Shown here in pieces: positions 1 to 33,223 of a stretch of DNA of 33,223 nt. Made by a program: the position numbers and the translations under genes. How positions within the stretch are numbered: position 1 is the first letter of the stretch; every line of letters starts with the position of its first letter. The stretch covers positions 1 through 33,223 of the forward strand of contig NZ_VRUA01000029.1 of the NCBI RefSeq assembly GCF_008017535.1, in the 5' to 3' direction. The DNA is from Ottowia flava. GTDB taxonomy: Bacteria > Pseudomonadota > Gammaproteobacteria > Burkholderiales > Burkholderiaceae_C. The notes beneath the pieces are model-generated. The model did no database searches, was not told the DNA's origin, and saw only the letters and a program-made list of their open reading frames with translations.

Positions 1-36
1 CAGGCAGGTGAAAAACCGGGCGCACAAGTTTCCAAC

Positions 37-71
37 AAAAAAATGCCAGTCAGCGGTTAACTGACTGGCAT
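37..71 (-). terminator. Rho-independent terminator of the GlsB/YeaQ-like gene
   Basis: A perfect 11-bp stem (ATGCCAGTCAG at 43-53, complement at 61-71) has a 7-nt loop. Read on the minus strand it is followed by a run of seven T (A-run 37-43 on the plus strand). It lies about 40 bp past the stop codon of the minus-strand gene ending at 110. Confidence 0.85.
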
Positions 72-109
72 TGCCCTCGCGGGCCGCTTTTTTTTGGGCT
101 ACATCAGCG

Positions 110-355
110 TCAGACCCGCTTGATTAGTCGCAGGACGACGATCAGGATGACAGCGCCCAGCGTCGCCACCACGATGCTGCCTAACAGGCCGCCCCCGACC
201 GCGCCGCCAAGCGAACCGAACAGAAAGCCGCCGAGCAGCGCGCCCAGAACGCCGACAACCATGTCGCCCACCAGGCCGTAGCCGCCGCCGCGCACCAGCA
301 TGCTGGCTAACCAGCCGGCGATCAGGCCGACGATCAGGAACCAGACGATCTCCAT
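110..355 (-). CDS. GlsB/YeaQ/YmgE-family small membrane protein
   Basis: This 81-residue protein is almost entirely hydrophobic and glycine-rich. It has three predicted membrane segments separated by the short loops VRGGGYG and GSLGGAVGGG, and ends in the basic tail RLIKRV. The length, the start MEIVWFLIVGLIAGWLA and the Gly-rich pattern are those of the transglycosylase-associated/YeaQ family, small inner-membrane proteins often induced by stress; no enzymatic activity is established for them. The ATG at 355 is preceded by a good ribosome-binding site (AGGGAGAAAAGTG). An open frame continues upstream but has no such signal. A strong terminator follows. It is about 165 bp downstream of argA on the same strand, so read-through from argA is possible. 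Confidence 0.88.
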   Translation of the reverse strand: MEIVWFLIVGLIAGWLASMLVRGGGYGLVGDMVVGVLGALLGGFLFGSLGGAVGGGLLGSIVVATLGAVILIVVLRLIKRV

Positions 356-500
356 CACTTTTCTCCCTAAGCTGAACATCCGCCCGGCAGGCTCCGCAGT
401 GACTGCGAAGCATTTGCACGGGCTAGGACGGACTGTAGACAGCGCGCCTGCGCTGCGCCGTAGGAGAACTGGCCGCCGGTGTGACAGTTCGGCGAGCCAC

Positions 501-526
501 GCTGTAACGGAGGCGCGCGTTACAGC
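501..526. other. Inverted repeat overlapping the argA stop codon
   Basis: GCTGTAACG (501-509) and CGTTACAGC (518-526) form a perfect 9-bp stem around an 8-nt loop. The stem contains the argA stop codon (520-522). There is no T-run on either side, so it is not a canonical terminator; it may stabilise the mRNA end or act as a weak terminator. The rest of 356-519 shows nothing recognisable. Confidence 0.45.
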
Positions 527-1866
527 TTCTTGACCAGCACCTGGCTCTTGCGGTCCCAGTTGTACTTGCGCTTGCGCGCCTCGGGCAGCCAGTCCGGGTC
601 GACGGGCTGAAAGCCGCGCTTGATGAACCAGTGCATGGTGCGCGTGGTCAGCACGAAGATGCTGGACAGGCCCATGGCGCGCGCCCGGTGCTCCACGCGG
701 CGCAGCACCTTTTCGCCATCGCCCTGGCCCTGGCTTTGCGGCGACACGGTCAGCGCCGCCATCTCGGCGGTCTTCGCCTCTGGGTAGGGGTAGAGCGCGG
801 CGCAGGCGAAGATCACGCCGTCGTGCTCGACGATGGTGTAGTTGGCGATGTCGCGCTCGATCTCGGTGCGGCTGCGCTTGACCAGGGTGCCGTCCTTCTC
901 GAACGGCTCGATCAGCTGCAGGATGCCGCCCACATCGTCGTGCGTGGCTTCGCGCAGGCTTTCCAGCTTCTCGTCGACCACCATGGTGCCGATGCCGTCG
1001 TGCACGTACACCTCCAGCAGCAGCGCGCCATCCACCGCGAACGGAATGATGTGGCTGCGCTCGACGCCGTGCACGCAGGCGCTGACGCAGTGGCGCAGGT
1101 AAAAGCCCACATCCCACGGATGCTCCGGCGGCGGCAGCTGGGCCAGCAGCGCCTGCGCGTCGGCCAGGGGGATTTCGGTGTCGATCGGGTTGTCGTCGGA
1201 CTCGGGCTCGGTCGGGCGCACGCGCAGGCCCGGCTTTTCGGTCAGGAAGATCAGCTTGTCGGCCTGCAGCGAAATGGCCACCGAGGTGGCCACCTCTTCC
1301 ATCGCCAGGTTGAAGGCCTCGCCGGTGGGCGAAAAGCCGAAGGGCGAGATCAGCACCAGCGCGCCGGTGTCCAGCGAATGCGCGATGCCCGCCGCGTCGA
1401 CCTTGCGCACCACGCCGGTGTGCTTGAAGTCGACGCCATCGATGATGCCCATCGGCCGCGCGGTGATGAAGTTGCCCGAAATCACGCGCACCTTGGAGCC
1501 GGCCATCGGCGTGTTGGGCAGGCCCTGGCTGAAGGCGGCTTCGATTTCGTAGCGCAACTGGCCGGCGGCTTCCTGCGCGGCGTCCAGCGCCGCCATGTCG
1601 GTGATGCGGTGGCCGTGCGAATACTGCGGCTCCAGGCCCTTGGTGTGCAGCTGCTCGTTGACCTGCGGGCGAAAGCCGTGCACCAGCACGATCTTCACGC
1701 CCATGCTCTGGATCAGCGCCAGATCGGTGGCGATGTTGGCCAGCTTGCCCGCCGCGATCGCCTCGCCCGTCAGCCCCACCACGAAGGTCTTGCCGCGGTG
1801 CATGTGGATGTAGGGCGCGACCGCGCGGAACCAGGGCACGAAGGTGAAGTTGAAGACGGCGGACAT
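520..1866 (-). CDS. argA: N-acetylglutamate synthase (amino-acid N-acetyltransferase)
   Basis: The protein (448 residues; E. coli ArgA is about 443) transfers acetyl from acetyl-CoA to glutamate, the first step of arginine synthesis in the cytosol. Residues about 25-285 form the amino-acid-kinase-like domain, with KTFVVGLTGEAI at the start and LVHGFRPQVNEQL typical of ArgA. This domain normally carries the arginine feedback site. Residues about 300-440 are the GNAT acetyltransferase domain, with VSPQSQGQGDGEKVL as the acetyl-CoA loop. The classical Q/RxxGxG/A signature is recognisable as QGQGDG. No clear ribosome-binding site precedes the ATG at 1866, so the start is less certain than the gene. 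It appears monocistronic or co-transcribed with the small membrane protein gene downstream. Confidence 0.95.
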   Translation of the reverse strand: MSAVFNFTFVPWFRAVAPYIHMHRGKTFVVGLTGEAIAAGKLANIATDLALIQSMGVKIVLVHGFRPQVNEQLHTKGLEPQYSHGHRITDMAALDAAQEAAGQLRYEIEAAFSQGLPNTPMAGSKVRVISGNFITARPMGIIDGVDFKHTGVVRKVDAAGIAHSLDTGALVLISPFGFSPTGEAFNLAMEEVATSVAISLQADKLIFLTEKPGLRVRPTEPESDDNPIDTEIPLADAQALLAQLPPPEHPWDVGFYLRHCVSACVHGVERSHIIPFAVDGALLLEVYVHDGIGTMVVDEKLESLREATHDDVGGILQLIEPFEKDGTLVKRSRTEIERDIANYTIVEHDGVIFACAALYPYPEAKTAEMAALTVSPQSQGQGDGEKVLRRVEHRARAMGLSSIFVLTTRTMHWFIKRGFQPVDPDWLPEARKRKYNWDRKSQVLVKKL

Positions 1867-1988
1867 CGGCGTGGGAGGGGAGTTGGTGAGCCAGGCGGTA
1901 GGCGTCAGGCGCGATAGCGGCCGCTGGCAGGTGCGGAAATCGTGCGATTTTAACGACGCGGCGAGCAGGCGCCCGTGCCGAAGCGGAA

Positions 1989-2060
1989 AGAAAGCGCTAG
2001 CGAAGTGATAGCTGCTAGCGCTGGTGGTTGTAGGGCTGGAAGCCTAAAACACTTGAAAAT
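1989..2060. repeat. Interspersed repeat, copy 1 (Comamonadaceae-type)
   Basis: Contains GATAGCTGC followed by GGTGGTTGTAGGGCTG and the AAAACACTTGAAAAT tail (2007-2060). The arms AGCGCTAG (1993-2000) and CTAGCGCT (2015-2022) are complementary and can fold into a hairpin. It lies in the 195-bp gap between argA and the regulator gene, directly after the regulator's stop codon. Other copies are at 7281, 11808, 17226, 19101, 21270, 23957, 26444, 27930 and 30496. Confidence 0.75.
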
Positions 2061-2061
2061 C

Positions 2062-3225
2062 TCAGACCGCGCCCACGCCCGGCCGGCGTCCCTGTCCCAG
2101 CCGGCGGTACACCGTGGCGCGGCTCACGCCCAGCGCCTGGGCGGCTTCGGTGACGTTGCCGCCGGCCGCGCGCACCGCCTGGGCGATCAGGTCGTCGGTC
2201 AGGCTGCGCAAGGGCAGCGCCGCCGCGTCGGCGCCGCTGTCGCCGCAGGCACTGGCGCGGCTGGCGCGCACGCTGACGCGCAGGCCTGACCACAGCGGCA
2301 CCGGCACGGCGCTGCCGCGCTGCGCCAAATCGAACAGCTGGGGCCAGGGCAGGGCGAACAGCTCGTCGGCGTGCACAGCGGGGTGCCGGCTGCCGTGCAG
2401 GCTGGGCAGCATGTCGCGCGCAGCGGCGTTGGCACTGACCACGGCGCCGTCGGCATCGAGACACATCACCGCCGCGCGTTCGCTGGTGGCGATGCCGTCG
2501 TACCAGGCCAGGCGCAGGCACAGCGCGTGCGGCACGGCCAGCACCAGCGCGTCTTCGATCTGGCGGGCCGACTGCGCCACCAGGTGCTTCAGCTCGGGGC
2601 GCTCGGCCACGTTCACGCCGGTCAGGTCGAGCATGCCGACGCAGTCGCCGCGCGGGCCGATCAGCGGCGCGCCGGCGCAGCTGTAGACGGCGGTGTCTTC
2701 GAAGAAGTGTTCGCCGCGATGCAGCCAGACCGGCTGCAGCTCGGTCAGCGCGGCGCCGATGGCGCTGGTGCCCACGCTGCGCTCGGACAGGTCCACGCCC
2801 ACGCGGGCGATGGCGTCGGTGGCGCGGTCGCTGCGATCGATGGCGCCGGCCGTGCCGACCACGGTGCCATGCGCGTCGGTCAGGATGGCGAAGTAGCGGA
2901 TCGGCGCCACCGCGCGCGCCAGGCGCTCCATTTCAGGCTGGGCCGCGGCCAGCAACGCTTGTGCGGCGTCGCGGGTGTCGCGCTGCACAGCGGCGGAAAC
3001 GGTGGCGAAGGCCACGGACTCGGCCGGCCGCTGGCCCTGGGCCAGGCAGCGCTGCCAAGACCGCGCCAGCCAGGCGCGGTCGAACCAGGCGTCGACCAGC
3101 GCGTCGGTGGCAGACGCGGTGCCACCCAGCGCCTGCTGGCGCGCCAGCGCGATCTGTTGCAGCCGATGTGCTTCGCCCAAGCGGTGGTCTCCTGTGGCGG
3201 CGGCAGGCGCGCCGCCGTGTCTCAT
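2062..3225 (-). CDS. AcoR-like regulator: GAF domain plus Fis-type HTH, no AAA+ domain
   Basis: The 387-residue protein has an AcoR-type N-terminus (SWQRCLAQGQ near residue 60) and a GAF-like sensory domain (about residues 90-230; GTSAIGAAL and CAGAPLIGPRG are typical). A middle PAS-like segment follows, and a Fis-type helix-turn-helix ends the protein (residues 357-376, NVTEAAQALGVSRATVYRRL). The sigma-54 AAA+ domain of true AcoR proteins is missing, so it should act without sigma-54 ATPase activity. It is divergent from the molybdenum hydroxylase operon, which makes that operon the likely target (inference). The ATG at 3225 has AAGGAAAG upstream. A perfect dyad covers the start codon and suggests autoregulation. 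The ligand is unknown. Confidence 0.87.
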   Translation of the reverse strand: MRHGGAPAAATGDHRLGEAHRLQQIALARQQALGGTASATDALVDAWFDRAWLARSWQRCLAQGQRPAESVAFATVSAAVQRDTRDAAQALLAAAQPEMERLARAVAPIRYFAILTDAHGTVVGTAGAIDRSDRATDAIARVGVDLSERSVGTSAIGAALTELQPVWLHRGEHFFEDTAVYSCAGAPLIGPRGDCVGMLDLTGVNVAERPELKHLVAQSARQIEDALVLAVPHALCLRLAWYDGIATSERAAVMCLDADGAVVSANAAARDMLPSLHGSRHPAVHADELFALPWPQLFDLAQRGSAVPVPLWSGLRVSVRASRASACGDSGADAAALPLRSLTDDLIAQAVRAAGGNVTEAAQALGVSRATVYRRLGQGRRPGVGAV

Positions 3226-3233
3226 TCTGAGAC
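3219..3233. promoter_or_regulatory. Candidate operator: GTCTCA-TTC-TGAGAC dyad
   Basis: This perfect 6+3+6 inverted repeat overlaps the start codon of the GAF/Fis regulator (3223-3225) and faces the divergent hydroxylase operon. Fis-type HTH proteins bind dyads as dimers, so it is a natural binding site for the adjacent regulator. The assignment is inference from position and symmetry. Confidence 0.5.
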
Positions 3234-3252
3234 TTTCCTTGCCCGGGCAACG

Positions 3253-3274
3253 ACAAACTAGGGTTTAACCTAGG
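3253..3274. promoter_or_regulatory. Nested inverted repeats in the divergent promoter region
   Basis: CTAGG (3258-3262) pairs with CCTAG (3269-3273), GGTT-T-AACC lies inside (3262-3270), and AAAC/GTTT arms overlap it. It lies in the 140-bp region between the regulator gene and the small Fe-S subunit gene, about 100 bp before the latter's ATG. It may be an operator or part of the operon promoter. I could not assign convincing -35/-10 boxes or a sigma-54 site here. Confidence 0.35.
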
Positions 3275-3365
3275 CCGTCCGCCCAAGCGGTTTTCAAGAA
3301 TGGCCGGATTGTCACACCCGAAGCGCATTCTCTTTTTCACCCACAACAAGCAGGAGACTTCCACG

Positions 3366-3845
3366 ATGAAAGTTGAACTCACGGTCAACGGGCAAGCGGT
3401 CAGCGCGGACGTGCCGGAAAACACCTTGCTGGTGCAGCTGCTGCGCGAGCACCTGCGCCTGACCGGCACGCACGTGGGCTGCGACACGGCCCAATGCGGT
3501 GCCTGCACCGTCATCGCGCAGTTCGACGGCGGCGATGAGCGCAGCATCAAGGCCTGCAACGTGGTGGTCGGCCAGATGCAGGGCGCGCGCGTCACCACCA
3601 TCGAAGGCGTGGCCGCCGCCGACGGCACCATGCACCCGATGCAGGTCGCCTTCAAGGACTGCCATGGCCTGCAGTGCGGCTTTTGCACCCCCGGCATGGT
3701 GATGAGCGCGATCGACCTGCTCAAGCACCACCCGAAGGCCGACGAGGCCGAGATCCGCGAGCAGCTGGAAGGCAACATCTGCCGCTGCACCGGCTACCAG
3801 AACATCGTCAAGGCGGTTCAGCAAGCGCAGGGCCAGATGGCGTAG
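3366..3845 (+). CDS. coxS: Molybdenum hydroxylase small [2Fe-2S] subunit (CoxS-like)
   Basis: This 159-residue ferredoxin-like subunit passes electrons from the molybdenum centre to FAD. The N-terminal plant-type [2Fe-2S] domain shows C39-x4-C44-x2-C47 and C64. The C-terminal four-helix [2Fe-2S] domain shows C104-G-F-C107 and C139-R-C141. The spacing between C47 and C64 is a few residues longer than usual. The ATG at 3366 follows AGGAG with 9-nt spacing; an upstream in-frame start at 3300 has no ribosome-binding site. It is the first gene of an operon in S-L-M order, the arrangement typical of form II CO-dehydrogenase-like enzymes. The substrate is not determined, and the gene symbol names the family rather than proven CO oxidation. 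Confidence 0.93.
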
Positions 3846-3990
3846 CCACCCCCCTGAGTCGCCTGGCGGCGCCTTCCCCCCTCTGCTGCGCGAGGGGGGA
3901 CAACGCCAGTCCCCGGCGCAGGTCCGGGGACGGCGTTCGCTGGGTTGGCCCGCGCCACAGTGGGTCGCATGCACTGCGCAGACTTTGACT
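3846..3990. repeat. GC-rich intergenic repeat with two hairpins inside the operon
   Basis: The 169-bp gap between the small and large subunit genes holds CCCCCCTC/GAGGGGGG (3876-3883, 3892-3899) and GTCCCCGG/CCGGGGAC (3909-3916, 3924-3931). The second stem is extended by ACGCC/GGCGT (3903-3907, 3932-3936). The text resembles a second repeat family that I recall from Comamonadaceae intergenic regions. There is no T-run, so full termination is unlikely. It could uncouple expression of the two subunits or stabilise the mRNA. Confidence 0.6.
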
Positions 3991-4014
3991 GAACAACAGC
4001 TACTGGAGACAAAA

Positions 4015-6399
<2,385 letters not shown>

Positions 6400-6414
6400 A
6401 AGGAGCCATTGACC

Positions 6415-7206
6415 ATGTACGCATTCACCTTTGAACGTCCCGCCACGCAGGCCGACGCCGTCAAGCTGGCCCAGGCGGGCGGAAAGCTCCTGGCCGGCGG
6501 CCAGACCCTGCTGGCGTCGATGAAGCTGCGCCTGGCCTCGCCCGAACAGCTGGTGCACCTGGGTGCCATCAAGGAGCTGGCCGGCGTGCGCAAGGACGGC
6601 GATAGCCTTGTCATCGGCGCCATGACGCGCCACGCCGACGTGGCCAGCAACGCCGACGTTCAGGCCATGATTCCGGCGCTCGCCGCGCTGGCCGAAGGCA
6701 TTGGCGACAAGCAGGTGCGGGCCATGGGCACCATCGGCGGCTCGCTGGCCAACAACGACCCCGCGGCCGATTACCCGGCCGCCGTGCTGGCCCTGGGCGC
6801 CACCGTCATCACCACACAGCGCGAGATTTCGGCCGACGACTACTTCCAGGGCATGTTCGCCACCGCGCTGGAAGACGGCGAGCTGATCACCGCCGTGCGC
6901 TTTCCCAAGCCGAAGCGCGCCGCGTACATGAAGTTCCGCCAGCCCGCGTCGCTGTTCGCGCTGATCGGCGTGTTCGTCGCCGACACGGCCGGCGGCCCGC
7001 GCGTGGCCGTCACCGGCGGCGGCAACGGCGTGTTCCGCCACAGCGCGATGGAAGCCGCGCTGGCCAAGAGCTTTACCGCCGACGCGCTGGCCGGCGTGGC
7101 CACCGATGCCGATCAACTGAACGGCGACCTGCACGGCAGCGCCGCCTACCGCGCCAACCTGGTCGGCGTGATGGCGCAGCGCGCCGTCGCCAAGGCGCTG
7201 GGCTGA
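6415..7206 (+). CDS. coxM: Molybdenum hydroxylase FAD-binding medium subunit (CoxM-like)
   Basis: This 263-residue flavoprotein subunit takes electrons from the Fe-S subunit and passes them to the final acceptor. Both FAD-binding signatures are present: AGGQTLLASMKLR (residues 27-39) and TIGGSLANNDPAADYPA (from residue 106). A C-terminal CO_deh_flav_C-type domain follows (about 165-260). The ATG at 6415 has AGGAG 9 nt upstream; a TTG two codons earlier is too close to that site to be the start. The gene begins 15 bp after the large subunit stop, so the two are certainly co-transcribed. Confidence 0.93.
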   Translation: MYAFTFERPATQADAVKLAQAGGKLLAGGQTLLASMKLRLASPEQLVHLGAIKELAGVRKDGDSLVIGAMTRHADVASNADVQAMIPALAALAEGIGDKQVRAMGTIGGSLANNDPAADYPAAVLALGATVITTQREISADDYFQGMFATALEDGELITAVRFPKPKRAAYMKFRQPASLFALIGVFVADTAGGPRVAVTGGGNGVFRHSAMEAALAKSFTADALAGVATDADQLNGDLHGSAAYRANLVGVMAQRAVAKALG

Positions 7207-7280
7207 GCGGAGTCTGGCGCGTGCGGCGCGGCCGCGTCGCAGGCACACGGTGGGCGCTGGTCACCCCCAGCGCGGGCAGG

Positions 7281-7344
7281 GCTATTGATTATTGAGTCAA
7301 ATTGGCCTTGCGCCCTACAACCACCTGCGCAGCTAGCTATCAAA
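7281..7344. repeat. Interspersed repeat, copy 2 (inverted orientation)
   Basis: Carries CCCTACAACCACCTGCGC followed by AGCTAGCTATCAAA, the reverse complement of copy 1. It fills most of the 146-bp gap between coxM and the MoxR gene and ends a few bases before the latter's ATG, so it supplies that gene's 5' leader. Confidence 0.75.
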
Positions 7345-7352
7345 TTAGAAGT

Positions 7353-8267
7353 ATGAACGACCCGACCACTTCGTCGGCCACCGCCTCCATCGACGCCCTG
7401 GTCGCCGCCTTGGAGCGCGCCGGCTACTTCGCCGACCGGCGCCTCGCCACGGCCGCGTTCCTGGCGCTCAAACTGGGGCGTCCGCTGCTGCTGGAAGGCG
7501 AGCCCGGGGTCGGCAAGACCGAGCTGGCCAAGGCGCTGGCCGAGGTGCTCAGCCGCGAGCTGATCCGCCTGCAGTGCTACGACGGGCTGGAGCAGCGCGA
7601 GGCGCTGTACGAATGGAACTACGCGGCGCAACTGCTGCACTTGCGCGCTGCGGAGGGCAGGGCGCCCGCCGACGAGATCGAGCAAGAGGTTTACCAGCCG
7701 CGCTACCTGATCCGCCGCCCGCTGCTGCAGGCACTGCAGGCGCCACCGCCCGGCGCCGTGCTGCTGATCGATGAAGTCGACCGCGCCGACGAGCCGTTTG
7801 AGGCCTTCCTGCTCGAATACCTGGGTGAATACCAGGTCAGCATCCCCGAACTGGGCACGGTGTGCGCGGTGGTGTCGCCCGTCACCGTGCTGACCAGCAA
7901 CCGCACGCGCGAGCTGAACGACGCCGTCAAGCGCCGCTGCCTCTACCACTGGCTCGACTATCCCGAGCGCGAACGCGAACTCGCCATCGTGCGCGCCCGC
8001 GTGCCCGAGGCGCCCAAAGCCCTGGCCGACCAGGTGGCCGACTTCGTGCACCGCCTGCGCAGCACACCGCACGCCGAGCTGTTCCAGCGCGCGCCCGGCA
8101 TCGCCGAAAGCGTCGAATGGGCCAAGGCGCTTGTGGCGCTGGACGCGCTGCAGCTCGACCCCGAGCTCGTGCAGGACACGGCTGGCGTGCTGTTCAAGCA
8201 GCGCGAAGACGTCGCCGCGCTCACGGCCGACGTGATCCGCGACGCGCTGGCGCCTGCACCGGCATAA
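7353..8267 (+). CDS. coxD: MoxR-type AAA+ ATPase (CoxD-like maturation factor)
   Basis: This 304-residue MoxR-family AAA+ ATPase has Walker A GEPGVGKT at residues 49-56 and Walker B LLIDEVD at about 137-143. The sensor-1 motif VLTSNRTREL and the arginine-rich AVKRRC helix follow. In Oligotropha, CoxD acts with the vWA protein CoxE to finish the active site of the molybdenum enzyme. The same pair is adjacent here, so a chaperone role in inserting or sulfurating the cofactor is likely. The ATG at 7353 has only a weak AGAAG upstream. The open frame extends 17 codons further into the repeat, but those residues are repeat-encoded and an unlikely part of the protein. Confidence 0.9.
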   Translation: MNDPTTSSATASIDALVAALERAGYFADRRLATAAFLALKLGRPLLLEGEPGVGKTELAKALAEVLSRELIRLQCYDGLEQREALYEWNYAAQLLHLRAAEGRAPADEIEQEVYQPRYLIRRPLLQALQAPPPGAVLLIDEVDRADEPFEAFLLEYLGEYQVSIPELGTVCAVVSPVTVLTSNRTRELNDAVKRRCLYHWLDYPERERELAIVRARVPEAPKALADQVADFVHRLRSTPHAELFQRAPGIAESVEWAKALVALDALQLDPELVQDTAGVLFKQREDVAALTADVIRDALAPAPA

Positions 8268-8276
8268 GGCCCCGTC

Positions 8277-9482
8277 ATGCTGCTTGGCGACGCCCGCACC
8301 GGCAAGCTGGCCGACAACCTCACGGCCTTCGGCCGCACCCTGCGCCGCGCCGGCGTGCCGGTGGACGCGGCGCGCATGGCGCTGGCCCAGCAGGCGCTGC
8401 AGTGCGTGGGCGTGGACCGTCGGGGCGACGTCAGCGCCGCGCTCGAAGCCGTGCTGGTCGGGCGCGAGCAGGATCGCGCCGTCTTTCGCGAACTGTTCGA
8501 CGCCTTCTTTCGCGACCCGGAACTCGCCAACAAGCTGCTGTCGCAAATGCTCCCGCGCGCCGAAGGGCAGGCCGCCGGCCCGCGCCAGCGCCCGCGTGTG
8601 AAGGAAGTACTGCAGCCACCCAGACCCGCCGCCGCAAGGCCGCCCACGGCGCCTGAAAAAGAATTCCAGTTCGACGCCGCCATGACGGCCAGCGACCTGG
8701 CGCGCCTGCGCCACGCCGACTTCAACCAGCTGTCCGCCAGCGAATACCAGTTGGTCGAGCGCCTGGCGCGCGACATCCGCCTGCCGCTGCCCACCGTGCG
8801 CTCGCGCAGGGTGCGCGCCAGTGGGCGCGGCGCGCGCGTGCACTGGGGCCGCACCCTGCACGAAGCCGCGCGCACCGGTGGCGAGGTGATGGCGCTGCAC
8901 CGCCTGCAACGCCGGCGCCAGCCGCTGCCGCTCCTGGTGTTGGTGGACGTGTCTGGCTCCATGGAGCGCTACGCGCGCCTGCTGCTCGCCTTTCTGCATG
9001 CGGCCACCCGCCAGTTGGACGGCCACCGCGTGCAGCGCGACGTGTTCGCCTTTGGCATGCAGTTGACCGACCTCACGGCGGCATTTGCCGAGGCCGACAC
9101 CGACGCCATGCTGCTGCGTGCGGGCGCCGCCATCACCGACTTTGCCGGTGGCACGCACCTGGGCGACGCCATCGCCGCGCTGCGCCACGGGCACGCGCGC
9201 CGCCTGGTCGGCCGGCGCACGCTGGTCCTGCTGGTCAGCGACGGGCTGGACACGGGCGATGCCGAACAGCTCGGGCGCGAACTCGGCTGGCTCAAGCGCC
9301 ACAGCCGCGCGCTGCTGTGGCTCAATCCGCTGCTGCGCTACGACGCCTACGCCCCCATCGCGCGCGGCGCGGCCCAATTGCACCGCGCGGCCGACGGCAT
9401 GCTCGCCGTGCACAACATCGACAAGCTGCAGGATCTGGCCGCGGGCATCGCGGCACTCCTGCGGCAACCACCCCGCCGCTGA
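8277..9482 (+). CDS. coxE: vWA-domain protein (CoxE-like maturation factor)
   Basis: This 401-residue protein belongs to the CoxE-like vWA family that partners MoxR ATPases. The N-terminal half is helical and Arg-rich, with a Pro/Ala linker near residue 115. The vWA domain starts at about 218 with the metal-ion-dependent adhesion site D224-V-S-G-S-M, and continues with T at GGTHLGDAI and D in LLVSDGLDTGD. It starts 9 bp after the ATPase gene, consistent with an equimolar complex. By analogy to CoxD/CoxE it should help assemble the molybdenum centre of the enzyme encoded upstream. AAGG at the end of the previous gene is the probable ribosome-binding site. Confidence 0.9.
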   Translation: MLLGDARTGKLADNLTAFGRTLRRAGVPVDAARMALAQQALQCVGVDRRGDVSAALEAVLVGREQDRAVFRELFDAFFRDPELANKLLSQMLPRAEGQAAGPRQRPRVKEVLQPPRPAAARPPTAPEKEFQFDAAMTASDLARLRHADFNQLSASEYQLVERLARDIRLPLPTVRSRRVRASGRGARVHWGRTLHEAARTGGEVMALHRLQRRRQPLPLLVLVDVSGSMERYARLLLAFLHAATRQLDGHRVQRDVFAFGMQLTDLTAAFAEADTDAMLLRAGAAITDFAGGTHLGDAIAALRHGHARRLVGRRTLVLLVSDGLDTGDAEQLGRELGWLKRHSRALLWLNPLLRYDAYAPIARGAAQLHRAADGMLAVHNIDKLQDLAAGIAALLRQPPRR

Positions 9483-9501
9483 ACATCAAGGAGGACACCC
9501 C

Positions 9502-10047
9502 ATGGACATGCAAGGCAGCCGCGCGCTTTCCGTCACCCAGCAACAGGCCTGGGAAGCGCTGAACGACCCCGAGGTGCTGAAAATCTGCATCCCGGGCTGC
9601 GACAGCATCGAATCGACCGGCGAGAACGCTTACGCCCTGGTCAACGGCATCAAGGTCGGCCCGGTGTCGGCCAAGTTCAAGGGCAACCTGCAATTGACCG
9701 ACATTCAGGCGCCCGACAGCTACACCATCAACTTCGATGGCAACGGCGGCGCCGCCGGCTTCGGCAAGGGCAGTGCCAAGGTCACGCTGACCCCGCAGGG
9801 GGAGGGTTGTGAGCTGGCCTACACCGTCAACGCGCAGGTCGGCGGCAAGATCGCCCAGGTCGGCCAGCGGCTGATCGACGGTGTGGCCAAGTCGATGGCC
9901 GAAACCTTCTTCAAGCGGTTCGACGAGGAAATGCAGCGCCGCTTCCCCTCCGAGAACCTGACTGAGGACAAGGACGAGCCCGGCAAGCTCAAGAAAATGT
10001 GGTCCAAACTGACCGGCAGCGGCAAGGACGAGCCCGCCGCCGACTGA
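9502..10047 (+). CDS. coxG: CoxG-like SRPBCC protein
   Basis: This 181-residue protein has a single SRPBCC/CoxG domain (residues about 1-150: WEALNDPEVLKICIPGCDSIE is the family start). A charged, Lys/Asp-rich tail follows. CoxG of carboxidotrophs helps attach the enzyme to the membrane. No membrane segment is visible here, so any membrane contact would be peripheral. The ribosome-binding site AAGGAGGA is the strongest in the operon, suggesting high expression. It lies between the CoxE-like and XdhC-like genes, as expected for an accessory gene of this operon. Confidence 0.9.
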   Translation: MDMQGSRALSVTQQQAWEALNDPEVLKICIPGCDSIESTGENAYALVNGIKVGPVSAKFKGNLQLTDIQAPDSYTINFDGNGGAAGFGKGSAKVTLTPQGEGCELAYTVNAQVGGKIAQVGQRLIDGVAKSMAETFFKRFDEEMQRRFPSENLTEDKDEPGKLKKMWSKLTGSGKDEPAAD

Positions 10048-10066
10048 ACGCAAGGAGACAGCAGCC

Positions 10067-11113
10067 ATGGAAAACCTCGACGTCACCGTGCTGCGGGCGC
10101 TGCGCGACTGGCGTGCCGGCGGCCACCACGCATTGATGGCCACGGTGGTGCGCACCTGGGGTTCGTCGCCGCGGCCCGTGGGCTCGATCATGGCGCTGGA
10201 CCAATCCGGTGCGGTGATCGGCTCGGTCTCAGGCGGCTGCATTGAAGACGATCTGATCGCGCGCTACACCCACGCCGCCGCGGCCGACGCGCTGAAGGCA
10301 GCACCCGATGGCGCGCCGCAGTTCGTCAAGTACGGCATCAGCGCCGACGAAGCGCACCGCTTCGGCCTGCCGTGCGGCGGCACGCTGGAGCTGCTGCTCG
10401 AATTCGACCCCGACGCCGCCGCGCTGGCCGAGCTGGTGCGCCTGCTGGAAGCGGGCGGCCTGGTGCAGCGCAGCATCGACCTGCGCAGCGGCCAGGTGCG
10501 CCTGACGCCGGCCAACGCGCCCACGGCCTTGCGCTGCAGCGACGCCGAACTGGCCAACACCTTCGGCCCCGAATACCGCATGCTGATCATCGGCGCCGGG
10601 CAGATGAGCGAATACCTGGCGACCATGGCGCAGTTCTGCGGCTTTTCGGTCACCGTGTGCGATCCACGCGAGGAATACCGCGGCGGCTGGAGCGTGCCGG
10701 GCACGCGCGTCGTGGCCGACATGCCCGACGACGTCGTCACCGCCTTCCAGCCCGACCGCCGCAGCTGCGTGATCGCCCTGACGCACGACCCAAAGTTGGA
10801 CGATCTGGCGCTGCTGGAGGCGCTGCAAAGCGACGCCTTCTACATCGGCGCTTTAGGCAGCCGGCGCAACAACGACGCCCGCCGACGCCGGCTGATCGAG
10901 CACTTCGACCAGACCGAAGACAGCCTGGCGCGCCTGCGCGGCCCGGTCGGCATCTACATCGGCAGCAAGACCCCGCCAGAGATCGCGGTCAGCGTCATGG
11001 CCGAGGTGCTGGCCGTGAAGAACGGCTTGGCGCTGCCGAGCGAGTTGAACGTGGCGCACGTCAAAGACCAGCAAGGCGTGGCCGGCGCGGGTTCCGCCTG
11101 CGTCGTCGGCTGA
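10067..11113 (+). CDS. XdhC/CoxI-family molybdenum enzyme maturation protein
   Basis: This 348-residue protein has the two-part XdhC/CoxI layout: an N-terminal XdhC domain (residues about 15-80; TWGSSPRPVGSIMAL and GSVSGGCIEDDL are diagnostic) and a C-terminal Rossmann domain (about 170-320; IIGAGQMSEYLA, then YIGALGSRRN). XdhC binds and protects the molybdenum cofactor, helps its sulfuration and delivers it to the apoenzyme. CoxF and CoxI share this fold, so I cannot decide between those names. AAGGAG precedes the ATG. It overlaps no neighbour but lies only 19 bp after the CoxG-like gene. Confidence 0.92.
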   Translation: MENLDVTVLRALRDWRAGGHHALMATVVRTWGSSPRPVGSIMALDQSGAVIGSVSGGCIEDDLIARYTHAAAADALKAAPDGAPQFVKYGISADEAHRFGLPCGGTLELLLEFDPDAAALAELVRLLEAGGLVQRSIDLRSGQVRLTPANAPTALRCSDAELANTFGPEYRMLIIGAGQMSEYLATMAQFCGFSVTVCDPREEYRGGWSVPGTRVVADMPDDVVTAFQPDRRSCVIALTHDPKLDDLALLEALQSDAFYIGALGSRRNNDARRRRLIEHFDQTEDSLARLRGPVGIYIGSKTPPEIAVSVMAEVLAVKNGLALPSELNVAHVKDQQGVAGAGSACVVG

Positions 11114-11797
11114 GTGACGGAAGGCCGCGCTGCAACGGGCCAGGGCGCTGGCATGGCCGCTGTCGTCATGGCCGCAGGCGCCGGCCGGCGCATGGGCGGG
11201 CGGCCCAAGGCGTTGCTGCAGCGCGATGGCGAAAGCCTGCTGGCCCGCCAGATCGGCTTGCTGCAGGCGGGCGACGTCCGCCAGGTGGTGGTCGTGCTGG
11301 GGCACCACGCCGAGCGCCTGCAGCCGCTGGTGGCGCAACTCGCAGCCGACCACCCTGTGCTGGACCTGCGCAGCACCCGCAACCCGCGTCCAGACGACGG
11401 CACGGGTGGGTCCCTGCGTTGCGGGCTGGCCGCGCTGCCGCCCGCGCTGGACGCCGTGGTGGTGCTGCTGGCCGATCAGCCGCTGCTGGCGCTGGACGAC
11501 CTTCGGGCGGTGCTGGCCGCGTGGTGTGCGCGACCGCCGGGCATCGACCTGGTGGTGCCAACGCACGCCGGTCAGCCCGGCCACCCGCTGGTTTTCGGAC
11601 CCACCGTGCGCGCGGCGGTGCAGGGCGCCACGGACAGCGGCGGCGTGCGCGAATGGCGGCGCGCGCACCCGGACCGGGTGCAGTCGCTGGCGCTGGCGCA
11701 CGCCCGTTGCACCACGGATCTGGACACACCGGACGACCTGGTGCGCCTACGGGATGAGCTGGGCGTGGACCTGCGCTGGCCGGATGCGGAATACTGA
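11114..11797 (+). CDS. MobA/MocA-like molybdopterin nucleotidyltransferase
   Basis: This is an NTP-transferase-fold protein of up to 227 residues. The nucleotide-binding loop MAAGAGRRMGGRPK spans residues 19-32, and the metal-binding motif LLADQP has D121. In this operon position it should attach CMP to molybdopterin (MocA activity), giving the cytosine dinucleotide used by this enzyme family. The frame starts with GTG directly after the XdhC stop (TGAGTG), giving translational coupling. An ATG at 11153 is an alternative start but would leave almost nothing before the nucleotide loop. It is the last gene of the operon. Confidence 0.85.
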   Translation: MTEGRAATGQGAGMAAVVMAAGAGRRMGGRPKALLQRDGESLLARQIGLLQAGDVRQVVVVLGHHAERLQPLVAQLAADHPVLDLRSTRNPRPDDGTGGSLRCGLAALPPALDAVVVLLADQPLLALDDLRAVLAAWCARPPGIDLVVPTHAGQPGHPLVFGPTVRAAVQGATDSGGVREWRRAHPDRVQSLALAHARCTTDLDTPDDLVRLRDELGVDLRWPDAEY

Positions 11798-11807
11798 AGA
11801 AAAGTGC

Positions 11808-11869
11808 CTCCAGCCCTTTTTGGATCAGCGCAGACAGCTATCTTTGCAATAGCAAAATACTTTTGACAA
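11808..11869. repeat. Interspersed repeat, copy 3 (divergent)
   Basis: AAAAGTGCCTCCAGCCC, then CAGCGCAGACAGCTATC and a short AT-rich tail. It is a variant of the same element, in the orientation of copy 2, and ends the 3' side of the molybdenum hydroxylase operon. Confidence 0.65.
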
Positions 11870-11974
11870 ACCAATGAACCGGCGCGGCACGCCCGGCGCC
11901 CGGCACGCCGCGACATGGGCGGGGCGTGCGTCCCCGGCCGGCAAGGCCCGGCGCACCGCCCCAGGTTGACCGCG

Positions 11975-11994
11975 CCGATGCGTCAGCGCATCGG
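11975..11994 (-). terminator. Hairpin after the TonB receptor gene
   Basis: CCGATGCG (11975-11982) and CGCATCGG (11987-11994) form an 8-bp stem with loop TCAG, 11 bp beyond the receptor stop codon. There is no T-run, so it is a possible terminator or mRNA-end stabiliser rather than a canonical rho-independent site. The rest of 11870-12005 is GC-rich and featureless. Confidence 0.4.
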
Positions 11995-12005
11995 TCGTGC
12001 GCGCG

Positions 12006-14174
12006 TCAGAACTTCACATCCGCCCGCAGCCAGAGCGTGCGTCCTGGTTCGTTGATGCCCGTGCCGCCGGGGTAGCCGAAGTCCGCGTTGCCGGCCAGGT
12101 TCAGGTGCTCGGCGTAGGTCTTGTCGAACAGGTTGTCGACGCCCACGGCCAGCTTCAGCTGCTTGTTGATGCGGTAGCCGGCGTGCAGCGAAAACACGCC
12201 AAAGCCGGCGCTGCGGCCCAGGTCCTGGCCGACCACGTTGCCTTCGCCCTTGGCCACACGCCGCTGCGCTGCGACCAGGCGCCACAGCGCGCCTGCGCTC
12301 CACGGGCCTTGCGCGTAGCTCAGGCCCATCTTGGCCTCCAGCGGCGGCACCTGCGGCAGCGGCCGGCCGTCGCTGGTGTTGCGACCCCAGTTGTAGGCCA
12401 GCGTGCCTTGCACGGTCCACGCATCGCCCAGCCGGTGGCTGCCGCCCAGTTCCAGCCCGGCGGTGCGCGCGTTGACGTTGCGCACGGCCGAGCCCATGCC
12501 CTGGTAGTTGAACAGGATGTAGTCCTGCACCCGGCCGACGTAAGCCGAGCCCCAGGCCTGCCAGTCCTGGGACTTCCAGTTCACGCCGACGTCCAGCTGC
12601 GTGGTTTTCTCGGGCTTCAGGCTGCCAAAGGCGTTGCCCTTGCCGGCCGCGCTGTTGCCGGGCGAGATCAGCTCCCAGTAGTCCGGAAAGCGCTGCACGT
12701 GGCCGAGGCCCACGTAAGCGGTGGCGCCTTCTGCCAATTGACGCTCCCAGCGCAGGAAACCGCTGGGCAAGGCCTTGCGCTGGCGGTGGTTGCTGGCCAT
12801 CGGCGCAGGCACCGGGCGGGGCATGCCCATGTCCATCGCACGCGCGGCGGACCTGCCTGACATTCCGCCGCCCATATCGCCCATGCCGTGTCCGCCCATG
12901 TCGCCGCCGCCCATGCCACCTGCGTCGGCGGGATAGCGCCAGGCGTCGGCGCGGTCCAGGCGCAGGCCACCGACCCAACGGGTATCGGGTGAGGCGCGCC
13001 AGTTGGCTTCAGCGAACACGCCGGTCTGGTTGAAGCGGGCGTCGCGCCGCCAGGCCTGGGCGCTGTAAGGGCGCATCGGCGTGCCGTTGCGCACGTCGTG
13101 CGGGCTGCGGGTGAAGTCCAGTCCGGTGACGACCGACACGCTGTCGCTGGGCGCCAGCGTGGCCGCCACGCGCCCGCCCGTGGTGGTGCGCCGCACGTTG
13201 CTGGCCATGCCGCCGGCCATCATGCCGGTGCTGGGCGGCTCGCGCAGGGTGAAGTTGTCCATCACGTGGTCGGCCTGGTTGCGGTAGATCTGCGCTTCCA
13301 GCTTGGCAAACCAGGGCGTGATGTGCTGCTTTTCGAAACGCAGGCCAAAGCTTTCACGCTTGAACTGCGTGCCGTCCATGCCGCGCCCGCCGTAGCGCGC
13401 CTCGCCGTCACCGGCGCCCGCGCTCAGCTCCACCAGGGTGTGGGCGTCGGGCGTCCAGCCCAGGGCCACGTCGGTGTTCCACTTGTCCCAGGCCGAGGGC
13501 ACGCGCTGGCCGCGTCCGTCCTGGTAATCGCCACTGTGCGAACGGTTGGCGGTGGCGCGCAGGTACAGCTGATCGTTGCCCGCCTCGAAGTCGGCGGTCT
13601 GGTCGTTGCGCCCGGCGCTGGCGCCTTGCAAGGTGCCGGTGAAATGCACCGGGCCGTCGCTGAAATCTGGGCGTTCGCGGTCGAAGCGCACCACGCCGGC
13701 CGAGGCGCCGGGGCCCCACAGCACGGTCTGCGGGCCTTTCACCACGGTCAGCGTGTCGAAGGTTTCGGGCGAGATGTAGGAGCTGGGCGAATCCATGCGC
13801 GCCGGGCAGGCGCCCTGCATCTGCGTGCCGTTGGTCAGCAGCGGCAGGCGCGATCCGAACTGCCCGCGGAACACAGGGTCGCTGTTGGATCCGCCACTGC
13901 GGATGGCCGAGAAGCCGGGAATCGTCTTGAGGTAATCGGCCGCGTCGCTGGCCGGCACGGGTTGGCGCGGCTGTTTGGGGTCGGCCACGATTTGCGCCGG
14001 CGAATGGTCGTGCACAGCGGTGACCACGGTGTCGGGCAGCGAAGGCGCTTCGTTGGCGCTGGCCGCGTCATCGGCCGCGTAGGCAGCGCTGGTCAGCAGC
14101 GCCAGGCAGGCCAGTGCGCAAGGTGTGAGGGTGGGGCGGGAACACGCACGCCCCGGCAGGAAGGAAGCCATCAT
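12006..14174 (-). CDS. TonB-dependent copper receptor (OprC/NosA-like)
   Basis: This outer-membrane receptor has about 722 residues, with a signal peptide ending in TSAAYA. A plug domain follows (DAADYLKTIPGFSAIRSGG, VVKGPQTVLWGPGASAGVV), then a 22-strand barrel ending in the aromatic residue F (RADVKF). The plug segment TQMQGACPARMDSPSSYI places Cys and Met four apart, the CxxxM arrangement reported as the copper site of Pseudomonas OprC. A loop at nt 12800-12925 is unusually rich in Met, Gly and His. Both features support copper as ligand. Neither the ATG at 14174 nor one at 14201 has a clear ribosome-binding site; I chose 14174 for the more normal signal peptide. A DUF2946 gene precedes it. 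Confidence 0.88.
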   Translation of the reverse strand: MMASFLPGRACSRPTLTPCALACLALLTSAAYAADDAASANEAPSLPDTVVTAVHDHSPAQIVADPKQPRQPVPASDAADYLKTIPGFSAIRSGGSNSDPVFRGQFGSRLPLLTNGTQMQGACPARMDSPSSYISPETFDTLTVVKGPQTVLWGPGASAGVVRFDRERPDFSDGPVHFTGTLQGASAGRNDQTADFEAGNDQLYLRATANRSHSGDYQDGRGQRVPSAWDKWNTDVALGWTPDAHTLVELSAGAGDGEARYGGRGMDGTQFKRESFGLRFEKQHITPWFAKLEAQIYRNQADHVMDNFTLREPPSTGMMAGGMASNVRRTTTGGRVAATLAPSDSVSVVTGLDFTRSPHDVRNGTPMRPYSAQAWRRDARFNQTGVFAEANWRASPDTRWVGGLRLDRADAWRYPADAGGMGGGDMGGHGMGDMGGGMSGRSAARAMDMGMPRPVPAPMASNHRQRKALPSGFLRWERQLAEGATAYVGLGHVQRFPDYWELISPGNSAAGKGNAFGSLKPEKTTQLDVGVNWKSQDWQAWGSAYVGRVQDYILFNYQGMGSAVRNVNARTAGLELGGSHRLGDAWTVQGTLAYNWGRNTSDGRPLPQVPPLEAKMGLSYAQGPWSAGALWRLVAAQRRVAKGEGNVVGQDLGRSAGFGVFSLHAGYRINKQLKLAVGVDNLFDKTYAEHLNLAGNADFGYPGGTGINEPGRTLWLRADVKF

Positions 14175-14277
14175 GAGAAAAAATCCACGCCCGAACGCCA
14201 TGCCGCGCGCAGGCGCGGGCCACGTTCAGACAGACAGAGAAAGACCGCGCCGGCCGCGACGGCAGCGCGCGAGAAGG

Positions 14278-14685
14278 TCAGGCGTGGAGGAGGGCGGGCG
14301 GCCCGCGCGCGGGCAAGGGCGCGCGCGCCACCCAGGCGGGCACCGCAGAGGTGGCGTGAGGGCGCAGCGTGCTGGTCGCCGGCAGCGGCAGGCGCGCCGG
14401 TGCCAGCGCGAACGCCGGCGGCGTGGCCAGCGCCAGGCAGAGCAGACAGTCGGGGTCGCTGTGGTGCGACGAGCCCGCAGGCGCGTCGCTGCCATGGCCC
14501 CAAGTGTGGCTGCCACCGTCGGGTGCCGTGGTGCACACGTCGAGCGGCAGCAAGGTGGGCATCGCCGCGCGTGCCTGCACCCCCGCGGCCAGGGCCACCA
14601 GCCAGGCGAGCGCGAGCACCGTGAAGACCACGGTGTGCAGACGCTTGCGTTGACGGAAGCCCTGGAGCATGCCGGAATTATCCAT
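14278..14685 (-). CDS. DUF2946-family protein
   Basis: This is a small protein of about 135 residues. An N-terminal signal-anchor-like segment (HTVVFTVLALAWLVALAAG) precedes a His/Ser-rich stretch (SHTWGHGSDAPAGSSHHSD) and the motif DCLLCLALA. Proteins of this family (DUF2946) have a CxxC-type DCxLC motif and are often found next to copper TonB receptors, which is the case here. A periplasmic or membrane-attached role in copper handling is inferred; no biochemical function is known to me. Start codons at 14694, 14685 and 14670 are all possible and none has a good ribosome-binding site at normal spacing. Confidence 0.7.
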   Translation of the reverse strand: MDNSGMLQGFRQRKRLHTVVFTVLALAWLVALAAGVQARAAMPTLLPLDVCTTAPDGGSHTWGHGSDAPAGSSHHSDPDCLLCLALATPPAFALAPARLPLPATSTLRPHATSAVPAWVARAPLPARGPPALLHA

Positions 14686-14814
14686 GCCCTCCATGTCGGA
14701 AAGCGGACAGAAGGCGTGCTGGGATGGCGCGCCAGCCAGCGGTGCAATGCGTCGCGGCCCCGATTTGCGCGGCAGGTGCCGAGAGATGAGCGCCCACCAA
14801 GCGCCGCCTGCGGA

Positions 14815-14825
14815 CTGCACTGCAG
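14815..14825. promoter_or_regulatory. Candidate IclR operator: CTGCA-C-TGCAG
   Basis: This perfect 11-bp palindrome (13 bp with the flanking A/T pair) lies 80 bp before the ligase start and upstream of a TAGACT -10-like box (14870-14875). The same 11 bp occur at 20134-20144 between the IclR gene and the monooxygenase gene. Shared use by the IclR regulator is inference. Confidence 0.45.
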
Positions 14826-14904
14826 TTTTCGTCGCACGGCCAAGGCACGCCAAAACGGCAGGCGCGGCCTAGACTGTGTCCGGCCATTTCTTCCACCCCA
14901 ACGC

Positions 14905-16461
14905 ATGCCGCAGCCGCCGTTTCGCCCCCAACGCCTCCACGAACTCATCACGCCGTGGGTCCGCCAGCAGCCCGGGCGCCTGGCGCTGCGCGACGACCAC
15001 GTGCGTTACAGCTACGCCGAACTGGACGCTGCCGCGCGGGCCGTGGCAGAAAGTCTGCGCGACAGCGGTGTACGCGCCGGCGACCGCGTGATGATCGTCG
15101 GTGAGAACTGCGCGGCCACGCCGCTGATCGCGCTGGCCACCAGCCGGCTGGACGCCTGGGTCTGCATCGTCAACGGGCGCCTGTCCGCGCGCGAAGTCGA
15201 CAGCGTCATCGCGCACGCCACGCCGCGCCGCGTGTTCTACACCACGCGCGTCTCGCCCGAGGCACTCGGCCATGCTGAGCGCCATGGCGCCGAAGCCATC
15301 GATTGGCCACAGCTCGGGCCGATGCACATGGGGCCGCTGAACGCGGACGCCGCACCCGAACCGACCAGCGCCGACGCGCGCGAGCAGGTCGCGGCGCTGA
15401 TCTACACCAGCGGCACCTCGGGCGCGCCCAAGGGGGTGATGCTGACGCACGCCAACCTGATCTTCACCGCCGGCATTGCGGGCACCGTGCGCGGCATGCA
15501 CCCGCAGGACCTGATCTACGGCGTGCTGCCCATGGCGCACATCGTCGGCCTGGCCTCCCAGGTGCTGGGCGCGCTGGCCAGCGGCGCGGGCGTGTGGCTG
15601 TCGCCGCGCTTTGCGCCCGAGCGGCTGGCGGCCGCACTGGGCGAAGGCGTAACCAGCTTCACCGGCGTGCCCGCCATGTACGCGCGCCTGCTGGACTGGC
15701 TGCGCGAACAGGGCCGAACACTGGACGCGCCGCAGCTGCGCGCCATCGGCGTGGCAGGCTCGCCGCTGACGCCCGGGTTGAAGGCCGCGATTGAAACCGC
15801 TTTCCGCCACCCGGTGCTCAACGGCTACGGCCTGACCGAAACCGCACCCACCATCGCCCAGGTGCGCGCCGACGCGCCGCGCAGCGACTGTTCGGTGGGC
15901 CAGCCGGTGCCGGGCATCGCGGTGCGCGTGGTGGGCCCGGACGGCGTCGACCTGCCTGCGGGCGGCACGGGCGAGCTGTGGGTGCGCGGCCCCAACGTCA
16001 TGAAGGGCTACTACCGCAACGCCGCGCTCACGGCCGAGGCGCTGGGCGCGGACGGCTGGTTTCGCACCGGCGATCTGGCGCGCCAGGGCGACGATGGCGC
16101 GCTGTACATCGCCGGGCGCAGCAAGGAGCTGATCATCCGATCGGGCTTCAACGTCTACCCGCTGGAGGTGGAGCAGGTCATCAACGCCTTCCCCGGCGTG
16201 GTGCAGTCGGCCGTGGTCGGCCGCACCGTGGGCCACAACGAGGAGGTGGTCGCCTTCGTCGAAGTGCCCGAAGGCCGCGCGCTGGACGAAGCCGCGCTGC
16301 GCCAGCACCTGCGCGCCAACCTGTCGCCCTACAAGCAGCCGGCCGAAATCCGCCGGATGACGCAACTGCCCGCCGCGCCGACCGGCAAGCTGCTCAAGGC
16401 CGTCATGAAGCAAATGGCCGAACGGGCCGAGCCCGAGCCCGCGCCCGATAAGCCGCACTGA
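14905..16461 (+). CDS. Class I adenylate-forming enzyme (acyl-CoA ligase-like)
   Basis: This 518-residue ATP-dependent acid:CoA ligase has P-loop YTSGTSGAPKGVM from residue 167, the A5 motif YGLTETAP and the A7 motif FRTGDLA. The hinge YIAGRSKELIIRSGFNVYP and the catalytic lysine K495 in PTGK complete the set. It should activate a carboxylic acid to its CoA thioester in the cytosol. The substrate pocket cannot be read reliably; medium-chain or aromatic acids are possible. The open frame continues far upstream, but that part is antisense to the DUF2946 and receptor genes. The ATG at 14905, after a TAGACT box and a very short leader, fits the family N-terminus. It leads an SDR, isomerase-like and Bug gene series on the same strand. 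Confidence 0.9.
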   Translation: MPQPPFRPQRLHELITPWVRQQPGRLALRDDHVRYSYAELDAAARAVAESLRDSGVRAGDRVMIVGENCAATPLIALATSRLDAWVCIVNGRLSAREVDSVIAHATPRRVFYTTRVSPEALGHAERHGAEAIDWPQLGPMHMGPLNADAAPEPTSADAREQVAALIYTSGTSGAPKGVMLTHANLIFTAGIAGTVRGMHPQDLIYGVLPMAHIVGLASQVLGALASGAGVWLSPRFAPERLAAALGEGVTSFTGVPAMYARLLDWLREQGRTLDAPQLRAIGVAGSPLTPGLKAAIETAFRHPVLNGYGLTETAPTIAQVRADAPRSDCSVGQPVPGIAVRVVGPDGVDLPAGGTGELWVRGPNVMKGYYRNAALTAEALGADGWFRTGDLARQGDDGALYIAGRSKELIIRSGFNVYPLEVEQVINAFPGVVQSAVVGRTVGHNEEVVAFVEVPEGRALDEAALRQHLRANLSPYKQPAEIRRMTQLPAAPTGKLLKAVMKQMAERAEPEPAPDKPH

Positions 16462-16489
16462 ACCCTCTCACACCTCACACAGGAGCCCC

Positions 16490-17227
16490 ATGCCCGAAAC
16501 CACCTCCAAAAAAGCCGCGCTGATCATCGGCGCCGGCGACGCCACCGGCGGTGCCATCGCCCGCCGCTTCGCCCGCGAGGGCTACATCGCCTGCGTCACG
16601 CGCCGCAGCGCCGACAAGCTGGCGCCGCTGATCGAGCAGATCCAGGCCGAGGGCGGCGTCGCCCACGGCTTTGGCAGCGACGCGCGCAAGGAAGAAGAGA
16701 TGGTGGAGTTGGTGGCCAAGATCGAGCGCGACATCGCCCCCATTGAAGTGGCCGTCTTCAACATCGGCGCCAACGTGCGCTTTCCGATCACCGAAACCAC
16801 GGCCCGCGTGTACTTCAAGGTGTGGGAGATGGCGTGCTTTGGCGGCTTTCTGATGGGCCGCGAAGTCGCCAAGGCCATGCTGCCACGCGGGCGCGGCACC
16901 ATCATCTTCACCGGCGCCACCGCCAGCCTGCGTGGGCGCGAGGGTTTTGCCGCGTTTGCGGGCGCCAAGCATGCGCTGCGCGCGCTGGCGCAAAGCATGG
17001 CGCGCGAGCTGTGGCCCAAGGGCATCCACGTCGCCCACCCGGTGATCGACAGCGCGATCGACACCGAGTTCATCCGCACCCAGTTTCCGGAGCGCTACGC
17101 GCTGAAAGAACAGGAAGGCATCCTCAACCCCGAGCACATCGCCGACCTGTACTGGCAGATCCACCAGCAGCCACGCGACGCCTGGACGCACGAGACCGAG
17201 ATCCGGCCGTGGATGGAAGCTTGGTGA
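16490..17227 (+). CDS. Atypical short-chain dehydrogenase/reductase
   Basis: This 245-residue Rossmann-fold protein carries the nucleotide motif GAGDATGGAIAR (residues 14-25) in place of TGxxxGxG. FNIGAN (90-95) stands in place of NNAG. The catalytic YxxxK is replaced by F156-A-G-A-K160: the lysine remains but the tyrosine is phenylalanine. The rest of the SDR core (ALRALAQSMARELWPKGIHVAHPVID) is well conserved, so the gene is not decayed. A member of a naturally Tyr-less SDR subgroup is more likely than a mutant; it may bind NAD(P) but use different chemistry or act as a non-catalytic partner. AGGAG precedes the ATG, 28 bp after the ligase stop. Confidence 0.9.
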   Translation: MPETTSKKAALIIGAGDATGGAIARRFAREGYIACVTRRSADKLAPLIEQIQAEGGVAHGFGSDARKEEEMVELVAKIERDIAPIEVAVFNIGANVRFPITETTARVYFKVWEMACFGGFLMGREVAKAMLPRGRGTIIFTGATASLRGREGFAAFAGAKHALRALAQSMARELWPKGIHVAHPVIDSAIDTEFIRTQFPERYALKEQEGILNPEHIADLYWQIHQQPRDAWTHETEIRPWMEAW

Positions 17228-17281
17228 AAATAGGCTTGCGGCCCTACAGCCACCTGCGCAAGCAGCTATTGTTTTGATACT
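17226..17281. repeat. Interspersed repeat, copy 4
   Basis: TAGGCTTGCGGCCCTACAG, then CCACCTGCGCAAGCAGCTATTG. It begins at the last bases of the SDR gene's stop codon and occupies most of the 97-bp gap before the isomerase-like gene. Confidence 0.75.
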
Positions 17282-17324
17282 CCATTGATTTCGTCGAATT
17301 CACTTTTCACAGAGGAAACCCGCC

Positions 17325-17945
17325 ATGAACCAGCCCGTCTCCGTCCAGTTCCTGTTCGACTTCGGCAGCCCGAACGCCTACCTGGCGCACAAGGTCATTC
17401 CCGACATTGAAGCGCGCACCGGCGCGCGTTTTGAGTACGTGCCCGTGCTGCTGGGCGGCCTGTTCAAGCTGGCCAACAACCGCTCGCCAATGGAGGCCAA
17501 CGCCGACATCCCGCTCAAGCGCGCGTACGACATGCTGGAGATGAAGCGCTTCATCCAGCGCCACGGCCTTGGCCAGTTCAAGATGAACCCGCACTTTCCG
17601 GTCAACACGCTGGGCATCATGCGCGGCGCGGTGGCCGCGCAGCAGGCGGGCGTGCTGGCGCCGTACGTGGACGCGGTGTACGCCAGCATGTGGGAGCGCG
17701 GCGCCAACATGGCCGACCCGGCGGTGATCGCCAGCGAACTCACGGCGGCTGGCCTGGACGCAGCCGCGCTCATGGCCGCCACGCAGGACGCGGCCGTCAA
17801 GGACCAACTGCTGGCCAACACGCAGGCCGCCCACGCGCGCGGTGCGTTCGGCTCGCCGACCTTTTTTGTCGGCGACGACATCTACTTTGGCAAGGACCGT
17901 CTGCGCGAGATCGAAGACCAGATCGTGCGCGCCCAGACCGCCTGA
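17325..17945 (+). CDS. 2-hydroxychromene-2-carboxylate isomerase-like (GST kappa/DsbA fold)
   Basis: This 206-residue thioredoxin-fold protein of the DsbA/HCCA isomerase family has the active-site segment FDFGSPNAYLA. S15 occupies the place where DsbA has its first cysteine, as in HCCA isomerases and kappa-class glutathione transferases. The C-terminal half contains the typical GAFGSPTFFVGDDIYFGKDRL. HCCA isomerase acts in naphthalene degradation and uses glutathione, but many family members serve other aromatic or acid pathways; no other naphthalene genes are present. AGAGGAAA precedes the ATG at 17325. It probably works with the ligase and SDR of the same cluster. Confidence 0.88.
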   Translation: MNQPVSVQFLFDFGSPNAYLAHKVIPDIEARTGARFEYVPVLLGGLFKLANNRSPMEANADIPLKRAYDMLEMKRFIQRHGLGQFKMNPHFPVNTLGIMRGAVAAQQAGVLAPYVDAVYASMWERGANMADPAVIASELTAAGLDAAALMAATQDAAVKDQLLANTQAAHARGAFGSPTFFVGDDIYFGKDRLREIEDQIVRAQTA

Positions 17946-17980
17946 ACCTCACCACAACGACACAAGGAGACAAGCCACCC

Positions 17981-18964
17981 ATGAGCAGCACCACACGCCG
18001 CACCGCCTTGACCCGCCTGGCCGCCCTGGGCCTGGGCACCACGCCGCTGCTGGCCGCCGCGCAGGGCGACGCCACTGCTTGGCCCACCCGCCCGATCAAG
18101 CTGATGGTGGGCTTTCCGCCCGGCGGCTCCACCGACGGGCCGGTGCGCGTGCTGGCCGAATCGGTGGGCCGCCTCCTCAAGCAGCCGATCGTCATCGAAA
18201 ACAAGACCGGCGCGGGCGGCACCATGCCCGCCGTGGCCTTGCAGACGGCGGCGCCGGACGGCTACACGCTGGGCATCTCGTCGCTGGGCATGTACCGCCT
18301 GCCGTACACCACCGACAACCGCTGGAGCCCGGACGCCGACATCACGCACATCGTCGGGCTGACCGGCTACGCCTTCGGCATCGCCGTGCCGGCCGATTCG
18401 CCCTACAAGAGCTGGGCCGACTACGTGACGGCCGCCAAGGCCAAGCCCGGCCAGATCACCTACGCCACGCCCGGCGTGGCCACCACCAACCACCTGACCA
18501 TGGAACGCATCTCGCGCGCCGCGGGCATCCAGCTGAACCACATTCCGTACAAGGGCACGGCCGAATCGATGCAGGCGCTGCTGGCGCACCAGGTCGATTC
18601 GGCGGCCGAAACGTCCGGCTGGGCGCCTTACGTCAAGGAAGGGCGCATGCGCCTGCTGGTGGTGTGGGCGCCCAAGCGCATGGCCAGCTTCCCGGACGTG
18701 CCCACGCTGCGCGACGTCGGCATCCCGATCGCCGAGACCTCGCCCTGGGGCCTGATCGGCCCCAAGGGCATGCCGCCGGCCGTGGTCAAACGCCTGCACG
18801 ACGCCTTCAAGCAGGCGATGGAGGAAGTGCCCTTCAAGCAGGCGCTGGCGCGCTACGAGATGGAGCCGCAGTACATGGGCACCGCCGACTTCCAGGCCTT
18901 TGCCGGCAAGACCATGAAGCAGCAAAAGGAGATCCTCGACACGCTGGGCTTGAGCAAGCGCTGA
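17981..18964 (+). CDS. Bug-family (tripartite tricarboxylate transporter) solute-binding protein
   Basis: This 327-residue periplasmic binding protein has a signal peptide with a twin-arginine-like start (TTRRTALTRLAALGLG) and cleavage probably after LLAAAQ. The mature protein begins with the Bug/TctC hallmark WPTRPIKLMVGFPPGGSTD and contains IENKTGAGG and IPYKGTAESMQALLAHQVD. Bug proteins bind carboxylates or related small molecules; most are orphans without TctA/TctB nearby, as here. It lies 35 bp after the isomerase-like gene with AAGGAGA upstream, so it likely delivers the substrate of this cluster. Confidence 0.93.
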   Translation: MSSTTRRTALTRLAALGLGTTPLLAAAQGDATAWPTRPIKLMVGFPPGGSTDGPVRVLAESVGRLLKQPIVIENKTGAGGTMPAVALQTAAPDGYTLGISSLGMYRLPYTTDNRWSPDADITHIVGLTGYAFGIAVPADSPYKSWADYVTAAKAKPGQITYATPGVATTNHLTMERISRAAGIQLNHIPYKGTAESMQALLAHQVDSAAETSGWAPYVKEGRMRLLVVWAPKRMASFPDVPTLRDVGIPIAETSPWGLIGPKGMPPAVVKRLHDAFKQAMEEVPFKQALARYEMEPQYMGTADFQAFAGKTMKQQKEILDTLGLSKR

Positions 18965-19100
18965 GCCGGGCCGCGGGGCAGGGCGCCCAGGCCGAGGTGG
19001 TAGCGACCGCCGGTACATTCGGCGCGGCCCAGCGCTTGCGCAAAGCCGGGGGCGGCCGGTGCGCAAAGCGCGCCTGGGCAGAGGTTCGCCTGCAATACTC

Positions 19101-19166
19101 TGCTTTTGATAGCTGCCAGCGCAGGTGGTTCTAGGGCTGCAGGCGATTTTTATCCAAATCTTGAAG
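19101..19166. repeat. Interspersed repeat, copy 5
   Basis: TTTTGATAGCTGCCAGCG, then CAGGTGGTTCTAGGGCTGC and an AT-rich tail, in the orientation of copy 1. It lies in the 250-bp convergent gap between the Bug gene and the IclR gene. The remainder of that gap is GC-rich and shows nothing recognisable. Confidence 0.75.
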
Positions 19167-19214
19167 TCGAACGCTTTTGGCGGCCCTGCCGCCGGTCAGA
19201 CGCGCGCCGCGCCC

Positions 19215-20051
19215 TCACGCCGCGCGGCCGTAGTCCGACGCGATCTCGCGCAGCGTGGCCAGCAGGACCGGGCGCACTTCTTGCAGGAACTGGTCGGCAC
19301 TGACGGTGTCGGTCGCGGCCGCCGCGTTGACCACCATCAGCGGCAAATCGGCCGACAGGCGCAGCGGCGCGGCGATGCCATTGATTTCAGGTCGCCAATC
19401 GCCGAACGAAGTCACGCAGCCCCATTGCGCCAGGTCGTCCTGTGCCTGGCGGATGGCCAGTTGCTGCGCCGGCCAGCCGGTCGGGTTCAGCGCCCGCAGG
19501 CGCTCTTCCAGCGTCTGGCGCACTTCCTCCGGCGCGGCCGCCAGGTAGCCACGGCCGACGGCGGTGGTGGGCAGCGGCATGCGCGAGCCGAGGTTGAGCC
19601 GCATGGTGATGAGCGTGCTTTCGCTGCGGCAGCACTCGATGTAGAGCATGGACAGCTGGTCGCGGATCGCCATCGCCACCAGCGTGCCGGTGCGGTCGGC
19701 CAGCGCCTGCAGGCGCGGGTGGCTGGCCTCCTTCACGTCCAGGCGCGACTGCGTGGTGCCGCCCAGCCCCAGCGTCGCCAGGCCCAGGCGGTAGCGCCCG
19801 GTTTCGCCCACGCGGTGCAGGTAGCCCAACTGCGTCAGCGTGTAGGTCAGGCGCGTGATGGTCGACTTGGGCAGGTCGCAGCGCTCGGCCAGTTCCTGGT
19901 TGGACAGGCGCTCTTCGCCCGACGCAAAGGCGCGCAGCACGTCCAGCCCGCGCGCCAGCGCGGTGACGAAGTGGCGGTCGGCCTTCATGTGGCGCACAGG
20001 TGCAGGGGCGGGCGCTGTGGCGGCGGTAAAGGGGGTTTCGGGTTCTGCCAT
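19215..20051 (-). CDS. IclR-family transcriptional regulator
   Basis: This 278-residue protein has an N-terminal winged HTH (recognition region about residues 49-68, LSNQELAERCDLPKSTITRL) and a C-terminal IclR effector-binding domain (about 100-270; SRMPLPTTAVGRGYLAA is typical). IclR proteins bind dyads near promoters and respond to small acids or aromatics. It is convergent with the ligase-Bug cluster and divergent from the monooxygenase-like gene. The shared palindrome at 14815 and 20134 makes both likely targets. The ATG at 20051 lacks a clear ribosome-binding site; an ATG at 19988, just before the HTH, is an alternative. The open frame runs further upstream, antisense to the next gene, and is not real there. 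Confidence 0.9.
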   Translation of the reverse strand: MAEPETPFTAATAPAPAPVRHMKADRHFVTALARGLDVLRAFASGEERLSNQELAERCDLPKSTITRLTYTLTQLGYLHRVGETGRYRLGLATLGLGGTTQSRLDVKEASHPRLQALADRTGTLVAMAIRDQLSMLYIECCRSESTLITMRLNLGSRMPLPTTAVGRGYLAAAPEEVRQTLEERLRALNPTGWPAQQLAIRQAQDDLAQWGCVTSFGDWRPEINGIAAPLRLSADLPLMVVNAAAATDTVSADQFLQEVRPVLLATLREIASDYGRAA

Positions 20052-20133
20052 GCGGCTGTGACGGAAAGCGTGGAGAGCATCGACGTGGTCGGCACATTCT
20101 GACGCGCTGGCAGATCGGACAGGGTGCGCCGTT

Positions 20134-20144
20134 CTGCACTGCAG
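20134..20144. promoter_or_regulatory. Candidate IclR operator, second copy of CTGCA-C-TGCAG
   Basis: Identical to 14815-14825. It lies in the 192-bp divergent region between the IclR gene and the monooxygenase-like gene, about 100 bp before the latter's start, a normal place for an IclR site controlling both directions. Confidence 0.45.
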
Positions 20145-20243
20145 TCGCGTGTGTGACCGCGGCGCGCGCCAAGTCGAAGGGCAGTCCGCACAATAGGGCA
20201 AGGCCGCCGCGCGCGGGTTCACCCACCACAGGAGATTTGCTTC

Positions 20244-21218
20244 ATGCGCACCCGCATCACCGACATGCTCGGCATCCGCTACCCCATCGTGCAGGGCGGC
20301 ATGCACTTCGTCGGCCTGGCCGAGCTGGCCTCGGCCGTGTCCAACGCCGGCGGCCTGGGCATCCTGACGGCGCTGACCCAACCCTCGCCCGCGGCCCTGG
20401 CCGAAGAAATCGCCCGCTGCCGCGGCATGACGGACCAGCCGTTCGGCGTGAACCTCACCTTCCTGCCCGTGCGCACGCCGCCGGACTACCCCGGTTACGT
20501 GCGCAGCATCATCGACGGCGGTATCAAGGTGGTCGAAACCGCCGGCAACAACCCGCAGCAGTGGATGCCCCTGCTGAAAGAAGCGGGCATCAAGGTGATC
20601 CACAAATGCACCTCGGTGCGCCACGCGTTGAAGGCCGAGGCGATTGGCTGCGACGCCGTCAGCGTGGACGGCTTCGAATGTGGCGGCCACCCGGGCGAGG
20701 ACGATGTGCCCAACTTCATCCTGCTGCCGCGCGCGGCCGAACAGCTGAAGATCCCCTTCATCGCCTCGGGCGGCATGGCCGACGGCCGCTCGCTGGTGGC
20801 GGCCATGGCGCTGGGCGCCGAAGGCATGAACATGGGCACGCGCTTCATCGCCACGAAGGAAGCGCCGGTGCACGAGAACGTCAAGCAGGCCATCCTGCAA
20901 GCGACCGAGTTGGACACCCGCCTGGTGATGCGCCCGCTGCGCAACACCGAGCGCGTGCTGAACAACGCCGGCGTCGAACGCCTGCTGGCCAAGGAAAAGG
21001 CGCTGGGCGACAAGATCACGTTTGCCGACATCATTGACGAGGTCGGCGGCGTCTACCCCAAGGTCATGAAAGACGGCAACCTGGACGCCGGCGCCTGGTC
21101 CTGCGGCATGGTGGCCGGTTTGATCCACGACATCCCCACGGTGCAGGAGTTGATCGAGCGCACCATGGCCGAAGCGCGCCAACTGGTCACACAGCGGCTG
21201 GCCGGCATGGTGGTCTGA
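20244..21218 (+). CDS. Nitronate monooxygenase-like NAD(P)H-dependent flavoprotein
   Basis: This 324-residue TIM-barrel FMN enzyme belongs to the 2-nitropropane dioxygenase/nitronate monooxygenase family. The start (MLGIRYPIVQGGMHFVGLAE), the GGHPGE segment (from residue 147, H149), and the FMN phosphate loops ASGGMADG and MGTRF (197-201) are all present. Family members oxidise alkyl nitronates or act as NADH:quinone reductases or enoyl-ACP-reductase-like enzymes, so the substrate is open. GGAGAT precedes the ATG. Being divergent from an IclR gene, it is probably under that regulator and linked to the acid-degradation cluster. Confidence 0.9.
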   Translation: MRTRITDMLGIRYPIVQGGMHFVGLAELASAVSNAGGLGILTALTQPSPAALAEEIARCRGMTDQPFGVNLTFLPVRTPPDYPGYVRSIIDGGIKVVETAGNNPQQWMPLLKEAGIKVIHKCTSVRHALKAEAIGCDAVSVDGFECGGHPGEDDVPNFILLPRAAEQLKIPFIASGGMADGRSLVAAMALGAEGMNMGTRFIATKEAPVHENVKQAILQATELDTRLVMRPLRNTERVLNNAGVERLLAKEKALGDKITFADIIDEVGGVYPKVMKDGNLDAGAWSCGMVAGLIHDIPTVQELIERTMAEARQLVTQRLAGMVV

Positions 21219-21269
21219 GCCCGGGAACGGCCTCCACCCGCCTGCGGGGTCGCACGCCGGTTTTGGGCA

Positions 21270-21327
21270 TAAAAAAGCTGCCAGCGCTAGAAGGATCTGC
21301 GCGGGCAGCTATGCTAACAATAGCAAA
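21270..21327. repeat. Interspersed repeat, copy 6
   Basis: AAAAAAGCTGCCAGCGCTAG, then CTGCGCGGGCAGCTATGC and AACAATAGCAAAC. The GCTGCC/GGCAGC arms can fold into a hairpin. It lies in the 204-bp gap between two convergent genes and could serve as a two-way terminator. Confidence 0.7.
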
Positions 21328-21422
21328 CGAGCGTGGTGGGGCCAACTGCCCCACTGCGGGCCCAAGAGGCTGAAGGGCGCGCTGGCGGGCGCGCCACCCA
21401 ACCCACCAACGCGCCGCGCGCT

Positions 21423-23406
21423 TCACGCGCCGTCACCGGCAAACGCGCTCCAGCGCGCGTGCCACGGCTCCGGTCCGCTGGGCGCGTGGGGCGCAGCGGC
21501 GGTCACCGCGATCCCCGTCACCTTCGCGAACTCGGCGGCCGGCACGGTGCCGGTGGTCAGCAGCTCCTGCACCAGCGCGCGGAACGCGTCCCCGTGCGTG
21601 CGCAGCAGCGCCGTCGCGCGTTCGGCTTCGGCGCACATCAGCGCTTCAGCTTCGGCGTTGGTTGGCTGGACATCGGTGTTGATGTCCTCGTCCTGCTGCG
21701 TGGTCACGTCGGTGCGCGACACGCGGCTGCCGAAACCGTGGTGGCGCACGTAGGCGATCGCGTTGGCGGTCGCCTGTTTGCGGTCGGCTTCGGCCCCGGT
21801 GGTGGCCGCGTCTGGACCGAACACCAGCGCTTCTGCCGCGCGACCGGCCAGGCTCACGCAGATCACGTCGCGCAGCATGCGGCGCGACCAGGCTTTCTGC
21901 GGCGCGTAGCTGGCGTACCCCCCGTTGAACGAGGCGACGTTGATGCGCACCTCCTGCGGCGCGGTGCCCATCAGCACCGCGTACACCAGACCGTGACCGG
22001 CCTCGTGCACCGCCAGCAGGGTGCGAAAGTCCAGCGAGGCGCGCTCGCGCAGGCCTTCCAGCTCGAACACCACGGGCAGGCGCTGCTCGGCGTCGCCCCA
22101 GCGCACGCACAGGTGCTTGCGGTCATCACCCAGCGTCAGCGGCAGCACGGCGCCGGGCGGCGCCCCGCGCTCGATCGCCCACAGCGCGGCGCGCACCAGG
22201 CTCCCACCCAGCACGCCGTGCACGGTCGAGAACACCGGGCGCGTCCCCTGGGCCGGGAACACGCCGTTGGCGTAGATCTCGTCCAGCACCGGCTGCGCGA
22301 CGTCGATGCGCAGGCCCGAACGCACCGCGACCTCGTCCACGTACTGGGCGCAGGTGCGGGCGATCAGGCGCTGGTACGCCGAGCGCGACAGCGACGGGTA
22401 GATCACGTGCTGGTTGCCCAGCCGCGCCACCTGCTCGGGGCGAAAGCGCGACCCGAGTGCCTTCTTCACGTCGATCACCGACAGGCGCTGGCTCATGGCG
22501 TGGAAGACGTCGGCGTCGGTGTCGCAGTCTTCTACGCGCTCGGCCAGGTCTTCGTACATCTCGTCCAGGTTGCCGGTGACGATGATCAGCAGCTTGCTGT
22601 AGTCGGTCTGCCAGCGCGCTGGGTCGGCGCGGAAGGCATCGACTTCCGCCTGCACCTGCTCAGGCGACCAGGCCATCAGCTCGGTCAGCGGCACGTTCAG
22701 CTTCAGCGTGCGCTGCAGCTCGCGCGCCTCCCAGGCGCCCAGCCTGAACTTGCGGGGGCGCGGCTTGGCGGGCGCTGGCGCTGCGGTGGCGGCGTCGGCG
22801 CTGGGCGCCGGCGTGCTGTCCGTGTCGTCGGTGTCGCTTTGGCGTTCGTCCAGCTCGAACTGGGCCGACGCGGTGCGGTATTCCAGATCGCGCAGGAAGC
22901 TCAACGCGGGCGACAGCCGCCCGTCCGACAGCAGCCCACACGTCCTGGTAGCGCGCGACCTTGATGTCCTGGCGGCGGTTGTCGATGGTGCGGTAGCGCT
23001 GGAACTCGTCCAGTAGCAGCACCCCGGGCTCACCCTCGTCGATGCCCGATTCGCCCAGCATCCCCGAGATCGAGTCCGGCGTGTACCAACCGGCCCCGTT
23101 GCTGAAGCCGTCCATCTGCACTTCGACATAACGGTCGTAGAAACCCAGCTTTTGCACCAGCAGGCGCGTCAACTGCGTTTTCCCGGTCCCCGTCAGGCCC
23201 CACAGGCACACGATCACCGGGCGGGCGATCAGCTGCGGCATCACGTACCAGGCGCGCACGGCGTCGATGACGCGGTCGATCACGTCGTCGATGCCGAAAA
23301 GCTCCTGCTTCAGCTCGGCGGCGATGGTCGCCAGCTGGGCCTGGCGCTCGGCCAAGTGGTCGTCCAAAGGTTCCCGCGGCAAAAAGCGGGTGTCGTTCAA
23401 ATCCAT
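21423..23406 (-). pseudogene. Clp-type AAA+ unfoldase fused to an M41 zinc protease, frame broken once
   Basis: Two overlapping frames join into one 660-residue protein if one base is skipped in the GGG run at 22935-22937 (DVW in frame one continues as LLSDGRLSP in frame two). Walker A is GLTGTGK76T, Walker B is LLLDEF (D133, E134) and sensor 1 is VTGNLDE. A Clp/HSP100-type small domain follows (SRFRPEQVARLGNQHVIYP, then GTRP with the sensor-2 arginine). The C-terminal half is an M41 peptidase: H467-E-A-G-H471, third zinc ligand D541 in TTGAEADRKQAT, and LAGRAAEALVFG. There is no membrane segment, unlike FtsH. An acidic/Pro-Ala linker lies between the Walker B and sensor 1 regions. Intact domains on both sides suggest a recent break, a frameshift product or a sequence error. 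The first frame alone gives a 248-residue truncated ATPase. Confidence 0.82.
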
Positions 23407-23407
23407 G

Positions 23408-23656
23408 TCAGTCTTTCCAATCTTGTTGCATGGCCCTTTGCAGGGCCATGCGGTCCGCGCGGCGCTGGGCGCCCTGGCTGCGGATGTGGCGGCCGGCGCC
23501 GCTGCTGGCGCTGCGCAGCGCCAGCGCCTGGGCCACGTGGTTGCGTGGCGGCGGTGCGGGCAGCTGCAGCGCCAGGGGCGCGCGCATGCGGCGAAGTTGT
23601 TTCACGGTGGCCCGCGCGCCGCCGCTGGCGGCGCGCGAGAAGGTTTTGGCACTCAT
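23408..23656 (-). CDS. Small, strongly basic protein coupled to the AAA+/M41 protease
   Basis: This 82-residue protein is not recognised. It has 13 Arg and 3 Lys against 3 Asp, a Pro-rich centre (QLPAPPPRN) and a probable C-terminal helix (RRADRMALQRAMQQDWKD). There are no cysteines, signal peptide or membrane segment. The start at 23656 has GGAG at good spacing. Its stop and the protease start are one base apart (TGACATG), so translation is coupled and the two products probably act together. Possible roles are adaptor, substrate or nucleic-acid-binding partner; the sequence does not decide. An in-frame GTG at 23746 would add 30 residues encoded by the structured leader and is less likely. 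Confidence 0.65.
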   Translation of the reverse strand: MSAKTFSRAASGGARATVKQLRRMRAPLALQLPAPPPRNHVAQALALRSASSGAGRHIRSQGAQRRADRMALQRAMQQDWKD

Positions 23657-23671
23657 GTGCGCTCCAAAAGC

Positions 23672-23758
23672 AAAAAACCCCGGCAACAGAATCTGGGCCG
23701 AGGGCTTTTGCGAAGCCAGCGGCTGGACAGTGATGAAGACGATCACTCCCAGCCGGGG
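23672..23758 (-). promoter_or_regulatory. Folded leader RNA with terminal T-run before the basic-protein gene
   Basis: Read on the minus strand, GCCCCGGC-type arms (23758-23752 with 23684-23678) close a multi-branched fold directly followed by six T (23677-23672). Inside are an AGTGAT/ATCACT hairpin (23729-23747), a CCAGC/GCTGG dyad (23716-23726) and a GGCTT/AAGCC hairpin (23703-23717). The T-run ends a few bases before the ribosome-binding site of the next gene. It could be a terminator for the cupin gene upstream or an attenuator controlling the protease pair. Confidence 0.5.
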
Positions 23759-23956
23759 CTGAAATGGGAGCGCGTCAGGTGTGCGTGAAGTGCGTCAAGG
23801 ACATATCTCAAAACCTCCTGTGGGGGGCGTGGCCCGCAAGGTCATTCGTTGCGGACGGCGTGATCGCCAGGAGAAAGGAAGGGGCGGATTGTGGGCAAAG
23901 GCGCAGCGTTTGCCAAGTGCAATGTGGTAAACGTGCGACGATTTATGAATAAGAAA

Positions 23957-24010
23957 GGTCGCCAGCCCTTGATGCAACTGCGCAAGCAGCTATGTATTCG
24001 ATAGTAATTT
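23957..24010. repeat. Interspersed repeat, copy 7
   Basis: GTCGCCAGCCCTTGATGCAA, then CTGCGCAAGCAGCTATGT and an AT-rich tail. It lies in the 417-bp gap between the basic-protein gene and the cupin gene. Apart from this repeat and the folded leader, 23760-23956 shows no convincing gene or site. Confidence 0.7.
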
Positions 24011-24073
24011 GACGCGGTCGCCGGCCCACGCCACAGCACCCGCGCAGCGCCCACCGCGGTGGGCGCACAGGGG

Positions 24074-24523
24074 TCACTTCTTCTTCGGCACGATGTCCAC
24101 CGCCCACAGCTGAGCGGTTTCGCTGTTGCTCGGGTTGGTGAACCAGTGGCTGGTTTCAGCGGTTTCCTGCCAATGCTCGCCGGTGCGCAGCACGCGCTGG
24201 TCGTTACCGCGGCCTTCGATCACCATGCCTTTGACGACCAGCACGATGCCGGGCCGTCCTGCGTGCGGGTGCACGGCGGCACCGCCGCCCGGTGCCAGTG
24301 TGAGCAGGCGCGCGCGCAGGTCGTAGTCGGCCATGCTGCCTGGCATCTTGTGTGCGGCCAGGTCGACCAGGCCGACAGGGGCATCGCCGCTCAGCCCGCT
24401 GTTCTTGGCGGGTGCCGCCACGACGCTGGATTCGCGCGTTGTCGAGCAGGCGGCCAGGCCAAGCGCGAGGCCCAGGGCCAGCGAGACGGTCGCCGTGCGG
24501 CGGAGAAGGCGGGCTTGAAACAT
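24074..24523 (-). CDS. Cupin-domain lipoprotein
   Basis: This 149-residue protein has a lipoprotein signal (RRTATVSLALGLALGLAAC, lipidated C26) and one small cupin domain (about residues 60-145). The metal-binding pattern is partly visible as HPHAGRPGIVLVVKGM, with a later HW near the C-terminus. It should sit in the cell envelope. Small cupins bind metals or small ligands, but no specific reaction can be assigned. A GGAG about 9 nt before the ATG supports the start. It is transcribed divergently from hrpA. Confidence 0.85.
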   Translation of the reverse strand: MFQARLLRRTATVSLALGLALGLAACSTTRESSVVAAPAKNSGLSGDAPVGLVDLAAHKMPGSMADYDLRARLLTLAPGGGAAVHPHAGRPGIVLVVKGMVIEGRGNDQRVLRTGEHWQETAETSHWFTNPSNSETAQLWAVDIVPKKK

Positions 24524-24596
24524 GGTGGCAGGTCTCCAGATGGGAAGGGATTGAACTGTTCGCCGCCCGATGGTGCACCAGTTTGCGCGGCCCGCG

Positions 24597-24629
24597 TGCC
24601 CGGCGCGACGCGCCGGGCACTGGGATAAT
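24597..24629 (+). promoter_or_regulatory. hrpA promoter with a 23-bp perfect palindrome
   Basis: TGCCCGGCGCG (24597-24607), a central A, and the exact complement (24609-24619) occupy the -35 region of a GATAAT -10 box (24624-24629). The -10 is only 10 bp from the hrpA ATG, so the transcript would be nearly leaderless. The palindrome could be an operator, or a hairpin in transcripts coming from upstream. Confidence 0.45.
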
Positions 24630-24639
24630 CCCCACCCCC

Positions 24640-27600
24640 ATGACCGTTTCGCCCGACACCGCAGCGCCTGCCGCGCCCCTGAAGATATCGTTTCCCGACA
24701 ACCTGCCGGTGTCGGCCCGCCGCGCCGAGATCGAAGACGCGCTGCGCGCCCACCAGGTGATCATCGTGTGCGGCGAAACGGGTTCGGGCAAGACCACGCA
24801 GTTGCCCAAGATCGCACTGGCCATGGGCCGCGGGCGGCTGAACGCCAAGCCGGGTGAGCGCGGCCGCCTGATCGGCCACACGCAGCCGCGCCGCATCGCC
24901 GCGACCAGCGTGGCCAAGCGCATCGCCGACGAGCTGAACACGCCGCTGGGCGAGGTGGTGGGCTACAAGGTGCGTTTTGGCGACCGGCTGTCCAAAGACG
25001 CATCGGTCAAGCTGATGACGGACGGCATCTTGCTGGCCGAAACGCAGACCGACCCGCTGCTCAAAGCCTACGACACGATCATCATCGACGAGGCGCACGA
25101 GCGCAGCCTGAACATCGACTTTCTGCTGGGCTACATCCGGCAGATTCTGCCGCGCCGGCCGGATTTGAAGGTCATCGTGACCTCGGCCACGATCGATGCG
25201 GATCGGTTTGCCAAGCACTTTGAGGGGAAGAATGGTCCCGCGCCCGTTTTGATGGTGTCGGGCCGCACCTTTCCCGTCGAGCAGCGCTACCGCCCCTTCG
25301 AAGAATCGCGCGACCACGATCTGAACGACGCCATCGCCGATGCCGTGGACGAGCTGTGGGCGGGCGGCCTGGCGCCGGGCCGCCCCAAGCCAGGCACGGC
25401 CCCCTCGGGGGGCAGCGAAGACGCGCAGCGCGGAGCGTGGGGGCGAGTAGCTTCCGGCGACATCCTGGTCTTTCTGCCGGGCGAGCGCGAGATCCGCGAA
25501 GCCGCCGATCACCTGCGCAAACACCTCGCGCACAGCCCGGTGCTGCGCAGCGCCGAGGTGCTGCCGCTGTTCGCGCGCCTGTCGCAGGCCGAGCAGGACC
25601 GCGTTTTCGAGTCGCACGGCGCGCCGCGCATCGTGCTGGCCACCAACGTGGCCGAGACTTCGCTCACGGTGCCGGGCATCAAGTACGTGATCGACCCTGG
25701 CACGGCGCGCGTCAAGCGCTATAGCTACCGCAGCAAGGTGGAGCAGCTGCTGGTCGAGCCGGTGAGCCAGGCAGCGGCCAACCAGCGCGCCGGCCGGTGC
25801 GGGCGCGTGTCGGACGGCGTGTGCATCCGGCTGTACGACGAAAAGGACTTCAGCGGCCGCCCGCGCTTTACCGACCCGGAAATCCTTCGCTCGTCGCTGG
25901 CTGCCGTCATCCTGCGCATGAAAAGCCTGCACCTGGGCGGCGAAGGCGGCCGGGTAGAAGACTTCCCGTTCCTGGATGCGCCGTCAGGCCGCGCGATTGC
26001 CGACGGCTTTCAGCTGCTGCTGGAGTTGGGCGCGGTGGATGAGGCGCTGGAGTTGACGCCGCTGGGCCAGGAGCTGGCGCGCCTGCCGCTGGACCCGCGC
26101 GTGGGCCGCATGATCTTGGCCGGGCGCGAGCGTGGCGCATTGCGCGAAGTCCTGATCATCGCCGCCGCCTTGAGCGTGCAGGACGTGCGCGACCGGCCGA
26201 TGGACAGCCAAGCCCAGGCCGACCAGGCGCACGCCAAGTTCGACGACGAGAAGAGCGAATTCAGCGGCTACCTGCGTCTGTGGAAATGGCTGCACGACGC
26301 GCGCGGCGGCCAGGTCGTCAAGACCCGCGCCGAAATGGCGGCGCGCGAAGGCGGGCAGGGCGGCCAGCGCCGCACACCCGCCAACGTGGCCACGCTGCCG
26401 GTGGCGCAGCGCGCCGCCCTGGCACTCGCGCAGGCGCGTGATGCGCTATCGAAAGAGAAGCTGCCCGCGCAAGTGGCTGTAGGGCGGGAAGCACAAAACA
26501 CTTCAAACCACGGTGACGCGCCTGCACACAAGCTGAGCAACCGCCAGTGGGAAAACCTGCTGCGCCAGAACTTCATCAACATCCGCCGCGTGCGCGAATG
26601 GCGCGACATCCACACCCAACTGCACACCGTGGTGGCGGAGCACAAGTGGAAGGAAAACGCGCAGCCCGCCGGCTACGAGGCGCTGCACAAATCGCTGCTG
26701 ACGGGGCTGCTCGGCAACGTCGGCTGCAAGCTGGAAGGCGAAGACGCGCAAAGCGGCGAATACCTGGGCGCGCGCGGCATCAAGTTCTTCCGTCACCCGG
26801 GCGCGCACCTGTCGAAAAAGCCGGGCAAATGGATCGTCTGCGCCGAGCTGGTGGAAACCACGCGCCTGTTCGGCCGCGGTATTGCGGCGATCGAGCCGCA
26901 GTGGCTGGAAGAGGTGGGCGGGCATTTGCTGAAGACCCAACTGCTCGACCCGCATTGGGAAAAGAAAGCGCAGGACGTGGTCGCGCTGGAGCGCGCCACG
27001 CTGTACGGCCTGCTGGTCTACAACGGACGCCGCAAGAGCTTTGGCCAGGTCGACCCGGCGGGCGCGCGCGAGTTGTTCCTGCGCGAAGCGCTGGTCGGCG
27101 GCGAATGGCCGGAAGAATGGGCGCGCCGCCTGCCGTTTCTGGCCGATAACGCGCGCACCATCGCCAAGGTCGAAGAGCTGGAACACAAGAGCCGGCGCCA
27201 GGACGTGCTGGTCGACGACGAGCTGATCTACGCCTTCTACGACGCGCAGGTGCCCCGCGGCATCAGCAACGGGCGCGACTTTGAAAAATGGTGGCGCGAA
27301 ACCAGCCGTGCGCAGCCCACGCTGCTGCGCTTGACGCGCGAAGAACTGATGCGCCACGAAGCGGCCGGCATCACCACCAGCGCCTTCCCCAAGATGATCC
27401 GCCTGGGCGGCGTGGACTGCGCCGCGACCTACCTGCACGAACCCGGTGACGCCAAGGACGGCCTGACGGTGACGGTGCCGCTGTTCGTGCTGAACCAGGT
27501 CAGCGACGCGCGCGCCGAATGGCTGGTGCCCGGCATGCTCAAGGACAAGATCCAGGCGCTGCTGAAAAGCCTGCCGCAACGGCCGCGCAGCCGCTTCGTG

Positions 27601-28854
27601 CCGCTGCCGGAGAGCGCCGCGCGCCTGAACGAGACGCTGGGCACGCCCGAGGCCTTTGGCCACGGCAGCCTGGTCGACGCGCTGCTCAAGCAGGTGCGCG
27701 ACGCGACCAGCCTGGACGTCAAACGCACCGATTTCAAGCTGGACATGCTGCCGGCCCACCTGTTCATGAACTTCCGCGTGGTCGACGAGCATGGCCGCCA
27801 GCGCGGGCAGGGCCGCAACCTGGCCGCGCTGAAGGCCGAGCTGGGCGGCGAGGCGCGCGGCGCCTTCCAGGCCCTGGCAGGTCTGAAGGCGGCCAAGGTT
27901 GAGCTGGCCAGCCCAGGCAGCGACGATTATCAACAAAAACCCGCGCCAGCCCTACAACCACCTGCGCAAGCAGCTAGTAAATCAGAAGCAAGCAGCGCCG
28001 CCGTGGTTGACGCCCGTCACACGCGTTGGGACTTCGGCGAACTGCCCGAGCTGATGGAAATCCGCCGCAAGGGCCAGACGCTGGTCGGCTTCCCGGCGCT
28101 GACGGACGCGGGCGACGCGGTCACGATCGAGGTGTTTGACGAGCCCGAAGTCGCCGCCACACGCCACCGCGCCGGCCTGCGGCACCTGTTCGCGCTGCAG
28201 ATCAAGGACGCGCTGAAGTACCTTGAGAAAAACGTGCCCGACCTGCAGAAGATGGCCGTGGCTTACCTGCCGCTGGGCACGGCCGAAGAGCTGCGCCAGC
28301 AGATCATCGACGTCGCGCTGGACCGGGCCTTCCTGGGCGAGCCGCTGCCCGCGAACGAAGCCGACTTCACGCGCCGCGTGGACGAAGGCCGCGCGCGGCT
28401 GACGCTGATCGCCAACGAAGTCGCGCGCCTGGCCGGCGTGATCCTGACCGACTACGCCGCCGCCGCGCGCAAGATCAAGGACACTAAGAACGCGCCCGAC
28501 GCCACCAGGGACGCGGCCGAACAACTGCAACGCTTGATGCCGCGCCAGTTCTTGATCAACACCCCGTGGCCTGCGCTGCAGCACTTCGCGCGCTACCTGA
28601 AGGCCATCACCCTGCGCCTGGAAAAATTCCGCGCCGACCCCGCGCGCGACGCCCAGCGCATGGCCGAAGTGCGCGCGCAAGACCAGCGCTTTTGGCGCCT
28701 GGTGGCCGAACGCAAGGGCGTGCAGGACGCGCGCCTGCAAGAGCTGCGCTGGCTGCTGGAAGAGCTGCGCGTCAGCTTCTTCGCGCAAGAGCTGCGCACG
28801 CCGCAGCCGGTCAGCGTGAAGCGGCTGGAGAAGGTGTGGGGGCAGGTCGCTTGA
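24640..28854 (+). CDS. hrpA: ATP-dependent RNA helicase HrpA
   Basis: This 1404-residue DEAH-box helicase is about 100 residues longer than E. coli HrpA. Motif I GETGSGKT is at residues 45-52 and motif II DEAH at 150-153. SATID is motif III, and ANQRAGRCGRVSDGVC is motif VI. The winged-helix/ratchet, OB-fold and the long DUF3418-type C-terminal region follow. Three stretches absent from the family look repeat-derived: residues about 252-271, 602-624 and 1097-1116. All keep the frame open. HrpA acts on RNA and stalled ribosomes in the cytosol. The ATG at 24640 is supported by the -10 box just upstream and by family alignment; an earlier in-frame ATG at 24352 lies antisense to the cupin gene. 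Confidence 0.93.
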   Translation: MTVSPDTAAPAAPLKISFPDNLPVSARRAEIEDALRAHQVIIVCGETGSGKTTQLPKIALAMGRGRLNAKPGERGRLIGHTQPRRIAATSVAKRIADELNTPLGEVVGYKVRFGDRLSKDASVKLMTDGILLAETQTDPLLKAYDTIIIDEAHERSLNIDFLLGYIRQILPRRPDLKVIVTSATIDADRFAKHFEGKNGPAPVLMVSGRTFPVEQRYRPFEESRDHDLNDAIADAVDELWAGGLAPGRPKPGTAPSGGSEDAQRGAWGRVASGDILVFLPGEREIREAADHLRKHLAHSPVLRSAEVLPLFARLSQAEQDRVFESHGAPRIVLATNVAETSLTVPGIKYVIDPGTARVKRYSYRSKVEQLLVEPVSQAAANQRAGRCGRVSDGVCIRLYDEKDFSGRPRFTDPEILRSSLAAVILRMKSLHLGGEGGRVEDFPFLDAPSGRAIADGFQLLLELGAVDEALELTPLGQELARLPLDPRVGRMILAGRERGALREVLIIAAALSVQDVRDRPMDSQAQADQAHAKFDDEKSEFSGYLRLWKWLHDARGGQVVKTRAEMAAREGGQGGQRRTPANVATLPVAQRAALALAQARDALSKEKLPAQVAVGREAQNTSNHGDAPAHKLSNRQWENLLRQNFINIRRVREWRDIHTQLHTVVAEHKWKENAQPAGYEALHKSLLTGLLGNVGCKLEGEDAQSGEYLGARGIKFFRHPGAHLSKKPGKWIVCAELVETTRLFGRGIAAIEPQWLEEVGGHLLKTQLLDPHWEKKAQDVVALERATLYGLLVYNGRRKSFGQVDPAGARELFLREALVGGEWPEEWARRLPFLADNARTIAKVEELEHKSRRQDVLVDDELIYAFYDAQVPRGISNGRDFEKWWRETSRAQPTLLRLTREELMRHEAAGITTSAFPKMIRLGGVDCAATYLHEPGDAKDGLTVTVPLFVLNQVSDARAEWLVPGMLKDKIQALLKSLPQRPRSRFVPLPESAARLNETLGTPEAFGHGSLVDALLKQVRDATSLDVKRTDFKLDMLPAHLFMNFRVVDEHGRQRGQGRNLAALKAELGGEARGAFQALAGLKAAKVELASPGSDDYQQKPAPALQPPAQAASKSEASSAAVVDARHTRWDFGELPELMEIRRKGQTLVGFPALTDAGDAVTIEVFDEPEVAATRHRAGLRHLFALQIKDALKYLEKNVPDLQKMAVAYLPLGTAEELRQQIIDVALDRAFLGEPLPANEADFTRRVDEGRARLTLIANEVARLAGVILTDYAAAARKIKDTKNAPDATRDAAEQLQRLMPRQFLINTPWPALQHFARYLKAITLRLEKFRADPARDAQRMAEVRAQDQRFWRLVAERKGVQDARLQELRWLLEELRVSFFAQELRTPQPVSVKRLEKVWGQVA
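25394..25452. repeat. Repeat-derived in-frame insertion 1 in hrpA
   Basis: CCCCCTCGGGGGGCAGCGAA followed by GCGCGGAGCGTGGGGGCGAG. It resembles a GC-rich interspersed repeat that I recall from Comamonadaceae intergenic DNA. It is translated as APSGGSEDAQRGAWGR between LWAGGLA and GDILVFLPG, where HrpA homologues have only a short linker. Confidence 0.65.
26444..26509. repeat. Interspersed repeat, copy 8, inside hrpA
   Basis: CGCTATCGAAAGAGAAGCTG, then CAAGTGGCTGTAGGGCGGGAAG and ACAAAACACTTCAAA, matching copy 1 in order and orientation. Translated in frame within hrpA as LSKEKLPAQVAVGREAQNTS. Confidence 0.75.
27930..27985. repeat. Interspersed repeat, copy 9, inside hrpA
   Basis: CAACAAAAACCCGCGCCAGC, then CCTACAACCACCTGCGCAAG and CAGCTAGTAAATCAG, the inverted orientation relative to copy 8. 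Translated in frame as QQKPAPALQPPAQAASKSE. Confidence 0.8.
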
Positions 28855-29195
28855 CCCAGTCCGACGTGCTGTCTCGCGCGGTGGCGCACAGTTGCCGAAA
28901 CCGCGACGAAGTCATGCGCAGCGACGCATGCGCCTGTTTTCATTGCTTTGTGCGGTTTGAGGCACACGCGATTCGGTTGTGGACGGACAGCGAGGATCCG
29001 CGCGACGACGACCCCGGAGCGCTGCGCGACGACGCGTCTCCCTTTCCGGGGGCGACGGCATGCTGTCCAGCGTGTGGCTACGATTCGGTGATCGGCTCCG
29101 CCAGTGGGTTCGCGCTCGACATCGATTTTTTGCGTCAGTTGCGCACCCATTGGCACCGAGCAGCGCCAGGTGATGACCACGATTGCCGGACTTGA
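28851..29195 (+). CDS. Small zinc-ribbon protein of unknown function
   Basis: This 114-residue protein has two cysteine clusters, C27-x-C29-x2-C32 (CACFHC) and C72-x2-C75-G (CPACGYDSVIGSASGF), followed by DIDFLRQLRTHW. The pattern of an N-terminal CxxC, a distant CPxCGxDSVIG, and an end helix before HW matches a small cytoplasmic protein family that I recognise from other bacteria but cannot name functionally. Zinc binding is expected. The TTG start at 28851 overlaps the hrpA stop (TTGA), so it is translationally coupled to hrpA. GTG at 28866 is an alternative. The ATG at 28914 would cut away conserved N-terminal residues. Confidence 0.7.
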   Translation: MTQSDVLSRAVAHSCRNRDEVMRSDACACFHCFVRFEAHAIRLWTDSEDPRDDDPGALRDDASPFPGATACCPACGYDSVIGSASGFALDIDFLRQLRTHWHRAAPGDDHDCRT

Positions 29196-29228
29196 GCGGC
29201 TCCGCAAGCGGGTGAGGGCGGTCACCCA

Positions 29229-29517
29229 ATGCTGACTGTTGCGGCGGTCGTCCTGCTGTCGATGCTGTCCTGCGCGATGCAGTTTGCGTTGGAAATCGCG
29301 CTGGGCAACATCAGGCATGTGGAACAGGGCCGCCCACCCAAGGCCGGTGCTGCCGATGGTGCCGCTGACCTACGTCGTCGCGCTGTGGCTGGCGTCGCGC
29401 TACTTCCCGAGCGCTGGGCCCGCCGTGGTCTATGCGTGGGGCGGCGTGTCCATCCTGGTTCGCCTGGCGCTGCTGGTTCGTGCGCGCGGACGCTTGCGCA
29501 AGATGACGGATGGCTGA
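29229..29517 (+). pseudogene. Small membrane protein with a one-base frameshift
   Basis: From the ATG at 29229 (GAGGGCGG upstream), the frame gives MLTVAAVVLLSMLSCAMQFA and continues to GRPPK, a first hydrophobic helix and a loop. After one extra base near 29343 the other frame continues smoothly as PVLPMVPLTYVVALWLASRYF, then VVYAWGGVSILVRLALLVRA, giving two more helices and a basic end. Joined, this is a normal-looking three-helix inner-membrane protein of about 95 residues. The family is not recognised. As written, neither frame encodes the full protein. Genuine decay or a one-base sequence error are both possible. Confidence 0.6.
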
Positions 29518-29716
29518 GACGCTGAGCGTCGGCGACCAACGCGTAGCCAAGGCGCTGCCTCGACGGGCAGGAAAGCGTGCGCTTGGGGTGCCGGATCGCT
29601 GTGATTTCCGCGTCTGTCCTACGTCTTTCGATGGGTGCGGCTGGCGCGGCGCGCTCGGCCGGAAGCGCGAGATACCCGCATACTGCTCCCATCGCCGCAC
29701 CCATCAAGGACGCACC

Positions 29717-30358
29717 ATGCCCGTCGAAACCGTCAAGTCGGACAGCTGCACGATCGAATTTCACAGCGAACGCTGCATCCATGCCCGCAACTGCGTGCTC
29801 AGTCGGCCGGACGTGTTCGTGCCCAACGTGCAGGGCGCATGGATCCACCCGGAGCGCGCGACGGCCGAGCAGGTGCTGGAGCTGGCGCACAACTGCCCGT
29901 CGGGCGCGATCCAGTGCAAAAGGCCCGACGGCAGTGCACTGGAAACCGCGCCTGAGGTCAACACCGTCCGAGTGCGTGAAAACGGTCCGTTGGCGTTTCA
30001 CGCGCCTCTGGACGTCGCGCAAGACGCGGTCGGTTTTCACGCCACGCTGTGCCGCTGCGGGGCATCGCAGTCCAAGCCGTACTGCGACGGCAGCCACAAC
30101 AGCAGCGGCTTTCAGGCGACGGGCGAACCGCCGACGAAGCCTTCCGAGGCGCTGCCTCAGCGCGACGGCCCGTTGACGGTAACGCCGACGAAGAATGGGC
30201 CGCTGCATGTGCAAGGCTCGCTGGAAGTGGTCAGTGGCACGGGCCGCACCGTCAACCGCGTGACCGACACCTGGCTGTGCCGCTGCGGGCATTCGCAGAA
30301 CAAGCCTTTCTGTGACGGCAGCCACGCCAAATTCGGGTTTCAGGCGGACGGCGTCTGA
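29717..30358 (+). CDS. CDGSH iron-sulfur protein with N-terminal 4Fe-4S-like domain
   Basis: This 213-residue protein has three modules. Residues about 10-70 form a monocluster ferredoxin-like domain (RCIHARNC, PWI-like AWIHPERA, NCPSGAIQ; C20, C26, C60). Two CDGSH domains follow, each with the C-x-C-x8-C-x3-H ligand set: C112, C114, C123, H127 and C188, C190, C199, H203. CDGSH (mitoNEET-type) clusters are redox-active and labile; the bacterial proteins are thought to act in electron transfer or Fe-S handling. AAGGA precedes the ATG at 29717, and an upstream extension of the frame has no start signal. It stands alone between the broken membrane-protein gene and guaA. Confidence 0.9.
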   Translation: MPVETVKSDSCTIEFHSERCIHARNCVLSRPDVFVPNVQGAWIHPERATAEQVLELAHNCPSGAIQCKRPDGSALETAPEVNTVRVRENGPLAFHAPLDVAQDAVGFHATLCRCGASQSKPYCDGSHNSSGFQATGEPPTKPSEALPQRDGPLTVTPTKNGPLHVQGSLEVVSGTGRTVNRVTDTWLCRCGHSQNKPFCDGSHAKFGFQADGV

Positions 30359-30495
30359 GTGGGCCGCTGGCTGCTCGGTATGTGACGTGGCAAGCGGTAG
30401 GCAGGGCATCCAGCGGGCGGACTGCGACACCGCCTGCAACCCGATTCCCATGGACGGACTTGCCACAACAGCCACGAAGCCTGCTGTGAGCGCGG

Positions 30496-30556
30496 TTTAA
30501 TGCTATTTATTAGATAGCTGCCCGCGCTGATCCACAGCGGGCCAGCGCTTGATTTG
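30496..30556. repeat. Interspersed repeat, copy 10
   Basis: AATGCTATTTATTAGATAGC, then TGCCCGCGCTGATCCACAGC and GGGCCAGCGCTTGATT. It lies in the 265-bp gap upstream of guaA and ends at a TAGAAT -10-like box (30557-30562), so guaA transcription may start at its border. Confidence 0.7.
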
Positions 30557-30623
30557 GCGTAGAATATCGGGTTTTCCCGGTCAGGGCCCCGCCGGCTCGT
30601 CCGCAACCCATAGCCTCCGCGCC

Positions 30624-32240
30624 ATGTCCCACGACAAGATCCTCATCCTCGATTTCGGCTCCCAGGTCACGCAGCTGATCGCGCGCCGCGTGCGTGAAGC
30701 GCATGTGCTGAGCGAAGTCCATCCCTGCGACGTGAGCAGCGAGTGGGTGCGCGAGTACGCCAAGGACGGGCACCTGAAGGGCATCATCCTGTCCGGCAGC
30801 CACGCCAGCGTGTACGAGGTGGACGACAAGGCGCCGGACGCTGTCTTCGAACTGGGCGTGCCGGTGCTGGGCATCTGCTACGGCATGCAGACCATGGCGC
30901 AGCAGCTGGGGGGCAAGGTCGAAGGCTCCCATCAGCGCGAGTTTGGTTACGCCGAAGTGCGGGCGCGCGGTCACACCGACCTACTGAAAGACATCGCCGA
31001 CTTCACCACGCTCGAAGGCCACGGCATGCTGAAGGTGTGGATGAGCCATGGCGACAAGGTGACCGAATTGCCGCCAGGCTTCAAGCTGATGGCCAGCACC
31101 GACAGCTGCCCCATCGCCGGCATGGCGGACGAGGCGCGCCATTTCTACGGCGTGCAGTTCCACCCCGAAGTGACCCACACGATCCAGGGCGCGGCGGTGT
31201 TGCAGCGTTTCGTGCGCGAGATCTGCGGCGCCAAGCCGGACTGGATCATGAAGGACCACATCGAAGAAGCGGTGCAGAAGATCCGCGAACAGGTGGGCGA
31301 TGAGGAAGTCATCCTGGGCCTATCGGGTGGGGTTGATTCGTCGGTGGCAGCTGCGCTGATTCACCGCGCCATTGGCGACCAGCTCACCTGCGTCTTTGTC
31401 GACCACGGCCTGCTGCGCCTGGACGAAGGCAAGATGGTGATGGAGATGTTTGCCGGCAAGCTGCACGCGCGCGTCATCCACGTGGACGCCAGCGAGCAGT
31501 TCCTCGGCCACCTCCAAGGCGTGGCGGACCCCGAACAGAAGCGCAAGATCATCGGCCGCGAATTCGTGGAAGTCTTCAAGGCCGAGGCGGCCAAGCTGAA
31601 AGCCGGCGGGCAGGGCCACAAGGGGGCGACCTTTTTGGCCCAAGGCACGATCTACCCCGACGTGATCGAGTCCGGCGGCGCCAAGAGCAAAAAGGCCGTC
31701 ACCATCAAGAGCCACCACAACGTGGGCGGCCTGCCGGAACAGTTGGGCCTGAAGCTGCTGGAGCCGCTGCGCGACCTGTTCAAGGACGAGGTGCGCGAGC
31801 TGGGCGTAGCCCTGGGCTTGCCACCCGAAATGGTCTATCGGCACCCGTTCCCAGGCCCAGGCCTGGGCGTGCGCATCTTGGGCGAGGTGAAGAAGGAATA
31901 CGCCGACCTGCTGCGCCGTGCGGACGCCATCTTCATCGAAGAGCTGCGCAACTTCCGCGATGAAGCCACCGGCAAGACCTGGTACGACCTGACCAGCCAG
32001 GCCTTCACCGTGTTCCTGCCGGTCAAGAGCGTGGGCGTGATGGGCGACGGCCGCACCTACGACTACGTCGTGGCCCTGCGCGCCGTGCAGACCAGCGATT
32101 TCATGACCGCCGACTGGGCGGAACTGCCGTATGCGCTCCTGAAGAAAGTGTCGGGCAGGGTGATCAACGAAGTGCGCGGCATCAACCGCGTCACCTACGA
32201 CGTCAGCTCCAAACCGCCGGCGACGATCGAGTGGGAGTGA
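30624..32240 (+). CDS. guaA: GMP synthase (glutamine-hydrolysing)
   Basis: This 538-residue enzyme converts XMP to GMP using ATP and glutamine, the last step of GMP synthesis. The N-terminal class I glutaminase domain has the nucleophile C85 in GICYGMQ and the His-Glu of FHPEVTH. The ATP-pyrophosphatase domain has the PP-loop SGGVDSS (residues 234-240). The C-terminal dimerisation domain ends [16 protein letters not shown], the universal GuaA ending. The ATG at 30624 begins the conserved [14 protein letters not shown]. guaB, its usual neighbour, is not upstream here. The 3' end of guaA is a known integration site for genomic islands, and the sequence character changes right after this stop codon. 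Confidence 0.97.
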
Positions 32241-32301
32241 GAATTGTCCTCTAAGTTATTAATTTATAAGGAAATATTTTTCACCAAGCTCGCGTTTGAT
32301 A

Positions 32302-32321
32302 CCATCATTGATGGTATTTTT
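32302..32321 (+). terminator. Terminator-like hairpin after guaA
   Basis: ATACCATCA and TGATGGTAT form a perfect dyad (19 bp, one central base, 32299-32317), directly followed by TTTTT on the plus strand. It lies 60 bp past the guaA stop. As RNA it gives an 8-bp stem with a 3-nt loop. It belongs to a group of GATACCA motifs that continues to 32483, so it may double as a protein-binding site. Confidence 0.6.
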
Positions 32322-32323
32322 GC

Positions 32324-32483
32324 TGGTATCGATTGATCGATAAATTGCTCAATGCCTCGATACCATCACGTTCTGGATGTGCGTCCCAAATGGGCGCACG
32401 AAAAAACTGAGCTGTGGCAACCAGTTGCAGTCGATCTGCTGGTATTGAACTCCACAATTTTGCCTGTCATTTGATACCAGCAG
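32324..32483. promoter_or_regulatory. AT-rich region with repeated GATACCA/TGGTATC motifs
   Basis: GATACCA or its complement TGGTAT(C/T) occurs at 32298, 32312, 32324, 32359, 32440 and 32473. The pair CTGCTGGTAT (32437-32446) and ATACCAGCAG (32474-32483) is a 10-bp inverted repeat ending just before the next gene's start. TATCGAT-TG-ATCGATA (32327-32342) is another dyad. The stretch differs from the GC-rich chromosome. It may be an operator array for the next gene or part of an island attachment region. Confidence 0.5.
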
Positions 32484-32492
32484 CCCGCTGAT

Positions 32493-33056
32493 ATGACGAT
32501 CAACACTCAGGCTTTCAGCGCATCCGAGTGGATCGCAAGGAATACACGCGGCGGCGTACACATCACCGCTGAGACACAAACCGCGGTGTCGAACTTCACG
32601 ACGATGTGGAACTTCTTTGAAAGCGCTCTGTGCGAGAACCGCGCATCTGTTGCCGCGTTCGAGAAGTTGATGAGCAGGTGTCAGCCTGATGCCTTTCCCA
32701 AAGACATCGCGCACACGCTAGTAGAGTGCATCACCTTTTGGCGTTTTCGCTATCGCACTCCTCACGGATTCGGTGACAGGTTCTCGAACTTGCACTTTCG
32801 GAAATCGGATAGAAGGGATCTGGTCGAGTCCGTTCTTTCCTCAGATACCGCTCCAGCAGCGGACGAGTTGCTTGCCTTGATGATCATCGTCTACAGGATA
32901 CGGAACAATCTTTTCCATGGCCTTAAGTCGTTTGAGAAGTTGAACGAGCAAACCAAAAATTTGGACAACGCTAGTCGATGTATGGCTGCAATCTTGACCG
33001 TCGTTCCCTCGGCCATCGTTCATCCAGAGAGACAACTACAACTGGCAAACGCATAG
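32493..33056 (+). CDS. Hypothetical protein with HEPN-like R-x4-H motif
   Basis: This 187-residue, mainly helical protein has no signal peptide or membrane segment. The segment IIVYRIRNNLFHG places R137-N and H142 in the R-x4-H arrangement used by HEPN ribonucleases, including the usual polar residue after the arginine and the FHG context. The rest (helices around 35-85 and 120-170) fits a HEPN-type helical bundle. HEPN proteins are common in toxin-antitoxin and phage-defence systems. Assignment rests on one motif and the fold guess, so it is tentative. Codon and base use are clearly less GC-rich than the neighbours, a sign of transfer. No ribosome-binding site is visible before the ATG. Confidence 0.6.
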   Translation: MTINTQAFSASEWIARNTRGGVHITAETQTAVSNFTTMWNFFESALCENRASVAAFEKLMSRCQPDAFPKDIAHTLVECITFWRFRYRTPHGFGDRFSNLHFRKSDRRDLVESVLSSDTAPAADELLALMIIVYRIRNNLFHGLKSFEKLNEQTKNLDNASRCMAAILTVVPSAIVHPERQLQLANA

Positions 33057-33122
33057 TCAGATCCGTGTCGCGGGCACTCCTACGTCCGGCCTGCACAGGG
33101 GTAGGCGCCTGCGAAAGGGTAG
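33057..33122. other. Short stretch between the HEPN-like gene and the transposase end
   Basis: GC content rises again here. It probably contains the terminal inverted repeat of the insertion sequence at the right edge; a candidate terminus starts with TGTCGCGGGCACTCC near 33067. The other end lies outside the window, so the repeat cannot be confirmed. Confidence 0.3.
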
Positions 33123-33223
33123 CTAGATGTCGCATCCCGGACGATCATAAGGTCGCTTGTGGAATAGCTGGGGGTGCTCCTGGTACGACTGTTTCATGGC
33201 CTGCACAGGCGTCTTGCTGCCCA
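33123..33223 (-). mobile_element. C-terminal end of an IS481-like transposase (partial)
   Basis: Minus-strand translation from the window edge gives 32 residues and a TAG stop: GSKTPVQAMKQS, then LFHKRPYDRPGCDI. This ending (TP-x-QAM, a short helix, RPGCD) resembles the C-terminus of IS481-family DDE transposases. The rest of the gene is outside the window. It supports an accessory, mobile region to the right of guaA. Confidence 0.6.

Follow-up and report, generated by a model that had tools for sequence, protein, structure and literature searches.

The window, by which we mean the whole stretch of 33,223 nucleotides of Ottowia flava DNA that was analysed, carries on its minus strand a gene whose product is probably a soluble, self-contained ATP-dependent zinc protease that unites a ClpB-D2-like motor and an M41 peptidase in one chain. 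The chain is made up of a ClpB-D2-like AAA+ motor lacking the N-domain and D1, a short beta linker and the M41 peptidase. If it assembles as FtsH and Clp do, six such chains would form a two-tiered hexamer in the cytosol, with the motor ring lying on the peptidase ring, where ATP hydrolysis would unfold substrates and feed their chains to the zinc sites for cutting. A roughly 100-residue insertion within the motor is a likely contact site for substrate or adaptor, and substrates may be chosen either by this insertion or by a small partner protein.

The gene occupies positions 21423-23406, as the original prediction had it, and the motifs listed in that prediction (Walker A and B, sensor 1, GTRP, HEAGH and an M41-type third zinc ligand) were all located on the minus strand. 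The reading frame of the window copy is broken once, near 22.94 kb, where two overlapping open reading frames of the minus strand (22660-23406 and 21423-23129) meet. The features of the gene are as follows.

22942..23406, minus strand: N-terminal piece of the protease gene, Clp-D2-type AAA+ large subdomain (Pfam and NCBIfam matches)
23176-23199, minus strand: Walker A, GLTGTGKT, in the N-terminal piece
23005-23019, minus strand: Walker B, LLLDE, in the N-terminal piece
21423..22937, minus strand: C-terminal piece of the protease gene, in the other frame, from the helical insertion to the M41 peptidase (one frame in relatives)
22560-22586, minus strand: sensor 1, IIVTGNLDE (N invariant in 72 sequences)
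22413-22448, minus strand: arginine-finger box, RFRPEQVARLGN, aligned with ClpB FRPEFINRID (R invariant in 72)
22236-22250, minus strand: sensor 2 box, QGTRP, aligned with ClpB GARP (GxRP invariant in 72)
21522..22025, minus strand: Peptidase_M41 domain (E value of 1.9e-21; Pfam 5.9e-21)
21993-22010, minus strand: VHEAGH, catalytic zinc site (HExxH invariant in 72)
21780-21803, minus strand: TTGAEADR, its D being the third zinc ligand; aligned with STGASNDIK of E. coli FtsH (D invariant in 72)

The two pieces were queried separately in every search. The N-terminal piece matched the Pfam models Torsin (4.3e-07) and AAA (1.2e-05), and its best NCBIfam match was to the D2 part of ClpA (1.3e-06). 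The C-terminal piece, which runs in order through the helical insertion, sensor 1, the arginine finger, a Clp small domain with GTRP, a small beta linker and the M41 peptidase, matched Peptidase_M41 over the model cut-off (5.9e-21), and its best NCBIfam matches were to FtsH in the M41 part and ClpB in the small-domain part. Compared with an Ottowia relative, the N-terminal piece gave a dN of 0.04 and a dS of 0.42 (dN/dS about 0.10) and the C-terminal piece a dN of 0.11 and a dS of 0.48 (dN/dS about 0.22). Both pieces are thus under constraint, which suggests that the frame break is either a recent event or a sequencing error. A joined protein of 660 residues had been predicted; because the gene spans two frames, this length is only inferred for the window copy, and it lies within the range of 631 to 691 residues found in the relatives that have a single frame.

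Conservation was assessed in an alignment of 72 sequences (21 bacterial and 51 viral) that share 21 to 74% identity with the Ottowia protein; four viral sequences (L044, L132, L133 and L136) and eight bacterial ones (L014, L017, L020, L023, L028, L030, L035 and L146) were omitted from it. Twenty-nine columns were invariant, including T72, G73, G75, K76 and T77 of Walker A, D133, E134 and Q136 of Walker B, N283 of sensor 1, the arginine finger R332, G391, R393 and P394 of sensor 2, and H471, E472, H475 and D545 of the zinc site. D545 was aligned with the Asp of STGASNDIK in E. coli FtsH, the third zinc ligand of that enzyme. Inspection of the motifs in each of 70 sequences showed variation at nearby positions in the most divergent ones, such as GKS in L136 and HEAAH in L093, which by our reading retain the catalytic residues. 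In HHalign comparisons the M41 half scored 137.8 against FtsH versus 13.0 to 18.2 against five other E. coli proteins, and PF01434 was matched in all 72 members. The FtsH family model TIGR01241 gave the Ottowia member 58 bits versus a curated cut-off of 600, over region 457-627 only.

The protein had also been predicted to lack membrane helices, and an N-terminal one was absent from all 72 members, in which the highest 19-residue hydropathy mean within the first 120 residues was 1.52. Of the E. coli controls, FtsH peaked at 2.22 (residue 1) and 2.32 (residue 102) and ClpB reached 1.07. Eight of the 72 members reached 1.6 anywhere in the chain, at residues 354-608.

AlphaFold2, given the 72-row alignment and the Ottowia protein as the query sequence, produced a model with a pLDDT of 90.4 and a pTM of 0.86, which superseded an earlier one from 24 close sequences (pLDDT 71.6). 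According to this model and the alignment with ClpB, the D2 N-terminal helix would open the chain and be followed by the AAA+ core, a largely helical insertion of ~100 residues at about 165-269, before sensor 1, a Clp small domain extending to about residue 416, a beta linker at 424-448 and the M41 peptidase from about residue 460. HHalign and the model agree that the chain begins at the D2 N-terminal helix, the N-domain and D1 being absent. With LLSDGR aligned with LQVLDDGR of ClpB, the ~100 largely helical residues split the pre-sensor-1 insertion, and in the model short strands flank them on both sides. Among the best 50 rows of a BFVD search no name combined a Clp motor with M41; the top rows were named FtsH, M41 or Clp, and several rows were nameless.

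In known AAA+ unfoldases an aromatic residue of the pore loop grips the substrate. In the putative pore loop of the new family an aromatic residue was present somewhere in 57 of the 72 members and missing from the other 15, and its position was not fixed. We therefore considered that the motor may not thread substrates at all and may instead use ATP to switch a partner or the peptidase by a change of shape, making the protein an ATP-gated or regulatory metalloprotease. The large insertion before sensor 1 could fit such a role, as could the match of the Pfam Torsin model at 0.01 in 37 of the 72 members (residues 23-87 in the member shown), Torsins not being known to have a threading pore loop. 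We nevertheless regard gating as unlikely, given the aromatic residue in the majority of the loops and the joining of the motor to a ring-forming peptidase (that of FtsH), which is the usual arrangement of a threading protease. A self-contained unfolding protease remains the reading that we prefer for the chain itself.

Directly upstream of the protease gene lies a small gene with a conserved leader, for which the following features were recorded together with the other neighbours in the window.

23408..23656, minus strand: basic partner protein of 82 residues, encoded immediately upstream of the protease gene; its C-terminal box HIRSxGAQRRADR is conserved
23657..23804, minus strand: conserved leader upstream of the small gene
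23775-23804, minus strand: leader micro-ORF
within 23746-23761, minus strand: leader element, CAGCCCCGGCTG
3' arm at 23672-23686, minus strand: hairpin that resembles a terminator and carries a T run, immediately ahead of the small gene
20244-21215, 24077-24523, 24634-28851, 29510-30355 and 30549-32237: neighbour genes

The small protein gave nothing against Pfam beyond one weak match in one of nine members. By sequence pattern it was found in 39 of 58 sources, including L004 and L028, many of the remaining sources being short-flanked; by the same pattern it was absent from L010 (Hydrogenophaga), L022 (Polaromonas) and L019 (Rhodoferax). Among 399 genomes of the family the small gene occurred in 47: both genes were present in 36, the protease alone in 4, the small gene alone in 11 and neither in 348. 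The small gene thus accompanied 36 of 40 protease genomes versus 11 of 359 others (Fisher p of 6e-37, relatedness being ignored). In 33 of the 36 two-gene genomes the two matched regions shared a strand and were separated by -5 to 833 bases; in G673, G917 and G985 the small-gene match was weak and on another contig.

Upstream of the small gene, 24 of 27 distinct stretches contained a micro-ORF of 6 to 14 codons followed within 50 bases by GCCCCGGC, a count that has no chance control, and the complementary arm GCCGGGG was found in the same 24 stretches. L004, L005 and L195 had neither micro-ORF nor element. The arm is part of the terminator-like hairpin in the window and in most other leaders. 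In a consensus fold of nine leaders chosen from the 27, the element paired with the arm in all nine and CGGUUCC paired with the stretch preceding the start codon in most of them; 4 of the 15 pairs of this fold showed double changes. A competing long-range helix is seen in the leader beside the terminator-like hairpin. A search of Rfam gave no match to the window at the gathering score, and in four loci the matches at E values up to 1 were only tRNAs. The natural reading is that the leader would act as an attenuator.

The small basic protein encoded beside the bacterial protease, behind this structured leader, is a candidate adaptor, regulator or substrate. Its close linkage to the protease could also mean that the two genes form a switch in bacteria, a toxin-antitoxin-like or defence module in which the small protein is the specific substrate or inhibitor of the protease. 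Such a module would fit the 36 shared genomes, the 33 adjacent same-strand pairs, the patchy occurrence of the protease (40 of 399 family genomes) and the leader. The 11 genomes with the small gene alone, the 4 with the protease alone and the three loci lacking the small protein by pattern argue against it, as do the neighbours in the window and a PADLOC search. The neighbours were ordinary, comprising a nitronate monooxygenase, a cupin, a DEAD/DEAH helicase with DUF3418, a CDGSH iron protein and GMP synthase, and PADLOC returned only DolB (2.3e-06) and PDC-M37B (6e-06) for the AAA+ piece and Csx25 (0.0019) for the other piece. Across the window and 28 bacterial loci (eight of these 29 sources being short-flanked) the clusters recurring in more than seven sources were the protease, the small gene and frames overlapping these, and nothing else. 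We give the switch a low probability and favour a protease with a linked candidate adaptor, regulator or substrate.

The ATPase half had been predicted to be of the Clp/HSP100 kind, and it was the D2 domains of ClpE, ClpC and ClpB that it matched, not FtsH. When a profile of this half (44 sequences) was searched against the PDB, the best 36 places were all taken by Clp/Hsp104, led by ClpE (5.3e-20) and followed by ClpC, ClpB, Hsp104 and ClpA; one of these, 8xon_S, bears another molecule name, its sister entry 8xoo being described as a ClpC1 complex. The 37th match was Msp1 (2e-8), and FtsH was absent from the best 60 of the 316 matches. In HHalign comparisons with E. coli proteins, for which 67 of the 72 alignment rows were used, the AAA+ half scored 95.7 over 264 columns with ClpB, 59.9 over 263 with ClpA, 55.3 over 74 with ClpX, 49.6 over 76 with HslU and 60.9 over 117 with Lon (whose sequence was cut at residue 704), versus 50.8 over 98 columns with FtsH, N-terminal only. 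The alignment with ClpB covered its residues 552-835, and D2-type large and small subdomains were both present. At an E value of 0.01, ClpB_D2-small was matched in 40 of the 72 members, AAA_2 in 11 and the general AAA model PF00004 in 67. An AAA+ clade tree of 23 rows with very long branches mixed the HCLR and classic references and did not assign the motor to either.

These results bear on whether the protein is simply a divergent FtsH that has no membrane anchor and whose classic-clade ATPase merely looks Clp-like. The M41 half and the order of AAA+ followed by M41 are those of FtsH, the PF00004 match covers the P-loop part in the member shown, and Foldseek placed FtsH chains first for the whole model (6gcn_C, E value of 1.0e-12, with a low TM by query of 0.35), with ClpB D2 chains lower and matching the AAA+ part only (4fcv_A, rank 42, TM by target 0.71). 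FtsH tops that list because the two-domain order is common to both proteins. Set against the PDB and HHalign rankings, the ClpB_D2-small matches and the invariant Clp-type arginine-finger and GxRP boxes, a divergent FtsH is very improbable. Judged by its profile matches, the AAA+ module resembles the Clp D2 (HCLR) kind more than the classic AAA clade.

As the original prediction required, dozens of homologues that have both halves in one chain were found, from bacteria as well as from viral contigs. Of 28 bacterial loci, 27 have Walker A and HEAGH together in a single open frame; 20 of the 28 loci (47 to 81% identity) came from one scan of GTDB genomes, which detects close relatives only, and 8 from a search of 60 relatives; L028 and L030 are apparently repeats of L004 and L005. 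In locus L035 the N-terminal part is missing, and L020 is truncated after HEAGH (487 residues); the length range given above is that of the 26 one-frame loci remaining without L020. The two-frame window copy might suggest an assembly or annotation artefact in which two unrelated genes were joined by chance, a notion with next to no probability that is refuted by these one-chain relatives, the most distant of which share 21% identity with the sequence in row one of the 72-row alignment.

A strong match was present in 7 of 28 genomes of the window's genus. A search at 1e-60 of the window's bacterial family, as grouped by the tool, gave matches in 40 of 399 genomes, covering 24 of 141 genera. In an order sample 2 of 399 genomes matched and in a phylum sample 2 of 398; both samples yielded one and the same pair, which includes the window's own genome. 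A class-wide search at an E value of 1e-20 gave matches in 259 of 274 genomes; among the matches listed, all started beyond query residue 400, in the M41 half, except those in the window's own genome and G150, which covered both halves. The protease is thus patchy and nearly confined to one family among the bacteria sampled. In G999 (C1:1163530-1165836) the protease lies in two matching pieces, like the window copy, and G845 has two copies on different contigs, C59 and C64. The window's own genome also has a second, short M41-like protein (L003, C27:1806-2105; 30.2 bits) in an open frame of 230 aa with no AAA+ half. Two plasmid proteins were set aside after inspection by eye: one from Caballeronia looks like an ordinary FtsH with membrane helices, and one from Rhizobium (L025:2735-4720) looks like an M41 half placed behind a different AAA ATPase. 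The Rhizobium gene adjoins metallophosphoesterase and hypothetical genes.

Two IMG/VR scans and a profile search of fetched loci yielded 55 non-redundant full-length viral proteins; duplicates with identical C-terminal 200 residues were removed before counting, and L102, which lacks its N-terminal part, L048, which runs off the end of its contig, and L134 were left out as not full length. Of their contigs, 34 were at least 100 kb and 18 at least 200 kb, the longest having 478,840 bases. No neighbour cluster recurred in more than 7 of the 55 loci. The Pfam model Terminase_6N matched 5 of 17 records in one set and 10 of 25 (9 over the cut-off) in another; with two records common to both sets, a large terminase was found on 15 of 40 distinct viral records and 25 gave no match. 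Because the same model also matched 6 of 14 control genomes of cells, the terminase matches support the viral setting without proving it. Searches of GenBank phages by tblastn with P0002 and the L047 and L056 proteins returned no record covering 80% of the query, and the family was therefore not found in named phages; the best places lay in the M41-bearing C-terminal part, the annotated ones being mostly FtsH (best 20 of 32 and of 30).

In a tree of 73 proteins, 21 of the 22 bacterial rows and two short viral contigs formed one group with a support of 100, nested inside the viral diversity, and the remaining bacterial row, L146, was placed among other viral rows. The tree was made by a quick method and midpoint-rooted, with long branches, and phage to bacterium is taken as the likely direction of transfer. 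L039 and L040, short contigs filed as viral whose protease falls inside the bacterial clade, are counted among the 55 and may be bacterial DNA. Most of the diversity found resides on viral contigs, many of them very large, and one Burkholderiales lineage has the gene. Tentatively, and as a joint proposal of which we are less than confident, the family may be an additional type of ATP-dependent protease that, like FtsH and Lon, is self-contained. It would have arisen or spread in huge phages before Burkholderiales acquired it, and in these bacteria it would share an operon with a small protein, a dedicated adaptor or substrate, controlled by a leader RNA. The very large carrier contigs suggest that some huge phages bring their own cytosolic proteolysis, with possible roles in host remodelling or counter-defence.

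In the review PMC7226402 FtsH belongs to the classic clade, Clp D2, ClpX/HslU and Lon are assigned to HCLR, and FtsH and Lon are the only ones said to have motor and peptidase in one subunit. According to PMC9020784 the FtsH family is anchored in the membrane. No description of a Clp motor with M41 was found in the literature searched, preprints and most subscription journals lying outside its coverage. The original prediction spoke of an independent invention and did not extend to the viral spread, the small partner gene or the leader. The pairing of M41 with a different AAA+ clade stands; since both halves are old domains, we would rather call it a separate pairing of known parts, one that is new to us and that may have arisen by a new fusion or by exchange of the ATPase of FtsH. 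An M41 peptidase would here be driven by the motor of another clade, which makes it possible to test if M41 depends on its own type of motor or can function with any ring that fits, and how a soluble M41 enzyme selects its substrates.

The new family differs from each of the known systems that it resembles. Torsins, whose model matches at 0.01 as described, are matched over residues 23-87 only in the member shown and are not known to have a peptidase, which is present here. The peptidase of Lon is of the Ser-Lys type, that of the new family is a zinc M41 peptidase, and the profile match to Lon was weaker than that to ClpB. What Lon has in common with the new family is an HCLR-clade motor with a peptidase in the same chain (PMC7226402). 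With the second AAA+ domain of ClpB, ClpA, ClpC and ClpE the family shares an end-to-end alignment, the arginine-finger FRPE..R and a small domain with GxRP, and with ClpB D2 also DGR at the start of the pre-sensor-1 region. Unlike these proteins it lacks the N-domain and D1, has a zinc peptidase of its own and an insertion before sensor 1, and its Walker B reads DExQ versus DEVEK in ClpB. With FtsH, m-AAA and i-AAA it shares an M41 peptidase with HExxH and a distal Asp, and AAA+ followed by M41 in one chain, whereas its motor resembles the Clp D2 (HCLR) kind, bears the ~100-residue insertion and is preceded by no N-terminal membrane helix.
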